A DNA stretch of 64,000 nucleotides from Mycoplasmatota bacterium (GTDB taxonomy: Bacteria > Bacillota_I > Bacilli_A > Haloplasmatales > Haloplasmataceae), in contig CP074573.1 of NCBI GenBank assembly GCA_018394295.1, positions 1,681,156 to 1,745,155 of the forward strand. Reading direction: 5' to 3'. A model generated the notes under the pieces. It had not been told where the DNA came from, searched no databases, and was given only the letters and a program-made list of their open reading frames with translations. This document shows, one piece after another, positions 1-64,000 of this stretch (position 1 is the first letter of the stretch; each line of letters begins with the position of its first letter). The position numbers were made by a program, and so were the translations under genes.

Positions 1-602
1 TCTTTAATTGCGATATTATGGGTTACAATAACTATTGTTGTTTTCAAATCTTTATTTAATTGTTGTAAAACATCTAATACTTGTTTTCCAGTTTCTTCAT
101 CTAGTGCACCCGTTGGTTCATCACAAAATAATATCGATGGATTCTTTGCAAGTGCTCTAGCGATTGAAACCCGTTGTTGTTGCCCCCCTGATAATTGATA
201 AGGATATTTATCTATTTGGTCTGTCATCCCAATTTTTTCTAACAATTCATCTATTGATAATGGATTTTCACTTAAATTTCTTCCAACTTCGATGTTTTCA
301 TAAACATTCAAATTAGATAATAAATTATAAGATTGAAAAATAAACCCTAATTTTCTTCTTCGGAAATTAGTTAATGTTTTATCTTTCATATCTGTAATCA
401 TTTCCCCGTCAACTTCAATTTCTCCACTTGTTACACTATCTAATCCACTAATAACATTTAATAAAGTTGATTTTCCACTTCCAGATGGTCCTAATATTAC
501 CACAAACTCACCATCTTGGATTTCTAAACTGACATCACGTAAAGCATGGGTTTCTACAACACCTGTTTGGTAAACTTTCTTAACATTTTTAACCTTAATC
601 AT
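1..602 (-). CDS. ABC transporter ATP-binding protein (MacB/LolD type), 3' end outside window
   Basis: About 200 residues are visible before the window edge cuts the gene. The protein begins MIKVKNVKKVY, with Walker A GPSGSGKST near residue 38, a Q-loop (IFQSYN), the signature LSGGQQQR and Walker B ILFCDEPTGALD. The TGALD after Walker B is typical of the LolD/MacB/FtsE/BceA group, whose ATPases power export or membrane-protein-linked peptide resistance through FtsX-like permeases. The ATG at 602 follows a good AGGAGG ribosome site. The partner permease would lie beyond the left edge. The exact substrate cannot be told. Confidence 0.9.
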   Translation of the reverse strand, partial: MIKVKNVKKVYQTGVVETHALRDVSLEIQDGEFVVILGPSGSGKSTLLNVISGLDSVTSGEIEVDGEMITDMKDKTLTNFRRRKLGFIFQSYNLLSNLNVYENIEVGRNLSENPLSIDELLEKIGMTDQIDKYPYQLSGGQQQRVSIARALAKNPSILFCDEPTGALDEETGKQVLDVLQQLNKDLKTTIVIVTHNIAIK

Positions 603-710
603 CTTATATCCTCCTTGTCCTTGAACTTGACTATTTTTAATTATATGATTAAACATAAAATTAGTCAAATTATATGTTATGATATAGATTTATTACGTAT
701 AGATAAAATA

Positions 711-738
711 AATGCATATCAATACTATTGATATGCAT
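711..738 (-). terminator. Terminator after plsC
   Basis: A near-perfect hairpin (ATGCATATCAA / TTGATATGCAT) lies just past the plsC stop. On the minus strand it is followed by a T-rich stretch. Confidence 0.6.
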
Positions 739-743
739 TAGAT

Positions 744-1484
744 CTATTCAGGAATAATTGTGGATTCGATTGTTTCCTTTGTCATTTGTTGAAGATCTTC
801 CGCTATTTCTTTTACACCGACACCTTCTGAGATATGTTTTACATAGGGTTTTAATATCTTAATCACAATCGTACCTTTTTTCAATTTACCAATGACTTCA
901 TGAGCTGTATATATCTTATCAGTTCCGATGACTACGACCGGAACGATAGGAACTTTTGCCTTCGTAGCTAATCTTAAACCACCGGTTTGAAACTTAGCAA
1001 CTGGCTCATCAGTTACCATTTTAGTTATTTCTCCTTCAGGAAACAAAATGAAAGAATGACCTTTTTTCATATTGTCAATTCCTCGATTAATTGCTTTGAT
1101 ACCTTCACGAGGATTTTTTCTATCAACAAAGATACATCCAAAAGATTTAAACCATGGTGCTAAAACAGGAATCTTTTCAAACCATAAATCACCAGCAATA
1201 ACAGCACCTAATTGTTTTACTACTGCATAACTAACAAAATAAGGATCAATCATACTAGGATGATTTGAGGTATATAAAACAGCTCCATCAGGAACATTCT
1301 CTCTTCCTTCTACAATAACCTTAGAACCTGCTCTTTTTACAATTATATTACATAATCTTCCGATATATTTAAATCTCTCTTCAATACTATATTTTTCTGG
1401 ATTTTTATATCGTTTTCTAATAGGAATTAAATGAAATAAAACATAAAAAAATGCATTTAAATAGACCCATAATATTCGAAACAT
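744..1484 (-). CDS. plsC: 1-acyl-sn-glycerol-3-phosphate acyltransferase
   Basis: 246 residues. Transfers an acyl chain to lysophosphatidic acid to make phosphatidic acid at the membrane. The N-terminus has a hydrophobic segment (WVYLNAFFYVLFHLI). The catalytic HX4D motif is seen as NHPSMID near residues 74-80, and the substrate-binding FPEG block near 148-151, followed by a proline/valine-rich IVPVVVIG strand as in the family. It is monocistronic here: its own terminator follows, and an IS1182-type element lies upstream at 1604. ATG with GGAGGC upstream. The family call is firm; acyl preference is not inferable. Confidence 0.92.
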   Translation of the reverse strand: MFRILWVYLNAFFYVLFHLIPIRKRYKNPEKYSIEERFKYIGRLCNIIVKRAGSKVIVEGRENVPDGAVLYTSNHPSMIDPYFVSYAVVKQLGAVIAGDLWFEKIPVLAPWFKSFGCIFVDRKNPREGIKAINRGIDNMKKGHSFILFPEGEITKMVTDEPVAKFQTGGLRLATKAKVPIVPVVVIGTDKIYTAHEVIGKLKKGTIVIKILKPYVKHISEGVGVKEIAEDLQQMTKETIESTIIPE

Positions 1485-1603
1485 TTTAATGCCTCCCTAA
1501 ACCCGAATATTCAATATTATTATTATAACAAAATACACAAAAAAATTCATCCATTATTATGAAAAAAATTATAGAACTGTTTAAAAAAAAGAGGTGAAAA
1601 TTC

Positions 1604-3328
1604 GAGGCTGCTGAAAAAGTCTCATCAAATTATGAATTGGGAAGAGTATATTAATTATTCTTCCTTTTTTCATATAAATACAACGAAAAGAAAGTGAAAA
1701 ATGATATAATGAAGGTAGAAAATAATTTGAAATTGGTGATAGTATGCTACCTAATAAAGAACTTGTCTTAAGTCCATACAGTAAGTTGTATGATATTGTG
1801 GTTCCAAAGAATCATATATTAAGAAAATTTAAAGAATTAGTGGATTTTGAATTTGTTTATGAAGAATTAAAAGATAAATATACAAAGGATAATGGAGCGA
1901 CAGCGAAATGTCCTATTTTTATGTTTAAATTATTATTATTAAAAGTAATGTATCCAATGTCTGACCGAGATTTAGTTGAGCAAGCACAATTAAATATGGC
2001 ATATAAGTATTTTTTAGAAATAGCTCCAGAAGAAACAGATATTATCCATCCAACAAGTTTAACAAAGTTTAGAAAGTTACGATTAAAAGATGGAGAATTA
2101 TTAGATAAACTAATTTCAAAAACAGTAGAGCTAGCACTAAACTTAGGATTAATAAAATCAAAACAAATAATAGTAGACTCAACACATACAAATAGTATGT
2201 TTAATTATAAATCACCACTTGAAATCTTAGAAGAGAAATCAAAAAATTTACGAAAAGTAGTATATAAGACTGATGAAAGTTATAAAGATAAGATGCCTGA
2301 AAAGCCAATATCAAAGAATATAGACGATCATATAAAATACTGTAATGAATTAGTTGAATTAATTAGAAATGATGAAAATTTACTAATCAGAGAAAATATT
2401 AGATTAAAAACAAACTTATTAGAAGAAATAGTAAATGATAATATTGAAGAAATAAATTCAATGGTAGAAAAGGATGCAAAAGTAGGACATAAATCAGCTG
2501 ATACATCATTCTTTGGATATAAAACACATATCGCGATGGTGCCAGAACGAATTATCACAGCGGCAGTTGTGACAAGTGGAGATAAACACGATGGAAAGCA
2601 AGCAAGAGAATTATATGTGAAATCAAAAGAAAATGGAATTGAAGTTGATGCTTTTATAGGGGATGGAGCGTATTCAGAAAAAGAACTAATAGAATATGCG
2701 AAAAAAAATGAATTTAAATTAGTTTCAAAATTGAGTAAAACAGTATCTAAAGGAAATAAAAGAAAATGTGAGGATTTTGAATATAATAAAGATGCGAAAA
2801 GATATGTATGTAAAGCAGGTCATATGGGAGTTAGAGTTGCACTACATGGTAAAAAGAAACATGAGATAGAAGGAACTCCATTGCGAGAAACGCATTATTT
2901 TGATGTAGAAAAATGTAAAACGTGTCCATTTAAAGAAGAATGTGGATATAAAGAAGGACAAGATAGTAGATCTTATACAGTTACATTAAAGAAGGATAAT
3001 GTTCATGCAGAACATGAAAAATTTCAAGAAAGTAAAGAATTCAAAGAATTAGCAAAAGAAAGGTATAAGATAGAAGCTAAAAATTCTGAATTGAAAAATA
3101 GTCATGGATATAAAAGATGTCAATCCCATGGCCTTTTAGGTATGCAGATACAATCAGCAATGACAATATTCGCAGTAAACTTGAAAAGAATTGTAACACT
3201 AATGGGATAGAATATATCTCATTCTTTAATAGAAACAATAAAAAAGTTAGAAAATGAAGTTAAATCATTTCTAACTTTTTTTATTTAATATTAGTTATCT
3301 GAAAATAGACTAGATTTTCAGCACCCTC
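1604..3328 (+). mobile_element. IS1182-family insertion sequence, intact copy A (1725 bp)
   Basis: Bounded by 8-bp target duplications GAAAATTC (1596-1603 and 3329-3336). Terminal inverted repeats are GAGGCTGCTGAAAA on the left and GAGGGTGCTGAAAA (reverse complement of the right end). Inside the left end a hairpin followed by a T run (about 1639-1671) would stop read-in transcription, and another hairpin with T run (about 3244-3282) follows the transposase gene. Removing the element restores a hairpin downstream of ileS (AAAGAGG...CCTCTTT followed by eight T on the minus strand), so the element sits in the presumed ileS terminator. It is almost identical to the copy at 31018-32741. Confidence 0.9.
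1744..3210 (+). CDS. IS1182-family transposase (intact)
   Basis: 488 residues, the usual size for this DDE family. The N-terminal part (FEFVYEELKDKYTKDNGATAKCPIFMFKLLLLKVMYPMSDRDL...) is the DUF772-like domain. The DDE catalytic region includes IIVDSTHTN, HKSADTSFFGYKTHIA and AFIGDGAYSEKE, followed by a cysteine cluster (CKTCPFKEECGY) and the C-terminal ERYKIEAKNSELKNSHGYKR. Catalyses cut-and-paste or copy movement of the element. The frame passes unbroken through an A8 run at about 2700-2707, the place where the second copy has lost one A. Confidence 0.95.
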   Translation: MLPNKELVLSPYSKLYDIVVPKNHILRKFKELVDFEFVYEELKDKYTKDNGATAKCPIFMFKLLLLKVMYPMSDRDLVEQAQLNMAYKYFLEIAPEETDIIHPTSLTKFRKLRLKDGELLDKLISKTVELALNLGLIKSKQIIVDSTHTNSMFNYKSPLEILEEKSKNLRKVVYKTDESYKDKMPEKPISKNIDDHIKYCNELVELIRNDENLLIRENIRLKTNLLEEIVNDNIEEINSMVEKDAKVGHKSADTSFFGYKTHIAMVPERIITAAVVTSGDKHDGKQARELYVKSKENGIEVDAFIGDGAYSEKELIEYAKKNEFKLVSKLSKTVSKGNKRKCEDFEYNKDAKRYVCKAGHMGVRVALHGKKKHEIEGTPLRETHYFDVEKCKTCPFKEECGYKEGQDSRSYTVTLKKDNVHAEHEKFQESKEFKELAKERYKIEAKNSELKNSHGYKRCQSHGLLGMQIQSAMTIFAVNLKRIVTLMG

Positions 3329-3374
3329 GAAAATTCCATCAATTTTAATGAAATCATCCCTCTTTCTAAATTAA

Positions 3375-6107
3375 TTATTCACTTATAACAGATTGGCAAC
3401 GTTCGCATAATTCATTTTCATTGATATGACTAACCACTTGCCAACATCTTGCACAAGTATGTCCTTCTGCATTTTCAACAAGTACTGCCATCTGTTCAAA
3501 CTTTAAGGCATTTTCAGGTGCTTTATCATATTCACTCATTTCAAATTGAGATACAATAAAGATTTGTTGGAGGTTTGCATCTAAACTATCTAAGAAAGTT
3601 TTTACTTCTTGATTTGGATATAAGGTTAACTTCGCATTAAATGATTTTCCAATAATCTTTTGATTTCTTGCCTCTTCTAATGCTTTTAAAACATCATCAC
3701 GTAAAGCTAAGAAATGTTCATATTTAACTTTTATTGTTTCGCTATCTGCATAATTTGATACCTCTGGCATATCAGCTAAATGAACGAATTCTTCTTGATG
3801 TAACTGTTCATATACTTCATCAGCTGTATGTGGAATAATCGGTGCTAATAAACGAGCTAAACGACTACAATTTTCATATAATACTGTTTGAATCGCTCTT
3901 CTATCCGCTGAATTTGCTTTTTCAATGTATAAAACATCTTTTGTAAAATCTAGATAGAAAGATGATAAGAATTGTGTAATATAATTATTCACTAAACGAT
4001 AAACATCATCAAAAGCAAATGTATCATAAGCAGCCTTCACTTCACTAGTTAATTCATCTAACTTAACTAATACGAAACGATCAATTTCTTTCATATCTTG
4101 ATAGTTAATTGAATCTTCACTAACATTAAAATCAGAGATATTTCCTAATAAGAAACGGAATGTATTTCTAATCTTACGATATGATTCACTCACTTGTTTC
4201 ATTAAATTATTAGAAATACGTACATCAGATTGGTAATCAACTGATGAAACCCACAAACGTAAAATATCCGTACCTGATTGATTGATAACTTTCAATGGAT
4301 CAATTACATTTCCTAAAGACTTACTCATTTTACGACCTTCTCCATCTAACACAAAACCATGTGTCACAACGTTTTTATAAGGTGCTTTATTAGTCATTGC
4401 AACGCCAGTTGATAAAGATGAATTAAACCAACCACGGTATTGGTCTGAACCTTCTAAATAAAGGTCAGCAGGATAAGGCAATCCTCTTTCTATTAAAACT
4501 GAATGATGGCTGCTTCCTGAATCAAACCAAACATCCATGATATCTGTTTCTTTACGGAATTTATTATTTGGACTTCCTTTATGGGTAAAACCTTTTGGTA
4601 ATAGGTCTTTTGCTTCCCAATCAAACCAAACATTAGATCCATGTTCTTTAAATAATTTAGAGATATGTAAGATGACTTCTTCATTTAAGATTTCTTCACC
4701 ATTTTCAGCATAAAACACTGGAATTGGGATTCCCCAAAGACGTTGACGAGAAATACACCAATCTTTACGGTCTTTAATCATATTACCTAAACGAGTATCA
4801 CCCCATTTAGGATACCAATTAACTTCATTAATCTCTTTTAACATCCTATCTTTTAACGCTTCAATTGATGCAAACCATTGTGGGGTTACTCGGAAAATAA
4901 TAGGTTTTTTGGTACGCCAATCATGTGGGTACGAGTGCGTTATAAATGTTAATTTTAATAAGGCTCCTTTTTCCTCTAACATTTGTGTAACTTCTTTATT
5001 AGCCTTATCAACATGTAATCCTTCAAAATAAATCGTATCTTTTGTTAATTTACCTTTTTCATCAGCAATACATAATGGTTCAAGATTATAAACTTTCCCA
5101 ATATTAAAATCATCTTCCCCATGACCAGGAGCTGTATGTACGCATCCTGTCGCTTCCGCAGTAACATGTTCCCCTAGTACAACTAAAGAGGTTCTATCAT
5201 ATAAAGGATGTTTACAGGTAATATATTCTAATTTTTCACCTTTTAGAGTTTTTAAAACTTCTACCTCTTGCCAATTAAGTTCTTCTGTTAATTTAGAAAC
5301 AAGTTCACTAGCAACAACATATTTTGCTTTTTCTGTTTTAACAACTGAATAATCTAATTCTGGATGCACTGAAATGGCTAGATTTCCAGGAATAGTCCAT
5401 GGTGTTGTTGTCCAAATAACGAACTTTTCATCTCCATCTAAGACATCTTTACTATCAACTACATCAAACGCTACAAAAATTGATGGTGATTTTTTGTCGT
5501 GATACTCAATCTCTGCTTCAGCTAGAGCTGATTCACTAGACCATGACCAATAAACTGGTCGAACACCCTTATAAATTAGTCCACGAGACACCATTTTCGC
5601 AAACACTTGTAGTTGCATCGCTTCATATTCTTTTTGATAAGTAATATATGGATTTTCCCAATCACCAATAACACCTAAGCGTTTAAATTGTTCTTTTTGA
5701 TTGGCAACTTGTTTTTCAGCATATTCATGACATTTTTGTCGATACTCAGTAGGCGCTAATTTTTTTCTGTCTACCCCTTTTTTAGCAAGGGCTGTTTCAA
5801 TTGGTAGTCCATGTGTATCCCAGCCTGGGATATAAGGTGATTTAAACCCATTCATATTTTTATATCGAATCACGAAATCTTTTAATATTTTATTTAAAGC
5901 ATGACCAATATGAATATTACCATTAGCATAAGGTGGACCATCATGAAGTAAATAGTAAGGTTTATTTTCATTTTTCTTCATAATCTGTTTATATAAATTC
6001 ATTTCTTCCCATTTTTTCTGAATTTGAGGTTCTTTTCTCGGTAAATTTCCTCTCATTTCAAATGTTGTTTTAGGCATCAATAAAGTATTTTTATAATCTT
6101 TATTCAT
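3375..6107 (-). CDS. ileS: Isoleucyl-tRNA synthetase
   Basis: 910 residues, normal for the bacterial enzyme. Charges tRNA-Ile and edits misactivated valine. HIGH is seen as GNIHIGH near residues 63-69, KMSKS in [10 protein letters not shown], the editing-domain threonine-rich block [10 protein letters not shown], and a C-terminal zinc site CARCWQ...CERC. The gene is preceded by a T-box leader with its own consensus promoter, so it is controlled by uncharged tRNA-Ile. It follows the division gene cluster, as in Bacillus. The natural terminator appears to be interrupted by the IS element ending at 3328. Confidence 0.98.
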
Positions 6108-6137
6108 AAAATTTCCTCCTTTTAATTAAAAATAAAA

Positions 6138-6382
6138 AATCGCCCTCGTAAAGGACGATTATAACCGTGGTACCACCTTATTTTGTATATATGAATATAC
6201 CTTATCACCTTAACGCGGTAAACGTCATACTTACTTATCATGTTCAGTATGCAGCTCGTGGGTGATTTTCTTTTTTAGGCTTATATAAGGCTTTCACCAT
6301 CCCTTACTCGCTTTAATAAGTTTCTAAAAAATATGTCCCAGTCATCACTATTTTTCACACTTATTTTTTATTACATTAATCT
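6138..6382 (-). promoter_or_regulatory. T-box leader of ileS (isoleucine specific)
   Basis: On the minus strand the leader carries the conserved T-box sequence GGTGGTACCACGG (6165-6177), followed by a terminator hairpin ATCGTCC...GGGCGAT with a T run (about 6133-6160). Upstream lie the Stem I elements, including GGATGGTGAAAGCC. The specifier triplet is read as ATC (6264-6266) in the context GAAAATCACC, matching isoleucine. Uncharged tRNA-Ile is expected to pair with the T-box and prevent termination. Confidence 0.93.
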
Positions 6383-6410
6383 ATTATATCATAAACATAG
6401 TTTGTGTCAA
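6383..6410 (-). promoter_or_regulatory. Promoter of the ileS T-box leader
   Basis: TTGACA (6405-6410) and TATAAT (6383-6388) on the minus strand with a 16-bp spacer: a near-consensus housekeeping sigma promoter. Confidence 0.8.
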
Positions 6411-6417
6411 TAATGGT

Positions 6418-7284
6418 TTATTTATTGTTTTTATATTGATTGATAATATCTAAAAATTTCGATTTACCCTGTGGTAATTTTTCTTCTTCATCTTCTACTA
6501 TTTCATCGATTTGTTCTTCTATGATAATATCTTCAATGTCAGTTGGTTCAACTTCTTTTAATTCAATTGTTTTATTATCAATCGTAATATGTTCATCTTT
6601 TAATATATTATTAATACCAACTATATCTTCTTCACTAGGATTTTCTTTAACCATTTGAACTATCTCTTGGTATTTAGGATCATTTGACAGTTTTTCAATA
6701 TTTTCATCACATAATTTTTGTAATTTTTCATCCACTTCAAAGAATTGAAGTAAATCACGAAATTCCTCATTATCAGAGCGGATAATATAATAATTAGTGT
6801 CAGAAAAACGGAATAACGTTTTTCTGAAGATCGATAAAATATGTTTTCGATATAGTTTTGCTTCATCATCTTTTAATTTAATCTCTTCAATCACTTGTTG
6901 CATTTTCTCAATAAAAGATTGAATAATTTTATTTTGACTATCATCTGCTTTATCAATAATTAATTGGGAATTTTTATTTGCTTCTAAAATAATATTCTCG
7001 GCTTCTTCCCGTGCATTATCTGTGATTTTTTGGGCTTCTTCATTAGCTTTAGCGATTATCTCATCAATTTTTAACTTGTAGTCTTCTGGTGATTCACTCA
7101 GTGGGTTTTTCTTCAAATGATCCATTTCCGCAAATAAAGTTTTATTTTCTGCTTCTAAATTAGATCTTTTTTCATTAATATCTACTAAAAAATCCAAGAG
7201 TTTAATCACAACTATTTTCATTTCTTCGGTATTATAACTTTCGATATTCGCTAATATTTGTTCACGTAAAGCTTTAAAATCCAT
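6418..7284 (-). CDS. Divergent DivIVA-like coiled-coil protein
   Basis: 288 residues, acidic, mostly helical. It occupies the place of divIVA between ylmH and ileS. Residues 17-50 (YNTEEMKIVVIKLLDFLVDINEKRSNLEAENKTL) align loosely with the start of DivIVA (GYDEEEVDEFLD...), followed by a long A/E/I-rich coiled coil (EIIAKANEEAQKITDNAREE). The normal DivIVA opening with its membrane-inserting Phe-Arg loop is not evident. The C-terminus is a very acidic tail (EEQIDEIVEDEEEK). DivIVA proteins mark curved membrane and recruit division or sporulation proteins. Position makes this role likely here, but the sequence alone gives only moderate support. Confidence 0.7.
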   Translation of the reverse strand: MDFKALREQILANIESYNTEEMKIVVIKLLDFLVDINEKRSNLEAENKTLFAEMDHLKKNPLSESPEDYKLKIDEIIAKANEEAQKITDNAREEAENIILEANKNSQLIIDKADDSQNKIIQSFIEKMQQVIEEIKLKDDEAKLYRKHILSIFRKTLFRFSDTNYYIIRSDNEEFRDLLQFFEVDEKLQKLCDENIEKLSNDPKYQEIVQMVKENPSEEDIVGINNILKDEHITIDNKTIELKEVEPTDIEDIIIEEQIDEIVEDEEEKLPQGKSKFLDIINQYKNNK

Positions 7285-7304
7285 AATGATCCCTCCGATA
7301 TGTT

Positions 7305-8060
7305 CTATGAAGTAGGTATTTTTATTTCAAGCACAAATTTATCCGATTTCGTTTTTCTTAACATCTTAGAAATGGTAAATCGTCCATGTTTTCTTACAGA
7401 TACGACATCATTAATTTCACATTTTACCGCTGGGTTAGATGTAATTCGATAATTTTTATAAACATAACTTGATAATACCATCTGTTTTGCATTATCTCTA
7501 GATAAATTATAAACGTGGCTGATTAAATTATCAATACGCATTGATGAAATAATGATCTCTTTGGTCAAAAACTTTTGGGTTATATCTAACTTATTAACAT
7601 GTCTTTCTAGGGTGATAGGAACTTTATTTATCGTATTAAATTCTAATAAAATAACTGGCTCTATATCAGATGATATAAAAAAATAACATTCCTCTTCACT
7701 AAAAACAATATCTCCAAATAAAGCACGATCAATTTGTAGGCTCATTAAGGTCCCTAATACATTTTGATGATTTATTTTTAAATAACGTTTATTATATTCT
7801 ATTTTAAAACAAGTAATATTAAAATTAGATTTAAAGGTAACGGTATCTGGATATAGAAAACAACGTTTTCTTTCTGCGTTTTCATATCCCCCTTCAAATA
7901 AAACCTTTATTCGATGAAACTTAGTAGTATCAGTAATAATTTCTTGTTCTCTTAAAGATAAAAATTTCGTTAAAATAATTCTACCATTTTTTTCAACTTT
8001 TTCAATCTGTTCAATGATTTGAGCGTAAAACTCTTTTTCTTCAGCTAATAAATTTAACAT
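7305..8060 (-). CDS. ylmH: YlmH, S4-domain RNA-binding protein
   Basis: 251 residues. The C-terminal third is an S4 RNA-binding domain (MRIDNLISHVYNLSRDNAKQMVLSSYVYKN...INDVVSVRKHGRF). The N-terminal part is the YlmH-specific region. Known family members bind the ribosome or tRNA and have been linked to ribosome quality control and, by location, to division. It lies 8 bp from the YggT gene and 20 bp from the DivIVA-like gene, so it is part of the same transcription unit. Confidence 0.9.
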   Translation of the reverse strand: MLNLLAEEKEFYAQIIEQIEKVEKNGRIILTKFLSLREQEIITDTTKFHRIKVLFEGGYENAERKRCFLYPDTVTFKSNFNITCFKIEYNKRYLKINHQNVLGTLMSLQIDRALFGDIVFSEEECYFFISSDIEPVILLEFNTINKVPITLERHVNKLDITQKFLTKEIIISSMRIDNLISHVYNLSRDNAKQMVLSSYVYKNYRITSNPAVKCEINDVVSVRKHGRFTISKMLRKTKSDKFVLEIKIPTS

Positions 8061-8068
8061 TCAAAATC

Positions 8069-8320
8069 TCACATTCCATAAATAACTCTCATTAATTGAT
8101 ATAATACTTCTAAAAATACAACCGCTAATATCGGTGCAAAACTAATGCCTGAAACAGTCGCAAAACGAAATACATTCAGTAAAGGTTCACATAATCTAGC
8201 AAGAATTTGATAAATTTTAGAACCTCTAGCTTCAGGAAAATAACCCACCAAAACATAAGCTAAAATAATATAAGTATAAATTCGAATTAAATATCCGAAT
8301 GCCTCAATATATATATACAC
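8069..8320 (-). CDS. ylmG: YggT-family membrane protein (YlmG)
   Basis: 83 residues with two hydrophobic helices (about 8-27 and 60-78) separated by the family block DPL-like region, here LARLCEPLLNVFRF. YggT proteins are small integral membrane proteins in the sepF neighbourhood of Gram-positive bacteria and of plastids (YLMG); their function is not settled. It is tightly packed with ylmH and sepF. Confidence 0.88.
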   Translation of the reverse strand: MYIYIEAFGYLIRIYTYIILAYVLVGYFPEARGSKIYQILARLCEPLLNVFRFATVSGISFAPILAVVFLEVLYQLMRVIYGM

Positions 8321-8341
8321 AATTAAACATCTCCTAGTATT

Positions 8342-8701
8342 TTATTTGTTCGTCCAAAATCGAAAAACTTTTTTAGATATTTTTTCGACATCTCCTTCTA
8401 ATACATAGATAGCCCCTAAGACAAAATCTGTAATACGTTTACAGGTATCAATATCAACATCATTCATATTAATGGTAATAATATTACCTAATTCAATTTG
8501 TTCAACGACTTCACAAGCATCACCAAAGGTTTTTGGATAAAGAGTAATTTCTTGCTTTTGTTTCATTTCTATATTCGGTTTAATATATGTTTCTTCTTGA
8601 AAAACATTTTCTTCTTCGGCAAATTCTTCATATAAATTCTCATCAACGGATTCTTCTTCAAATCCTAAAAATTTTTTAAACATTTTTTTGAACACAGCCA
8701 T
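8342..8701 (-). CDS. sepF: Cell division protein SepF
   Basis: 119 residues. An N-terminal amphipathic membrane-binding helix (MAVFKKMFKKFLGF) is followed by an acidic linker and the C-terminal SepF core (ITLYPKTFGDACEVVEQIELGNIITINMNDVDIDTCKRITDFVLGAIYVLEGDVEKISKKVFRF). SepF tethers FtsZ to the membrane and aligns filaments. The linker is shorter than in B. subtilis. Co-transcribed with yggS and yggT by spacing. Confidence 0.95.
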   Translation of the reverse strand: MAVFKKMFKKFLGFEEESVDENLYEEFAEEENVFQEETYIKPNIEMKQKQEITLYPKTFGDACEVVEQIELGNIITINMNDVDIDTCKRITDFVLGAIYVLEGDVEKISKKVFRFWTNK

Positions 8702-8715
8702 TATAATTCCTCCGT

Positions 8716-9384
8716 TTACTTAAATAACCTAGACCCTATTCTAACAAATGTTGCACCTTCTTCAATTGCGATATGAAAGTCATTACTCATTCCCATCGAT
8801 AACTGATTACATGGTGCATATATCAAATTTAAATCTTGAATTTCTGATTGTAATGTTTTTAATTTCTTAAATGTTTCTCGAATGATGGTTTCATCCTGTG
8901 TATTTTCTGCCATTGTCATTAAACCAATTACTCTTATTTTATCATATTTTTCGATTAATTGAACAAATGATTTTACTTCATTTACATTTAATCCATGTTT
9001 ACTATCTTCTTCTGAACAATTGACTTCAATAAAACAGTTCAAAACATCATCACGGTATTTATTAATTTCTTTCGCTAAACTTTCACGATCTAATGAGTGT
9101 AGATAATCTATTTTATTAATTACCTTTTTTACTTTATTTGTTTGTAAACTACCTATAAAATGCCAAATAATGGATTTATTATGTAATAATTGTTCTTTCT
9201 CTAAAAAGGCATTTACTCGGTTTTCACCAAAATCGCTTACCCCTTCTTCAAGTAAAGAATCAATTTCATCAACACCTACATATTTCGTCGCTGCACATAT
9301 TTTAACATCATAACTAAGTAGATATTTGTTTTTTATTGTTGCTATCTCCTCTTTAACCATTTTAACATTTTCTTTTATGTTCAC
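8716..9384 (-). CDS. yggS: YggS-family pyridoxal phosphate homeostasis protein
   Basis: 222 residues, alanine-racemase-like barrel. The PLP lysine sits in KICAATKYVG near residue 33. Further family blocks are SDFGENRVNAF, WHFIGSLQTNK, CFIEVNCSEEDSKHG, GLMTMAEN and LSMGMSNDFHIAIEEGATFVRIGSRLF. Members bind PLP without catalysing a reaction and keep vitamin B6 and amino-acid pools balanced. In Firmicutes the gene (ylmE) regularly lies before sepF, as here. Confidence 0.95.
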   Translation of the reverse strand: MNIKENVKMVKEEIATIKNKYLLSYDVKICAATKYVGVDEIDSLLEEGVSDFGENRVNAFLEKEQLLHNKSIIWHFIGSLQTNKVKKVINKIDYLHSLDRESLAKEINKYRDDVLNCFIEVNCSEEDSKHGLNVNEVKSFVQLIEKYDKIRVIGLMTMAENTQDETIIRETFKKLKTLQSEIQDLNLIYAPCNQLSMGMSNDFHIAIEEGATFVRIGSRLFK

Positions 9385-9459
9385 AAGTATCCCATCCTAC
9401 TAAAATAATTCATCTATATTATATTATATTATATCATATTATACAAATTTTACTAATAA

Positions 9460-9705
9460 TTATCGTAAATTTTTAACTGGATAATTCACAATAATAACAT
9501 TTTCACCGATTTTAACGATTTGATCCCAAGGAATACGAATACATTCGCGTTTCGCAAAAAAATTCCCTAATCCTAATCTCTCTTGAATAAAAATGGCGAA
9601 TATTTGCCCACTATTGGGTTCTATTTCTAAATCGGTAATAAATCCAATAATAACACCATCAACTACATTAATCACTTCTTTTATTTCCATCTCAGAAAAT
9701 AACAT
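9460..9705 (-). CDS. ylmC: PRC-barrel protein of the YlmC/YmxH family
   Basis: 81 residues consisting of one PRC-barrel: KEVINVVDGVIIGFITDLEIEPNSGQIFAIFI, then RIPWDQIVKIGENVIIVN. YlmC/YmxH proteins are found in spore formers next to sigG or in sporulation operons. The precise role is unknown. It stands between the sigG terminator and yggS. Confidence 0.85.
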   Translation of the reverse strand: MLFSEMEIKEVINVVDGVIIGFITDLEIEPNSGQIFAIFIQERLGLGNFFAKRECIRIPWDQIVKIGENVIIVNYPVKNLR

Positions 9706-9749
9706 ATTATAACCTCCCTTTAAAACTATTATATGCAGAAATTGTAAAT

Positions 9750-9794
9750 AAAAAAACGAGCATAAGATGTTTTATATAAAACACCTAATGCTCG
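9750..9794 (-). terminator. Terminator after sigG
   Basis: Hairpin CGAGCATTAGGTGTTTT / AAAACATCTTATGCTCG with one mismatch and a T7 run on the minus strand, just past the sigG stop. Confidence 0.85.
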
Positions 9795-9817
9795 AAATAA
9801 TTTATTTGTTTACTGAA

Positions 9818-10594
9818 CTAATGTAAGTAATCATGCATCTGCTTTAAAGCATTCTTTTCTAATCGTGATACTTGTGCTTGAGAAATACCAATCTCTTCAG
9901 CGATTTCCATTTGTGTCTTCCCCATAAAGTATCGTTCATAAATAATTCTCTTTTCTCGATTTTCTAACATTTTTATACCAGTTTCTATCATTAAGTTTTT
10001 ACTCCATGTTTCATAATCATCAGAATCATCTTGAATCTGATCAATTAAATGAATCGTATCACCACCATCACTATAGATAGGTGTGTAAATTGATATCGGA
10101 TCTTGTATAGCTTCAAGAGATATAATTACATCAATTGGGTCAATCCCAAGAATCTTAGCCACTTCTTCTTCGGTAGGCTCTTTATGATTTTCTAATGTAT
10201 AACGTTCTCTCACTTGTAAAACTTTATAAGCTATATCCTTTAATGATCTAGAAACTCTTATTGAACTATTATCACGTAAATATCTTCTAATCTCTCCGAT
10301 AATCATCGGAACGGCATAAGTAGAAAATTTTACTTCGTGTTTTAAATCAAAATTATCAATCGCTTTAATTAAACCTAAACAACCTACTTGAAATAAATCA
10401 TCCATGTTTTCTCCACGTTGATTAAATCGTTTCAAAACACTCAAAACTAATCTTAAATTACCAAAGATTAGTTTATCTCGTGCGGCTTTATTTCCAGCTT
10501 GGTATTTCTTAAACAATTCCACCATTTCACTATTCTTTAAGACATTAATCTTACTAGTATCCAAGCCGTTTATGTCCACCTTATACTTGCTCAT
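9818..10594 (-). CDS. sigG: RNA polymerase forespore sigma factor SigG
   Basis: 258 residues, the normal size. Region 2 shows GNLRLVLSVLKRFNQRGENMDDLFQVGCLGLIKAIDNFD and KFSTYAVPMIIGEIRRYLRDN. Region 3 shows the EEVAKILGI helix, and region 4 ends in the HTH MGKTQMEIAEEIGISQAQVSRLEKNAL. The SigG-typical start MSKYKVDINGLDTSKINVLKN is present. SigG directs late gene expression in the forespore. Immediately downstream of sigE, the standard order in spore formers. Confidence 0.95.
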   Translation of the reverse strand: MSKYKVDINGLDTSKINVLKNSEMVELFKKYQAGNKAARDKLIFGNLRLVLSVLKRFNQRGENMDDLFQVGCLGLIKAIDNFDLKHEVKFSTYAVPMIIGEIRRYLRDNSSIRVSRSLKDIAYKVLQVRERYTLENHKEPTEEEVAKILGIDPIDVIISLEAIQDPISIYTPIYSDGGDTIHLIDQIQDDSDDYETWSKNLMIETGIKMLENREKRIIYERYFMGKTQMEIAEEIGISQAQVSRLEKNALKQMHDYLH

Positions 10595-10671
10595 ATTTAA
10601 AGCCTCCTTCTCAGATAAAGTTTGGCTTTTTTTTGAGCGTTGTATGCATAAATTTTTAAGAATTAAGAACT

Positions 10672-11370
10672 TTAATTGATACCTTTTTTGATTTGTTGTT
10701 TCATTTTGTCGATTATTTTCTTTTCTAATCGAGAAATGTATGACTGTGAAATCCCCATTAATTCAGCAACCTCTTTTTGAGTTAACTCTTCTTGTCCAAA
10801 TAATCCAAATCGTAAGACGATAATTTCCCTCTCACGTTTATTTAATTTGTTTACTGCTTGATATAAAATCTTTTTCTCTTCATCACTTTCTAAATCTTTC
10901 ATGATAATATTATTATCTGTACCTAATATGTCTGATAATAATAATTCATTTCCATCCCAATCAATATTAAGTGGTTCATCAAATGAGACTTCTGTGCGCA
11001 TTCTACCATTTTTACGTAAAAACATAAGTATTTCATTTTCAATACATCTTGAAGCATAGGTTGCTAACTTAATATTTTTATCTTTATTATACGTCATAAC
11101 ACTTTTAATTAGTCCAATCGACCCAATGCTAATTAAATCCTCAATATAAATTCCAGAGTTTTCAAATTTTTTAGCGATATAAACAACTAATCTCAAATTA
11201 TGCTCAATTAACTTATCTCTAGCTCTCATATCACCATCATTAAATGCTAGAACATATTTTAATTCTGCTTCTGGTGATAAAGGTTCTGGTAATACTTCAC
11301 TACTGTTGACAAAGAATAAAAAATAATCTTTAAATATTTTTTCTATCCATTTAAAAATCTTTTTTAGCAC
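10672..11370 (-). CDS. sigE: RNA polymerase mother-cell sigma factor SigE (pro-sigma-E)
   Basis: 232 residues. The N-terminus ([32 protein letters not shown]) is an amphipathic, membrane-associating pro-sequence of the kind removed by SpoIIGA. Regions 2 ([36 protein letters not shown]) and 4 ([26 protein letters not shown]) are complete. GTG start with GGGGGTGA upstream. It runs the first mother-cell programme of sporulation. Directly downstream of its protease gene spoIIGA. Confidence 0.95.
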
Positions 11371-11385
11371 ACACTCACCCCCATT

Positions 11386-12198
11386 CTATGTTAATATTTT
11401 AGAATTTAATATTGCCTGAAAAGATTGATCCTTATTTTTGATATTTTGTCCAATTGCTAGGTAAACCTCTTTTTCAAAATATTGATCGTCAATTACTACT
11501 CCAAAATTTTCAGGTTTAAACGCTAATGTAATATAACTGTCTTTAACAGTATTCATTAAAATATATGTAAATTTCACTTTGTTTTTCAGTAAATAGATTT
11601 CATCAATGTCTGTATTAATTATATTCTTATCAATAAATATAACAGGTATATTATCACCATGACTTACCGTCTTATTACCTGTATCAATTAATCCTTTTAC
11701 TTCATAGTCTTTATTTAAAAAACGAAAGCGAATATCTAAAATATTAAACTTATAAAAAGCATGATTCTCTTCTATTACTTTATATATATATGTCAAAATA
11801 TTCGCAATTAGAAATGAAATAATTAATAAATACCATGTTGTAGGCTGTTTTAAATCAATATTAATCGCATTACTAGTAAATCGAAAGTCATAGGAAGTAA
11901 TTATACCTGCCATGACATAATTCACAAAATAAAATAATAATATATTCTTTATATATTTTCTTAATGAAACAAACGAAAAAGCGATTAATATAATGATAAA
12001 ACTATATAGTAAACGAAGTATAATAAAGATTAACTGAATTTGAATAAAAAATAAACTTAAACTTGATAAGGCAAACAAAGTAGCTAAAAAAATTCGTATG
12101 AATTTTATTTTTTCATTCGCAATGATTCCAGTATAAGTAATCAAACTATAATCAAGTAAAAAGTTAGATAAAATAATTAAGTCAATATAGATGGTCAC
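11386..12198 (-). CDS. spoIIGA: Pro-sigma-E processing peptidase SpoIIGA
   Basis: 270 residues. Five hydrophobic segments fill the first about 145 residues. The cytosolic domain then carries the aspartic-protease motif LIDTGN with Asp near residue 172. The protein cleaves pro-sigma-E in the mother cell after activation by SpoIIR from the forespore. Position 15 bp upstream of sigE and the topology make the call firm despite low conservation typical of this family. Confidence 0.92.
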   Translation of the reverse strand: MTIYIDLIILSNFLLDYSLITYTGIIANEKIKFIRIFLATLFALSSLSLFFIQIQLIFIILRLLYSFIIILIAFSFVSLRKYIKNILLFYFVNYVMAGIITSYDFRFTSNAINIDLKQPTTWYLLIISFLIANILTYIYKVIEENHAFYKFNILDIRFRFLNKDYEVKGLIDTGNKTVSHGDNIPVIFIDKNIINTDIDEIYLLKNKVKFTYILMNTVKDSYITLAFKPENFGVVIDDQYFEKEVYLAIGQNIKNKDQSFQAILNSKILT

Positions 12199-12279
12199 AA
12201 CTATCGCCCCCGAACTCTATTATTAATTCTAACAAGTTACTAGTGGGAATTTAGAAAAAAATTGTCAGAAATACATTTT

Positions 12280-12966
12280 TTATTCAACTTCTTTTTTTTC
12301 GCAATAAAAGGTATGTAACTTTTTAATATTGAAAAAATAAAGAAATATTAAAAATATAATAAAAATAGGTAAGATAACATAAGCCTGAACGTAAATAATA
12401 AAATCGAATAGACCATGAAAGATAATCGGAACTACAAGGGATAATACAAAGTAATATTGACACTTACGTTTTACTGTACAGAATTTAGCGAGCGATAAAT
12501 AATAACCCATCGTAATCGCAAATAACATATGTCCAGGAACAGATATTACAGCACGTGAAAAACCAACTCGATAGCTTTGATAACCGAATACAACGTATAA
12601 GATGTTCTCAAGCGTCGCAAAACCTAATGCGGTAATTACCGCATAGACAATCCCATCAAATTTTTCATTAAAATTTTTATTTTTATAAGCTAATGACAAA
12701 ACTACAAACCGTTTAAAAAACTCCTCTGTAAATCCAGCAACAATTAATGCTTTATATAATTCTGATAATACTTTCGTAAAAACATTAAAAGACATCAATA
12801 CTTTCTCAAATAAAATAACTGGTATTGAAATAAGCATTCCATAAAAAAAAAGTTTTAATAATAATGTCTTAGGTTCTTTATCATGTTTATCTAAGTAATA
12901 AATAAAAATAGATAATGCGATTCCTGGAGTGATTGCAAGCATAAATAGATCAATAAACTGTTTCAT
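12280..12966 (-). CDS. prsW: PrsW-family intramembrane metalloprotease
   Basis: 228 residues with about seven hydrophobic helices. Conserved motifs are the glutamate pair in GFTEEFFKR (near residue 80), SVPGHMLFAITMGYYL and FHGLFDF. PrsW performs site-1 cleavage of the anti-sigma factor RsiW in B. subtilis. No anti-sigma gene lies nearby. It is upstream of spoIIGA with a gap of 81 bp, so co-transcription is possible but not proven. Confidence 0.9.
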   Translation of the reverse strand: MKQFIDLFMLAITPGIALSIFIYYLDKHDKEPKTLLLKLFFYGMLISIPVILFEKVLMSFNVFTKVLSELYKALIVAGFTEEFFKRFVVLSLAYKNKNFNEKFDGIVYAVITALGFATLENILYVVFGYQSYRVGFSRAVISVPGHMLFAITMGYYLSLAKFCTVKRKCQYYFVLSLVVPIIFHGLFDFIIYVQAYVILPIFIIFLIFLYFFNIKKLHTFYCEKKEVE

Positions 12967-13107
12967 GAAAATCCTCCTTCAATTCATTTTTATTGTTTGT
13001 AGATTAACCAAAAATATAAATAACTTTATTGATGAAAACTAATAAATATGGAATAAATAATCATAATCTTAATTTAATTTCGTTCTTTTCAATTTAAGTG
13101 TTGATGA

Positions 13108-14157
13108 TTATGCAAAAATCCCATATCGATATTCATAATAAGCATCTTTTAAAGATATTGGATAATCAAAATTTAACGTATCCTTATTAGATAAATGATG
13201 ATTGTATTTTAATAAGTTATACATTATATTTGCATGATCTTTTCGATTAGTTCTATAATGTAATTGTTTTTTATATAGGTAAAATGATAAGTAATCTTGT
13301 AAATGTCTTATAGATACACCATGACTATTTTTTATAATCTTAGTAATCCCGGTAGCCAATTGATTAATATCACCTAAACTATTACCTAGATTAGTAGTAT
13401 AACGTTTTTTATTAGCTATCACAGGAACTTTATCATTCTTAACACCTAAATTATTCGCAAATTGTTGAATACATGGTTTACTGTCAGAAATAATTAAAGT
13501 TGTATCCATAAATTTATCGGTATATTTAGTGTATTTTTCCATTGATTCCGATCCAACTCCAGCTATCTCAAGCAACATATTATCATTTTCATCGATTGCA
13601 GCGACAATACATACTTTGTGATGAGATATACCTGAATATGCAGATGTATTACCTCTCTTTTTACTATGTCTAGGCATATTTGATGGTTTGGTTCCTTTAA
13701 GATTTATCTTTGTATAAATACAATCTAATTCAACTTTACTAGATAAAGTTTCTTTCATCTTTAAGTTTCTGATTGCTTTATAAAGCTTATGTCGCATATA
13801 AAAACAAGTTGTGACACTTAAATTATTATAATAAGCAGTTTCTTTTAAAGATAATCCTGATATTTCACAATCAATAAATTTTAACCATATATCTTCAGTA
13901 CATCTACTTCTATAAAGAAGAGTGTTAGATGTATCACAAAATGATTTATTACACTCGCGACAAATGTATCTTTGAATTCCTTTGTTTGTTTTTCCATTTT
14001 TAACAAACTCAACTGAACCACAATGTGGACAATTCAAACAAATATCGCTTTTAGATTCTATAGGGTTATTGAAAGACATAATGAAACTAAAAACATCTTC
14101 ATAATTCTTTATAGATAGTTTATTTAATTCATTAATTAAATCTATTTTATTTATCAT
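13108..14157 (-). CDS. IS1595-family transposase (ISXO2-like)
   Basis: 349 residues. Begins with a zinc ribbon CPHCGS...GIQRYICRECNKSFCD (residues about 42-73), followed by an HTH-like segment (WLKFIDCEISGLSLKETAYYNNLS) and a DDE core with ELDCIYTKINLKGTKPSN, LIISDSKPCIQQFA and a GVSIRHLQDYLSFYLYK block near the C-terminus. This layout is that of IS1595-family (ISXO2) transposases. Frame is intact. Confidence 0.88.
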   Translation of the reverse strand: MINKIDLINELNKLSIKNYEDVFSFIMSFNNPIESKSDICLNCPHCGSVEFVKNGKTNKGIQRYICRECNKSFCDTSNTLLYRSRCTEDIWLKFIDCEISGLSLKETAYYNNLSVTTCFYMRHKLYKAIRNLKMKETLSSKVELDCIYTKINLKGTKPSNMPRHSKKRGNTSAYSGISHHKVCIVAAIDENDNMLLEIAGVGSESMEKYTKYTDKFMDTTLIISDSKPCIQQFANNLGVKNDKVPVIANKKRYTTNLGNSLGDINQLATGITKIIKNSHGVSIRHLQDYLSFYLYKKQLHYRTNRKDHANIMYNLLKYNHHLSNKDTLNFDYPISLKDAYYEYRYGIFA

Positions 14158-14168
14158 TCTAATTACCT

Positions 14169-14193
14169 CACTTTATAATTTCATTATAAAGTG
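14169..14193. repeat. Perfect palindrome upstream of the IS1595-type transposase
   Basis: CACTTTATAA-tttca-TTATAAAGTG, 10-bp arms, between the transposase start and its upstream terminal repeat. It could be a transposase-linked operator or a hairpin in the leader; there is no T run. Confidence 0.6.
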
Positions 14194-14318
14194 ACTTATT
14201 ACATCATAGATGTAACAATAAAAAAATATCAACACTTAAATTGAATTTAGCGTTTAATTTTAATAATTTAATAATTAAATTATCACTTACTTTATTATCA
14301 ATTTCGTTTACTAATTAA

Positions 14319-14361
14319 AAAACAACATGATTTACTAAGAATTCAATAAATCATGTTGTTT
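14319..14361. terminator. Terminator after the 77-residue gene
   Basis: Long hairpin AACAACATGATTTA / TAAATCATGTTGTT with A-rich and T-rich flanks, so it could work in both directions. It ends transcription of the gene at 14369-14602. Confidence 0.75.
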
Positions 14362-14368
14362 TATCTTT

Positions 14369-14602
14369 TTACTTAATACAATCTTGAACTGCTATACCAT
14401 CTACCTCTATAACCTCACATGAATCACTCTCAATCCATTCTATTGAACCAGTCTTATCGCAAGTTGCAATCTTGAATTTTTCTCCTTTAGAAGTTGAAGG
14501 AAATGATCCCCATCCTTTTTGACCATAAGCTTTAAATACACCATAACCCGTTCCTATTAAAACCCTAACTTCTCCTGTCGTCTTAATTTTAACTAAAATC
14601 AT
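14369..14602 (-). CDS. Small protein of unknown function (77 aa)
   Basis: I do not recognise this protein. It is predicted to be mostly beta strand, opening MILVKIKTTGEVRVLIGTGYGVFKAYG, with several Gly and Trp residues and three Cys (residues in ATCDKTG, DSCEV and QDCIK). No signal peptide or membrane segment. AAGGAGGAAGGGTG precedes the ATG, which is strong, and a clear terminator follows, so it is probably a real single-gene unit. It lies in an accessory patch beside an IS element. Confidence 0.6.
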   Translation of the reverse strand: MILVKIKTTGEVRVLIGTGYGVFKAYGQKGWGSFPSTSKGEKFKIATCDKTGSIEWIESDSCEVIEVDGIAVQDCIK

Positions 14603-14938
14603 ATATTCACCCTTCCTCCTTATATAATCTCCACCTATTTTATTTACTTAAGTATAACAAGTTTAAGTTAATAAAAAAAGTTCAATTCAAAAATACTTTT
14701 TGATGATCATAGATAAATTTCTTATCATAACTTCATTAAATATATTGATGTTGGGTTTTAACCTGAGATAAAAGTTACTAATATAAATTAATCACTCTAC
14801 AAAATCCAGTTTTTCTACATTTTGCAAGCTAAATCACATTTAATATATTCTTAAGTTAGACAATATATTTTCTTTTTTGCGATATTAACACTACTAATAT
14901 CTCGATATAAATATCGAGAGGATTAGCCACACAAATGG
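14603..14938. other. Intergenic stretch with two stacked hairpins
   Basis: No gene seen. Near the right end are two adjacent inverted repeats: TCTCGATAT-aa-ATATCGAGA (14900-14919) and GGATTAGCCA...TGGCTAACC (14920-14944, overlapping the stop of the next gene). Only the second has a T-rich tract, on the plus side. They may end transcription of the membrane-protein gene. The rest is AT-rich with no convincing promoter. Confidence 0.5.
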
Positions 14939-16411
14939 CTAACCTTCTTTTTGCATATATGAAATAATTTTAACCGGCTCAATAATGAATTTATAGTCTC
15001 TATAGTTTATAAAATCTCTAATCTCCTTTAAAATAGGAGTATAATTGGAATTATAATAACCATAATTATCCGATTCATCTTTAAATCCAGGTCCGTAATT
15101 CTCAACAAAGTAAGTTTCCACTTGTTTAATTACTCCCCAGTCATTTATTACATGTCTCTGAACTAGTTTTCCATCAAAAAACTCATCAATATAAATTACC
15201 TTATTATCTTTTCTAAAATATTCAAACTCACTTTTGTGAGTTCCTTGAAATGAACTTATATTAATCGACTCTATATAACCTTCATGATAATTGAATTCAA
15301 GCATTCCATAACTATTTATTGAGTTATCTTTATCACCATAGATAGAGGTGGGATATAGTATGTCTTTAAAATATATTAGTTCATCAAAATTAGTGTATCC
15401 TAAATAATATCCGAAATATTCATGATTTGAATCTGTTATTAATGAATATGATTCACATAATCTATCGTAAAATTCATCCCTCGAACCGTCAACAAAATGG
15501 TACATTTGACTAATATCATCTAATATGTCATCTCTAGTAATACCCTTATACCTAAAATCTTTTCCACTGAGATTCAATTGGAATTGGATATAGTTCTCCT
15601 GAAAATTAACATCACTTATATTTTCCTCTTCCATAAGGAAATTTTGACCTCTAAGTAAATATTTTTCAATTCTATCATCAAAAAATTCATATCTAAAACC
15701 AAAAGATTCTGATGCGACAATAAAGTCACCATATTGAGAATAAGTTGTTCTAAGAATCTCATATGAGTTTTCTGTATAAGAATAATCATATACTCTTTTT
15801 ACATCATTACTCAATGGAATGGAAAGGTACTTATCATTATAATCATTCCAAAAATAAATCGAATCTGAATAATCAGTGGTAGTAATATTAAAAGTAGATT
15901 TAACTAATCGCTCATTTTGATATTCTCTTACCAAAATCCACCCATCTAGAAATTCTGATCTTGTTTTATATTTCAAAGTCATTTCAATTAGTTGATTTGA
16001 TTCATTAAATTTTTTATCTATTAGTTCAACGTTACATGTATCAAAAGAGAACTCCTTCTCAATAGGATAGCCATACATGTCAATGTATTCACAATGAGAA
16101 GGTTTTGGAACGACATAACATTCAATGAATACAGTAAAATATGCACCAAATAAAATCATTGATAATACTGAAGTTATATAAAATATATACTTTAACTTAG
16201 ATTTAATTAATTCACTTCTCTTTTCATAATGTTTAAGTGTTTTGTATAGAAGTACGAGCAATGTAATCGCAAATAAAATATACACTATATTCACAAGTAT
16301 AATGCTTTTATTCCAGTATGATTTTGGATTACTTATAAAAAAAAGTACAATAAATAATGAAATTGCAAGGGCTATATAAAACCATGTCCTTTTTAAAATT
16401 TTTTTAATCAT
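14939..16411 (-). CDS. Membrane protein of unknown function (490 aa)
   Basis: Not recognised. Three hydrophobic helices in the first 120 residues (WFYIALAISLFIVLFFIS; IILVNIVYILFAITLLVLLY; IFYITSVLSMILFGAYFTVFIE) are followed by about 370 hydrophilic residues rich in Tyr, Asp and Phe, with recurring strand-turn patterns such as LLRGQNFLMEEENIS, DFRYKGITRDDI and YHEGYIESINIS. The large domain is probably extracytoplasmic. GAGAG upstream of the ATG. Located between IS1595 debris and a broken membrane gene, which suggests an acquired locus. Confidence 0.65.
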   Translation of the reverse strand: MIKKILKRTWFYIALAISLFIVLFFISNPKSYWNKSIILVNIVYILFAITLLVLLYKTLKHYEKRSELIKSKLKYIFYITSVLSMILFGAYFTVFIECYVVPKPSHCEYIDMYGYPIEKEFSFDTCNVELIDKKFNESNQLIEMTLKYKTRSEFLDGWILVREYQNERLVKSTFNITTTDYSDSIYFWNDYNDKYLSIPLSNDVKRVYDYSYTENSYEILRTTYSQYGDFIVASESFGFRYEFFDDRIEKYLLRGQNFLMEEENISDVNFQENYIQFQLNLSGKDFRYKGITRDDILDDISQMYHFVDGSRDEFYDRLCESYSLITDSNHEYFGYYLGYTNFDELIYFKDILYPTSIYGDKDNSINSYGMLEFNYHEGYIESINISSFQGTHKSEFEYFRKDNKVIYIDEFFDGKLVQRHVINDWGVIKQVETYFVENYGPGFKDESDNYGYYNSNYTPILKEIRDFINYRDYKFIIEPVKIISYMQKEG

Positions 16412-16451
16412 TTCTCTCTCCTTTAAATTTATTATTTAAAAGCAGAAGAAC

Positions 16452-17049
16452 TCAACAACGAAATACCATATTATTTAAATATTTTTTATTTGATGAATAT
16501 AATAATTCAATATTTTTATATTTAATTACAACTTTCCTATAAGAAACTGTAATGTTAAACTTTTTCAAAGCATATATACAAATTTCAACAATAATTACTA
16601 ATTTAACTAGAAAAAAAAGTGTCAATAGATAAGCTAATAAAAACACAATTAAGAAAGAAGGAAACATCATGAAATTGTAATTACTTTCATGATAATATTG
16701 GAAACCCATAATTGTATTAATTTTGTTCAAAAAAAAGCTGATTATGGCAAAAAATTGAAAAACCATAAATAATTTTATCTAGTTTATTTGTCTTCACAAT
16801 ATAATCCCCCATAATTTTCTTGACTATTATAAGTATATCACATTTTTCTCCAATTTTTAACACATGATAGAAGTAACAAATTAACTTATATTTAAAGAAC
16901 GTAAGTAAACCTTTACTCATTCTATCTACTTTAACCTTTACAATGAGGACTATCTCAGATTCACTGACAATATTCCAGTCAACACCTGTTCCAGACCGTA
17001 AATTCACATTACACAGTCTAAAAAAAGAAGGAAATGATTTTATATTCAT
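16452..17049 (-). pseudogene. Membrane protein gene broken by a frameshift
   Basis: Two overlapping frames: 16717-17049 (N-terminal part, 110 codons) and 16452-16766 (C-terminal part). The second frame lacks a ribosome site before its ATG. Skipping one T in the T6 run (plus-strand A6 at 16749-16754) joins them into a protein of about 190 residues in which IIYGFSIF continues smoothly as AIISFFLNKIN, with further hydrophobic helices (FLIVFLLAYLLTLFFLVKLVIIVEICIYAL). It starts right after the MazG-like gene. Family unknown. Confidence 0.5.
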
Positions 17050-17057
17050 TTCCTTAA

Positions 17058-17366
17058 TTATTTCTTATTTACAGGGTATTTAATCGCATTCTTTTTCATT
17101 TTATCTAATATTATCTTCTCAACATCAAAGTTATGTTCATCAGCGAAACGAAAACAATAGATTAAAACATCAGCTAATTCATCTTTAATATTTTGCATAT
17201 TTTTTTGATATGCCTCTTCATTTGAAATCCATTGAAAATTTTCTAATAACTCCGAAGCTTCCAATACAATTGATAATGCCAAATCTTTGCCATTGTGATA
17301 TTGAAACCAATCACGTTCTTCTGTAAAATCATGTATTTTTTTAATTAGTTCTTCAAGTTTATTCAT
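17058..17366 (-). CDS. MazG-like nucleotide pyrophosphohydrolase
   Basis: About 102 residues, all-helical. Metal-binding motifs of the MazG/dCTPase fold are visible: EASELLENFQW (ExxE type) and DELADVLIYCFRFAD (ExxD). This small single-domain form resembles the RS21-C6/YpjD group that hydrolyses non-canonical or surplus dNTPs to monophosphates. I chose the ATG at 17366 (MNKLEELIKKI) because AGGTGATT is well placed before it; an in-frame GTG lies 9 bp upstream. Confidence 0.88.
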   Translation of the reverse strand: MNKLEELIKKIHDFTEERDWFQYHNGKDLALSIVLEASELLENFQWISNEEAYQKNMQNIKDELADVLIYCFRFADEHNFDVEKIILDKMKKNAIKYPVNKK

Positions 17367-17435
17367 CTTAATCACCTACCATATTAATTATGTACATTAT
17401 ATCATATTGCTTATACCAAATACTAACAAAAAACT

Positions 17436-17463
17436 AAAAAGAGACTATTTGATAGTCTCTTTT
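17436..17463. terminator. Terminator after spoVS
   Basis: AAAGAGACTAT-ttg-ATAGTCTCTTT with A and T flanks; bidirectional in appearance. Confidence 0.85.
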
Positions 17464-17476
17464 CTTCAGAATATAT

Positions 17477-17737
17477 TTAGCGAGCTTCGACTATTAATTT
17501 TATTGCTGTTCTCTCTTCGCCATCAATCATTATGTCAGCAAATGCTGGAATACATATTAGATCTTTCCCCGTTGGCGCCACATACCCACGTGCGATAGCA
17601 ATTGCTTTGACAGCTTGATTAAGTGCACCAGCACCAATAGATTGGATTTCAACCACTCCGCGTTCTCGGAAACAGTTCGCTAATGCTCCAGCTACAGAAT
17701 TTGGATTAGATTTTGATGAAACTTTTAATACTTCCAT
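17477..17737 (-). CDS. spoVS: Stage V sporulation protein S
   Basis: 86 residues, almost textbook SpoVS: MEVLKVSSKSNPNSVAGALANCFRE, then VVEIQSIGAGALNQAVKAIAIARGYVAPTG. An Alba-like fold, presumably nucleic-acid binding, needed for normal septation and coat stages of sporulation in Bacillus. In B. subtilis it follows ymdB, and here too it lies directly downstream of ymdB with a terminator between. AGGAGG before the ATG. Confidence 0.97.
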   Translation of the reverse strand: MEVLKVSSKSNPNSVAGALANCFRERGVVEIQSIGAGALNQAVKAIAIARGYVAPTGKDLICIPAFADIMIDGEERTAIKLIVEAR

Positions 17738-17896
17738 AGTGAATAACCTCCTATATTTTTTATTACATTGAAAGTATATTCAATGTCATATATTATTATG
17801 ACATATATCTAATTATTTCTAATTTAATTAGCATATTCATAATGTAATTTTATTATACATTAAAATATGTTCGAATTTTGTCGAATAATTAAAAAT

Positions 17897-17925
17897 AAGT
17901 GTATAAAAATATTTTTTATACACTT
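17897..17925. terminator. Terminator overlapping the ymdB stop
   Basis: AAGTGTATAAAAA / TTTTTATACACTT hairpin whose right arm contains the ymdB stop region. Confidence 0.65.
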
Positions 17926-18710
17926 AATTTCTTTTCTATGTAATTAATTCTTTCAATTTTTTGTGCTTTTCCTGTCTTTTCATTAATCGATAGTAAAACA
18001 GCATTAAATTGAACATCACCATCTTCAACAGGAATAAATCGAGTAGGTAATCCATTAATAAAACGATTAATAACCCCCTCTTTACTAACACCGATAACCC
18101 CATTTAAAGGTCCTGTCATACCAACATCTGTTATATAAGCTGTTTGCTTCTCCAAAACTCTATTATCTGCAGTTGTTACATGTGTATGAGTTCCGATAAC
18201 AGCAGATGCTCTTCCATCAGCATAATAACCTAAAGCAATTTTTTCACTTGTTGCTTCCGCATGAAAATCGACTATAATATTAGGGGTTATATTTTTAACT
18301 TTTTCATATATTTCATCAAAAGTTCGAAATGGGCAATTCATTGGAGTCATGAAAGTTCTACCACCTAGATTAATAACAGCGATTTTATAATTATTATAAT
18401 TATAAATATTATAACCTTTTCCAGGTACAGAACTATCCATATTCGCTGGTCTAATTAAATTTTTAGTATTATCAATAAAATTAAAAATATCCCGATTATC
18501 AAAGGTATGATTTCCCATGGTCACTACTTGAATTCCTTGTTCAAGAAACTCTTTATACATTGATTCTGTTATTCCTCTACCATGAGCTGCATTCTCACCA
18601 TTGGCAATAATGAAATTAATCGAATATTGATTTTTAATTTTCGGCAAATACTTTTTAACTGTTGAACGTCCTAGTGATCCATAGATATCACCAATAAACA
18701 GAATATTCAT
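17916..18710 (-). CDS. ymdB: YmdB-family metallophosphoesterase (cyclic nucleotide phosphodiesterase)
   Basis: 264 residues. Metal-binding blocks are FIGDIYGSLGR at the start, NGENAAHGRGI near residue 38, MGNHTFDN near 65, and DFHAEATSEK plus GTHTHVTTADNR further on. YmdB hydrolyses 2',3'-cyclic nucleotides and influences biofilm and motility choices in B. subtilis. Downstream of rny with the rny terminator between, the same order as in Bacillus. Confidence 0.95.
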   Translation of the reverse strand: MNILFIGDIYGSLGRSTVKKYLPKIKNQYSINFIIANGENAAHGRGITESMYKEFLEQGIQVVTMGNHTFDNRDIFNFIDNTKNLIRPANMDSSVPGKGYNIYNYNNYKIAVINLGGRTFMTPMNCPFRTFDEIYEKVKNITPNIIVDFHAEATSEKIALGYYADGRASAVIGTHTHVTTADNRVLEKQTAYITDVGMTGPLNGVIGVSKEGVINRFINGLPTRFIPVEDGDVQFNAVLLSINEKTGKAQKIERINYIEKKLSV

Positions 18711-18733
18711 CTTACCATCTACTTTCTATTTTA

Positions 18734-18766
18734 TAAAAAATAAAGTGGGAATTAACCCCACTTTAT
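18734..18766 (-). terminator. Terminator after rny
   Basis: ATAAAGTGGGG / TCCCACTTTAT with a T6 run on the minus strand. Confidence 0.85.
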
Positions 18767-18768
18767 AA

Positions 18769-20334
18769 CTACTTAGCAACTTCAATTGCTCTTGTTTCAC
18801 GAATGACTGTTACTTTTATAGTTCCTGGATAATTAAGTTGATCCTCAATTTTCTTCTTAACATCTCGAGCTAAACGATGAATCTCTAAATCGTTAATATT
18901 ATCAGGTTTTACTAGTACACGAACTTCACGTCCAGCCTGAATTGCATAAGATTTATCGACACCTTCAAACGAATTTGAAATTTCTTCTAACTTTTCTAAA
19001 CGATTTACATAATTTTCTAATGATTCACTTCTTGCACCAGGTCGTGCGGCAGATAAAGCATCAGCTGCAGCAACAAGAGATGCAATAACTGATTTTGGTT
19101 CTACATCACCATGGTGAGAAGCAATTGCATCTAAAACAACAGGATTTTCTCGATATTTTTGCGCAATTTTGTGACCAATTTCAACATGGCTTCCTTCTAC
19201 TTCATGATCCACAGCTTTTCCGATATCATGAAGTAATCCTGCACGTTTTGCTAAAACTTCATCTTCTCCAATTTCTGCTGCTAACTTACCTGCAATAAAT
19301 GCTGTTTCTATTGAATGTCTTAATACATTTTGCCCATAACTTGTACGATAATTTAAGCGACCTAACAATTTTACTAAATCTGGATGCAATCTTCCAATGG
19401 TTGTCTCAAATACTGCTTCTTCACCAAGATCTCTAATGCGACCTTCCACATCACGTCTTGATTTTTCGACAACTTCTTCTATTCTCGCTGGATGGATACG
19501 TCCATCTTGAACTAATGTTTCAAGTGCTAATTTTGCAACCTCACGTCTTATTGGATCAAAGCATGACAAAACGACCGCTTCTGGTGTATCATCAATAATT
19601 AAATCTACACCTGTTAATGTTTCGATTGTTCTGATATTTCTACCTTCTCTACCAATAATACGTCCTTTCATATCATCATCAGGTAAACTTACAACGGATA
19701 CAGTTTTTTCACTTGCCATGTCAGAAGCATATTTTTGAATAGCGAGTGAGATATATCCTTTGGCCTTTTTATCGGCCTCAAACTTAGCTTTTTCTTCTTC
19801 ATCTTTAATATATTGAGCAATTTCCATAGAAATTTCTTCTTGAACTTTTTGCATTAAAATATCTTTGGCTTGTTCTTTTGTATAACCAGAGATTTCTTGT
19901 AATAATTTATCTTGTTCAAGCAACTTCTCAATAATTTTTTCTTCTTTTTGTTTTAATTCACTACTTTTGTTTTCAAGTTTTTCTTCTTTGTAAGACAATT
20001 GTTCTTCTCTTCTTGTAATCGACTTTTGTCGATTATCTAAACTCTCTTCTCGGTTAGTTACTCTTTTCTCAAGTTCTAAAACAATTGCCTTTCTTTCTTT
20101 TAATTCACGTTCAGTTTCTATTTTAATCTTGTGTTGTTCTTCCTTAATTTCAATTAAGGTTTGACGTTTTCTGCTTTCTGCTTCTTTTGTTGCTTCATCA
20201 ATAATTTGTTGGGCTTTTTCTTTCGAACGAGCTATTTTATTTTCGTAAAAATAACTTCTAATAAAATATCCAATTAACGTTCCAACTAATGCTGCTAACA
20301 AAATAGAGATGATTAAAACTCCTTGATCTTTCAA
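18769..20334 (-). CDS. rny: Ribonuclease Y
   Basis: 521 residues from the chosen start. An N-terminal membrane helix ([20 protein letters not shown]), a long coiled coil (residues about 30-190), a KH domain ([30 protein letters not shown]) and an HD domain ([19 protein letters not shown]...[15 protein letters not shown]). It starts bulk mRNA decay at the membrane. I chose TTG at 20334 because GGAGGTG sits 6 bp before it and the length matches B. subtilis (520). A longer in-frame ATG at 20397 would add 21 residues across that ribosome site, which is unlikely. Confidence 0.96.
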
Positions 20335-20619
20335 ATGGTACACCTCCATATTTTTTGAAAGGTACGCACAGTTGGACAAAATGTATTCTACATACAATTA
20401 TATCTTACATTTTTTTTACATCAAGTCAAGATAAAATAACGATTGGCTTAAAAACAACCAAACATTTTCCAAAAAATTTGTAATTATCAAGATTACATAC
20501 CTTTATTATGAGATATTAAACTTTATTTTAGCCACTATTTTAAAAATTATCTGAATTATAAAAATCCTAAACATTAAATAAAAAATCTTTAATTATTATC
20601 ATTTGATAATAAATTTATA

Positions 20620-20652
20620 AAAAAATACCTATAGAATCTACTCTATAGGTAT
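20620..20652 (-). terminator. Terminator after recA
   Basis: ATACCTATAGAGTAGATTC...: hairpin ATACCTATAGA / TCTATAGGTAT with a T run on the minus strand. Confidence 0.88.
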
Positions 20653-20668
20653 CATAATAAACTATGTC

Positions 20669-21700
20669 TTAAGAATCTGCTTTTTCATTGTCATTTGTTG
20701 CAGAATCTGTGTTAATATTTAAAGTTTCGCGAATTAAATGTTCAATTTCTTGACAAATGAGAGGATTATCTCTTAGAAATTGCTTAGAATTTTCCCTACC
20801 TTGACCAATTTTATCATTATTATAAGAATACCAAGCACCACTTTTTCCAACAATGTCAAATTCAACACCTAAATCAAGTATTTCACCTTCTTTAGATATT
20901 CCCTCTCCATACATAATATCAATTGCAGCTGTCTTAAATGGTGGAGCTACTTTATTTTTAACAACTTTTATTCTTGCATGATTACCAACAATATCTGTTC
21001 CTAATTTTAATTGTTCTCCTCGACGTACTTCTAGACGAATCGTAGAATAAAACTTCAAGGCTCTACCACCTGGCGTTGTTTCAGGATTTCCAAACATAAC
21101 GCCAACTTTCTCTCGAATCTGATTAATAAATATTATGATAGCTTTAGATTTACTAATAGCTCCTGCTAATTTTCGCATAGCTTGTGACATTAAGCGTGCT
21201 TGAAGCCCAACATGGGTATCCCCCATTTCACCTTCAATTTCCGCCTCTGGCACTAGTGCTGCCACTGAATCGACAACAATAATATCAATCGCATTACTTC
21301 TTACTAATGCTTCCGCTATTTCTAGTCCTTGTTCCCCTGTGTCAGGTTGAGATAATAATAAATTTTCAATATCAACACCTAATTTTCTTGCATAAGTTGG
21401 ATCTAATGCATGTTCAGCATCAATAAATGCAGCGTTTCCACCGATTTTTTGTGCTTCAGCGATCGCATGTAATGCAAAAGTTGTTTTACCTGAACTTTCA
21501 GGACCATATATCTCAATGATTCTTCCACGTGGAAATCCACCAATACCTAATGCTGCATCTAAAGCAATTGAACCAGAAGAAATAGCTTCTATAGCGTTAT
21601 TGGCATCAGCACCTAATTTCATGATAGCACCTTTTCCGAATTGCTTTTCAATTTGTTTTAATGCACTATCTAGCGCTGCTTGGCGATTATTATTTCCCAT
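20669..21700 (-). CDS. recA: Recombinase RecA
   Basis: 343 residues, normal length. Walker [10 protein letters not shown] near residue 66, Walker B-type [14 protein letters not shown], the L1/L2 region [17 protein letters not shown] and the [12 protein letters not shown] block are all present. Forms filaments on single-stranded DNA, drives strand exchange and stimulates LexA self-cleavage. AGGAGG before the ATG. A LexA-type box lies upstream, so SOS control is likely. Neighbours rny and pgsA match the Bacillus order (cinA is absent). Confidence 0.98.
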
Positions 21701-21765
21701 ATATTTTTCCTCCTAAACTTAAGGTCATTTATTTATACGTTATATTCTTTATGTTTACATCTTCT

Positions 21766-21816
21766 ATTTTACATTATTTTAGATACTAAAGCAATCATTT
21801 TTAAAACATTTGTTCG
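21766..21816 (-). promoter_or_regulatory. recA promoter with putative LexA (SOS) box
   Basis: On the minus strand CGAACAAATGTTTT (21803-21816) fits the Gram-positive LexA box CGAACNNNNGTTCG except at the last bases. Just downstream are TTGCTT (21789-21794) and TAAAAT (21766-21771) with a 17-bp spacer. The box lies upstream of the -35, so the repression geometry is not proven. Confidence 0.5.
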
Positions 21817-21825
21817 TTTTTTTGT

Positions 21826-22437
21826 TTATTTTGTTAGAAAAATGATTTTTTTATTTTTTTGTAAATAATCATAACCAGATATTAAAGTTAGGAGTGTTGC
21901 AATCGTCATTAATATATCAATTATTATATTTAAAACCCCATATTGTGTAAACATCATATATTGGTGAATTCCATCAGGTTTTAAATCAAATAAAAATAGA
22001 GCGATGATTAACACAATTTGAGAAACAGTTTTTAATTTTCCTAACGGACTAGCAGCGATAACTTTCCCTTCTGAAATTGCTAGTAAACGAATACCCGTCA
22101 CCATAAATTCTCTTGAAATAATTAATATAGGAATAAACGCTGGCATGAGTCGTAGTTCAATCGCTATTAAAAGCGCTGCAGTAACAAGTAATTTATCTGC
22201 TAAGGGGTCCATAAACTTTCCAAAGGTCGTAACAAGATTTTCCTTTCTAGCGATTTGTCCATCTAATCTATCGGTATAGGCAGCAATCGCAAAAATAATA
22301 ATCCCAATGATATTTGCTAAGGTAATCTCATGATTTAATACAGAAATAGTTTGATTTAAAACTGGGATATAAAATACAATAACAAATAAAGGAATCATAA
22401 AGATTCTAAATAAAGTTAATTTATTAGGCAAATTCAT
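21826..22437 (-). CDS. pgsA: CDP-diacylglycerol-glycerol-3-phosphate 3-phosphatidyltransferase
   Basis: 203 residues from the chosen start. The CDP-alcohol phosphotransferase motif DGX2ARX8GX3DX3D is complete: DGQIARKENLVTTFGKFMDPLAD. Several membrane helices flank it. Makes phosphatidylglycerol phosphate, the committed step of anionic phospholipid synthesis. ATG at 22437 (MNLPNKLTLFRI) is preferred: GGAAGTG precedes it and the family starts here. An upstream in-frame ATG at 22464 would add nine residues. Confidence 0.95.
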   Translation of the reverse strand: MNLPNKLTLFRIFMIPLFVIVFYIPVLNQTISVLNHEITLANIIGIIIFAIAAYTDRLDGQIARKENLVTTFGKFMDPLADKLLVTAALLIAIELRLMPAFIPILIISREFMVTGIRLLAISEGKVIAASPLGKLKTVSQIVLIIALFLFDLKPDGIHQYMMFTQYGVLNIIIDILMTIATLLTLISGYDYLQKNKKIIFLTK

Positions 22438-22523
22438 AAAAATCACTTCCTTAATTATTTTCATTTAAATTATAACACAAATACAGCATTTTCAACATGA
22501 TAACTTTATTTTTTTCCCTATTA

Positions 22524-22552
22524 TAAAAAATACCCTCCATTAGGAGAGTATT
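22524..22552 (-). terminator. Terminator of rnpB
   Basis: ATACTCTCCTAATGGAGGGTAT hairpin (one wobble) with a T6 run on the minus strand, just past the RNase P RNA 3' end. Confidence 0.85.
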
Positions 22553-22569
22553 TAATGTTAAGAAAAAGC

Positions 22570-22966
22570 ATATATAGTATTCATGTAAGCCATGTTCTGT
22601 ACCTTTGTACTATAACGGATGCCTCCTCGTACTCCGGCGGTAATCATTTATCTACAGAAATCTGTCTCTTGTTTAAGTTCATTTTCTCAACAAAAGTTCC
22701 CCTACCAAATTTGGGTTTCTCGCTCGTGGGGTTTACCATCGTTCCACACTAAAAATTTCTTTTTAGTTTCGTCACTGTGGCACTTTTATAGGTAATTCTA
22801 CCATGCTTTGTAAAAAAGTTTAGGTAGTTTCCCAGCCGTAAGCAAAGTAAATTGCTTCCCTAACTTATTGTTTCATTAGGCACGATCACTACAAGCATCG
22901 CAGCTTGTGCGAGCATGGACTTTCCTCATTAAAGTAAAACTTCAATGCGATTACCCGAATACTACA
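22570..22966 (-). ncRNA. rnpB: RNase P RNA, B type
   Basis: About 395 nt. Conserved core pieces are read on the minus strand: GAGGAAAGTCCATGCTCGC near the 5' end (CR-I), ACAGAAA (CR-V side), and GGCTTACATGAATACT at the 3' end. The two ends pair as helix P1 (AGTATTC / GAATACT). It is the catalytic RNA that trims tRNA 5' leaders. Bounded by a clear promoter and terminator. Exact ends are estimated to within a few bases. Confidence 0.95.
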
Positions 22967-22973
22967 ATATTAT

Positions 22974-23001
22974 ATTATACTATTTTTTAAAATTTAGTCA
23001 A
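22974..23001 (-). promoter_or_regulatory. Promoter of rnpB
   Basis: TTGACT (22996-23001) and TATAAT (22974-22979) with a 16-bp spacer; initiation is expected near 22967, matching the RNA 5' end. Confidence 0.75.
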
Positions 23002-23198
23002 CAATTGTTAACTAGCAAATGTATCCATTATTCAATAAATTATATGAGAGATATAAGCAAAATGAAATAATTTAACGCGGTTAGACAAATACTATAACGG
23101 AAATATCGCAGACTTTTTAATTAAAAAACAGAAAATTTCTAATAAAATTAACGCTTTTTCCATAAAAATTTGATAATATTAAATAGGTGGTGATTTAT

Positions 23199-23783
23199 AT
23201 GAGTATTAATTATCCAACAAAAAAACGTATATCAACTAATCAAAATATTGACTATTCACACAGAGGAATGAGACTTGAAAATGAACTGAATTCTTCAAAT
23301 AAATACTACAAAGCACATAATATTGCTTTAATACACAAGAAACCAACCCCTGTTCAAATTGTAAAAGTTGATTATCCAAGGCGACAAAAAGCTGTTATTA
23401 GAGAAGCCTACTTCCAGGCACCTTCAACTACAGATTATAATGGTATCTATCGCCAAAAATATATCGATTTTGAAGCAAAAGAAATTTCAAGTAAAACTGC
23501 ATTCCCCCTACAAAATATTCACAGTCATCAAATTGAACACATCAAACAAGTGATTAATTTAGGTGGCATCGCATTTATTATTGTTAAATTTACGTCTTTG
23601 CAAAAAGTCTTTTTATTAGACGGAACCTTAATGGTTGATGCTTATGAAAATTTTATAAATGATGGGCGTAAATCATTGAGTATTAAATTTTTTATGGAAA
23701 AAGGTCATGAAATGACAGAAAAGTGTATTTTCACAATCGACTATTTAAAAACAGTCGATAAAGTGTATTTTTCACATGAATAA
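23199..23783 (+). CDS. recU: Holliday junction resolvase RecU
   Basis: 194 residues. The N-terminal motif SHRGMRLENELNSSNKYY, the active-site blocks TDYNGIYRQKYIDFEAKE (Asp, Glu-X-Lys) and LQNIHSHQIEHIKQV and the central GGIAFIIVKF strand are those of RecU. It cleaves four-way junctions during recombination and chromosome segregation. ATG at 23199 is chosen because GGTGGTGA serves as its ribosome site. It overlaps the start of the class A PBP gene by 8 bp, the conserved recU-ponA pair. Confidence 0.95.
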   Translation: MSINYPTKKRISTNQNIDYSHRGMRLENELNSSNKYYKAHNIALIHKKPTPVQIVKVDYPRRQKAVIREAYFQAPSTTDYNGIYRQKYIDFEAKEISSKTAFPLQNIHSHQIEHIKQVINLGGIAFIIVKFTSLQKVFLLDGTLMVDAYENFINDGRKSLSIKFFMEKGHEMTEKCIFTIDYLKTVDKVYFSHE

Positions 23784-26481
23784 AAAATACTTCTTCTCTG
23801 TTTTAAAAACAATTGCGATATTAATTGTTTTAGGAATGATTTCTGTTTTAGGCTATACCTATTTAAAAGTAAATAAAATCATTGAAGCATTACCTAGCCT
23901 TGACATCAATCAAATATATGTTGAGGAATCAACAAAAGTTTATGATCAAAATCATAGACTTATTGTAGAATTAGGTGTAAAAAAAAGAGATGTCATTAGC
24001 TATGAGGAAATCTCTGAAAATATGGTACATGCTTTAACCTCAATTGAAGATGAACGATTTTTTTCTCATCAAGGAATTGATTATAAACGTGTATTAGCTG
24101 CTTTAGTTGAAAATATAAAATCCTATCGTTATAAAGAAGGGGCTAGTACGATTACTCAGCAATTAGTTAAATTATCCTTTCTATCAAATGAAAAAACATT
24201 AGATCGAAAGATAAAAGAAATGTTTATAAGTGTAGAACTAGAAAATAGGCTTTCAAAAGAAAAAATAATTGAAGCTTACTTAAATCGTGTTTTATTTGGT
24301 GGTAGGATATACGGTGTTGAAAAAGCAAGTAAATATTATTTTAATAAACAAGCAAAAGATTTAAACTATGAAGAAGCTGCTTTACTTGCTGGTATGGTTC
24401 AAAGTCCGAATCGTTACAATCCATATATCAATCCTGATATAACAAAAAACAGACAAATTATTGTACTTTATGCGTTATTTAATAATCATTATATTTCAAA
24501 AGATGAATTAGATAAAGCAATTAAAAAACCAATTACAGATTTAGTTGTTGAACAAACGAGTCATCCTGAAGATGAAAAGTACTATGAGTATATTGATCAA
24601 GTTATATTTGAACTAAAAAATAAATATCATCTAGACCCATTTAATGATAGCTTAAAAATTTTCACCTATTTAGACCCATCTATTCAAAACAAGATTTATG
24701 AAATTGAAAACGATGAATCTTTACACCCTAATGAAAAAACACAAACGGGTATTGTCATATTAGAAACTGCAACAGGTATCATTCGTGGGATTGGTGGTGG
24801 AAGGAACTATCGTGGTTCATTGTCTTTTAATTATGCTACTGATGCCAGAAGACAACCTGGTTCAACAATAAAACCAATTTTGGATTATGGACCAGCAATT
24901 GAGTATTTACATTATTCTCCTGCTCACCCCTATTTAGATGAAAAAATATATTATAATACAATTGGTAGCCGTTTTGTTGCAGTAGAAAATTATGATAAAA
25001 AATATAAAGGTTATTTAACGATGCGAGAAGCAATCATTGATTCCCGCAATGTAACTGCAATTAAAGCCTTTCGTGAAGTAGGAAGTAAAAAGGCTTATGA
25101 ATTTGCTAATAAATTAGGCATCTCAACAGATGAGACTATTACTGAAGCACATGCTCTAGGTGGCTATCAGTATGGATTTACTGTTTTACAAATGGCTGCA
25201 GCCTATGCCCCGTTTGGTAATGGTGGTACATACAATGAACCTACAACAATTGACTACATTATAAAAGATAATGAAACGATTAAATATCAACGGACAAGTC
25301 ATGTTGCTATGAGAGAAGACACAGCTTATTTAATGACTCATATCTTACATGATAATATGATGACAGGTACCGCGACAAAAGCAAATGTTAGTGATTTGAA
25401 TATCGCTGGAAAAACAGGACAAACAAATTATAATGAAGAAACAAGAAAAAACTATGATTTTCCAAGTAATAGTGTTAGAGATTCCTGGTTTATTGGTTAT
25501 ACCACAAAATATACAACTGCTGTTTGGCTTGGTTATGATAAGATTGAAGAATCAACTTATCTAACACCTACTGAAGCAAAACTATCTCTAGAAATGTTTA
25601 AACGGCTAATGGATAAAGTTCATATCAATCGTAACGATAGTAAAGCATTTGTAAGACCTGATAACATTATTGAAGTCGAGATAGAATCACACACTTATCC
25701 ACTAAGTCTACCAAATGAATATACGCCAAATATGTATAAAATAAAAGATTTATTTATTAAAGGAACGGAACCAACTATAAAATCTCATCAATTTAAACCA
25801 TTAGAAATGCCAAAGAATTTTATTGTTTATTATGATGATCAAGCCTCGAAATTAGTCTTTAAATGGAAAAAATATGGAACCGATTATTCACGGGATGATT
25901 TTAAATTGATGGAAAAGATACATTCAATTGAAAATTATTATGATTATCATAAAAATAAAACACAAAGAGAGTTTTATAAAGCCAATGACAATTTTCATCC
26001 TTCTTTTCTATCCTTAGAGAAAATACAAAATATTTATAATGATTATTGTCAAAGTGAAGATAAAATAACTGCTCTGTGTCCAATATATAATAAACAATCC
26101 TTAAACAATTATATATCTTTATTAGAAGCATTAAAAAAATATGAAATTAGTCTCATATTAAGAGATAAGGATATAAACATATTAAGTGAAGGTGAAATTA
26201 GTATTCTACGTGGATATAGAGTTTGGAATGGCTATCGTAATGGCTTATATAGTAATTTAGGTTCTATTGAATATCAAATAATTGGACATATTGGTTTTCA
26301 AAAGGAAGTGTTATATCAAGGACCCTATGAAGAAGAAATTAGTCTATTGATGTCCTTAGATAATTTCTTACATTATGACTCCTTTTCAATCCAAGCTGAT
26401 TATTCAATATATAAAAACAGACTAAAAAGTGATAGTAATATAAGCATAAATCCATTGTTTAGTATTAATTCTATCTTTTAA
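23776..26481 (+). CDS. ponA: Class A penicillin-binding protein (PBP1A-type)
   Basis: 901 residues. One N-terminal membrane anchor (residues about 9-30). Glycosyltransferase domain: EDERFFSHQGIDYKR with catalytic Glu91, then GASTITQQLVK. Transpeptidase domain: SxxK as STIK (Ser363), SRN at 423-425, KTG at 546-548. A long C-terminal extension of about 250 residues after the transpeptidase domain has no motif I recognise. Builds and crosslinks peptidoglycan at the outer membrane face. Translationally coupled to recU and followed by a bidirectional terminator. Confidence 0.95.
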   Translation: MNKKYFFSVLKTIAILIVLGMISVLGYTYLKVNKIIEALPSLDINQIYVEESTKVYDQNHRLIVELGVKKRDVISYEEISENMVHALTSIEDERFFSHQGIDYKRVLAALVENIKSYRYKEGASTITQQLVKLSFLSNEKTLDRKIKEMFISVELENRLSKEKIIEAYLNRVLFGGRIYGVEKASKYYFNKQAKDLNYEEAALLAGMVQSPNRYNPYINPDITKNRQIIVLYALFNNHYISKDELDKAIKKPITDLVVEQTSHPEDEKYYEYIDQVIFELKNKYHLDPFNDSLKIFTYLDPSIQNKIYEIENDESLHPNEKTQTGIVILETATGIIRGIGGGRNYRGSLSFNYATDARRQPGSTIKPILDYGPAIEYLHYSPAHPYLDEKIYYNTIGSRFVAVENYDKKYKGYLTMREAIIDSRNVTAIKAFREVGSKKAYEFANKLGISTDETITEAHALGGYQYGFTVLQMAAAYAPFGNGGTYNEPTTIDYIIKDNETIKYQRTSHVAMREDTAYLMTHILHDNMMTGTATKANVSDLNIAGKTGQTNYNEETRKNYDFPSNSVRDSWFIGYTTKYTTAVWLGYDKIEESTYLTPTEAKLSLEMFKRLMDKVHINRNDSKAFVRPDNIIEVEIESHTYPLSLPNEYTPNMYKIKDLFIKGTEPTIKSHQFKPLEMPKNFIVYYDDQASKLVFKWKKYGTDYSRDDFKLMEKIHSIENYYDYHKNKTQREFYKANDNFHPSFLSLEKIQNIYNDYCQSEDKITALCPIYNKQSLNNYISLLEALKKYEISLILRDKDINILSEGEISILRGYRVWNGYRNGLYSNLGSIEYQIIGHIGFQKEVLYQGPYEEEISLLMSLDNFLHYDSFSIQADYSIYKNRLKSDSNISINPLFSINSIF

Positions 26482-26483
26482 AA

Positions 26484-26513
26484 AAATATCACCAATAATT
26501 GGTGATATTTTTT
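26484..26513. terminator. Bidirectional terminator between ponA and the 26518 gene
   Basis: AAATATCACCAATAATTGGTGATATTT, 13-bp arms, with A and T runs on both sides, between convergent genes. Confidence 0.9.
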
Positions 26514-26517
26514 AGAT

Positions 26518-27099
26518 TCAACGAATATATTTATCATTATCATATTTCTTTCTTTTACGATAAATAATTATAAATGAAATTAAAGCACTAATACCAGTAA
26601 TTCCACAAATAGCAATTACTTTCGCAAAAGCTATAAATATTGATGGCATGTTATTAAAAACATTACTAATTAATAATATACTTCCAAAATTTTGATCACT
26701 ATCTTTTTGCGATTCTATAAGATAATAACCTGATTGGTTAATTTTAATTTTTAGAATACCCTGATTATTATTATATTCAAACTTTGTATTTGGTTTAATC
26801 TTCTCTACAGTGATTATTTGATTCGTTACCTTTTCTTTAACGACAAATTCAAATGTATATTGTTCAGAAAAAGAACTAATGGTTACAAGATTATCTTGTA
26901 AACTCACGTGAGCAACTTGTGGAGTATCAATAAACACGATATAATCTCCTTCATATAAGTAAACTGTTTTTGAGTTATCGATGGTTAGATAATGATTATC
27001 AACAGATATTTTTTTTATATCAAAATAAATACTCACTATTAAAACCATTATTCCCACTATAATAAAAAGAATAGGTAATAGATAATTTGGTTTTTTCAT
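26518..27099 (-). CDS. Two-helix membrane protein of unknown function
   Basis: 193 residues from the ATG at 27099 (MKKPNYLLPILFIIVG), chosen because GAGGGGG precedes it. One membrane helix at the N-terminus, a beta-rich outside domain of about 120 residues (YEGDYIVFIDTPQVAHVSLQDNLVTISSF...), and a second helix near the C-terminus (FIAFAKVIAICGITGISALISFIIIYRKRKK). Last gene of the three-gene run 26518-29899. Family unknown. Confidence 0.65.
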   Translation of the reverse strand: MKKPNYLLPILFIIVGIMVLIVSIYFDIKKISVDNHYLTIDNSKTVYLYEGDYIVFIDTPQVAHVSLQDNLVTISSFSEQYTFEFVVKEKVTNQIITVEKIKPNTKFEYNNNQGILKIKINQSGYYLIESQKDSDQNFGSILLISNVFNNMPSIFIAFAKVIAICGITGISALISFIIIYRKRKKYDNDKYIR

Positions 27100-27146
27100 A
27101 ACAACTTTCCCCCTCAATTTTTATTCAAACCATATTTTTAAACTTA

Positions 27147-28142
27147 TTACCAAAAGGCAATATTATTAACAAGAAATAAAGAGATAATTAAATAGATAAT
27201 GAGTCCAAAATGAATTAATCTCAATATTTTACTAACTAATAGAATCTCTTTGTAGTAAGAAGTAAAAATTCCTACTCGATTAATCACATTTCTCCCATAT
27301 CGTTGAATTCTTTTAACAATTATTTTCGAATTGAACAATTCATTTATTTGATATTTTTCCTCAACTTTAACACACTTTGTGAGTTTATATAAATGTTTTC
27401 TAATTTTTTTTATGTTTGGTTTAAACTTTTTCAACATACGATCTCTTTCTTTTATTAAAAAACCTTTCGCTGATAATCCAAATTTTAAAACCTTGTCGAA
27501 ATAAACTTTAACAATAATTAAGTACATTGATATCACGATAGACAAATAAACAATTATTGAAGCGATATTGTAATAACGGGTATAAATTAACAAGCGATTG
27601 ATTTTAGTAAAAGCTGGTCCAACATATGGAATAACTTGCAGAAAAGAATATTGCCTCAATAAAATTAAAAATAACAAAGCACATGCCATATAAGCGTTAA
27701 TTCGTCTATTTTTAATCTTTTCTACTCTTTTCACTGGTATAAATGATGCTTGTTCTAATATCCGTTTAAGCTTACTATCAATATCTTTATAATAATCATA
27801 CTCCCATTTTTTAATAATCTCATTGACTAATTGTTTTCTCTGCTTCACTTTGATATATGGATTTCTGACAATATAAAGAACTGGTTGTGTGTCTTCAAAA
27901 TAATCTTGGTAAGTAATCCTAATATCTTCAATATAAACGACTTCTTTTGGATTAGTACCCACATACAAAAAGGGATTAATATTATATTGTATATGATGAT
28001 AGGAATTTAGTAAATTTACAAACTCTTTTTGTTTATTTTTTAAAATCCGATATTCTTGACTTCTTTTCTTGTCTAAAGAATACTCTTTAAACTTTTTACG
28101 AATACGAAAAATATCTAATATATGAAATTTCATCACTATCAA
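27147..28142 (-). CDS. Membrane protein of unknown function (331 aa)
   Basis: Not recognised. A basic, soluble N-terminal half of about 165 residues (many Lys/Arg/Tyr) is followed by two hydrophobic segments (AYMACALLFLILL; IASIIVYLSIVISMYLIIVKVYF), a second basic stretch (KKFKPNIKKIRKHLYKLTKC) and a last helix (IHFGLIIYLIISLFLVNNI). The TTG at 28142 overlaps the stop of the CvpA-like gene by 4 bp (TTGA); an ATG lies at 28133. Tight overlap implies translational coupling with the CvpA-like protein. Confidence 0.65.
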   Translation of the reverse strand: MIVMKFHILDIFRIRKKFKEYSLDKKRSQEYRILKNKQKEFVNLLNSYHHIQYNINPFLYVGTNPKEVVYIEDIRITYQDYFEDTQPVLYIVRNPYIKVKQRKQLVNEIIKKWEYDYYKDIDSKLKRILEQASFIPVKRVEKIKNRRINAYMACALLFLILLRQYSFLQVIPYVGPAFTKINRLLIYTRYYNIASIIVYLSIVISMYLIIVKVYFDKVLKFGLSAKGFLIKERDRMLKKFKPNIKKIRKHLYKLTKCVKVEEKYQINELFNSKIIVKRIQRYGRNVINRVGIFTSYYKEILLVSKILRLIHFGLIIYLIISLFLVNNIAFW

Positions 28143-29899
28143 CTCAATTCAGATTGTATTTTTTGATTTATATTTTTTAATAATATATAATTTTCACCAG
28201 TTAAAATTGATTTCATTTCTTTTGATTCAACCATTTGATTAATTAAATCTTCTTCACACAAATCACTTTCAATTAAAAATTCAATATATGATTGATCATT
28301 ATGATTAATAAGTAGTGCTTTAATGATCTCATTAATTTCTGGTTTGGTTCTCTTAAATAAATCATCATTTACTGTAAACTTCTCTAAGCTCTTTATCATT
28401 TTATCGTAAGTGATTTTTTCAATTTGCTGGTCAGGTTTAATATCAATTAAAAACAATGCTACATAGACTTGACCTGCTTCATAATAGATTTGGTCATCCT
28501 CATGACTAAAATAATTGATAAAATCTAAACTATCTAAACTAAATAGATACATTAGTGAATCCTCTTCCATTTCACTATCTACGACTTGATTAAATTTCTT
28601 CTCTTTCATAATCGCAAAAGCTAACTTATATTTAAATGAAACATCATCTAATATTTGATCATATAAGTTAATTTTAGGTTTATAGGTCTTAATATATTCT
28701 TGTTGAAAATCAGAAAATCGCTCGATTTGTTTAATAATATCTTCTTTTTCAAAATCTTTAGCATCCATTTGATTAATTGATTTAGTCAATTGATCTTTAT
28801 GAAGCGAAAAATCATCTAATATTAATGCCAAGTTCTGATCATTTAAAAGATCAAAATCACTTTGAATTTCTATTTGGTAACTTTCCATAAACCAATTTTT
28901 TAAAATTAAATATAGTTGTGTTTTTAATTTCATTTTTGATAAAATCTCAACGGTTAATTGATCATGAGTATCAGCAGCAATTTGCGGATAATTCTCAATG
29001 AAACTAGAAATAATTTGATCATTAGAGGTCATATCTAAAATATTTTTCTCATATACCCAAATAAAAACCTGTTCATAATCTTCAACTGTATGATTTAACT
29101 TCCTATTTACTTCATTTAATTTTTGATTAGAGAAATTCATCTTACGGAACTCAACACGATGATTTACATAATAATACAAAAACTCTGATTGGGTATACTC
29201 ACCTTCGATTAAATCGTTATTTTTTAAATGCTCATAAATGGAATAGGCATCGTGTTCATTAGTAACAACAAAATCTTCCACATCATTTACAAGTAAAGTA
29301 TATTTTTCTAAACTTTTCACATCCATAATTTTTAATGCTGCGCTGACTTCATTAAATTTGTCAACGGTTGGTTTTGATTTGTCAATCAATAGTCCTAATC
29401 GAGAAAAATTAGGTGGGTGGTCTAAAACAAAACTTGTTAATGGATCAGAATAATTCGTAAAATTTAAAGCATAAAAGGGGATGATAAAAACAGAAATTAT
29501 GATATACATCCGAATAACTGAAAAAATGCCTCCTAAAATTGAATTAAAACGACCAAATATATATTCAATTCGTTCATCTAAAACAAATTTTCCTAAACGC
29601 CATAAAAATATGGCAAGAAATGTGTAAACAATGATATAGACACCAATTTGGGATGAAAGTGCGGCAATGGTATTTCTATAGGCGATATCTGGCAAAATCG
29701 CATAGACAAATTGAATTGTTTTTTGATTAGAAAATAATAAATTAGTGATAGCATCACCATAAAAATACAAAACAAAAAAAGGGATGACTACCTTTAATAC
29801 CCGAAGCAATTCAATACCTCCACCTCGAATATAACCCGTAATAAAAATCGTTATAAAAATCGCAATTAATATAAGATCAAAATCGACATGTATTTCCAT
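28139..29899 (-). CDS. CvpA-like membrane protein with long C-terminal domain
   Basis: 586 residues. The first about 160 resemble CvpA/YshB: four hydrophobic helices with GYIRGGGIELLRVLKVVIPFFVLYFYGDAI and the later FGRFNSILGGIFSVIRMYIIISVFIIPFYAL. CvpA proteins are linked to envelope processes. The remaining about 420 residues are unusual for the family: acidic, helical, with recurring D/E-Q-I patterns (NDQIISSFIENYPQIA; EKEDIIKQIERFSDFQQ). First gene of the operon. Function unknown. Confidence 0.6.
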   Translation of the reverse strand: MEIHVDFDLILIAIFITIFITGYIRGGGIELLRVLKVVIPFFVLYFYGDAITNLLFSNQKTIQFVYAILPDIAYRNTIAALSSQIGVYIIVYTFLAIFLWRLGKFVLDERIEYIFGRFNSILGGIFSVIRMYIIISVFIIPFYALNFTNYSDPLTSFVLDHPPNFSRLGLLIDKSKPTVDKFNEVSAALKIMDVKSLEKYTLLVNDVEDFVVTNEHDAYSIYEHLKNNDLIEGEYTQSEFLYYYVNHRVEFRKMNFSNQKLNEVNRKLNHTVEDYEQVFIWVYEKNILDMTSNDQIISSFIENYPQIAADTHDQLTVEILSKMKLKTQLYLILKNWFMESYQIEIQSDFDLLNDQNLALILDDFSLHKDQLTKSINQMDAKDFEKEDIIKQIERFSDFQQEYIKTYKPKINLYDQILDDVSFKYKLAFAIMKEKKFNQVVDSEMEEDSLMYLFSLDSLDFINYFSHEDDQIYYEAGQVYVALFLIDIKPDQQIEKITYDKMIKSLEKFTVNDDLFKRTKPEINEIIKALLINHNDQSYIEFLIESDLCEEDLINQMVESKEMKSILTGENYILLKNINQKIQSELS

Positions 29900-29962
29900 T
29901 ATATCCCTCTTTTCTTATTTTAAATTATAGCATAACCCTTTCATTCAATCAATTTCTATAAA

Positions 29963-29991
29963 TTGTAAATTTTATTAAAAAGCGTTATAAT
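29963..29991 (+). promoter_or_regulatory. Promoter of the dipeptidase gene
   Basis: TTGTAA (29963-29968) and TATAAT (29986-29991), 17-bp spacer, 21 bp before the ATG of the gene at 30013. Confidence 0.7.
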
Positions 29992-30012
29992 AAATCTCAA
30001 GGAGATGATTTA

Positions 30013-30921
30013 ATGTTTTTTGATATGCATTCTGATATTTTATATGATATTGTACAAAAGAAATTAATGAAGAAAAGAAACATTCTAAAAGATAATCATT
30101 TACATCAATTAGAAAAAGGGAATATATTAGGTGGTATTTGGACCTATTATACTGATATTCACCACCCCTTATGCGATTTTAATCAAGCGATTGATGCGAT
30201 TATGGAAGAATTAGAAGAAGCAAGGGATATGGTTCATATCGTAAAAGAAAAAGATGATTTTAGCACAAATAAAATCAATGTTGTCTTAGGATTTGAAAGT
30301 TTACAACCTATAAAAGATGTTAACCATCTTAAATCACTATATGATTTAGGTTTTCGTCATGCTATGTTAACATGGAATGAACAAAATCATTATGCAACAG
30401 GTGCAAATGGTGATCCAACAAGAGGTTTAACAGAACTAGGAAAAGAAATCATTCATTTTATGAATCAAAACAACATGATAATTGATGTAAGTCATGCGAA
30501 TAAACAAACTTTTAATGATATCATTAATTCTTCAACCCGTCCAGTAATCGCTTCACATTCAAATGTTAACCGATTATGTTCACATAAAAGAAATTTAGAT
30601 GACATGCAGATTCGTAAATTAACTGAAAAAGGTGGCGTTATTGGTATCACTGCAGTTAAAAATTTTGTCAATCCATATGAACCAACTATTAATGAAATGA
30701 TAAACCATATTGATTATTTAAAAAAGATGAATTTGATAAAACATATTGGATTAGGTTTTGATTTTATGGATTATTTAAATGGTTCTAACTTAACAGACCT
30801 TCCAAATGCATCTTATACTAATCGATTAATTAAAGCACTTCAAGATAGAAACTATACCCATTCTGAGATTGAAGATATTACACATAATAACATTATAAAT
30901 ATCATTAATGAGTTATTCTAA
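30013..30921 (+). CDS. Membrane dipeptidase, peptidase family M19
   Basis: 302 residues. Zinc ligands of the M19 (renal dipeptidase) barrel: DMHSDILYD near the start, the bridging Glu in VVLGFESLQP, His in DVSHANKQTF, and SHSNVNRLCSHKRNLDD, with HIGLGFDFMD near the end. Hydrolyses dipeptides, often with D-residues at the C-terminal side. No signal peptide, so it is probably cytoplasmic. AAGGAGATG before the ATG. The downstream terminator is the one split by IS1182 copy B, although that hairpin also serves the opposite gene. Confidence 0.93.
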   Translation: MFFDMHSDILYDIVQKKLMKKRNILKDNHLHQLEKGNILGGIWTYYTDIHHPLCDFNQAIDAIMEELEEARDMVHIVKEKDDFSTNKINVVLGFESLQPIKDVNHLKSLYDLGFRHAMLTWNEQNHYATGANGDPTRGLTELGKEIIHFMNQNNMIIDVSHANKQTFNDIINSSTRPVIASHSNVNRLCSHKRNLDDMQIRKLTEKGGVIGITAVKNFVNPYEPTINEMINHIDYLKKMNLIKHIGLGFDFMDYLNGSNLTDLPNASYTNRLIKALQDRNYTHSEIEDITHNNIINIINELF

Positions 30922-30965
30922 TCATTAAATTAATAATAAGAATTAAAAAAAGATTGTCTACTGAC

Positions 30966-32741
30966 GAGACTGCTGAAAAAGTCTCTATATGTAGTCTTAA
31001 TAAAAGGAAGATTAAACGAGGGTGCTGAAAATCTAGTCTATTTTCAGATAACTAATATTAAATAAAAAAAGTTAGAAATGATTTAACTTCATTTTCTAAC
31101 TTTTTTATTGTTTCTATTAAAGAATGAGATATATTCTATCCCATTAGTGTTACAATTCTTTTCAAGTTTACTGCGAATATTGTCATTGCTGATTGTATCT
31201 GCATACCTAAAAGGCCATGGGATTGACATCTTTTATATCCATGACTATTTTTCAATTCAGAATTTTTAGCTTCTATCTTATACCTTTCTTTTGCTAATTC
31301 TTTGAATTCTTTACTTTCTTGAAATTTTTCATGTTCTGCATGAACATTATCCTTCTTTAATGTAACTGTATAAGATCTACTATCTTGTCCTTCTTTATAT
31401 CCACATTCTTCTTTAAATGGACACGTTTTACATTTTTCTACATCAAAATAATGCGTTTCTCGCAATGGAGTTCCTTCTATCTCATGTTTCTTTTTACCAT
31501 GTAGTGCAACTCTAACTCCCATATGACCTGCTTTACATACATATCTTTTCGCATCTTTATTATATTCAAAATCCTCACATTTTCTTTTATTTCCTTTAGA
31601 TACTGTTTTACTCAATTTTGAAACTAATTTAAATTCATTTTTTTCGCATATTCTATTAGTTCTTTTTCTGAATACGCTCCATCCCCTATAAAAGCATCAA
31701 CTTCAATTCCATTTTCTTTTGATTTCACATATAATTCTCTTGCTTGCTTTCCATCGTGTTTATCTCCACTTGTCACAACTGCCGCTGTGATAATTCGTTC
31801 TGGCACCATCGCGATATGTGTTTTATATCCAAAGAATGATGTATCAGCTGATTTATGTCCTACTTTTGCATCCTTTTCTACCATTGAATTTATTTCTTCA
31901 ATATTATCATTTACTATTTCTTCTAATAAGTTTGTTTTTAATCTAATATTTTCTCTGATTAGTAAATTTTCATCATTTCTAATTAATTCAACTAATTCAT
32001 TACAGTATTTTATATGATCGTCTATATTCTTTGATATTGGCTTTTCAGGCATCTTATCTTTATAACTTTCATCAGTCTTATATACTACTTTTCGTAAATT
32101 TTTTGATTTCTCTTCTAAGATTTCAAGTGGTGATTTATAATTAAACATACTATTTGTATGTGTTGAGTCTACTATTATTTGTTTTGATTTTATTAATCCT
32201 AAGTTTAGTGCTAGTTCTACTGTTTTTGAAATTAGTTTATCTAATAATTCTCCATCTTTTAATCGTAACTTTCTAAACTTTGTTAAACTTGTTGGATGGA
32301 TAATATCTGTTTCTTCTGGAGCTATTTCTAAAAAATACTTATATGCCATATTTAATTGTGCTTGTTCAACTAAATCTCGGTCAGACATTGGATACATTAC
32401 TTTTAATAATAATAATTTAAACATAAAAATAGGACATTTCGCTGTCGCTCCATTATCCTTTGTATATTTATCTTTTAATTCTTCATAAACAAATTCAAAA
32501 TCCACTAATTCTTTAAATTTTCTTAATATATGATTCTTTGGAACCACAATATCATACAACTTACTGTATGGACTTAAGACAAGTTCTTTATTAGGTAGCA
32601 TACTATCACCAATTTCAAATTATTTTCTACCTTCATTATATCATTTTTCACTTTCTTTTCGTTGTATTTATATGAAAAAAGGAAGAGTAATTAATATTCT
32701 CTTCCCAATTCACAATTTGATGAGACTTTTTCAGCAGTCTC
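30966..32741 (-). mobile_element. IS1182-family element, copy B, with an extra terminal repeat
   Basis: The mobile unit is 1776 bp, flanked by 8-bp duplications CTACTGAC (30958-30965 and 32742-32749). The core 31018-32741 (1724 bp) matches copy A, one base shorter. Beyond the core's own right end lie 52 extra bp (30966-31017) that begin with GAGACTGCTGAAAAAGTCTC, identical to the left end at 32722-32741. The outer ends are therefore two left-type repeats, perfect over 20 bp. Removing it restores the terminator hairpin GATTGTC-TACT-GACAACC between T and A runs. Confidence 0.9.
31136..32601 (-). pseudogene. IS1182-family transposase, frameshifted copy
   Basis: Same protein as the gene at 1744-3210, but the A8 run is A7 here (31638-31644 on the plus strand as T7). 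The frame breaks after codon 320 or so (…LIEYAKK), leaving 31624-32601 and 31136-31615 as separate frames. One codon's worth of homopolymer slippage is the only evident damage, so the copy could be a recent loss, a sequencing error, or rescued by slippage on the A run. Confidence 0.88.
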
Positions 32742-32765
32742 CTACTGACAACCTTTTTTTATAAT

Positions 32766-34145
32766 TTATCCTACAATGACTCTTTCTTCAGGATATCTAA
32801 TTAATTTCTTTTTATTACCTTGACGATAAGCGAGAGCTAGGAAAACTGTTAATGGACCAACACGTCCAAAAAACATTGTTAATGCGATAATGACTCTCCC
32901 AATATTTGTTAAATTAGGTGTAATACCTAATGATAACCCAACAGTACCAAATGCAGAGATTGATTCAAATAGAATATCTTTAAAACTTACACCCACTTCA
33001 GTAATAGATAAGAGTAGGGTAACAGTTGCGATTAATCCTAAAGCAAGTAATATAATTGAAATTGCTTTTTTAATAATATCTAAGGGAACTTTCTTACCAT
33101 ATAATTCAGTATCTTCTTTTCCTTTTATGACAGAGAAAATCATTGCAATAGCAACACCAATTGTTGTTGTTTTTGCTCCACCAGCAGTTGAACCAGGTGA
33201 CCCTCCAATAAACATTAAAATCATAATTAAGAAAACACTACCCGTTGTTAATGTCGTAAAATCTAGTGTATTAAAACCTGCTGTTCTTGGGGTAATTCCT
33301 TGAAAAAGAGATGGTAATATTTTATCAATAAAACTCATATTCCCTAAAGATGCTTTATTAGAATATTCTAGTAAAAGAATACCTAGTGCACCAATAATAA
33401 TAAGTAAAGCAGTCATTCGTAAAACAAGTTTAGCATGTAGAGAGAATTTTTTAAATCTTCTTTTTTGAAAAATCTCCATAATGACAGTAAATCCAAGTCC
33501 TCCAGTTATGATTAATACCATGACAACTAGATTAATCAGTGGATCATGAACATATGAGGTTAAACTTTGAAATTTTCCATATTGACCAAATAGGTCAAAT
33601 CCAGCATTACAGAACGCTGATACCGAATGAAAAATACTAAAGCCTATTCCTTTAGCAGGTCCATATTTAGGAATAAATCGAGTTGATAAAATAATCGCCC
33701 CAATTCCTTCGAGAGTAAATGTCATGATAAGGATATTTCTTGCTATACGAACAATTCCAGACAATTTAAATTGATTTAGAGCTTCTTGCATAACTAATCG
33801 TTCACGAAAAGATATCTTTTTTCTTATCACAAAAGCAAATAATGTCCCAAATGTCATAAATCCTAGTCCACCAATTTGAATTAATAATCCAATGATAATT
33901 TGACCAAAAATAGTCCAATGTGACCCAGTATCAACAACAACCAAACCAGTTACACAAACCGCTGATGTTGAAGTAAAAAAAGCATCAATAACGGTTTGAA
34001 AGAAACTTTGATTTACTTCAGTATTCTGTATCGATATTGGTAAACTTAATAGAACCGTTCCAATTAAGATAACTAAAGCAAAACCAACTACCATTATCTG
34101 TGTTGGATGTAATTTTATTTTAATTAATTTTTCATGTTTATTCAT
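32766..34145 (-). CDS. ktrB: Potassium uptake membrane subunit (KtrB/TrkH family)
   Basis: 459 residues from the chosen start. Four M1-P-M2 repeats with selectivity-loop sequences such as STSAVCVTGLVVVDTG, SVSAFCNAGFDLFG, GITPRTAGFNTLD and ESISAFGTVGLSLG. Ends in GRVGPLTVFLALAYRQ, a KtrB-typical block. Forms the K+ pore with cytosolic KtrA rings; no ktrA lies in this window. ATG at 34145 is preferred because GGGTGG precedes it, rather than the ATG at 34205. Confidence 0.92.
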   Translation of the reverse strand: MNKHEKLIKIKLHPTQIMVVGFALVILIGTVLLSLPISIQNTEVNQSFFQTVIDAFFTSTSAVCVTGLVVVDTGSHWTIFGQIIIGLLIQIGGLGFMTFGTLFAFVIRKKISFRERLVMQEALNQFKLSGIVRIARNILIMTFTLEGIGAIILSTRFIPKYGPAKGIGFSIFHSVSAFCNAGFDLFGQYGKFQSLTSYVHDPLINLVVMVLIITGGLGFTVIMEIFQKRRFKKFSLHAKLVLRMTALLIIIGALGILLLEYSNKASLGNMSFIDKILPSLFQGITPRTAGFNTLDFTTLTTGSVFLIMILMFIGGSPGSTAGGAKTTTIGVAIAMIFSVIKGKEDTELYGKKVPLDIIKKAISIILLALGLIATVTLLLSITEVGVSFKDILFESISAFGTVGLSLGITPNLTNIGRVIIALTMFFGRVGPLTVFLALAYRQGNKKKLIRYPEERVIVG

Positions 34146-34394
34146 TGTTGTTCCACCCTTACTATTACAACTAGTACTACTTTTTTCCTTTTCATCATAT
34201 ATCACAATATTTCAAATGTCAATCATTAAAAACAACCTACTCTATATTATCTATGAAAAAATTATAAACTATTCAAGTATTATTAACTATATTAATATAT
34301 TGATTGACTATAGATTAAGTTCCTTTAAAAATACCTTGACACTTATTTATCCATTTTATTTTATATTCTTCCTCTGATTCGATAATTCGATGTT

Positions 34395-34694
34395 TTAAAT
34401 TGTTTTAATTCCAAGTTTTCTTGCTTCATCAGCAAGTATTTGATAAAGTTTATTATTGTTATCTTCAAGTTCATTAACTACCTCAATTTCTTCAACACCT
34501 ATATTATATAAGTAAAAAAGACGATGATGGCCATCTACTGAAAATATTAAATTATCATATTTTATTACATATATATCACCATATGAATCATGCGCTTCAA
34601 AAGATTTTATGACTTTATTTAATTTAGTTTGTGATAAAAAATGTTGCTGTGGAATAATATCCTTTATTTTTATGTTAAACCTATCACATTTCAT
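34395..34694 (-). CDS. Small ParB/Srx-fold protein
   Basis: 99 residues. The core IKIKDIIPQQHFLSQTKLNKVIKSFE...IFSVDGHHRLFYLYNIGVEEIEVV matches the N-terminal ParB/sulfiredoxin-like nucleotide-binding fold, with GHHR in place of the usual GxxR-type motif (the GERR box of ParB). No DNA-binding domain follows, so it is not a partition protein. Last gene behind the ABC-F and GNAT genes; 39 bp separates it from the GNAT gene. Activity unknown. Confidence 0.7.
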   Translation of the reverse strand: MKCDRFNIKIKDIIPQQHFLSQTKLNKVIKSFEAHDSYGDIYVIKYDNLIFSVDGHHRLFYLYNIGVEEIEVVNELEDNNNKLYQILADEARKLGIKTI

Positions 34695-34733
34695 CTTAGC
34701 CCTCCATATATGATGATATTTTATAGAGGATTT

Positions 34734-35510
34734 CTACTTGTTTTCGCTATCATCAGATTTAAAAACTGCTTCTGCTTCATTTTTATCTATTACAAAACCA
34801 ACTTTTTCATATAAATGAATCGCACTATGATTTTCTCTACTCACCCATAAAAAGCACTTTTTACATCCTTCATTTTTCGCTTGTAATAATGCTTTTTTTA
34901 GTAATTGTTGACCCAATTTCATTCCTTGGTATTCTTTAGCTATACCGATATTTCTAATAAAACACTGATTGGTTTTAATGTCATGAATAATAATAAAACC
35001 AATAAGTTTACCTTTATCTTTAATCGTTAAAATCAGATGATTGTTATCTTCTACCCACTCATTAAATTCAGTAATAGATGCATTAAATAAATCAAATATT
35101 TCTTTATCTAAAACCATTAACTCATCTATTTCATTGGATTTTAAACAGTATGTTTCAAAATCGTTATTAACATCATTTTTAAAGTGATTAAAATCTAAAA
35201 GATAACCTACATGCATATTTTTATAATAATAACCCCAGGAAGTAATCCTATCAATTTCTTTTAATAGTTCATCATAATTTTTCCCGTATCGAAATAGAAA
35301 ATGATTATAATCTTTTTTAATTACATCTAATCCTTTTCTTAAATCCTCAATTTCATTTACTGCCCAAAATACTTCTTTATTACCATTATCTTCTCCAACC
35401 ACAAATATTCCATCATCTGTCTCATAATATTTAACAATCTCTCCTAAATCTCCAAAGAAGAATTGTTCTTTAAACTCCATTGCTCTTTTTCTAATACTAT
35501 TTATCTCCAT
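34734..35510 (-). CDS. GNAT-family N-acetyltransferase
   Basis: 258 residues. The C-terminal half is a GNAT domain: FIIIHDIKTNQCFIRNIGIAKEYQGMKLGQQLLKKAL (motif A with the acetyl-CoA loop QGMKLG), then CKKCFLWVSRENHSAIHLYEKVGF (motif B). The first about 120 residues form a separate domain I do not recognise. It is 17 bp after the ABC-F gene and so probably co-expressed with it. Substrate unknown; an antibiotic or a ribosomal/peptide amine are open possibilities. Confidence 0.85.
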   Translation of the reverse strand: MEINSIRKRAMEFKEQFFFGDLGEIVKYYETDDGIFVVGEDNGNKEVFWAVNEIEDLRKGLDVIKKDYNHFLFRYGKNYDELLKEIDRITSWGYYYKNMHVGYLLDFNHFKNDVNNDFETYCLKSNEIDELMVLDKEIFDLFNASITEFNEWVEDNNHLILTIKDKGKLIGFIIIHDIKTNQCFIRNIGIAKEYQGMKLGQQLLKKALLQAKNEGCKKCFLWVSRENHSAIHLYEKVGFVIDKNEAEAVFKSDDSENK

Positions 35511-35527
35511 TTTAACCTCTCTCTATT

Positions 35528-37228
35528 TTATTTTAATAATTCTTTTTTCTTATTAATTAAATCTTTAAATTCTTGATCAAGTTGAAAATACATTTGATCT
35601 GTTTCTTTATATTTACTAAGTTCACCTAAAATATAAGTAATTCTATTTTGAATAATCATTAATTCATAGGCTTTTTGATCTTTTGTTACTTTCTTTTCTC
35701 TATCCTTATAAGCTTTATATCCACATTCAATTCTTATTATCTTTTCATCCTCAAATATTAATAATTTATCTGTTATTTTTTCTAACAAGTAACGATCATG
35801 TGATGCAATTAACATTGTTCCTGTATAAGCATCAAGTGTTTCTTCTAACCTTTCACGACTGTGTAAATCAAGGTGATTTGTCGGTTCATCTAAAATTAAT
35901 ACATTATTTTCTTGTAAAATAAGAAAAACTAATTTAATTCTTGTTCGTTCTCCTAAACTTAAGGAACTAATTTTCTGGCGAATCATTTTTGAGGTAATTC
36001 CACTTGAAGCTAGCATTGTCCTAATCTTAGTTTGATATGTTTTATCCTTATGTTTAATAATCTCTTCAACACTTTTACTATCATCTAAGTCTAAGACATC
36101 TTGGCTTAAATAAGCGATTTTAGCACTATCTGATACCCAAAGTTCACCTTTATCAGCTTGAACTTGACGAAGAATCATTTTTATTAACGTTGTTTTCCCA
36201 CATCCATTAATTCCAATCAAACCTACCTTTTCTCCTCTTTTGATATAAAAATCACTATCTTTAAATAATGTTTTATCAAAAAATGATTTACTTAAGTTTT
36301 TTGCGGTCAATAACCCTTTACCTGCTTTTGATTCAGATACAAATTCAAACAACACTTTACTCTCTTCTTTAGGTTTTTCTATCCCCTCTTCTTTCAACTT
36401 TTCTAATCGTTTAATCGCAGATTTAATTTGAATATCTTTCTTTTTAACTTTCATTCTCCAATATTCTTTAAATCCTTCCTTTTTTGTTGAGTCACGATGA
36501 CCAATATGTGACCATTTTTTTAAACGATTAATTTCCTCATCAATATGTCTTTCTCTTTTCTTATGTTCCTTATATTGATGAAGTTGATTGAGATAATTGT
36601 CCTCTTTTGTTTTTCGATATTGTGAGTAATTACCATGGTATGTCCTCACAACTCCATCTTCTAATTCAACAATTTCATCGGTAACTTGATCTAAAAAGAA
36701 ACGGTCATGTGAAATAATCAGTAAAGCTTTAGAACATTTTTTAATTTCTTCAATAAGCCAATCTATCCCCATATAATCAAGATGATTAGTTGGTTCATCC
36801 AAAATTAATAAATCACTATTTTCATTAAAAACTTCAGCAAGGGATATTTTTGTTTTTTCTCCTCCACTTAAATTATTTATTCTTTCATACGACCATTGAT
36901 TCAATTTCTTTAACCCTAATAAGCTACTTGTCTCAAATACTTGACCTAAATCTTTATTTTTATCTAACAACATTTGACTGAAATTATTATCATTAAACTC
37001 TGTAGATTGTTTTAAATAGCCTACTTTGATTTTTTGACTATAACACTCAATAGAACCACTATCATATGTTTCAATTCCCGATATGATTTTAGCAAGTGTT
37101 GTTTTACCTGCTCCATTTAATCCTACAAGTCCTAATATAGAATCTTTTTTTATATCAAAATTAACATCTTTTAATACTTCATTTAATCCATAATCTTTTT
37201 TTATATTTCTAATTCTCATTAATAGCAT
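35528..37228 (-). CDS. ABC-F ATPase, probable antibiotic-resistance ribosome protection factor
   Basis: 566 residues with two ABC domains and no membrane segment. First: Walker A GLNGAGKTT, signature LSGGEKTK, Walker B LLILDEPTNHLD. Second: GINGCGKTT, LSLGERTR, VLILDEPTNHLD. A long charged linker (residues about 185-285, RERHIDEEINRLKKWSHIGHRDS...) fits the P-site tRNA interaction motif of Vga/Lsa/Msr-like proteins, which displace antibiotics from the ribosome. Start ATG 37228 (MLLMRIRN) is chosen because AAGGAGG sits 6 bp upstream; ATG 37249 would overlap that site. The leader shows an attenuator of the kind used by resistance ABC-F genes. Confidence 0.88.
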   Translation of the reverse strand: MLLMRIRNIKKDYGLNEVLKDVNFDIKKDSILGLVGLNGAGKTTLAKIISGIETYDSGSIECYSQKIKVGYLKQSTEFNDNNFSQMLLDKNKDLGQVFETSSLLGLKKLNQWSYERINNLSGGEKTKISLAEVFNENSDLLILDEPTNHLDYMGIDWLIEEIKKCSKALLIISHDRFFLDQVTDEIVELEDGVVRTYHGNYSQYRKTKEDNYLNQLHQYKEHKKRERHIDEEINRLKKWSHIGHRDSTKKEGFKEYWRMKVKKKDIQIKSAIKRLEKLKEEGIEKPKEESKVLFEFVSESKAGKGLLTAKNLSKSFFDKTLFKDSDFYIKRGEKVGLIGINGCGKTTLIKMILRQVQADKGELWVSDSAKIAYLSQDVLDLDDSKSVEEIIKHKDKTYQTKIRTMLASSGITSKMIRQKISSLSLGERTRIKLVFLILQENNVLILDEPTNHLDLHSRERLEETLDAYTGTMLIASHDRYLLEKITDKLLIFEDEKIIRIECGYKAYKDREKKVTKDQKAYELMIIQNRITYILGELSKYKETDQMYFQLDQEFKDLINKKKELLK

Positions 37229-37253
37229 TAAATTCCTCCTTATATCCATTTTT

Positions 37254-37271
37254 CTAACGTAATATAATCAT
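37254..37271 (-). CDS. Five-codon mini-ORF in the ABC-F leader
   Basis: Reads M-I-I-L-R-stop, with a strong AAGGAGG (37279-37285) 7 bp before the ATG. It lies after the leader terminator and 25 bp before the ABC-F start. Tiny ORFs with good ribosome sites in resistance leaders can stall or queue ribosomes. No direct evidence for that here. Confidence 0.45.
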   Translation of the reverse strand: MIILR

Positions 37272-37289
37272 ATTTGAACCTCCTTAAAT

Positions 37290-37319
37290 AAAAAAAAACT
37301 CCTCACAAAATGAGAAGTT
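37290..37319 (-). terminator. Leader terminator (attenuator) of the ABC-F operon
   Basis: AACTTCTCA-tttt-GTGAGGAGTT with one mismatch, followed by T9 on the minus strand, between the leader peptide and the ABC-F gene. Its left arm ACTTCT can instead pair with AGAAGTTT inside the leader ORF. Confidence 0.85.
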
Positions 37320-37345
37320 ATTTATCGATTATTTTATAGTATTGC

Positions 37346-37435
37346 CTATAAAACACAATTTGAAAAACTTCTAATTATTTGCGAATAAGATTTTTCTATT
37401 AAATTCGTTAACTTAATTTTAATTACAGAGATCAT
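37346..37435 (-). CDS. Leader peptide of the ABC-F operon (29 aa)
   Basis: ATG 37435 to TAG 37346, reading MISVIKIKLTN...FSNCVL, with AAAGGA upstream. It lies between a consensus promoter and the terminator. Part of the ORF (AGAAGTTT, near 37367-37374) can pair either with AAACTTCT at the RNA 5' end (near 37453-37460) or with the left arm of the terminator, giving a switch that ribosome stalling could throw. The peptide itself matches nothing I recognise. Confidence 0.6.
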   Translation of the reverse strand: MISVIKIKLTNLIEKSYSQIIRSFSNCVL

Positions 37436-37468
37436 ATTCACACATCCTTTCTAGAAGTTTCCTTTATA

Positions 37469-37497
37469 ATTATATTAGTTTATTCAATATATGTCAA
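37469..37497 (-). promoter_or_regulatory. Promoter of the ABC-F operon
   Basis: TTGACA (37492-37497), 17-bp spacer, TATAAT (37469-37474): a perfect consensus sigma-A-type promoter, so regulation must lie mostly after initiation. Confidence 0.9.
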
Positions 37498-37521
37498 TTT
37501 TATAATCATTTTTTATTGTAA

Positions 37522-38145
37522 TTATTCACTTATTTTAGCGACAACTCTTAATAATGAAGCATCTGCCTTAATTTTTAATGGAAAAGAGAAGACTTCAAAT
37601 TTTTTAACATTGATTAATTTATTTAAATTACATAAGTTCTCAATTAATAATATATGATGTTTAAAAAGTTCTTGATGCATTAAAAATGGTGGTTTATCTG
37701 GAGACGGTGTATCAACTCCTATTAACTTTACTTTTTTTTCAATCAAAAAATGTATAAGTCGTTCAGATAAAATAGGATAGTCCTCATAATAATTTTTCAT
37801 ACCATAATATTCACTATGTCCTGTATAAATTAAAACAATATCATTTTCTTGTACTAATGAATCATATTCTTCTTTATACGAAACAATCTTTTCTTGATAA
37901 GCATTTATTAACACACCATTTCCATAAAACTGATTTAAAGGATATTCATCAATGGTTAATTTGTCTTCACTCATATGCATCGGTGTATCAATATGTGTTC
38001 CAATGTGTAATCCAGATGATAAAATAAAATTATTATAGTAATCTTTTTTGTAAAATTTATTTTGTTTCAATATTACTGGTTCATCTCCAGGATAAACAGC
38101 CATATCATGTTTAATGGTATGTGACAAATCAATTAATTTACCCAT
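37522..38145 (-). CDS. Cyclase-family metal-dependent hydrolase (kynurenine formamidase-like)
   Basis: 207 residues. The PF04199-type motif HXGTHXDXPXH is complete as HIGTHIDTPMHM near residue 50, with DLSHTIKHDMAVYPGD at the start and IGVDTPSPDKPP later. Members hydrolyse N-formylkynurenine or related amides, often with zinc or manganese. No tryptophan-degradation genes are nearby, so the substrate is open. ATG 38145 fits GGTGG spacing better than the ATG two codons upstream. Confidence 0.88.
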   Translation of the reverse strand: MGKLIDLSHTIKHDMAVYPGDEPVILKQNKFYKKDYYNNFILSSGLHIGTHIDTPMHMSEDKLTIDEYPLNQFYGNGVLINAYQEKIVSYKEEYDSLVQENDIVLIYTGHSEYYGMKNYYEDYPILSERLIHFLIEKKVKLIGVDTPSPDKPPFLMHQELFKHHILLIENLCNLNKLINVKKFEVFSFPLKIKADASLLRVVAKISE

Positions 38146-38225
38146 TTTCATTCCACCTCGTATCTCATTTATATCATTATATCGTATTTTCCTCTATATC
38201 AAAATACTGATTATAAACAAAAAAT

Positions 38226-38250
38226 ATAGCGCATGTTAAACATGCGCTTA
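38226..38250 (-). terminator. Terminator of the bactofilin operon
   Basis: AGCGCATGTT-t-AACATGCGCT with a T-rich tail on the minus strand, 4 bp past the last gene. Confidence 0.85.
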
Positions 38251-38253
38251 TGA

Positions 38254-38994
38254 TTAATATTTAACGACTTCTTTTACTCCATCTTTACCAATAATATTAT
38301 AAGTTTCATGATATTCAACTAAATCAATCTCACAATTAGGTCCTATTGTAATTTTATTTCCTCTAACAGCTTTGGATACCACATTTTCTAAATAGATATC
38401 GTCTCCTTCAATGGTTTCAATTTCTACTTTTTTGCTTGTATTATGTCCCCCGCTATTATTTGATACAATCACAATATTTTTGAAAAAACTAAACGGCTTT
38501 TTTTTCTGTGGTTTTACCAAAATATGTGTCCCAACCATTTCCTTTATTGTTGAACCATGGTTCGTAGTAATTTCAATCTTTTCACCATTTAATTGTTCTG
38601 TACATTCTACAAGACCATTAATATATATTTCATCAGCTTCTAAATTACTTACAGTCGCTTCACCATAGACTTTTACTTCTTTACATCTGAAGACATTTTT
38701 ATTAAATTCAACTGCACCATAAATCTTCAAATAATTAACTTTTACATCATTATTAAATTCACAAGCACCTTTAATATTTAGATTCTCGACTTCAACATAT
38801 TCAAAAAATTCACAAGCACCATATAATTTTAGGTCTTCAATTTTACATTTTCCTTTATATTCAACAGCACCATAAACCTTCATACTTTGAGCAGTTAAAT
38901 CACCTAATACATTGGCAGAACCAAATACTCTTACCTTATCATAGGATCCCCCATTAATTGTCGAATCCGCGAAAACCGTTAAATTATTACTCAC
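38254..38994 (-). CDS. Bactofilin-like polymer-forming protein (246 aa)
   Basis: The first about 145 residues are a right-handed beta-helix pattern of short strands: VFADSTINGGSYDKVRVFGSANVLGDLTAQSMKVYGAVEYKG..., with the recurring step xxVYGAxEFxx. A proline/lysine/phenylalanine insert follows, then a last beta segment (VSKAVRGNKITIGPNCEIDLVEYHETYNI). Similar to YhbF/BacF, bactofilins that form filaments and help flagellum assembly in B. subtilis. Third gene of a tight operon with YhbD and a second bactofilin. Confidence 0.82.
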   Translation of the reverse strand: MSNNLTVFADSTINGGSYDKVRVFGSANVLGDLTAQSMKVYGAVEYKGKCKIEDLKLYGACEFFEYVEVENLNIKGACEFNNDVKVNYLKIYGAVEFNKNVFRCKEVKVYGEATVSNLEADEIYINGLVECTEQLNGEKIEITTNHGSTIKEMVGTHILVKPQKKKPFSFFKNIVIVSNNSGGHNTSKKVEIETIEGDDIYLENVVSKAVRGNKITIGPNCEIDLVEYHETYNIIGKDGVKEVVKY

Positions 38995-39004
38995 TGTATC
39001 CCTC

Positions 39005-39604
39005 CTAAACCATCACAAGTAGTTTAATATTATCAATTAAATTTTTCAGATTCACTTTTAGAATCTCATCTAAATTATATTCTATATTATTGGTTTCTTT
39101 AACTAAAATTGATGTTAATTTATCATCTTTAGTCATAATGTATATTTCTTTGTAGTCATTGATAATCTCTTTTGAATGTTTACAAATGAATTGATAAAAT
39201 TCTTTTATTTCATTTCGGTTATTAACAACATGATATATATTATCCATAAGTTTTAGAATAACGATATCATTAAACGAGATAGTTTCATCTGTATATAGAT
39301 TTAATACTTCATGATTAAAGAATAAATTATTATTTTTCAACTCTTCAACTAAAATATCTTTTGATTTTTGTTTACTATTTATAATTTCACTTAACTCTTC
39401 TAATGACACATCATCTTTTAATTCTAAAATTTTATCAATTCTATCTAAAATCAGATCTTTAGGAAAATAGGTTTCTTGTCCAGTAAAACTCGCTCTTTTA
39501 ATAAACCATTCTTCCGGAATAAGTCCTTTTCGTTTCCAGCGATACAATTGTCCATATGAAATACCAGTTAAAATCAATAAATCCTTTTTTGAAATCTCTT
39601 CCAT
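39005..39604 (-). CDS. yhbD: YhbD-family (DUF4004) protein with MerR-like HTH
   Basis: 199 residues. The N-terminal 50 residues are helix-turn-helix-like: ISKKDLLILTGISYGQLYRWKRKGLIPEEWFIKR, then GQETYFPKDLILDRI, resembling MerR-type DNA-binding domains. The rest is helical and acidic. YhbD accompanies bactofilin genes yhbE/yhbF in Bacillus. Here it stands between the two bactofilin genes with gaps of 10 bp on each side. It may control or bind the bactofilins. Confidence 0.82.
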   Translation of the reverse strand: MEEISKKDLLILTGISYGQLYRWKRKGLIPEEWFIKRASFTGQETYFPKDLILDRIDKILELKDDVSLEELSEIINSKQKSKDILVEELKNNNLFFNHEVLNLYTDETISFNDIVILKLMDNIYHVVNNRNEIKEFYQFICKHSKEIINDYKEIYIMTKDDKLTSILVKETNNIEYNLDEILKVNLKNLIDNIKLLVMV

Positions 39605-39614
39605 AAAATCACCT

Positions 39615-40202
39615 CTATACTGCTTTTTGCGATTTTTTTACTGTAGCATTTGGATCGATGTCTAAACTTGTAATGTAGGTTATATTATCTACTTTACATC
39701 CTACTCCAATTTTTACTTTATCACCAGATATTGTATGACATTTCACATTTTCAATATTTATCTCATCGGCTGAAATTGTATTTGCTTTTAAATGATGTCG
39801 CTTTCTTCTAGTTGTAACTTCAACACTACTGCCCTCAATGTTTGTTACTGAACCATTTCCACATAATTCCATAATAAAGGTATCACAGTTAATATTTTCT
39901 TTAACATTAAATCCTCCAGAGATATCAATTTTCTCTCCACTAATTGATCTTGCTTTAATCAATCCATCGATATCCATTGATTTCACATTAATATCTCCAC
40001 CAACTTTTATCATTCCTTCAACATCAATAGATTCAACGTTAACATCACCAGCTATTCTTACCATTCCCTCACAAGTTAAATCACTTGCTTTTATATCTCC
40101 ACTGACTCTAAACATCCCCTCAACTTTTACTTCATCACACTCTAAATTTCCTGAACTTTTCGACATTCCACTTACACGAACAATCCTTTTTTCTTCACTC
40201 AA
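39615..40202 (-). CDS. Bactofilin (195 aa)
   Basis: Regular repeats of about 15 residues typical of a beta-helix: GMSKSSGNLECDEVKVEGMFRVSGDIKASDLTCEGMVRIAGDVNVESIDVEGMIKVGGDINVKSMDIDG. The C-terminal part (NIEGSSVEVTTRR...ISGDKVKIGVGCKVDNITYI) matches the end of the second bactofilin. Like YhbE/BacE. Soluble, presumed membrane-associated filament. First gene of the operon; AGAGGTG-like site before the ATG. Confidence 0.85.
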   Translation of the reverse strand: MSEEKRIVRVSGMSKSSGNLECDEVKVEGMFRVSGDIKASDLTCEGMVRIAGDVNVESIDVEGMIKVGGDINVKSMDIDGLIKARSISGEKIDISGGFNVKENINCDTFIMELCGNGSVTNIEGSSVEVTTRRKRHHLKANTISADEINIENVKCHTISGDKVKIGVGCKVDNITYITSLDIDPNATVKKSQKAV

Positions 40203-40299
40203 TTAAATCACCTCTCTTATTATTATATGCAAAATCCATTTTGCGTAACAATGTTTTGTTACAAATATTATAACATTTTTTCAAATAAATACAATAGTT

Positions 40300-41205
40300 T
40301 TAATCATTTTTTTTAAAATTAATCATTTTTATTAATCGATCAGTACCAATAGAAGTATTTTCAAATACTTCTTTAGCGTTCATATAATAAGTTGAGGGTT
40401 GAATTAATGATGGACTAAAATGGGTTAAAACGAGTTCTTTTACACAACCTTTTTTAGCTAGTTGTGCTGCTTCTCTAAAAGTCATATGATGATGATTGAT
40501 TGCTTTTTTGAAATCTGTATCATTACCATATGTCCCTTCACAAATAAACAAATCACTTTTGGATATAAAAGGAGGAATGGTATCTAATGGTCGAGTATCT
40601 GTTACATAACTAATTTTGATTCCTGACCTTTCTTCACCTAATACCATATCTTTTGTGTATATATTACCATTATCAACTACTTTCTCTCCTTTTTGAAGGA
40701 TATTCCAAAATTTTTTAGGTATATCATTTTTCTGAGCTTTTTTAACATCAAATTTAGGACTTCTATTTATGTAAAAAGAATATCCTAAGCAAGGGATAGA
40801 GTGTAATAGTGGTAGGGTCGAAATGGTTATATTACTAAATTCATAACGTCGTGGATTTTCATAAAATATTAGTTCATAAGGTAAGTGGGGTAAAAAGGAT
40901 TTTAAGTCATTAAATAATGTATTTAACCCAGTTGGACCTAGGATTACAAGTGGTTCTGTTCTTCCACTCTTACCAATTGTCGCTAATAATCCAGGTAACC
41001 CATAGATATGATCACCATGAAAATGACTTAAACATATTACATCAATTGATTTAAATCCCCATCCTAATAGTTGCATTGATACTTGTGTACCTTCTCCACA
41101 GTCAATTAAGCACTTTCGACCATTATATTGTATTAGAGTTGATGACATATAGCGCAAAGGAATAGGCATGCACCCACCACACCCAAGTAATGCAATACTA
41201 ATCAT
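40300..41205 (-). CDS. rnz: Ribonuclease Z
   Basis: 301 residues. Zinc motif SHFHGDHIYGLPGLL, GEGTQVSMQ loop, and further ligands in YVTDTRPL, CEGTYGND, HHHMTFREAAQLA and LVLTHFSPSL. It trims tRNA 3' ends lacking CCA. ATG at 41205 (MISIALLGCGG) is preferred with GGTGATTTT upstream; a longer in-frame start at 41247 adds 14 atypical residues. Stand-alone gene. Confidence 0.95.
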   Translation of the reverse strand: MISIALLGCGGCMPIPLRYMSSTLIQYNGRKCLIDCGEGTQVSMQLLGWGFKSIDVICLSHFHGDHIYGLPGLLATIGKSGRTEPLVILGPTGLNTLFNDLKSFLPHLPYELIFYENPRRYEFSNITISTLPLLHSIPCLGYSFYINRSPKFDVKKAQKNDIPKKFWNILQKGEKVVDNGNIYTKDMVLGEERSGIKISYVTDTRPLDTIPPFISKSDLFICEGTYGNDTDFKKAINHHHMTFREAAQLAKKGCVKELVLTHFSPSLIQPSTYYMNAKEVFENTSIGTDRLIKMINFKKND

Positions 41206-41300
41206 AAAATCACCATCTTTTCGCTTAACTATCATTAATATGAACAATTACAGCGAAAATACTCATTAAAATGTTCTGTGCTTTTAGCACTTAATAATTA

Positions 41301-43334
41301 TTAAGCAATTCCAATATTATTATGTGAAAATTGACTATTATATAAATCAGCATATAATCCATTTTTCTCTAACAAACTGGTATGATTACCTTTTTCAATA
41401 ATCTTACCATGTTTCATGACTAATATTAAATCAGCATTCTTAATCGTTGATAAGCGATGAGCAATTACAAAGTTTGTACGTCCTTTCATCAATAATGTCA
41501 TCGCATTTTGAATTTGAATCTCTGTTCTGGTATCAACACTACTTGTTGCTTCATCTAAGATTAATATCGCTGGATTAGCTAATAGTGCCCTTGCGATAGT
41601 TAACAATTGTTTTTGACCTTGTGAAATATTTGTTGCTTCTTCATTAAGAATCGTATCATAACCCTCTGGTAATGTTCTGATAAAATGATCTGCTTCAGCT
41701 GCTTTAGCAGCAGCAATTACCTCTTCATCAGTTGAATCCAATCGACCATAGGCAATATTATCACGAATACTTCCTTTAAACATCCAGGTATCCTGAAGCA
41801 CCATTCCAAATACAGCACGTAAATCTTCTCGTTTCATATCTTGAATATTAATACCATCTATCGTGATAGAACCATCATTAATGTCATAGAATCTCATTAA
41901 TAAATTGACAATTGTTGTCTTACCAGCTCCTGTAGGTCCTACAATTGCAACCGTCTGACCTGGATTAACATGAATATTCATATCATCAATTAATGGGCTA
42001 TCTTGTTTATAACTAAAATCAACATGGTTAAATTGAATAAATCCTTTTGGATATTGAATTAATTTACCAATAATTTTTTCTTTGATATCTTCTGTTAATT
42101 TAACAAGATTGAAGTCATCTTTATGCATCCCTTTATCAACTAAAACATAGCCTTGGTCTGTTTTAAGTGCTTTGCTATCTTCATAACAAGTAAATTCTTG
42201 AGTAGGAAGAACAAATCCTTTATCAGTTAAGATAATTTCTGGATGAATTGTTTCTGGTTCTAATTCTTCTGCATCTAATAATTCAAATACCCGCTCTGCA
42301 GCTGCCATGGTTAATTGTAGGGTATTTGAGATACTAGCTGTTTGACGGATAGGCTGAGAAAATTGTCTTGTATAAGAGATAAAAGAAGAAATATATCCAA
42401 CTTTTAATGAACCATCAATTACTAATTTAACACCCACTATACTTACAAAAACATAACCAATATTATTCACAAATGTCATAATAGGCATAATAATCCCAGA
42501 TATAAACTGTGCTTTCCAACCTGATTTATATAATTTATCATTTATTTCATTAAATGTATTAATAGATTCTTGTTCACGGCCATAAGCTTTAACAATTCTA
42601 TGCCCTGTATACATTTCTTCAACATGACCACTTAACTTTCCTAAAGCTACTTGTTGTCCTTTAAAATACTTTTGTGAAGCTTTTAAAATTGGAATTGAAA
42701 TAATAATACTAAGGGGTAATGTTGCTAAAACGATTAAGGTTAATTGCCAACTAAGTGTTAACATCATCCAAACAATACCAATTAATAAAACTACTGAGGT
42801 AATTATTTGCGTAATACTTTGTGATAATGTCGTCGAAATCATATCAATATCATTCGTAATGCGACTTAAAATATCTCCATGTGTTTTTGAGTCAAAATAT
42901 TTAAGTGGTAATTTGGATAATTTATGATTGACATCTTTTCTTAATTTAAATACTGTTTTTTGAGATACAGTTGCCATTAAATATTGTTGAATATAGGCAA
43001 AAACAGCACTAAATACATATAAACCAATTAATACTAGAATTATATTCCAAAATAAATAATGATAATCAATTTTATAATTAAAATTAAAATTTTTACCTAT
43101 TAATAAATTCTCTGTTATTTTATTAAATCCATCTCCCATAATTTTCGGACCTCTTATACTAAAGATGGTACTAAAAATCGCTGTAATTAAGATAATTAAT
43201 AATCGCCATTTAAATGGACTTAAATATTTACATAAACGTACAAATGTACCTTTAAAATCTTTTGCTTTTTCAACTGGTCTAGCAAATGCAGGACCTTCAT
43301 GTTTTGAATTTGGTTTTTGCTGTTTTCCGCTCAT
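41301..43334 (-). CDS. ABC exporter half-transporter, catalytically complete subunit
   Basis: 677 residues. Six-helix membrane domain (residues about 40-340), an insert of about 60 residues before the ATPase domain (GYVLVDKGMHKDDF...), Walker A GPTGAGKTT, signature ISQGQKQ, Walker B ILILDEATSSVDT with the catalytic Glu. Together with the gene at 43331, which it overlaps by 4 bp, it forms a heterodimer of the LmrCD/BmrCD type. Drug or lipid export at the cytoplasmic membrane is likely. Confidence 0.93.
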   Translation of the reverse strand: MSGKQQKPNSKHEGPAFARPVEKAKDFKGTFVRLCKYLSPFKWRLLIILITAIFSTIFSIRGPKIMGDGFNKITENLLIGKNFNFNYKIDYHYLFWNIILVLIGLYVFSAVFAYIQQYLMATVSQKTVFKLRKDVNHKLSKLPLKYFDSKTHGDILSRITNDIDMISTTLSQSITQIITSVVLLIGIVWMMLTLSWQLTLIVLATLPLSIIISIPILKASQKYFKGQQVALGKLSGHVEEMYTGHRIVKAYGREQESINTFNEINDKLYKSGWKAQFISGIIMPIMTFVNNIGYVFVSIVGVKLVIDGSLKVGYISSFISYTRQFSQPIRQTASISNTLQLTMAAAERVFELLDAEELEPETIHPEIILTDKGFVLPTQEFTCYEDSKALKTDQGYVLVDKGMHKDDFNLVKLTEDIKEKIIGKLIQYPKGFIQFNHVDFSYKQDSPLIDDMNIHVNPGQTVAIVGPTGAGKTTIVNLLMRFYDINDGSITIDGINIQDMKREDLRAVFGMVLQDTWMFKGSIRDNIAYGRLDSTDEEVIAAAKAAEADHFIRTLPEGYDTILNEEATNISQGQKQLLTIARALLANPAILILDEATSSVDTRTEIQIQNAMTLLMKGRTNFVIAHRLSTIKNADLILVMKHGKIIEKGNHTSLLEKNGLYADLYNSQFSHNNIGIA

Positions 43335-45100
43335 GATAACTCCTCCTCTGAAAGCTGTGAAGATACAATTTCCTTATATGTTTCACAATTTTTCATTAGC
43401 TCTTTGTGAGTTCCTTCCCCCACAATTCTACCTTCATCTAAAACAAGAATTTTATCAGCATCCATTATTGTGCTGACTCTTTGTGCAACAATAATGACTG
43501 TTGAATTTTTTGTTTCTTGTTTTAATGCTGCCCGTAATTTTGCATCCGTTTTAAAATCTAAAGCTGAAAAACTATCATCAAAGATATATATTTCTGGTTT
43601 TCTTACTAAAGCACGTGCGATTGACAAGCGTTGTTTTTGACCACCAGAAATATTTGTTCCGCCTTGAGCAATCATTGAATCTAAACCATCTTTCATTTCA
43701 GAAACAAATTCAGTAGCTTGAGCAATCTTCAGCGCTTGTTCAATCTCTTCTACAGTAGCATCTTTTTTACCATAACGGATGTTTTCAGCGATTGTGCCAG
43801 AAAACAAGACAGCTGTTTGTGGTACATAACCAATCTTTTCTCTTAATTCTGCTTGACTTAAGTCTTTCACATTGACTCCATCAACTAATATTTCTCCTGA
43901 TTGAGCATCATAAAATCTTGGAATTAAATTAATAATCGTTGATTTACCACTCCCAGTACCACCAATAATCGCGGTAACTTCACCAGGTTTAGAATTAAAA
44001 GAAATATTTTTAATGGCCGGTTCTTCAGCCCCATGAAAACTAAACTCAACATTTTTATATTCAACATAACCTTTTTTGGTATTCATATCTTCATCTTGAG
44101 TTATATTATTTAAATCGTTTATACTTGGTTCAGTTTCTAGTACCTCATTTATTCTTTGTGCAGAAGCTTGAGCCCTTGGTATCATAATAAACATCATTGT
44201 AACCATTAATAAAGAGAACATAACTTGAAATGCATATTGAATAAATTCCATAATATTCCCAAAATTAAATCCAATCTCTGTACCATTTATAATCATCTCT
44301 TGAATTGAAACATCAAATCTTTTCGTACCAAACCATAAAATACCAACGCTCATTAAGTTCATCACTAACATAATGATCGGCATTAATAAAGCCAATAATT
44401 TATTAACTCTAATAGCTGTGTCCGTATAATCAATATTTGCTTCCTCAAAACGATTAGCCTCATAATTTGTACGATTAAACGCTCTAATGACTCTAACACC
44501 AGTAAGCCCTTCACGAGAGACTAAATTAATTTTATCTAATTTTTTTTGCATTACTTTAAATAAAGGCACAGCTTTAGTCCCTATTATGAGTATTGCACAA
44601 GCCATAACTGGTACAACCACTAGAAAAATCGCTGATAATTTTAAATCAGTCGTGACAGCATAATAAATGCCACCTATAGAAGTGACTAAAGCTAGAACTA
44701 CCATTCTTAATATCATAAAAGTCACTTGTTGAATTTGCATAATATCATTTGTACTTCTTGTAACTAAAGTAGCAGTACCAAATTTATCAAATTCATTCAG
44801 TGAAAAACTTTCAATTTTCTTGAATATTTTGTTTCTAAGAATTTTACCTAATCCAATGGATGCTTTAGCTGCAAAAAAACTTCCCAAAACAGTAAAGACA
44901 GCACTAATCCCTGTCACAACTAACATTTCTAATCCTTCACTCATGACAAAATCTACATCTTGTGTCATAACCCCTTGATTAACCATGTTCCCCATAATTT
45001 TAGGTAATCTTAATTGTAATAAGGCTTGAATCCCTGTAAAAATTACCACAAGAATTATATAAAAAATAAACGGCTTTAAATTTTTATATACTTTTAACAT
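43331..45100 (-). CDS. ABC exporter half-transporter, subunit with altered catalytic site
   Basis: 589 residues. Six-helix domain followed by Walker A GGTGSGKST, signature ISGGQKQ and Walker B YIFDDSFSALDF: Asp stands where the catalytic Glu should be. That matches the degenerate half of heterodimeric exporters (BmrC/LmrC-like), where one site hydrolyses ATP poorly. Stop and start overlap with the partner (4 bp). It is downstream of the MarR gene by 15 bp, in one operon. Confidence 0.93.
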   Translation of the reverse strand: MLKVYKNLKPFIFYIILVVIFTGIQALLQLRLPKIMGNMVNQGVMTQDVDFVMSEGLEMLVVTGISAVFTVLGSFFAAKASIGLGKILRNKIFKKIESFSLNEFDKFGTATLVTRSTNDIMQIQQVTFMILRMVVLALVTSIGGIYYAVTTDLKLSAIFLVVVPVMACAILIIGTKAVPLFKVMQKKLDKINLVSREGLTGVRVIRAFNRTNYEANRFEEANIDYTDTAIRVNKLLALLMPIIMLVMNLMSVGILWFGTKRFDVSIQEMIINGTEIGFNFGNIMEFIQYAFQVMFSLLMVTMMFIMIPRAQASAQRINEVLETEPSINDLNNITQDEDMNTKKGYVEYKNVEFSFHGAEEPAIKNISFNSKPGEVTAIIGGTGSGKSTIINLIPRFYDAQSGEILVDGVNVKDLSQAELREKIGYVPQTAVLFSGTIAENIRYGKKDATVEEIEQALKIAQATEFVSEMKDGLDSMIAQGGTNISGGQKQRLSIARALVRKPEIYIFDDSFSALDFKTDAKLRAALKQETKNSTVIIVAQRVSTIMDADKILVLDEGRIVGEGTHKELMKNCETYKEIVSSQLSEEELS

Positions 45101-45115
45101 TATTTATCACTCCAA

Positions 45116-45562
45116 TCAGTTATCATTATTTTTATTAGTTTCTTTAAGATTATCTAGCATCTGCATCATTAATCTCCTGAATAAAAGTTTTTCTTCTACT
45201 GTAAAATTATCAAAACATTCATTTTCTAAAACCTGTCTCGTTTTATTAACTCGTAGATATGCTTGTTTACCATCATCAGTTAAGAACACACGAGATACTC
45301 TTTGATCAACTTTATCTTGCTTTCTTTCCACCAATCCAGCTTTCTCCATTCTTTTTATCATTACCGTCATTGTAGCTGGAGAGATCATTAATTTTTCTGC
45401 TAATTCTTTTTGACTTAAACCATCACAATGGCTTAAAACAATTAAAAGAGGTGGTTGCCCAGGATAAATTCCATCTTTTTCAAAAAGCATATGAGACCGA
45501 TGATAATGAAGTCTAATAATTCTTAAAAAGATATGATATAAAGAATCTTCTATATTTTTCAT
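45116..45562 (-). CDS. MarR-family transcriptional regulator
   Basis: 148 residues with the winged helix core QPPLLIVLSHCDGLSQKELAEKLMISPATMTVMIKRMEKAGLVERKQDKVDQRVSRVFLTDDG (the D/R-rich wing is diagnostic). Leads the operon of the two exporter genes. A perfect palindrome overlaps its transcription start, so autorepression and control of the exporter by a small ligand are likely. Confidence 0.95.
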   Translation of the reverse strand: MKNIEDSLYHIFLRIIRLHYHRSHMLFEKDGIYPGQPPLLIVLSHCDGLSQKELAEKLMISPATMTVMIKRMEKAGLVERKQDKVDQRVSRVFLTDDGKQAYLRVNKTRQVLENECFDNFTVEEKLLFRRLMMQMLDNLKETNKNNDN

Positions 45563-45576
45563 GTTTTCCCTCCATT

Positions 45577-45600
45577 TTTAGTTAGTTGACTAACTAAAAT
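45577..45600. promoter_or_regulatory. Operator palindrome of the MarR operon
   Basis: Perfect palindrome of 11-bp arms, TTTTAGTTAGT-TG-ACTAACTAAAA. It begins just downstream of the -10 (45603-45608), so a bound dimer would cover the transcription start and block initiation. Confidence 0.85.
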
Positions 45601-45602
45601 CT

Positions 45603-45631
45603 AGTTTAACACCCTGTTTTAAATTTGTCAA
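45603..45631 (-). promoter_or_regulatory. Promoter of the marR-exporter operon
   Basis: TTGACA (45626-45631) and TAAACT (45603-45608), 17-bp spacer, minus strand. Confidence 0.8.
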
Positions 45632-45697
45632 TAAATATTTAAATAATTTTGTTTTAATTGATATATATAATAAATTGAGGTTTTTTGATAACGTTTT

Positions 45698-45719
45698 ATT
45701 ATTTAGTCTACTAAATAAT
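45698..45719. promoter_or_regulatory. Second MarR-like palindrome, before the permease gene
   Basis: ATTATTTAGT-CT-ACTAAATAAT, perfect 10-bp arms. Its core TTAGT-N2-ACTAA equals that of the operator at 45577. It covers a weak plus-strand -35 (TTTAGT, 45702-45707) matched with TATAAT at 45724-45729, which would serve the permease gene. A third palindrome, CTATAATAA-tcag-TTATTATAG, follows at 45723-45744. Confidence 0.55.
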
Positions 45720-45863
45720 GAACTATAATAATCAGTTATTATAGCTATTTTGGTAAATGAATAAAAACCTTTCAAAATATTCAAATTAAGAATTTTTTTA
45801 ATCCGTTATATTATTTAATGAATTGAAAATAATAAAAATAAAACATCAAAAAGGAGCACATAG

Positions 45864-47192
45864 ATGAAAAAGCAAGATAAAGGATTAACTGTATTTAGTT
45901 TAACGATGATGGCATTAGGTACTGTAATAGGCGGTTCTTTTTTTCTTGGCTCTGGTATTTCTATCTATAATTCTGGTCCTGGAGTTATCCTTGCATATAT
46001 TTTAGGAGGCCTTCTAGTCGCTTTTATTCTATTTGCTTTATCAGAAATGACTGTTGCTGACCCTAATTCAGGTTCATTTCGAGCGTTTGCTGAACATGCT
46101 TTTGGTAAAGGAATGGGATTTACCATTGGATGGGTATATTGGACAGGATTAGTATTAGCGATGAGTAGTGAAGCAGTTGCGGTTTCTACTTTTATCAGGT
46201 TGTGGTTTCCCAATCTATCGATTCCCCTTTTAGGAACCATTGTTATTGTTTTTATCACATTAATCAACCTACTTGGAACTAATAAATTAAGTTTATTAGA
46301 AAATGGTTTAGCTTCGATAAAATTACTCACAATTGTTGGTTTTATTGTGATAGCAACCTATTTAATATTTGGTCTAGGAAAAGATGTTAGCCCTGTAGGT
46401 TTAGGTGCTTTAAAAAATGAAGCCCTATTCCCCTATGGTTTTAAAGGAATTGCAGGTAGTATGTTAATCATTATCTTTACTTATGCTGGTTTTGAAATTA
46501 TTGGTCTAGCAGCATCAGAAACACCAAATCCACACCATGTCATTCCAAAAACGATTGTTTTTACCGTCATCACACTTGTTGGTTTATATACCATTTCAAC
46601 ACTAACTTTACTTCCTTTAATTAGTACTAATAAATTATCAACTGAAGAAAGTCCCTTTGTATTAGCTTTAAATAATCACAATATTTTCTGGGCAGGTAAA
46701 GTTATGAATTTAATCATGGTAACTGCTATTTTTTCAACTATGTTAGCAGCAACTTTTGGTTTAGCCAGAATGTTACGTTCTTTAGCAGATGAAGGATATG
46801 CCTTTAAATTTTTAAAAGATCAAGGGGATATACCTTATCGAGGCATTATATTTTCAGGATTAGCCATGCTATTTGCATTTAGTATGTCTTTTGTACTACC
46901 ATCTAAAATCTATGTATTCTTAGTAAGTTCAGGTGGTTTTGCCTTTTTATTTACCTATTTAATCATTGTCTCAAGTCATTTAAAATTCCGAAAAAAAAAT
47001 GGTTGTCCACCAAAAGGAAAGTGCCAACTTCCCTTATATCCTTATTCTTCATGGATTAGTATAATTATGCTAATTATTATCATCATCAGTATGCCATTTG
47101 TAAAAGGACAAGCATTAGGTTTAATTGCTGGTATAGGTTTATTATTATTTTATTTTATAATTTATTTAATCCTCAGAAAAAAATTAAATTAA
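45864..47192 (+). CDS. APC-family amino acid permease
   Basis: 442 residues with about 12 membrane helices. TM1 carries the substrate-binding loop (LGTVIGGSFFLGSGISIY), and TM6 the FTYAGFEIIGLAASETPNPHHVIPK block typical of the APC/GABA-permease-like superfamily (YkbA/AAPA-like). AAAGGAG before the ATG. It is divergent from the MarR-exporter operon, with a MarR-like palindrome in the shared intergenic region, so co-control is possible. Substrate unknown. Confidence 0.9.
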   Translation: MKKQDKGLTVFSLTMMALGTVIGGSFFLGSGISIYNSGPGVILAYILGGLLVAFILFALSEMTVADPNSGSFRAFAEHAFGKGMGFTIGWVYWTGLVLAMSSEAVAVSTFIRLWFPNLSIPLLGTIVIVFITLINLLGTNKLSLLENGLASIKLLTIVGFIVIATYLIFGLGKDVSPVGLGALKNEALFPYGFKGIAGSMLIIIFTYAGFEIIGLAASETPNPHHVIPKTIVFTVITLVGLYTISTLTLLPLISTNKLSTEESPFVLALNNHNIFWAGKVMNLIMVTAIFSTMLAATFGLARMLRSLADEGYAFKFLKDQGDIPYRGIIFSGLAMLFAFSMSFVLPSKIYVFLVSSGGFAFLFTYLIIVSSHLKFRKKNGCPPKGKCQLPLYPYSSWISIIMLIIIIISMPFVKGQALGLIAGIGLLLFYFIIYLILRKKLN

Positions 47193-47247
47193 AAGAAAAA
47201 TCGCTTCACAATGAAACGATTTATAATAATATTAAAGGAGTCCGAAT

Positions 47248-47520
47248 GTGAATAAATATGTTCTATTAATTATTACTTTTATTATGATATATACATCATA
47301 CACTTATCTTAATTCTAAAATTAATTTAGAGAATAACCAAATCATTAAGGATTCTTTTGAAGAAGAACAAATAAATAAATTATCTTTAGAAACAGATATT
47401 ATAAAAGATACAATTTATTTTGAAAAGGATTTTTTGAAAGGTTTTTATAATGAAAAACAGTTTGCGTTTGAAGTAAATTATCTGAAGATAAAAGACATTC
47501 TAAAAATAGAAAAGGATTGA
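47248..47520 (+). CDS. N-terminal part of a membrane-anchored protein, perhaps split
   Basis: 90 residues from GTG 47248 (AAAGGAG upstream). One N-terminal helix (YVLLIITFIMIYTSYTYL), then a hydrophilic part with several acidic residues. The last about 10 codons (LKIKDILKIEKD) may be out-of-frame, since the other frame from 47472 reads SKLSEDKRHSKNRKGLIVVTNN and continues into the next gene. I suspect one gene split by a small indel at about 47472-47484. Family unknown. Confidence 0.5.
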   Translation: MNKYVLLIITFIMIYTSYTYLNSKINLENNQIIKDSFEEEQINKLSLETDIIKDTIYFEKDFLKGFYNEKQFAFEVNYLKIKDILKIEKD

Positions 47521-47951
47521 TTGTTGTAACAAATAATTTTGATTTTTTGTCGGATGACATCAATAATATCAATTTCATTTTTATTCCATTAGGTATTAAT
47601 ATTTTAGAACTTAGTGATTTTAAAAATGGGCAATTTATATTACGTGTTCGATCAAAAGATCGAATCAATATTGTTGCCTCTGGTGATAAAAATTACTTTC
47701 AGTTTGTAAAGGGACTTAGTTCAATGGTGATTGAAAGGGACAGTAATAGCAAATATTTTTATTTCCCTCTCTATACTATTTCTAAAAATGAATTATTAAA
47801 TTCTAATTCTAGTTATATTGCCTACAATATGAAGGTAGAAGATATAAAAATAATTAATAATTTAAATGATATAAACTTAAAAGAAAAGTATTTTTGGAAA
47901 GCGCAAGAAATAACATCTATTTATAATATAAGAAGTATTTTTAGCAAATAA
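47517..47951 (+). CDS. C-terminal part of the same protein, or a coupled small gene
   Basis: 144 residues from TTG 47517. The TTG lacks a ribosome site at proper distance (AAAGGA abuts it), which argues for a continuation of the preceding frame rather than a separate start. Predicted alpha/beta, no membrane segment (IFIPLGINILELSDFKNGQFILRVRSKDRINIVASGDKN). Not recognised. A plus-strand terminator follows at 48050. Confidence 0.5.
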   Translation: MIVVTNNFDFLSDDINNINFIFIPLGINILELSDFKNGQFILRVRSKDRINIVASGDKNYFQFVKGLSSMVIERDSNSKYFYFPLYTISKNELLNSNSSYIAYNMKVEDIKIINNLNDINLKEKYFWKAQEITSIYNIRSIFSK

Positions 47952-48049
47952 ATTAAACTAAATAGCACCTTATTGTGCTTGTTACTTTTGAATAAGGTAA
48001 TTTTCAGGTTTTCAATAATTTTGACTCCTATATTTTCTAGTTACCCTCG

Positions 48050-48078
48050 AACAGTACTCTAGCGACTGTTTTTTTTTG
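48050..48078 (+). terminator. Terminator after the 47517 gene
   Basis: AACAGT-N9-ACTGTT followed by a T9 run on the plus strand. Confidence 0.75.
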
Positions 48079-48095
48079 TTTGAGGGAAAAAGAAA

Positions 48096-48123
48096 GGAAA
48101 CCGTTCATGTTTAAACAGTTTCC
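48096..48123 (-). terminator. Terminator after the HD-GYP gene
   Basis: GGAAACTGTT / AACGGTTTCC (one mismatch) and a TTTCTTTTT tail on the minus strand. Confidence 0.75.
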
Positions 48124-48150
48124 ATTTTTTCGGTTCCGAAAATAACAATT

Positions 48151-49071
48151 TTATAATATTCTATCTTTTTTGACCGTTGAAAGAAATGCATCTACAACAG
48201 CAGGGTCGAATAATATCCCTTTAAAACTAGTAATTTCATCAATCGCCCTTTTAGCGGAAAGTGCTTTACGATATGGACGATCGGTTGTCATTGCATCAAA
48301 TGTATCAGCTACAGCGATTATTTTTGCTTCAATACATATTTCATCACCTTTTAGGCCTTTCGGATAACCTGAACCATCTATTCTTTCATGATGTTGCATC
48401 ACGATATCACTTACATCTATGTACTTAATATTTTTTACGTATTTAGCACTATTCTCAGGATGATGCTTGATGTTTTCATATTCTTCGGTCGTTAATTTAG
48501 CAGGTTTTTTTAGAATTTTGTCATCAACATATATTTTACCCAAGTCATGAAATAATGCTGCTATTGCTAAGGCTGCTATTCTATCACGAATAAGTCGCAT
48601 TTCCAAGGCAATTTTAACCGCAATTTTTTGTACTCGTTCACTATGACCTCGTGTATATTTATCTTTATGTTCAATTTCTTGATTAATTCGATGTAACTCT
48701 GTTAATGACTCTCCTAAATAATGAAATACAGGTTGTGATGAAAGATACAACCACTTAACTTTTGTTAATGTTTTAAAAACACAAGGATGTGTAATATTTT
48801 TCGTATAAAAATAATCTCCTGGATTTAATGTGATTAATTCATTTTTGTCTTCGGATAAATATTCAATTTGTCCTTCTAAAACATAGAAAAATTCCATTAA
48901 TGCTGACCCATCCTCAGTTGGAAAGACATCAAAAGTGATATTGGCATTTAATTCTTGATGCATAATTTCTACCCCATCACCAGAAGCTAGTAGTTTAAGT
49001 TCTGAACCTGACATGGTAACTTTGTCTAGCGCATTATCTTTATGATTAATTGATAATCCATTTTTGTTCAT
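48151..49071 (-). CDS. HD-GYP phosphohydrolase with N-terminal cupin sensor
   Basis: 306 residues. Residues about 30-115 form a cupin-like barrel (FFYVLEGQIEYLSEDKNELITLNPGDYFYTKNITHPCVF). Residues about 135-300 are a full HD-GYP domain: GHSERVQKIAVKIALEM, FHDLGKIYVDD, HHPENSAKYV, QHHERIDGSGYPKGLKGDEI and DTFDAMTTDRPYRKA. HD-GYP proteins degrade cyclic di-GMP or related dinucleotides. The cupin probably senses a small ligand or metal. GAGGGTGA before the ATG. Monocistronic. Confidence 0.93.
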   Translation of the reverse strand: MNKNGLSINHKDNALDKVTMSGSELKLLASGDGVEIMHQELNANITFDVFPTEDGSALMEFFYVLEGQIEYLSEDKNELITLNPGDYFYTKNITHPCVFKTLTKVKWLYLSSQPVFHYLGESLTELHRINQEIEHKDKYTRGHSERVQKIAVKIALEMRLIRDRIAALAIAALFHDLGKIYVDDKILKKPAKLTTEEYENIKHHPENSAKYVKNIKYIDVSDIVMQHHERIDGSGYPKGLKGDEICIEAKIIAVADTFDAMTTDRPYRKALSAKRAIDEITSFKGILFDPAVVDAFLSTVKKDRIL

Positions 49072-49195
49072 AAAATCACCCTCACACTGTTAGATATACT
49101 ATTTCCCTCTCTATACCATTTTCTTACAACACAAATTAATTATACTAAAAATAAAAGTAAATCACAAGGAAATTAACTTTAAAATGCAAATAAAA

Positions 49196-49213
49196 AATGA
49201 CTAAAAAGTCATT
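49196..49213 (-). terminator. Terminator after the 49250 gene
   Basis: AATGACT-tttt-AGTCATT with a T run on the minus strand, 37 bp past the stop. Confidence 0.75.
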
Positions 49214-49249
49214 TAATAAAACCACTTATTAATCATTTCTCTCAGATTA

Positions 49250-49612
49250 TTACCAATAATGGATTCTTAAAGGATCAATTTCTATAACCCTATTTCCTAT
49301 CGTAACTTTTTGATATTCACATATCACAATAAACCCATCTTTTTCTAATTTTTCAATTGTTTTATCAGCAATTCTAGTTGTTTTGTTTTGTAACTTAATA
49401 ATAATTTTATCAAGCTTTTCATCATATTTACTATTATCTGATAATTTAGCTTCTTTAGCGATAGCTTTTTCTATTTCAGCTTCAATTTTTTCATTGGCTT
49501 TGTCTACAACTTTCACAGCATCTTCGTATGTCGTTACCTTTGCCTCAGCAGATACTTGAGACATAAAAGCAAAGCCTAATACTAAGAATAATAAAGTTAG
49601 TACTTTTTTCAT
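49250..49612 (-). CDS. Small secreted protein of unknown function
   Basis: 120 residues. A classic signal peptide (MKKVLTLLFLVLGFAFMSQVSAEA) with probable cleavage after VSA-EA. The mature part is a charged helical hairpin-like stretch (KVVDKANEKIEAEIEKAIAKEAKLSDNSKYDEKLDKIIIKLQNKTTRIADKTIEKLEKDG), then a short beta part ending in RIHYW. GAGGAC before the ATG. Not recognised; single gene with its own terminator. Confidence 0.75.
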   Translation of the reverse strand: MKKVLTLLFLVLGFAFMSQVSAEAKVTTYEDAVKVVDKANEKIEAEIEKAIAKEAKLSDNSKYDEKLDKIIIKLQNKTTRIADKTIEKLEKDGFIVICEYQKVTIGNRVIEIDPLRIHYW

Positions 49613-49793
49613 AATTAGTCCTCCCTTATGTTATTTCTAATGCTATTTTATTATAACAAATATGATTCCTATTTACAATATTTGACAAAAATAAAACAAT
49701 CATTATTTTTTATATAAATAAAAAACTAATTATCACTAATAATATTAATGAAATTAATAATATTAATGATATTATATATAAAGGAGTTTTTAT

Positions 49794-50288
49794 ATGAATC
49801 AAATGTATGAATTAGATATTCAAGTGACTTATAGTTTAAGCATTCATTATATTCAAAATGAATCAATTGCTAATGTCTTTGTTAACACAAAAGAAAAGAA
49901 TTTGTTAACAAAAAGTGCAGATTTAATGACCTTTAAAGGTTTGCTCAATATAATAGCTTTTTTTACACAATCAGACCATTATGCGATAAATGAAGATGGA
50001 GTCATTTTATATTCAGATATCATGGAAATAAGTCCTGATTTATATCTTCAATTAGAAGATAGTACAGAATATTACTATGAAATAGAAGATGATACCATAA
50101 ATGATTTTGATAACAGATATCAAGTTACTCTATATGTTAAAAACCCCAATTATGAAAATGATAACGAAATCGCATCCTATGGATTAAATCAAAGTCTAAC
50201 TCATTTATTTCTAGAGATTGAAGATTATAAAACAAATGATTTATATAGAAATAAAATAAAAACTGATGATCTTTTCCAAAGAATATAA
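49794..50288 (+). CDS. Acidic protein of unknown function (164 aa)
   Basis: Not recognised. Soluble and acidic, alpha/beta, with a long run of Asp/Glu/Tyr in the middle (LQLEDSTEYYYEIEDDTINDFDNRYQVTLYV). AAAGGAG before the ATG. Just upstream, 49740-49775 holds two near-identical copies of AATATTAATGA in an AT-only stretch. No operon partner: the next gene is convergent. Confidence 0.6.
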   Translation: MNQMYELDIQVTYSLSIHYIQNESIANVFVNTKEKNLLTKSADLMTFKGLLNIIAFFTQSDHYAINEDGVILYSDIMEISPDLYLQLEDSTEYYYEIEDDTINDFDNRYQVTLYVKNPNYENDNEIASYGLNQSLTHLFLEIEDYKTNDLYRNKIKTDDLFQRI

Positions 50289-50303
50289 ATTCATTCATAT
50301 ATT

Positions 50304-50930
50304 CTATTCAAAATGATGTACATAAAAAATAGCTAACTGAGTTCTATCTCGTAAATTTAATTTTTCTAAAATAAGCGTCAAATAATTACGTACTGTACCT
50401 TCACTCAAAAATAATTTTTGACTAATTTCTTTATTTGAAAAACCTTGACCGACAAGTTTTACAACATCAAATTCTCGCTCGGTCAATTGATAATCTTTTG
50501 GTGAAGCGTACTTTTTTGAAGATATTAGTTCAGGAATCATATTAGCGATATCTTTTTCAAAAACAACACTCCCTTTACCAACTGCCCTTACACTTTTAAT
50601 AATACTATCTGCTTTTTGACTTTTTAAGATATATCCCTCAGCACCATAATTCAATGCAGCCTTAATATACTCATTGTCTTTAAATGTGGTTAAAAGGATG
50701 ACTTTTATCTGAGGGAAGTCTTTTTTTATTGTCGATGTTGCACTCACTCCATCTACATTTGGCATTCTTATATCCATTAATACTAAATCTGGATTTTGTT
50801 CATTACACAAATCATAGGCTTCTTTTCCATTATGACCAGTCCCTACTACTTCAAAATCATCTTCTAATTCAAATATTAATTTTAGTCCATCACATATTAA
50901 GTGGTCGTCATCAATTATCACAATCCTCAT
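50304..50930 (-). CDS. NarL/LuxR-type response regulator (LnrK-like)
   Basis: 208 residues. Receiver domain with IDDDHLI and the phosphorylated Asp in PDLVLMDIRMPN (near residue 54); C-terminal LuxR HTH LTEREFDVVKLVGQGFSNKEISQKLFLSEGTVRNYLTLILEKLNLRDRTQLAIF. ATG at 50930 follows GGTGG; it overlaps the end of the histidine kinase gene. Likely activator of the ABC transporter genes at 53624-56784. The arrangement resembles LnrJK of the linearmycin-resistance locus. Confidence 0.93.
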   Translation of the reverse strand: MRIVIIDDDHLICDGLKLIFELEDDFEVVGTGHNGKEAYDLCNEQNPDLVLMDIRMPNVDGVSATSTIKKDFPQIKVILLTTFKDNEYIKAALNYGAEGYILKSQKADSIIKSVRAVGKGSVVFEKDIANMIPELISSKKYASPKDYQLTEREFDVVKLVGQGFSNKEISQKLFLSEGTVRNYLTLILEKLNLRDRTQLAIFYVHHFE

Positions 50931-52032
50931 CTTTAATCCCACCTTTATTAAATATATTTATTTTTCGAGTTGGAATAACGGTAATTATTGAAAACCCATT
51001 TTGTCCATCGATATTAATCATACCATTAACGCTATTAATTCTTTCTTTAATACCACTTAAACCGAGTCCCTCATCAATCTTTAAACACCCTTTCCCATTA
51101 TCATGATAATAAAAACGCACAAAGGTTTTGGTTACTTCAATTTTAATTTCAATTTGCGTTGCTCCAGAGTGTTTAGCACCATTAGTAAGTACTTCTTTTA
51201 AATTAGTGACCATCACCTCAATAATTACAGGGGATAAAGTACTAATATCACCATCTATATGGAAATTAATTGGACAATAAACAAACTTTTGAATGATATC
51301 TTTAAATATATTATCATTTAATTCAATACATGGTTTGATATTATAAACGGTTTCTCGAATTATTTTTAAACTGTCCCCTAATTTGTTTATACATAAATTA
51401 ATAATAGAATTAGATTTTTCCTGATTTTTATAAAAAAGTTTATCTGCAGCTTGTAATTGAAATAAAACCCCTGCGATATCATGTCCAATGTTATCATGAA
51501 TATTTCTTGCGATACGATTTCTTTCTTTAATTTCTGTCAGACGTTCAATTTCTTTATTATTCTGTAAAAGTTGTCGTTTAGCATGTTCTAATTCATATCT
51601 TATACGCCTCTCATTATCAATTAGATTTAGATAAAATTGTTTCTTATCTAAATTTTCTATTAAATTAAATGACAATAACCCAACTAATAAGTAAAAGAAG
51701 AGTAACTCAAATTGAATATTTTGATAATTTAAATAAATAATAAAACTACTTAAAACAATCAATAACTTGTACTGTTTTTGATAAATAATATCTATCAAAA
51801 CAATCGCTAATAATTTACTTAATAATAATGGGTAATAAAAAACAAGAACTATAATAAAGATATAATTGATAAATAAAAATAAAGTTCTGTTTAAAAATCG
51901 TTCTTTAATAATGATTAAAATGAGTAAAGTAAGCATGATGACAACAAAAGTTGACATAAATTCTTTATTTTTATCCAGCATAACACCAATCAAGGTATAA
52001 ATCATGACTAAACTATATAGAATGCGTTTCAA
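50911..52032 (-). CDS. Sensor histidine kinase, HisKA_3 family (LnrJ-like)
   Basis: 373 residues from TTG 52032. Five to six membrane helices without a large outside domain, so sensing is probably within the membrane. H-box RNRIARNIHDNIGHDIAGVLFQLQ, then ATPase blocks LKEVLTNGAKHSGAT, HDNGKGC and GLGLSGIKERI. TTG is preferred because AGGTGA lies 5 bp before it; the upstream ATG at 52053 would have that site inside the gene. Paired with the response regulator at 50304. Confidence 0.9.
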   Translation of the reverse strand: MKRILYSLVMIYTLIGVMLDKNKEFMSTFVVIMLTLLILIIIKERFLNRTLFLFINYIFIIVLVFYYPLLLSKLLAIVLIDIIYQKQYKLLIVLSSFIIYLNYQNIQFELLFFYLLVGLLSFNLIENLDKKQFYLNLIDNERRIRYELEHAKRQLLQNNKEIERLTEIKERNRIARNIHDNIGHDIAGVLFQLQAADKLFYKNQEKSNSIINLCINKLGDSLKIIRETVYNIKPCIELNDNIFKDIIQKFVYCPINFHIDGDISTLSPVIIEVMVTNLKEVLTNGAKHSGATQIEIKIEVTKTFVRFYYHDNGKGCLKIDEGLGLSGIKERINSVNGMINIDGQNGFSIITVIPTRKINIFNKGGIKDEDCDN

Positions 52033-52060
52033 TATATCACCTACTTTTCTCATATATTAC

Positions 52061-52088
52061 ATTATAGCATGTTTATTTCAAGGGATAA
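52061..52088 (-). promoter_or_regulatory. Possible promoter of the two-component genes
   Basis: TTATCC (52083-52088) and TATAAT (52061-52066), 16-bp spacer. The -35 is weak. If real, the kinase/regulator pair does not rely on read-through from the transporter genes. Confidence 0.5.
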
Positions 52089-52139
52089 AGATTGTTTATA
52101 ATTTAAGGATACGTATAAAATAAAAAAGAATCTAATCAT

Positions 52140-53593
52140 AAAATATACCCTATAGTGTGGACACTTTGAAAAAGAAAGTGTTCCCTCTATAGGGTATTTT
52201 TGTATGTTATAATAATTTTAGTGTGTATTAAGGAGAAGAGGATATGAGCATTAATGTATTTAATGAAACAGAAATTGAACTAATAAAAAATAATCCAAAT
52301 GTTAAGCGTGTGTCAAGTAAATCTATTACTTATACCCTTGAATTCAAGATTGACTTTATGCATGAATATAGAGGCGGAAAATTACCACGTCAAATATTTA
52401 TTGAACATGGTTTTGATGTTGATATTATAGGGATGAAACGAATAGAACAATGTGCAACTAGATGGAAGAGACTTTATAATGACGGAGGCGTTGTTTCACT
52501 TGATGATTCCCGTAAAGATAATCGAGGAAGATATAAGCATGAAATTCAAACCGAAGAACAAGAGATTGAGAAATTAAAGGCTAAAATTGCTTTAATAGAA
52601 ATGGAAAATGATATGTTAAAAAAGCTCGACGAAAGCGAAAGGAGGAATGGGAAAGAAATAAGAAAAAGTGATAAATTTGAGATGATCAAAAAAGTCATCC
52701 ATAAATCTAGAAGACCAGGAATACAAGATTATTTATGTAGTGTGGCAGAAGTATCAAGAAGTGGTTACTATAACTACCATTCAGAAAAATCAAAGAAGAA
52801 TAGAATGAAAAAGGAACAAAATGATAAGAAAAGATTTAAACTCATCAAGGAAGTATTTGAGGTTGGAAAGAAAAAGTATGGTGCTAAACAAATTAAGATG
52901 CATTTAAAGGAAAACATGAATTTGAAGTCCATTAGAAGAATTATGAGTAAATATGGTCTAGTATGTAAAATACGTAGAAAGGATCCTTATAAGCAGATGT
53001 TAAAAGCAGATCAAAACCATAGAGTACACAAGAATCATTTAAATAGAAACTTTGATCAGCAGTCTCCATATAAGGTGTTACTGACTGATATTACGTATAT
53101 AAGGTATAATAATAGATTCGCATATTTATCTACCATATTAGATGGTAGTACGAAAGAATTAGTTGCTTATAAGGTATCAAATAATCTTAAAATTGACTTT
53201 GTATTGGATACAGTTAAAGAATTAGACAATATAAACTTACCCGAAAATGCCATTATACATTCGGACCAAGGAAGTCATTATACAAGTCCTAAATTCTCAA
53301 AAGAAGTGAGGTCAAGAAACTTACTTCAATCAATGTCTCGTAGAGGTAACTGTTGGGATAATGCACCTATAGAATCGTTCTTTGGCCATATGAAAGACTA
53401 TATAGACTTTTCAGAATGTAAAACATTAAAAGATGTAGAACTAAAAATAGATGATTATATGTACTATTACAATCACCAAAGATATCAGTGGAAACTAAAT
53501 AAGCTGACTCCTATTGAATTCAGGAATCAGCTTAAAGCAGCATAATATAATATATTCTTTTTTTCAAAGTGTCCACACTATAGGGTATATTTT
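52140..53593 (+). mobile_element. IS3-family (IS150-like) element, 1454 bp
   Basis: Inverted repeats of about 35 bp with outer part AAAATATACCCTATAG and inner part TGTGGACACTTTGAAAAA. A 5-bp duplication ATCAT is present at 52135-52139 and 53594-53598. Within the left end, ATACCCTATAG pairs with CTATAGGGTAT at about 52185 and forms a terminator that shields the transposase gene from read-in. Removing the element restores AGAATCT-aatcata-AGATTCT with T and A runs: it sits in the loop of a terminator after the permease gene at 53624. Confidence 0.9.
52244..53545 (+). CDS. IS3-family transposase, single fused frame
   Basis: 433 residues. N-terminal HTH region (EFKIDFMHEYRGGKLPRQIFIEHGFDV), a leucine-zipper-like stretch (EEQEIEKLKAKIALIEMENDMLKKL), then the OrfB-type DDE core: LLTDITYIRYNNRFAYLSTILDG, IIHSDQGSHYTS and RRGNCWDNAPIESFFGHMKDY. 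OrfA and OrfB are normally joined by a -1 frameshift, but here they are in one frame. A canonical A_AAA_AAG slippery site (52618-52624) is in register, and slipping there would end at TGA 52669-52671, giving an OrfA-like short protein. Confidence 0.92.
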   Translation: MSINVFNETEIELIKNNPNVKRVSSKSITYTLEFKIDFMHEYRGGKLPRQIFIEHGFDVDIIGMKRIEQCATRWKRLYNDGGVVSLDDSRKDNRGRYKHEIQTEEQEIEKLKAKIALIEMENDMLKKLDESERRNGKEIRKSDKFEMIKKVIHKSRRPGIQDYLCSVAEVSRSGYYNYHSEKSKKNRMKKEQNDKKRFKLIKEVFEVGKKKYGAKQIKMHLKENMNLKSIRRIMSKYGLVCKIRRKDPYKQMLKADQNHRVHKNHLNRNFDQQSPYKVLLTDITYIRYNNRFAYLSTILDGSTKELVAYKVSNNLKIDFVLDTVKELDNINLPENAIIHSDQGSHYTSPKFSKEVRSRNLLQSMSRRGNCWDNAPIESFFGHMKDYIDFSECKTLKDVELKIDDYMYYYNHQRYQWKLNKLTPIEFRNQLKAA

Positions 53594-53623
53594 ATCATAA
53601 GATTCTTTTTATTGTTATTATCT

Positions 53624-54727
53624 TTAACTTTTCGCAAAATCAGTTCTTTTAAAGATTCCTCCAACAAAGAACAAAATACCAAATAAAATTAAGATTCCGA
53701 TATTATCCAAAATATCTATAAAATTCTCTTGATCGACAATCAGTTCATTTGCTCCCTTCATGACCCAAGTGGTTGGAAGGAATTGGCTCACATTTTGTAA
53801 CCAATCAGGCATCATATAATTTGGCCAATAACATCCACCTAACATTGAAAGCGGTGAAGCTAATATCCCTACAATTAAATAAGCTTGAATTGGACTTTTA
53901 ACAATTGATACAATTAATAATCCCATTGTGATACTCACAATAGAAAACGTAAATACCAATATAAACAAATTAATAAAATTTGGTCCATATTGAAATCGAA
54001 AGATAAATTTAAAGATAAATAATAAACAGAACACTTGTAAAAAACCAATTACCATAAAACTTAATAAACTTTCAAATAAATATTTTCTTAAACTAATAGG
54101 AGAATTAAAAATCCGTTGTAAAGTGCCATTATTTCTATCCTCAATAATTAAACCACAAGTTATTACAGACAGAAAAATTAAAAAGTAAATTGTAAACCCG
54201 ATACTAAATATTGCTTGATCCATTCCTGCAGTATCATCAAATGCTTTACTAACTTTTAATTGGCCTGATTCATAATCTTCTAGCACTTGATAAAAAGCAA
54301 CTTTTGTATTCGTGCTATTTTTTATTTTATCCAAATTATTAATATATGATTGAATATAAGTTTTAACATTCATCACATACTCATTCTCTTCAAAATAATA
54401 TTCTTTCACTTGTAGTAAATCGTTCTTAAAGAAGTCTTCCTCAAATCCTTTGTTAAAATGAATCGCGTAATCTATATTATAATCTAAAGTATTTACTAAC
54501 AGTTCATTAGATTTCATCATTTTAACATGATAGAACTTATTTTTCTTTAAATCACTTACAATATACTTTGTTAATTCGCTATTATCTTCATCACAGATTC
54601 CCACTGTTACCGTATTAAATGCACCTAATACAAACACTGAGATAAACATTATAGGGACAATGATTAAGATTGCTAGTCTTGTTTTATTTTTTAATATTCT
54701 TTTTAAATTAAATTTAAATATTTTCAT
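53624..54727 (-). CDS. ABC-2 type transporter permease (LnrN-like)
   Basis: 367 residues. One N-terminal helix (RLAILIIVPIMFISVFVLGAF), an outside loop of about 130 residues, then five helices including FTIYFLIFLSVITCGLIIEDRNNGTLQRIFNSPISLRKYLFE and the family block ILASPLSMLGGCYWPNYMMPDWLQNVSQFLPTTW. ATG 54727 (MKIFKFNLKRI) follows GGGAGAAG. Overlaps the upstream permease gene by 14 bp. Last gene of the transporter operon; its terminator was split by the IS3-type element. Confidence 0.9.
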   Translation of the reverse strand: MKIFKFNLKRILKNKTRLAILIIVPIMFISVFVLGAFNTVTVGICDEDNSELTKYIVSDLKKNKFYHVKMMKSNELLVNTLDYNIDYAIHFNKGFEEDFFKNDLLQVKEYYFEENEYVMNVKTYIQSYINNLDKIKNSTNTKVAFYQVLEDYESGQLKVSKAFDDTAGMDQAIFSIGFTIYFLIFLSVITCGLIIEDRNNGTLQRIFNSPISLRKYLFESLLSFMVIGFLQVFCLLFIFKFIFRFQYGPNFINLFILVFTFSIVSITMGLLIVSIVKSPIQAYLIVGILASPLSMLGGCYWPNYMMPDWLQNVSQFLPTTWVMKGANELIVDQENFIDILDNIGILILFGILFFVGGIFKRTDFAKS

Positions 54728-55841
54728 ATTTTCTTCTCCCTTCAAAGAAAATAATCAATCCATATATGATTATAATCATAATAAATAAACCGATAAACCC
54801 CGATAAAATCATTTCTTTAGGATAATCATAGATGGTTCCAAAAATAATATTTTTCGCATAATGATTAGGTGCAAAAACAGAAATTGCTTTCACAGTTGTT
54901 TTGGGACTAAAGGCACCAACAGAAGCTGGGAAAAGAATTACAAATATCGCTAGTATTCCAAAAGAACTAATATAATTCTTCGTAAGGGTCCCTAATAGTA
55001 CCCCTATACCAATCGCTATAATAACAAATAGGAAAATTGCAGAAGCAATTAATAATGGATTTCCATTCCAGTTTGCTTGATAAACAAATTTAGAAAATAA
55101 AATCGTGATGATTGCTGCGATAAAAGAATACATTATACTACCGATTAATCGACCGATAATTAATTGACATTTTTTTACTGGTAAACTCTTCACTCTGACT
55201 AATAAACCGTCCTTATAATCTCTTATAATAATTGAAACACCAACAACACCACATAACAATAATATTTGAAGTAATGTTTGAACAGCATAATAATCCATTG
55301 AAGTTGGGTAAACATTATCTGAATTAAGTTTTCCACGTTCAATTTTAACTGGTACATGATTTTCAATTGGTATATGACCACTCTTAATAATTGATGTATT
55401 TAAATTATACGTATTGACATAATTATTAACAATGGTTTCAACAAACCACGTATCTTTTCTTCCTGATATTTCTATCATCGTCTCTTTATTTTGACTGATA
55501 TTTCCTGAAAAGTTATAATCAATAAACACCAAGCAATTGATTTCATCATGTTCAATGGCCTTTAAAGCTTCATCTTTTGTTTCATACCTTTTGATTACCA
55601 TTAAATCTTTAATTTCATCTCTGTTTAAAAATGTATCAAAACTTTCACTTAAATTGCCATTATCTATATTTACATATCCCATTATAGGTTTTGGAATGTA
55701 TTCTAAGGTTAAGAAAGAATCTAAACTTTTTCCTAATATAAATATTAATACAATTGGTGAAATAACTAAAATAAGTAACATTTTGACATCTCGAATATTT
55801 TTTACAATTTCATAATAAGCAACTGATAGGATTTTTTTCAT
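54714..55841 (-). CDS. ABC-2 type transporter permease (LnrM-like)
   Basis: 375 residues with the same plan as its neighbour: N-terminal helix (VKMLLILVISPIVLIFILGK), an outside domain of about 145 residues, then helices (LLLCGVVGVSIIIRDYKDGLLVRVKSLPVKKCQLIIGRLIG...). The final FAPNHYAKNIIFG block is a family feature. GGGGTGATAG before the ATG. Lies 10 bp after the ATPase gene. With the ATPase and second permease it builds one exporter. Confidence 0.9.
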   Translation of the reverse strand: MKKILSVAYYEIVKNIRDVKMLLILVISPIVLIFILGKSLDSFLTLEYIPKPIMGYVNIDNGNLSESFDTFLNRDEIKDLMVIKRYETKDEALKAIEHDEINCLVFIDYNFSGNISQNKETMIEISGRKDTWFVETIVNNYVNTYNLNTSIIKSGHIPIENHVPVKIERGKLNSDNVYPTSMDYYAVQTLLQILLLCGVVGVSIIIRDYKDGLLVRVKSLPVKKCQLIIGRLIGSIMYSFIAAIITILFSKFVYQANWNGNPLLIASAIFLFVIIAIGIGVLLGTLTKNYISSFGILAIFVILFPASVGAFSPKTTVKAISVFAPNHYAKNIIFGTIYDYPKEMILSGFIGLFIMIIIIYGLIIFFEGRRKYENI

Positions 55842-55851
55842 TCTATCACCC

Positions 55852-56784
55852 CTAATCCCTTAATGTTTTACCAGTTAATGTTAAAAATAAATCTTCTAAA
55901 TTAGCTTTTTCCATATTTATATTAAGAATATGACAATCTACTTGATTTAACACATTAAATATTTGAGTAATATTTTGAACACCAAATTGTGAAACAACCG
56001 TTAATACCTGATGTTTAATACTACAATCTTTTACACCATAGATTTTTTTAATCTCATCAACAATTGTATAGTTTACTTTATCAAGGGTTATATTAATGAT
56101 TTGCTCATTTATAATAAAAGCTTCTAGCTCCCTGATGGTCCCATTTGCGATGACTTTCCCTTTATCAATTATCACAACACGACTACATATTTCTTCTACT
56201 TCTTCCATGTAATGTGATGTATAGATAATAGTTGATCCTTCCTCATTTAGTTTTTTAATTGCTTGTAAAATATGATTTCTAGATTGAGGATCAACCCCAA
56301 CTGTCGGTTCATCAAATAATATTAATTTAGGTCTATGAACAATTGAACAAGCAATATTTAATCTTCGTTTCATTCCCCCTGAGAAATGCTTAGGATAATC
56401 ATTCCTTCTTTCATATAGATTAGTAAATTCTAAGGCCTCTTTAACTTTTTCTTTTAATTCATTTCCTGATAATCCATATAATCTTCCAAAAAAAGTTACA
56501 TTTTCAATAGCGGTTAAATCATAATAGATTGCTAAATCTTGTGGTACGACCCCAATTTCTTGCTTAATATCTAAAGCATATTTTTTAATGTCTTTACCAA
56601 AAACATTTATTTCTCCACTCTCTATTGTTATATTTCCTAATAAAGCATTTAAAAAAGTTGTTTTACCTGCTCCATTTGGGCCAAGTAAACCTACAATTTC
56701 ACCCTTATTTAATTCTAAACTTAAATTATCATTCGCTAATAAATCCCCATACCGTTTTACAACATTTTTTACATGAACTATCAT
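55852..56784 (-). CDS. ABC transporter ATPase (LnrL-like)
   Basis: 310 residues. Walker A GPNGAGKTT near residue 37, signature FSGGMKRR, Walker B LILFDEPTVGVDP, and the C-terminal domain of NatA/CcmA-type ATPases. ATG 56784 (MIVHVKNVVKRYGDLL) has GAGGTGAT upstream; an in-frame upstream ATG (56916) would run through the promoter and is unlikely. LnrLMN of B. subtilis exports linearmycins, and its gene set (kinase, regulator, ATPase, two permeases) equals the set here, though the order differs. Confidence 0.92.
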   Translation of the reverse strand: MIVHVKNVVKRYGDLLANDNLSLELNKGEIVGLLGPNGAGKTTFLNALLGNITIESGEINVFGKDIKKYALDIKQEIGVVPQDLAIYYDLTAIENVTFFGRLYGLSGNELKEKVKEALEFTNLYERRNDYPKHFSGGMKRRLNIACSIVHRPKLILFDEPTVGVDPQSRNHILQAIKKLNEEGSTIIYTSHYMEEVEEICSRVVIIDKGKVIANGTIRELEAFIINEQIINITLDKVNYTIVDEIKKIYGVKDCSIKHQVLTVVSQFGVQNITQIFNVLNQVDCHILNINMEKANLEDLFLTLTGKTLRD

Positions 56785-56844
56785 ATTATCACCTCTTTTT
56801 TTATTTACACCATTAGTATAATATCTAAATGCCGAAAAAACTAG

Positions 56845-56880
56845 TGACATTCTTCCATTATTTGACATGACAAATGTCAT
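56845..56880 (-). promoter_or_regulatory. Candidate response-regulator sites before the transporter operon
   Basis: Three TGACAT half-sites: two direct (56845-56850 and 56863-56868, 18 bp apart) and one inverted at 56874-56879, making ATGACA-N2-TGTCAT. A TATACT -10 lies near 56816-56821 but no good -35, which suits an activated promoter. The binding protein is inferred to be the NarL-type regulator at 50304. Confidence 0.5.
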
Positions 56881-56892
56881 AAAAAACACAAA

Positions 56893-56951
56893 AAGTGATA
56901 AATTTTTATTTATCACTATAAATTTTTATTTATCACTTTTATTTTTGAAAT
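56893..56951. terminator. Terminator with a perfect 20-bp tandem duplication
   Basis: AGTGATAAA-ttttta-TTTATCACT hairpin, in which the unit ATAAATTTTTATTTATCACT occurs twice in tandem (56898-56917 and 56918-56937). T-rich on both sides. It ends the patatin gene transcript and separates it from the transporter operon promoter. Confidence 0.75.
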
Positions 56952-56959
56952 AAATTCAT

Positions 56960-57877
56960 CTATACCATAAATCGTTTGATATAATCAGTATAATTCCACT
57001 TTTTCACAAAACTTTCAACAGAATCATAACCCATTTTATATAAATAATTGATATCCTCTTCCGATAATTTAAAATCAGTTGATTTTATTTGATGATCATT
57101 ATTAATGATAATTGTTCTTACTAAGTCTTTGTCCCGAACAAATCTCATTTCATCTTTATTGATACAAGCATTAATAATATCTGATGTAATAGCACATAAA
57201 TATTTCTTACCAAGAGATGTTTTACTATATTCATCCTTTATTTTCAAACCAAATGTAGGTCGTATTGGTTTTGAATCAACATCAAATATCCAAATGGGAT
57301 AAGAACTTAATAACCCTCCATCTACAACATAACTTGTAATTTTACCACTTTTTATTTTTACTGGAGTATAAAAAAATGGTATTGCACAACTCATTCTTAC
57401 CGCTTTTGCAATAGGGAAATCTTGTGGTTTAATGCCATACAAAATTGCATCATCAGGTAATATTAACATCTTCCGTTTCGTGATGTCAGCTGCGATTATT
57501 TTTAATGGACTTTCATTATTTTCCATAATATCACCAAATGTATTAATCCCTTTTTTTATTAATAAGTCTTTTATCCAAGTTTCAATACATAGGCTATTAT
57601 AGATTCCATTATTAAAAAACAATGATAGACCTTTTCCAAAAAAACAAACTTTTTCTAATTTAGTTTTTTCTAAAAATTGATTGAAGTCTGTATTATTTAA
57701 TATATCATGAATCTCTTGAACATTATAACCAGCAATTATTAAAGTAGAAATGATAGAACCAGCACTCGTACCAGCACAACGAATAACCTTATATCCATTT
57801 TCTGACAATGCTTTATAGGCACCAACAAAACTAATCCCTAAAACTCCTCCTCCTTCAAAAACTAGATCAACGTTCAT
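56960..57877 (-). CDS. Patatin-like phospholipase
   Basis: 305 residues. Oxyanion loop FEGGGVLGISFVG at the start, nucleophile elbow GTSAG (Ser near residue 42), and the Asp of the catalytic dyad in VDGGLLSSYP. Splits acyl chains from phospholipids or related lipids; bacterial members act in the cell or as secreted factors. No signal peptide, so cytoplasmic. GGTGGAAT before the ATG. Single gene. Confidence 0.93.
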   Translation of the reverse strand: MNVDLVFEGGGVLGISFVGAYKALSENGYKVIRCAGTSAGSIISTLIIAGYNVQEIHDILNNTDFNQFLEKTKLEKVCFFGKGLSLFFNNGIYNSLCIETWIKDLLIKKGINTFGDIMENNESPLKIIAADITKRKMLILPDDAILYGIKPQDFPIAKAVRMSCAIPFFYTPVKIKSGKITSYVVDGGLLSSYPIWIFDVDSKPIRPTFGLKIKDEYSKTSLGKKYLCAITSDIINACINKDEMRFVRDKDLVRTIIINNDHQIKSTDFKLSEEDINYLYKMGYDSVESFVKKWNYTDYIKRFMV

Positions 57878-57936
57878 ATTCCACCCTTTATTAATATATG
57901 AAGAAGTTTACATTTGTTTAAATAAATTGTTAAGTT

Positions 57937-57970
57937 AAAAAACACTTCCCTTTAAAAGAAAGTGTTTTTC
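57937..57970 (-). terminator. Terminator after the 57972 gene
   Basis: AAAAACACTTTC / GGAAGTGTTTTT (one mismatch) with a T run on the minus strand, directly past the stop. Confidence 0.8.
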
Positions 57971-57971
57971 T

Positions 57972-58448
57972 CTAATAATCTTTTATTTTACATTTAGCAT
58001 GTTTAATTTCATATTTAAGCCAGAAGAAGCCAATAACAACAATGAATAAAGAAATTAATTTATACGGGAATCCTGCTAATGGTAAAACCATAACTGAAAA
58101 AGTAATTCCAATAGAACCAAAAAAAGCAATCACACAAGGTGTACATCCATAAGTTAATATTCCAAAAATAACACTTAGCCCTGTGAAAGCTGTCCCTTTA
58201 CCCTCTTTACCTGATTGTTTAAAATAAACGGTACTAATAGAAATCATTAATGCGCTTATAAAGGACATTACCATATTCACAATCATATTTAATATAACAA
58301 GATATATTCCATAATTTTTGACCATTAAGTAATAACCACCATTAAAATAATCTAATAAAATATACATCCCTGTAAAGAAGATGAAAGAACCAATTATAAG
58401 ATATAACATTCCTTTTCTTCTAAGTTCATTTACTACAAATGTCCACAT
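57972..58448 (-). CDS. Four-helix membrane protein with a GCTPC motif
   Basis: 158 residues, about four hydrophobic helices. The second half contains LSVIFGILTYGCTPCVIAFFGSIGITFSVMVLPLAGFPYKLISLFIVVIGFFWL, with a Cys-Thr-Pro-Cys pair inside or at the edge of a helix, which suggests metal or redox chemistry. I do not know the family. GAGAGGGA before the ATG. Stands alone between a patatin gene and a coiled-coil gene. Confidence 0.75.
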   Translation of the reverse strand: MWTFVVNELRRKGMLYLIIGSFIFFTGMYILLDYFNGGYYLMVKNYGIYLVILNMIVNMVMSFISALMISISTVYFKQSGKEGKGTAFTGLSVIFGILTYGCTPCVIAFFGSIGITFSVMVLPLAGFPYKLISLFIVVIGFFWLKYEIKHAKCKIKDY

Positions 58449-58508
58449 GATTTATTCCCTCTCTATTTTTAATTGTGTCTATTGTAATATAAAAATAAGA
58501 TAATTGCA

Positions 58509-59417
58509 TTAATTTTGCATCATTTCTTGCTTATCTTTTTCTATTTGAATTAATTTTTTTATATATTTTTCTTTACTTAATTTTAGTAATTCAATCACAT
58601 TGTCAATTTTTTGATACCCACGATTAATATATTCAACTGTATTCAATATTCTTGCTTTGTCTTTAATATCATCATATAACTCATTTTCATAGTAATCAAC
58701 AAATTGAATAATATCGCGAATATCTATTGTAAAATCCATATAAAAATTGATTACTTTTAATTCTCTTGTAAATTTATTAGCTAAATAGTGTAACTTTTTA
58801 ACACGTTCTTCAGTTCTTTTAAATACAGGAGAATTGGTAAGACTTAAAAACAAACCTCTACCAAAAATATCAAAACTATCCCAGTCCTTTGTTTTATTTA
58901 ATAAATCAACTAAATATTTTAAAGCACCATTTAAATGATTCCCTGCATTAATCGCTTCATTAATATCACGAACACGATTTTTATATTTTATTGACTCTGT
59001 ATTTAATTGGTCTTTTTTCTCAATAGTCTCTTTTTCACTCTCTAGTAATAATTCTTCTTTCTCCTTAATTAATTCTTCATATTCTTTTTTATAAATATCT
59101 ATTTTTTCTAATTTACTATTTAGTTCAATTCTTTCACTATAAATGAAATCATATAAAGCTACATAAATCTTATAATCATGTTCTATTTTTGATATCAATT
59201 TACCTTTTGAAGTAAATAAGTTATACCAGATATGAATAATCGATTGTTTATCTAGTTCTTTTATATTTACATCCATGCTTTCTAATTTGTATCTAAGGTC
59301 TCTGAGTTTATCTTTTAAATAGAAATAAAATTCATCTAAATTTTCTAATTTCTTAGTTAATGAATACTGACGATAAACTTGATCTTGTAATTCGTATATA
59401 CGCTTTTCTAACTCCAT
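58509..59417 (-). CDS. Coiled-coil protein of unknown function
   Basis: 302 residues from ATG 59417 (MELEKRIYELQDQ), chosen because AAAGGAGGCG precedes it. Almost wholly helical, very rich in Lys and Glu; a long predicted coiled coil at residues about 85-145 (YEELIKEKEELLLESEKETIEKKDQL) and a more globular middle (GNHLNGALKYLVDLLNKTKDWDSFDIFGRGLFLSLTNSPVFKR). No membrane helix. Not recognised. Confidence 0.65.
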   Translation of the reverse strand: MELEKRIYELQDQVYRQYSLTKKLENLDEFYFYLKDKLRDLRYKLESMDVNIKELDKQSIIHIWYNLFTSKGKLISKIEHDYKIYVALYDFIYSERIELNSKLEKIDIYKKEYEELIKEKEELLLESEKETIEKKDQLNTESIKYKNRVRDINEAINAGNHLNGALKYLVDLLNKTKDWDSFDIFGRGLFLSLTNSPVFKRTEERVKKLHYLANKFTRELKVINFYMDFTIDIRDIIQFVDYYENELYDDIKDKARILNTVEYINRGYQKIDNVIELLKLSKEKYIKKLIQIEKDKQEMMQN

Positions 59418-59536
59418 ATTCACGCCTCCTTTCAAACACCCTTTCCTAATATTATATGAATCATTTGTCTGAATGATAACGTACTATTAATAAAACTAAG
59501 GTATCGTAAAGTCGAAATGAATAAGAGTTTTTTATA

Positions 59537-60265
59537 TTATGTATTTTTTGTAAATTCATATAAAGCAATCCCAGTAGCGATAGATAGATTTAAAGAATCA
59601 ATCGTCGAATGATGTGGAATGATTACACTGGTTCCAATAGATAGAAATGAATCATCTAAACCACTTGATTCATTACCAAAGGTTAATGCAAAGGGTTTAT
59701 TTTTATTTGGATTAACCTCATATATTTTTAATTTCGCATTTAACATAAATGGATATATATCGTGATTATGAAAGACTTTATAATAATCTTCAAAATGATT
59801 GAAATAAGAAAAAGATAAATTAAATAATGCCCCCATCGAAGCTCTAACCGTTTTAGGATCAAAAATATCAACAGAAGGTTTAATAATCGCTAAATTTTTT
59901 ACCCCAAATCCTAAACAAGTTCTTATTATTGTTCCTAGATTTCCTGAGTTACTAGGATTAACTAATACCACATGGTTTTCGGTTTTATCTAATTTTTCTT
60001 CATATTTATTAAAAATGCCCACCGCGAAACAATTATCTTTCGGTGATAAGATATTTATCATTTTATCATTTATTTCATAGGGGACATTATTCATTTTGCA
60101 TAAATCAATTATTTTTTTAACGCCATCAGAATCTTGCGCTTTTGAATGAATAAGTACTGTAATAATCTGATGCGGTTTATAAGTTAATAATTCAATTGTT
60201 AAAAAAATACCTAATGTATAAGAATAGTCTAAATCTTTTTTATAAGTTCGAAATTTATTAGCCAC
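59537..60265 (-). CDS. SpoU/TrmH-family RNA 2'-O-methyltransferase
   Basis: 242 residues. All three SPOUT motifs are visible: NPSNSGNLGTIIRTCLGFG, ALTFGNESSGLDDSF and STIDSLNLSIATGIALYEF. The fold is a trefoil knot that binds S-adenosylmethionine and methylates ribose in tRNA or rRNA. The N-terminal part is short. GTG at 60265 suits the GGAGTG spacing better than the GTG at 60274. Target unknown. Confidence 0.92.
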   Translation of the reverse strand: MANKFRTYKKDLDYSYTLGIFLTIELLTYKPHQIITVLIHSKAQDSDGVKKIIDLCKMNNVPYEINDKMINILSPKDNCFAVGIFNKYEEKLDKTENHVVLVNPSNSGNLGTIIRTCLGFGVKNLAIIKPSVDIFDPKTVRASMGALFNLSFSYFNHFEDYYKVFHNHDIYPFMLNAKLKIYEVNPNKNKPFALTFGNESSGLDDSFLSIGTSVIIPHHSTIDSLNLSIATGIALYEFTKNT

Positions 60266-60360
60266 AATTATCACTCCATTAATTAAAATATATGTAAATA
60301 ATTATATCACTATATAGGATAACCAACAAGTTAAATTAAAAACTCTTTATGAAAATAAAA

Positions 60361-60401
60361 TAGAACCAATAAAGTAGATATCCTCATTTTATTGGTTCTT
60401 T
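60361..60401 (-). terminator. Terminator after the ferredoxin-type gene
   Basis: AAGAACCAATAAAA / TTTATTGGTTCT with an ATTTTATTTT tail on the minus strand. Confidence 0.8.
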
Positions 60402-60470
60402 GGAATTAAGTTATTGATAACAAAATTAAGTACAGTATTGCTTGTTATTGTTGATTAGGTAAATTATCTT

Positions 60471-61148
60471 TTAAAATATTAATGATTCTTCAATGGCATT
60501 TACTGGACAAGTTAGAATACAACTTCCACAATCATCACATCTCTCAGGAATTATTTCATAAGGACTGCCTTTTCGAATTGCTTTAAAGCTACATACCTTC
60601 TTACATTTCCCACATTCGATACATCTATCTGTTATTCTTGGTCCCGCTAGATTGTAGGGTGTTCCACCATATGAAAATCTAGTTCTTAGCAATTTATGAT
60701 CACGGTACTGTCCTTCAAAATCCACATCGAAAATTTCACCCTTACCTTTATAAATAACAAAGTTACCTTCTTTCATTGCTGGATATTTATCCATATCATT
60801 CACAGCGGTTAACAAATCTTTATTCGTCTCAGCCTTTTTTCTAATTACTTCTTCTGGTACACTACGTACTTCTCCAATCAACCTAAATACATAACTTGGT
60901 GGAAAAATTGGAGTTCCATCTTCCTTATGTCCTAAAATTTTTGTATCTGTACTCCCACAAATAGTAACCTTCCCTGTTTCAATTAGTTGTCTACAAAAGG
61001 GTTTATTCTTCATGGTTCTAAAATAAATCCCTTCATCGTCATAACCATTAAAATGTGCTACTCTAGAATGAACTTCATCACCAGATATCGTCGAAAATAC
61101 TAGTACCCCTATTTTTTCTGCGTACTCATACACTTCTTTTATTTTCAT
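60471..61148 (-). CDS. PNPOx-like flavin domain fused to a 2[4Fe-4S] ferredoxin
   Basis: 225 residues. The N-terminal about 140 look like a pyridoxamine-phosphate-oxidase-type split barrel (YAEKIGVLVFSTISGDEVHSRVAHFNGYDDEGIYFRTMKNKPFCRQL), which usually binds FMN or F420-like cofactors. The C-terminus has two clusters: CIECGKCKKVC and CDDCGSCILTCPVN. A likely small electron-transfer or reductase protein. It lies 25 bp after the antiporter gene and may be co-transcribed with it. Confidence 0.88.
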   Translation of the reverse strand: MKIKEVYEYAEKIGVLVFSTISGDEVHSRVAHFNGYDDEGIYFRTMKNKPFCRQLIETGKVTICGSTDTKILGHKEDGTPIFPPSYVFRLIGEVRSVPEEVIRKKAETNKDLLTAVNDMDKYPAMKEGNFVIYKGKGEIFDVDFEGQYRDHKLLRTRFSYGGTPYNLAGPRITDRCIECGKCKKVCSFKAIRKGSPYEIIPERCDDCGSCILTCPVNAIEESLIF

Positions 61149-61173
61149 ATATATTCAACCAACCTTTCTTTAT

Positions 61174-62568
61174 TTAACTAATTATTCCAAGTGCTAAGAA
61201 TCCTATACTAGCTAAGGCTGCAGAAATTAAAGCATATGGTATTTGCGTTTTAACGTGCTCCATCACAGTTACTTCAGCAATCATAGATGATAAAATAGTA
61301 GAGTCTGATATTGGAGAACAGTGATCTCCAAATACCCCTCCTGAGATTATGGCACCAATTGCTAAGGGAATGCTTGCCCCAAGAGTTGCAGCAAGTGGTA
61401 TTCCAATAGGAATCAATATCGCCACTGTTCCACCACTAGTTCCTGTGGCAAATGACATCAGTGCTCCTACACCAAAAATCATTAGTGGAATAAAAGCAGG
61501 ATTAACTTCACTGCTTATGCTCGCTATAAATGTACCTGTCCCTAATTTACTTACTAAATTGCTGAAAGCAAACGCTAGAGTTAAAATCATTGTTACTTCT
61601 AAATAATTTCCCATCCCTTTAAATACCCATTTTAAATACGTTTCTGCTTTTGTAATACCTTGAACAATATAATAGATTCCTGTACCTATTAAAGTAATAA
61701 TAGCTCCTAAGTAAATTCCCGCAGATCCATCACCTTTTAATAGATTCCCTTCACCAGTAATGTACATTATACAAAACATACTACCCACTAATAAAATTAA
61801 CGGAATTATCATATTTTTAGCTTTTGGGATAATTTCTCCTTCAAATTTATGATTTGACGAATTAGCATCGGATTGCTTTTTAACTAAACTCACTGTTGAC
61901 CATTTACCTTCAGCCTTTTTATTGTTACCTATGATAATGACAACACCTACTATTAGTATTGAAAATATTCCATAAAGTTGAAATGGGATTGATGAAATAA
62001 CCACATCCATCGGATCACCATGTATCACACCAAGTGAAACTTGACCGCCAACCATAGCCATTAAAAATGCACCTGCAGCATTAAATGGTATTAGCCAGGC
62101 TATGGGTGCAGAAGTAGAATCTGTTATATAAGCAAGCTTTTTTCTCGATACGTTAAAACGATCAAATAAATGTCTTGACGAAACGCCTGAAATCACAATA
62201 GAGCTTGTACCATCAATAAATAATAAAATTCCTAGAATGTATGCTAAAAGTTGAGCACTCATTTTGTTTTTTACCACTTTTCTTTTTACAGTCAAATACT
62301 CTACCATACCATGTACCCCACCTGAGACTTCAATCACATAAACAAAGGCACCTATCATTAAGCAAAATAGGATAGATTTTACTGCCCAATCGTCTTGAAA
62401 CACCATGTAAATACTATTTAGTCCTGTAAAAATTGTTCCTGACTTGATATCTATAATAATACCAGATGTAATAATCCCTGATAAAAGTGCAATAAATACA
62501 TTTCTTGTTAAAAAAGCTAAAATAATGGCTAAAACAACAGGAATAATTGATAACCAACTTATTTCCAT
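61174..62568 (-). CDS. NhaC-family Na+/H+ antiporter
   Basis: 464 residues, about 11-12 membrane helices. Family blocks: ISGVSSRHLFDRFNVSRKKLAYITDSTSAPIAWLIPFNAAGAFL and GVFGDHCSPISDSTILSSMIAEVTVMEHVKTQIPYAL (the HCSPISDST signature). Exchanges sodium or an organic substrate for protons; NhaC-like proteins also include amino-acid exchangers (arginine/ornithine or malate/lactate-type), so the substrate is not certain. ATG 62568 with GAGGTG upstream is preferred over the GTG at 62577. Confidence 0.92.
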   Translation of the reverse strand: MEISWLSIIPVVLAIILAFLTRNVFIALLSGIITSGIIIDIKSGTIFTGLNSIYMVFQDDWAVKSILFCLMIGAFVYVIEVSGGVHGMVEYLTVKRKVVKNKMSAQLLAYILGILLFIDGTSSIVISGVSSRHLFDRFNVSRKKLAYITDSTSAPIAWLIPFNAAGAFLMAMVGGQVSLGVIHGDPMDVVISSIPFQLYGIFSILIVGVVIIIGNNKKAEGKWSTVSLVKKQSDANSSNHKFEGEIIPKAKNMIIPLILLVGSMFCIMYITGEGNLLKGDGSAGIYLGAIITLIGTGIYYIVQGITKAETYLKWVFKGMGNYLEVTMILTLAFAFSNLVSKLGTGTFIASISSEVNPAFIPLMIFGVGALMSFATGTSGGTVAILIPIGIPLAATLGASIPLAIGAIISGGVFGDHCSPISDSTILSSMIAEVTVMEHVKTQIPYALISAALASIGFLALGIIS

Positions 62569-62678
62569 AATAATCACCTCATTATTTCTTAGTATATGTA
62601 ATACTGTAGTTAAAACATACTCCTATTATAAAGACTAAATGAATCTAAAAGAATGTAATTATTCCATTTAAAACTGTA

Positions 62679-62707
62679 AAAACGATACCTTTCTTTAGGT
62701 ATCGTTT
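62679..62707 (-). terminator. Terminator after the AraC gene
   Basis: AAACGATACCT-aaagaa-AGGTATCGTTTTT on the minus strand, overlapping the last codon of the AraC gene. Confidence 0.85.
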
Positions 62708-63578
62708 AATTATTAAAATGATGCAATTTAAATTCCTTTGGAGAAATTCCTTCATAACGTTTAAAAAATTTTGTCAAGTTTGAAGGCTCATCAAATCCCA
62801 TCAAATCAGAGATTTCATTAATTGTGAATGTTCCCAGTCCTAAATATCGTTTAATTTCTAACATAATCCTATCAATAATAAACTGCTTAGCAGACAAATC
62901 TACAGCGATTCTAGTGACTTGATTAATTGTTTTTTGAGAGACAAACATGATTTTTGCATACTCTTGAACTGTTTTCTTTTCCTTAAAATGAAACTCTACC
63001 AGATTTTTAAACTGAATAAATCGTTTATAATTATTAGATATTTCTCTTTGATTATGTAATTTATTAACCCTACTGATTGTTAACATAAAACTTCTAAAGT
63101 GAGATTTTAATAATTGCATTTTTGCTAAACTGTCATCACTATGATACTCTTTGTACAACAAATCAATAATAATACGATTAGATGAATTTTTGGAAATATC
63201 AATATCTATTACTGGATTATATAAAGGGATATTGAAATGGTCTAAAAAGTTATGAATATTAGTTTCTGAGTTCGTATACAAATAGTCTTCAGTGAATAAA
63301 ACAATATATCCAGTTGCATTTATATCTGATAAAAAACGGTGCACTTGATTCTTTGCAATTAGTATCATATTTCCAGCACTAAAATCATAGACTTTAAAAT
63401 CAATTTCATGTTTACCACTACCTGATATTATATACAATATCATATAGAAGTTTAATCGATGTATTTTTGAAAGAAGTTTAGCTGGACGTGTTTTTAGAAA
63501 CTCTTGTAAGTCCACAATTTCAAAATCAATGAAATCCTGTTCTGTTTTTTTAAAATTAATTCTTTTTATGGTATCCAT
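62706..63578 (-). CDS. AraC-family transcriptional regulator
   Basis: 290 residues. The N-terminal half is a cupin-like sensing domain (FYMILYIISGSGKHEIDFKVYDFSAGNMILIAKNQVHRF). The C-terminal about 100 residues hold two HTH units: KTVQEYAKIMFVSQKTINQVTRIAVDLSAKQFIIDRIMLEIKRYL and FTINEISDLMGFDEPSNLTKFFKRYEGISPKEFKL. ATG 63578 follows TTGGAGTG; the GTG at 63587 is an alternative. It may control the adjacent antiporter operon or the secreted gene at 63911. Confidence 0.92.
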   Translation of the reverse strand: MDTIKRINFKKTEQDFIDFEIVDLQEFLKTRPAKLLSKIHRLNFYMILYIISGSGKHEIDFKVYDFSAGNMILIAKNQVHRFLSDINATGYIVLFTEDYLYTNSETNIHNFLDHFNIPLYNPVIDIDISKNSSNRIIIDLLYKEYHSDDSLAKMQLLKSHFRSFMLTISRVNKLHNQREISNNYKRFIQFKNLVEFHFKEKKTVQEYAKIMFVSQKTINQVTRIAVDLSAKQFIIDRIMLEIKRYLGLGTFTINEISDLMGFDEPSNLTKFFKRYEGISPKEFKLHHFNN

Positions 63579-63910
63579 TAATAACACTCCAAAAGGTAAA
63601 TCATTTCTTAATATACTTATTATAACATAGGTTAATTATACTTACATGTTATTTTCCATCTATTACTCTTAATCATTCACTCTATTTTTCATCTGAGTTT
63701 TTAATCCTAATTTCACTATGATAATGTATCTAATGTATTCTTAAAAATTAAATACACTGATAAAATAACTAAATTCATCTTTAACTAGTATCTATATTAT
63801 TACACTATCACATTCTTCATTTTAGAAACGATCACCTTTTAAAATAACTCCTATATTTATTAGTATGAAAATAACTAAATATGGTAAATACTATTAACGA
63901 GGTGAAAAAT
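63579..63910. other. AT-rich intergenic region
   Basis: Between divergent genes for the AraC regulator and a secreted protein. No hairpin, tRNA or clear promoter was recognised. GAGGTG at about 63899-63904 is the ribosome site of the next gene. Confidence 0.5.
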
Positions 63911-64000
63911 ATGTATAAAAAATTAAGTTTATTTATAGTATCTAGTTTAACATTAATTTGTTTTTATAAACAACCTGCAATAGCTAATATATTAAAGAAA
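63911..64000 (+). CDS. Start of a secreted or lipid-anchored protein, cut by window end
   Basis: Only the first 30 codons are present. MYKKLSLFIVSSLTLICFYKQPAIA looks like a signal peptide, with cleavage possible after AIA. GAGGTG before the ATG. No family can be named. Confidence 0.6.
   Translation, partial: MYKKLSLFIVSSLTLICFYKQPAIANILKK

Follow-up and report, generated by a model that had tools for sequence, protein, structure and literature searches.

A putative ribosome-controlled transcription attenuator ahead of a VmlR-like ABC-F gene in the Haloplasma lineage

The ABC-F gene and its leader

The window, that is the whole stretch of 64,000 nucleotides that was analysed, carries on its minus strand a gene for an ABC-F protein, preceded by a promoter, two short open reading frames (uORF1 and uORF2) and a set of alternative RNA helices. 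The features are as follows; "leaders" refers to that of the window and those of the two relatives introduced below.

37469..37497 (−), sigma-70-type promoter: TTGACA at 37497-37492, 17-nt spacer, TATAAT at 37474-37469; 12/12 consensus positions
37460-37453 (−), 5′ arm AAACTTCT
37451..37458 (−), 5′ strand of the SL-1 outer helix, ACUUCUAG, part of the 5′ arm AAACTTCT; all 8 pairs in 3/3 leaders
37431..37450 (−), conserved block: uORF1 Shine-Dalgarno AAAGGA at 37450-37445, GUGUGAA at 37443-37437, start AUGAU
37346..37435 (−), uORF1, 29 codons, MISVIKIKLTNLIEKSYSQIIRSFSNCVL; start kept, peptide not kept between genera
37379..37391 (−), 3′ strand of the SL-1 inner helix; pairs with GUGUGAA and, in the window and the third leader (L031), also with AUGAU
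37365..37374 (−), switch arm UUAGAAGUUU: 3′ strand of the SL-1 outer helix (anti-antiterminator) or 5′ strand of the antiterminator
37331..37354 (−), SL-2, central hairpin within the antiterminator; folds in 3/3 leaders
37290..37319 (−), intrinsic terminator AACUUCUCA-UUUU-GUGAGGAGUU with U-tract; stem at 37319-37297, then nine T
37254..37285 (−), uORF2, MIILR, 5 codons; Shine-Dalgarno AAGGAGG at 37285-37279, ORF at 37271-37254
35528..37228 (−), VmlR/VmlR2-like ARE-ABCF gene, 566 aa; NCBIfam ribo_prot_ABC_F above cut-off
34734..35510 (−), GNAT acetyltransferase gene after a 17-nt gap; Acetyltransf_1

What kind of ABC-F protein is encoded here? The product has two ABC domains and falls into the ribosomal-protection family (NCBIfam NF000355, 460 bits against a cut-off of 380). 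Its nearest solved structures are VmlR2 (8buu, E 1.6e-156) and VmlR (6ha8, E 4.4e-109), and its drug-contact loop, STKKEGFKEY, is identical in Bacillus subtilis VmlR. Judged by its sequence, the protein is a putative intrinsic antibiotic-resistance ARE-ABCF of the VmlR/VmlR2 kind. Protection by VmlR and VmlR2 covers pleuromutilins, lincosamides, streptogramin A and nucleosides; for VmlR2, macrolide resistance was not detectable (PMC10201436). Macrolides, which the initial annotation counted among the possible inducers, are unlikely in this role because the drug-contact loop is VmlR-like.

The ABC-F and acetyltransferase genes probably belong to one operon. After the acetyltransferase gene comes a 99-aa ORF (34395-34694, minus strand) with a DGHHR motif and no match in Pfam or NCBIfam. 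At 38254-40202 (minus strand), two polymer-forming ORFs, bactofilin-like by eye, flank a helix-turn-helix-like ORF; two of these three are found in the same order at the leader locus of the closer relative (L032). Between the bactofilin-like and cyclase genes, a terminator-like hairpin (38248-38228) overlaps a promoter-like site (38239-38210, 11/12), both on the minus strand. A search of the window with Rfam gave nothing above the gathering score at the leader; elsewhere it detected only a T-box leader (6148-6354, minus strand; RF00230, 125.8 bits) and a class B RNase P RNA (22581-22962, minus strand; RF00011, 304.7 bits).

On re-reading the minus strand, the promoter, 5′ arm, 29-codon ORF, terminator and 5-codon ORF with AAGGAGG that had initially been described were all found in their places. 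The RNA is predicted to start at about 37462, as placed from the promoter, and its 5′ region reads AAACUUCU, followed by the Shine-Dalgarno AAAGGA and uORF1. The octamer AGAAGTTT lies inside uORF1 at 37372-37365, and the switch arm, AGAAGUUU, is near the end of this ORF. The terminator has AACTTCT as its left arm, and a second AAGGAGG precedes the ABC-F ATG at 37228. The repetition of the octamer AAACTTCT was rejected as a signal, its count in the window (8) being close to expectation (6.0).

Conservation and structure of the leader

Does the leader accompany the gene in other genomes? A close ABC-F homologue was found in only three of the genomes searched: the window's own, a Haloplasma MAG that is its genus-mate and by which it is judged Haloplasma-like (Haloplasma contractile B5_bin.1, JAENYC010000001.1; leader locus L032; 68% ABC-F identity to the window), and G003, from another genus of the same family (third leader, L031; 60%). 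Class and phylum genome samples yielded no further homologue at the cut-offs used, and a scan of genome contigs returned only the same Haloplasma MAG and distant ABC proteins. The MAG shares the neighbouring cyclase and bactofilin-like genes with the window. In G003 the flanking genes differ; thus, the leader has stayed with the ABC-F gene and not with the neighbourhood. L032 contains two ABC-F genes in tandem (2495-4198 and 4203-5948) with almost identical second halves and different first halves, the result of either gene conversion or a MAG assembly artefact.

Conservation had been set beforehand as a check, and the two relatives keep the uORF start and all of the arms. The promoter, with identical hexamers and 17-nt spacing, the 28-nt block ACTTYTAGAAAGGANGTGTGAANATGAT, SL-1, SL-2, the AACUUCUCA terminator and uORF2 are present in all three leaders, and in each the distance from the uORF1 ATG to the AGRAGT arm is exactly 61 nt. 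With up to 3 mismatches allowed, the block has exactly one match in each of the three genomes; the leader is single-copy in each and always stands ahead of this ABC-F gene. Searched with a covariance model of SL-1, each of the three gene-carrying genomes gave a match at this locus alone (E 3e-16 to 3e-17), and no other convincing match was obtained across eight family genomes, everything else having E > 0.7. The shared block was not found by reading the leaders of related ABC-F genes on two large Bacillales replicons (L046 and L047). The second of these, the leader of a Lysinibacillus plasmid ABC-F gene (1190-1465), contains GAAGGGACGATGGGTGGCTAATGAATAACTAA followed by a terminator-like hairpin with a T-run, possibly another short-uORF attenuator.

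The 28 nt of primary sequence conserved in SL-1 would suit a small-molecule riboswitch or a protein-bound leader in which the ORFs are incidental. However, no Rfam family matches above threshold, the most conserved sequence is a Shine-Dalgarno with its start codon, and both relatives retain the uORF start. A leader of this type is the least probable of the explanations considered here.

SL-1 comprises two helices. The outer one (ACUUCUAG with UUAGAAGU) is the 5′ pairing of the initial annotation; the inner one, also conserved, had been missed there. Its 5′ strand is GUGUGAA (37443-37437), which pairs with the stretch immediately preceding the AGRAGT switch arm. Across the three leaders the outer helix is paired in 24/24 cells, with three substitutions that all keep pairing, and the seven core pairs of the inner helix in 20/21. 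Overall, SL-1 pairs hold in 90% of cells, as opposed to 30-57% when the partner is slid by 1-3 columns. Covariation support for SL-1 is weak because these three leaders contain no double-sided changes; the support comes from constant spacing and from pairing through an otherwise diverging stretch. SL-2 forms in every leader despite differing sequence and length.

Could this be an ordinary terminator with chance complementarity and no regulation? The leader is AT-rich, and an antiterminator helix alone is common in shuffled sequences (43/300 for the window, 186/300 for the MAG). By contrast, an equally good pair of alternative helices arose in 2/300 shuffles of the window leader and 6/300 of the Haloplasma MAG leader; in the third leader the test carries no weight, since an alternative site was better than the arm by 0.2 kcal/mol. 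The window leader folds 4.8 standard deviations below dinucleotide shuffles (z-score -4.8; 0/200 as good), and its parts are kept across genera. The arrangement of the leader is more than chance, and an unregulated terminator is a highly improbable account of it.

Switching and the role of the two uORFs

The arms and the folds of the three leaders agree that the anti-antiterminator, antiterminator and intrinsic terminator helices are mutually exclusive, which bears out the earlier suggestion that one leader arm pairs alternately with the 5′ arm or with the terminator arm. At the level of sequence, the leader possesses the parts of an attenuator, conserved and mutually exclusive. The predicted antiterminator does pair with the left arm of the terminator, as had been proposed, and in the window it also reaches into the right arm: with a start-codon ribosome whose footprint edge is at -18 or further, it joins AGAAGUU to AACUUCU and UUCGCAAA to UUUUGUGAG.

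It is probable that the ABC-F gene is governed by a ribosome-controlled transcription attenuator of the vmlR type, for which we infer the drug class, the stall site and the read-through. In the absence of drug, SL-1, SL-2 and the terminator would form and RNA polymerase would stop. A freely translating ribosome would, late in uORF1, pass or cover the switch arm, blocking the antiterminator and leaving the system off. If formation of the first peptide bonds were inhibited by a drug (pleuromutilin, lincosamide or streptogramin A, perhaps a nucleoside), the ribosome would freeze at uORF1 codons 1-4, and SL-1 could not form. The freed switch strand would then pair with the left arm of the terminator, and in the window with the right arm too, allowing read-through into uORF2, the ABC-F gene and the acetyltransferase gene. 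Attenuation by amino-acid starvation was set aside, as the downstream genes are not biosynthetic.

How far do folding models reproduce such a switch? The ribosome-free RNA folds into SL-1 and the terminator, with a terminator probability of 0.97-1.00 in the three leaders (0.97 in the window). A modelled ribosome on uORF1 codons 1-4 of the window lowers this value from 0.97 to 0.53-0.61, and a start-codon ribosome with its footprint edge at -18 or further gives 0.00-0.02; because the 5′ arm sits at the margin of the footprint of an initiating ribosome, the outcome varies with the assumed edge (-14/-16 versus -18 or more). In the window the terminator probability falls only with the ribosome at codons 1-5 and, less markedly, at codon 13; at codons 6-12 and 14-30 it remains at 0.91 or above, and a ribosome covering the switch arm abolishes the antiterminator too. 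The initial proposal that only an early-stalled ribosome favours read-through is supported as a prediction of these models. When a start-codon ribosome is combined with a terminator whose right arm is half transcribed, each of the three leaders is predicted to fold into the antiterminator. Even with a stalled ribosome, though, both relatives favour the completed terminator over the antiterminator at equilibrium; on this modelling, either their decision is a kinetic one or the folding model is incomplete. Within the models, the window switches clearly if the ribosome footprint reaches -18 or beyond, whereas the relatives switch only transiently, before the terminator is complete; this equilibrium behaviour of the relatives is the weakest part of the attenuator model.

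Which feature of uORF1 would sense the drug? AAAGGA and AUG lie within SL-1 in all three leaders. Met-Ile starts both uORFs in each of them, and Ile is second in 2/31 of the longer Shine-Dalgarno-bearing ORFs of the window; the six Met-Ile cases are not independent, as the leaders are homologous and the second codon of uORF1 also lies within a helix. For vmlR, whose uORF is Met-Ile-Asn, sensing occurs through start-codon stalling, and changes of the second codon are tolerated (PMC9226507). The uORF1 length is 29 codons in the window and the Haloplasma MAG and 21 in the third leader. After Met-Ile, the peptides show no likeness between genera beyond that of shuffles (p 0.33-0.39). Those of the window and the MAG are closer than shuffles (6/27 identical, p 0.006), as expected from recent common descent together with the constraint of the RNA arms, which leaves some room for a role of the peptide.

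The same attenuator might instead be triggered by a specific arrest sequence in the 29-codon peptide, of the macrolide or phenicol type exemplified by MsrDL. The equal length and likeness of the window and MAG peptides would fit this idea, and msrD is indeed under peptide-specific arrest (PMC10314930). However, no arrest peptide conserved in the manner of MsrDL and the Erm leaders was found in the three leaders: the third peptide is dissimilar as well as shorter, and the C-terminal residues that are shared coincide with RNA arms. Moreover, the ABC-F protein has the VmlR-type drug-contact loop, and modelled stalls at codons 6-12 leave termination undiminished. A peptide-specific trigger is therefore unlikely. 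Of the leader peptide that the initial annotation did not recognise, the start is kept; the peptide itself is an improbable sensor. Because it varies between genera and in length, and because the vmlR uORF is read by start-codon stalling, the sensor is likely to be initiation or the first peptide bonds at the uORF1 start. The sequences suggest that the parts that count are the RNA arms and the point where uORF1 begins, rather than any dedicated arrest peptide.

The 5-codon ORF after the terminator is present as annotated; its role is amended to that of a conserved second uORF. It lies 18, 18 and 23 nt after the U-tract in the three leaders, begins with MII, MII and MIY, has 5, 7 and 9 codons and a strong Shine-Dalgarno in each, and ends 12, 12 and 8 nt ahead of the ABC-F Shine-Dalgarno. 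Its conserved place, Shine-Dalgarno and Met-Ile start would be in keeping with mainly translational control, in which the ABC-F Shine-Dalgarno is masked by uORF2 or a hairpin and is released by a ribosome stalled on uORF2; a translational layer is known for cplR (PMC10201436) and vmlR (PMC9226507). By contrast, the ABC-F Shine-Dalgarno already has a predicted accessibility of 0.58-0.84 without a ribosome, with no rise when one is placed at the uORF2 start, and clear uORF2-controlled hiding was not found on folding the RNA 3′ of the terminator. Such control would also leave SL-1 and the terminator arms unexplained, and as the main mechanism it is quite unlikely.

Under transcription attenuation through uORF1, the candidate roles of uORF2 are coupling, a second sensor and mRNA stabilisation. 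It is tempting to speculate about a two-sensor cascade, although this is a doubtful possibility: successive Met-Ile uORFs flanking the terminator might both be read by start-codon stalling, uORF1 gating transcription and uORF2 translation or mRNA stability, and the length of uORF1 might let a moving ribosome mask the antiterminator strand.

Relation to known attenuators

An attenuator at this place is not surprising in principle. The one proposed here would add the Haloplasma lineage, placed between Firmicutes and Mollicutes, to the groups in which drug-responsive attenuators control resistance ABC-F genes, and suggests that sensing by a stall at a uORF start recurs with unrelated leader sequences. 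It would also be a natural case of a long uORF shaped by RNA arms instead of by its peptide.

The B. subtilis vmlR leader, like that of cplR an experimental precedent, also has a uORF that begins with Met-Ile and sits in the 5′ anti-antiterminator hairpin; a second, central hairpin forms the apex of its antiterminator, and its intrinsic terminator is followed by a VmlR-like ARE-ABCF (PMC9226507). The vmlR uORF has 3 codons, whereas uORF1 has 21-29, with the switch arm inside it or at its end; the conserved second uORF after the terminator is another difference, and the 28-nt block appears peculiar to the present leaders, the vmlR leader being compared by its published description (PMC9226507). 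The cplR leader of Clostridioides difficile similarly combines a short uORF in a 5′ hairpin, a terminator and an ARE-ABCF, and its transcriptional and translational layers act jointly (PMC10201436). It differs in its uORF, Met-Arg-Ile, and in that the cplR Shine-Dalgarno is sequestered by the terminator (PMC10201436), whereas the ABC-F Shine-Dalgarno here lies well past the terminator, behind uORF2.

A long leader ORF is found in the lincomycin-induced bmrB leader of the B. subtilis bmrCD operon, where the coding sequence of a 53-aa peptide likewise includes parts of the anti-antiterminator and the antiterminator (PMC4191407). In that leader the ORF also encloses the terminator, and the gene product under control is an efflux transporter (PMC4191407); here the terminator is beyond uORF1. 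The msrD leader also places a leader ORF (MsrDL, MYLIFM) and an intrinsic terminator ahead of an ARE-ABCF, in an operon with two leader peptides, mefAL and msrDL, but it relies on a macrolide-specific arrest peptide (PMC10314930), and the peptide here is not kept between genera. Thus, the leader described here is probably a lineage-specific variant of the vmlR/cplR kind, with a sequence of its own and an extra conserved mini-ORF.
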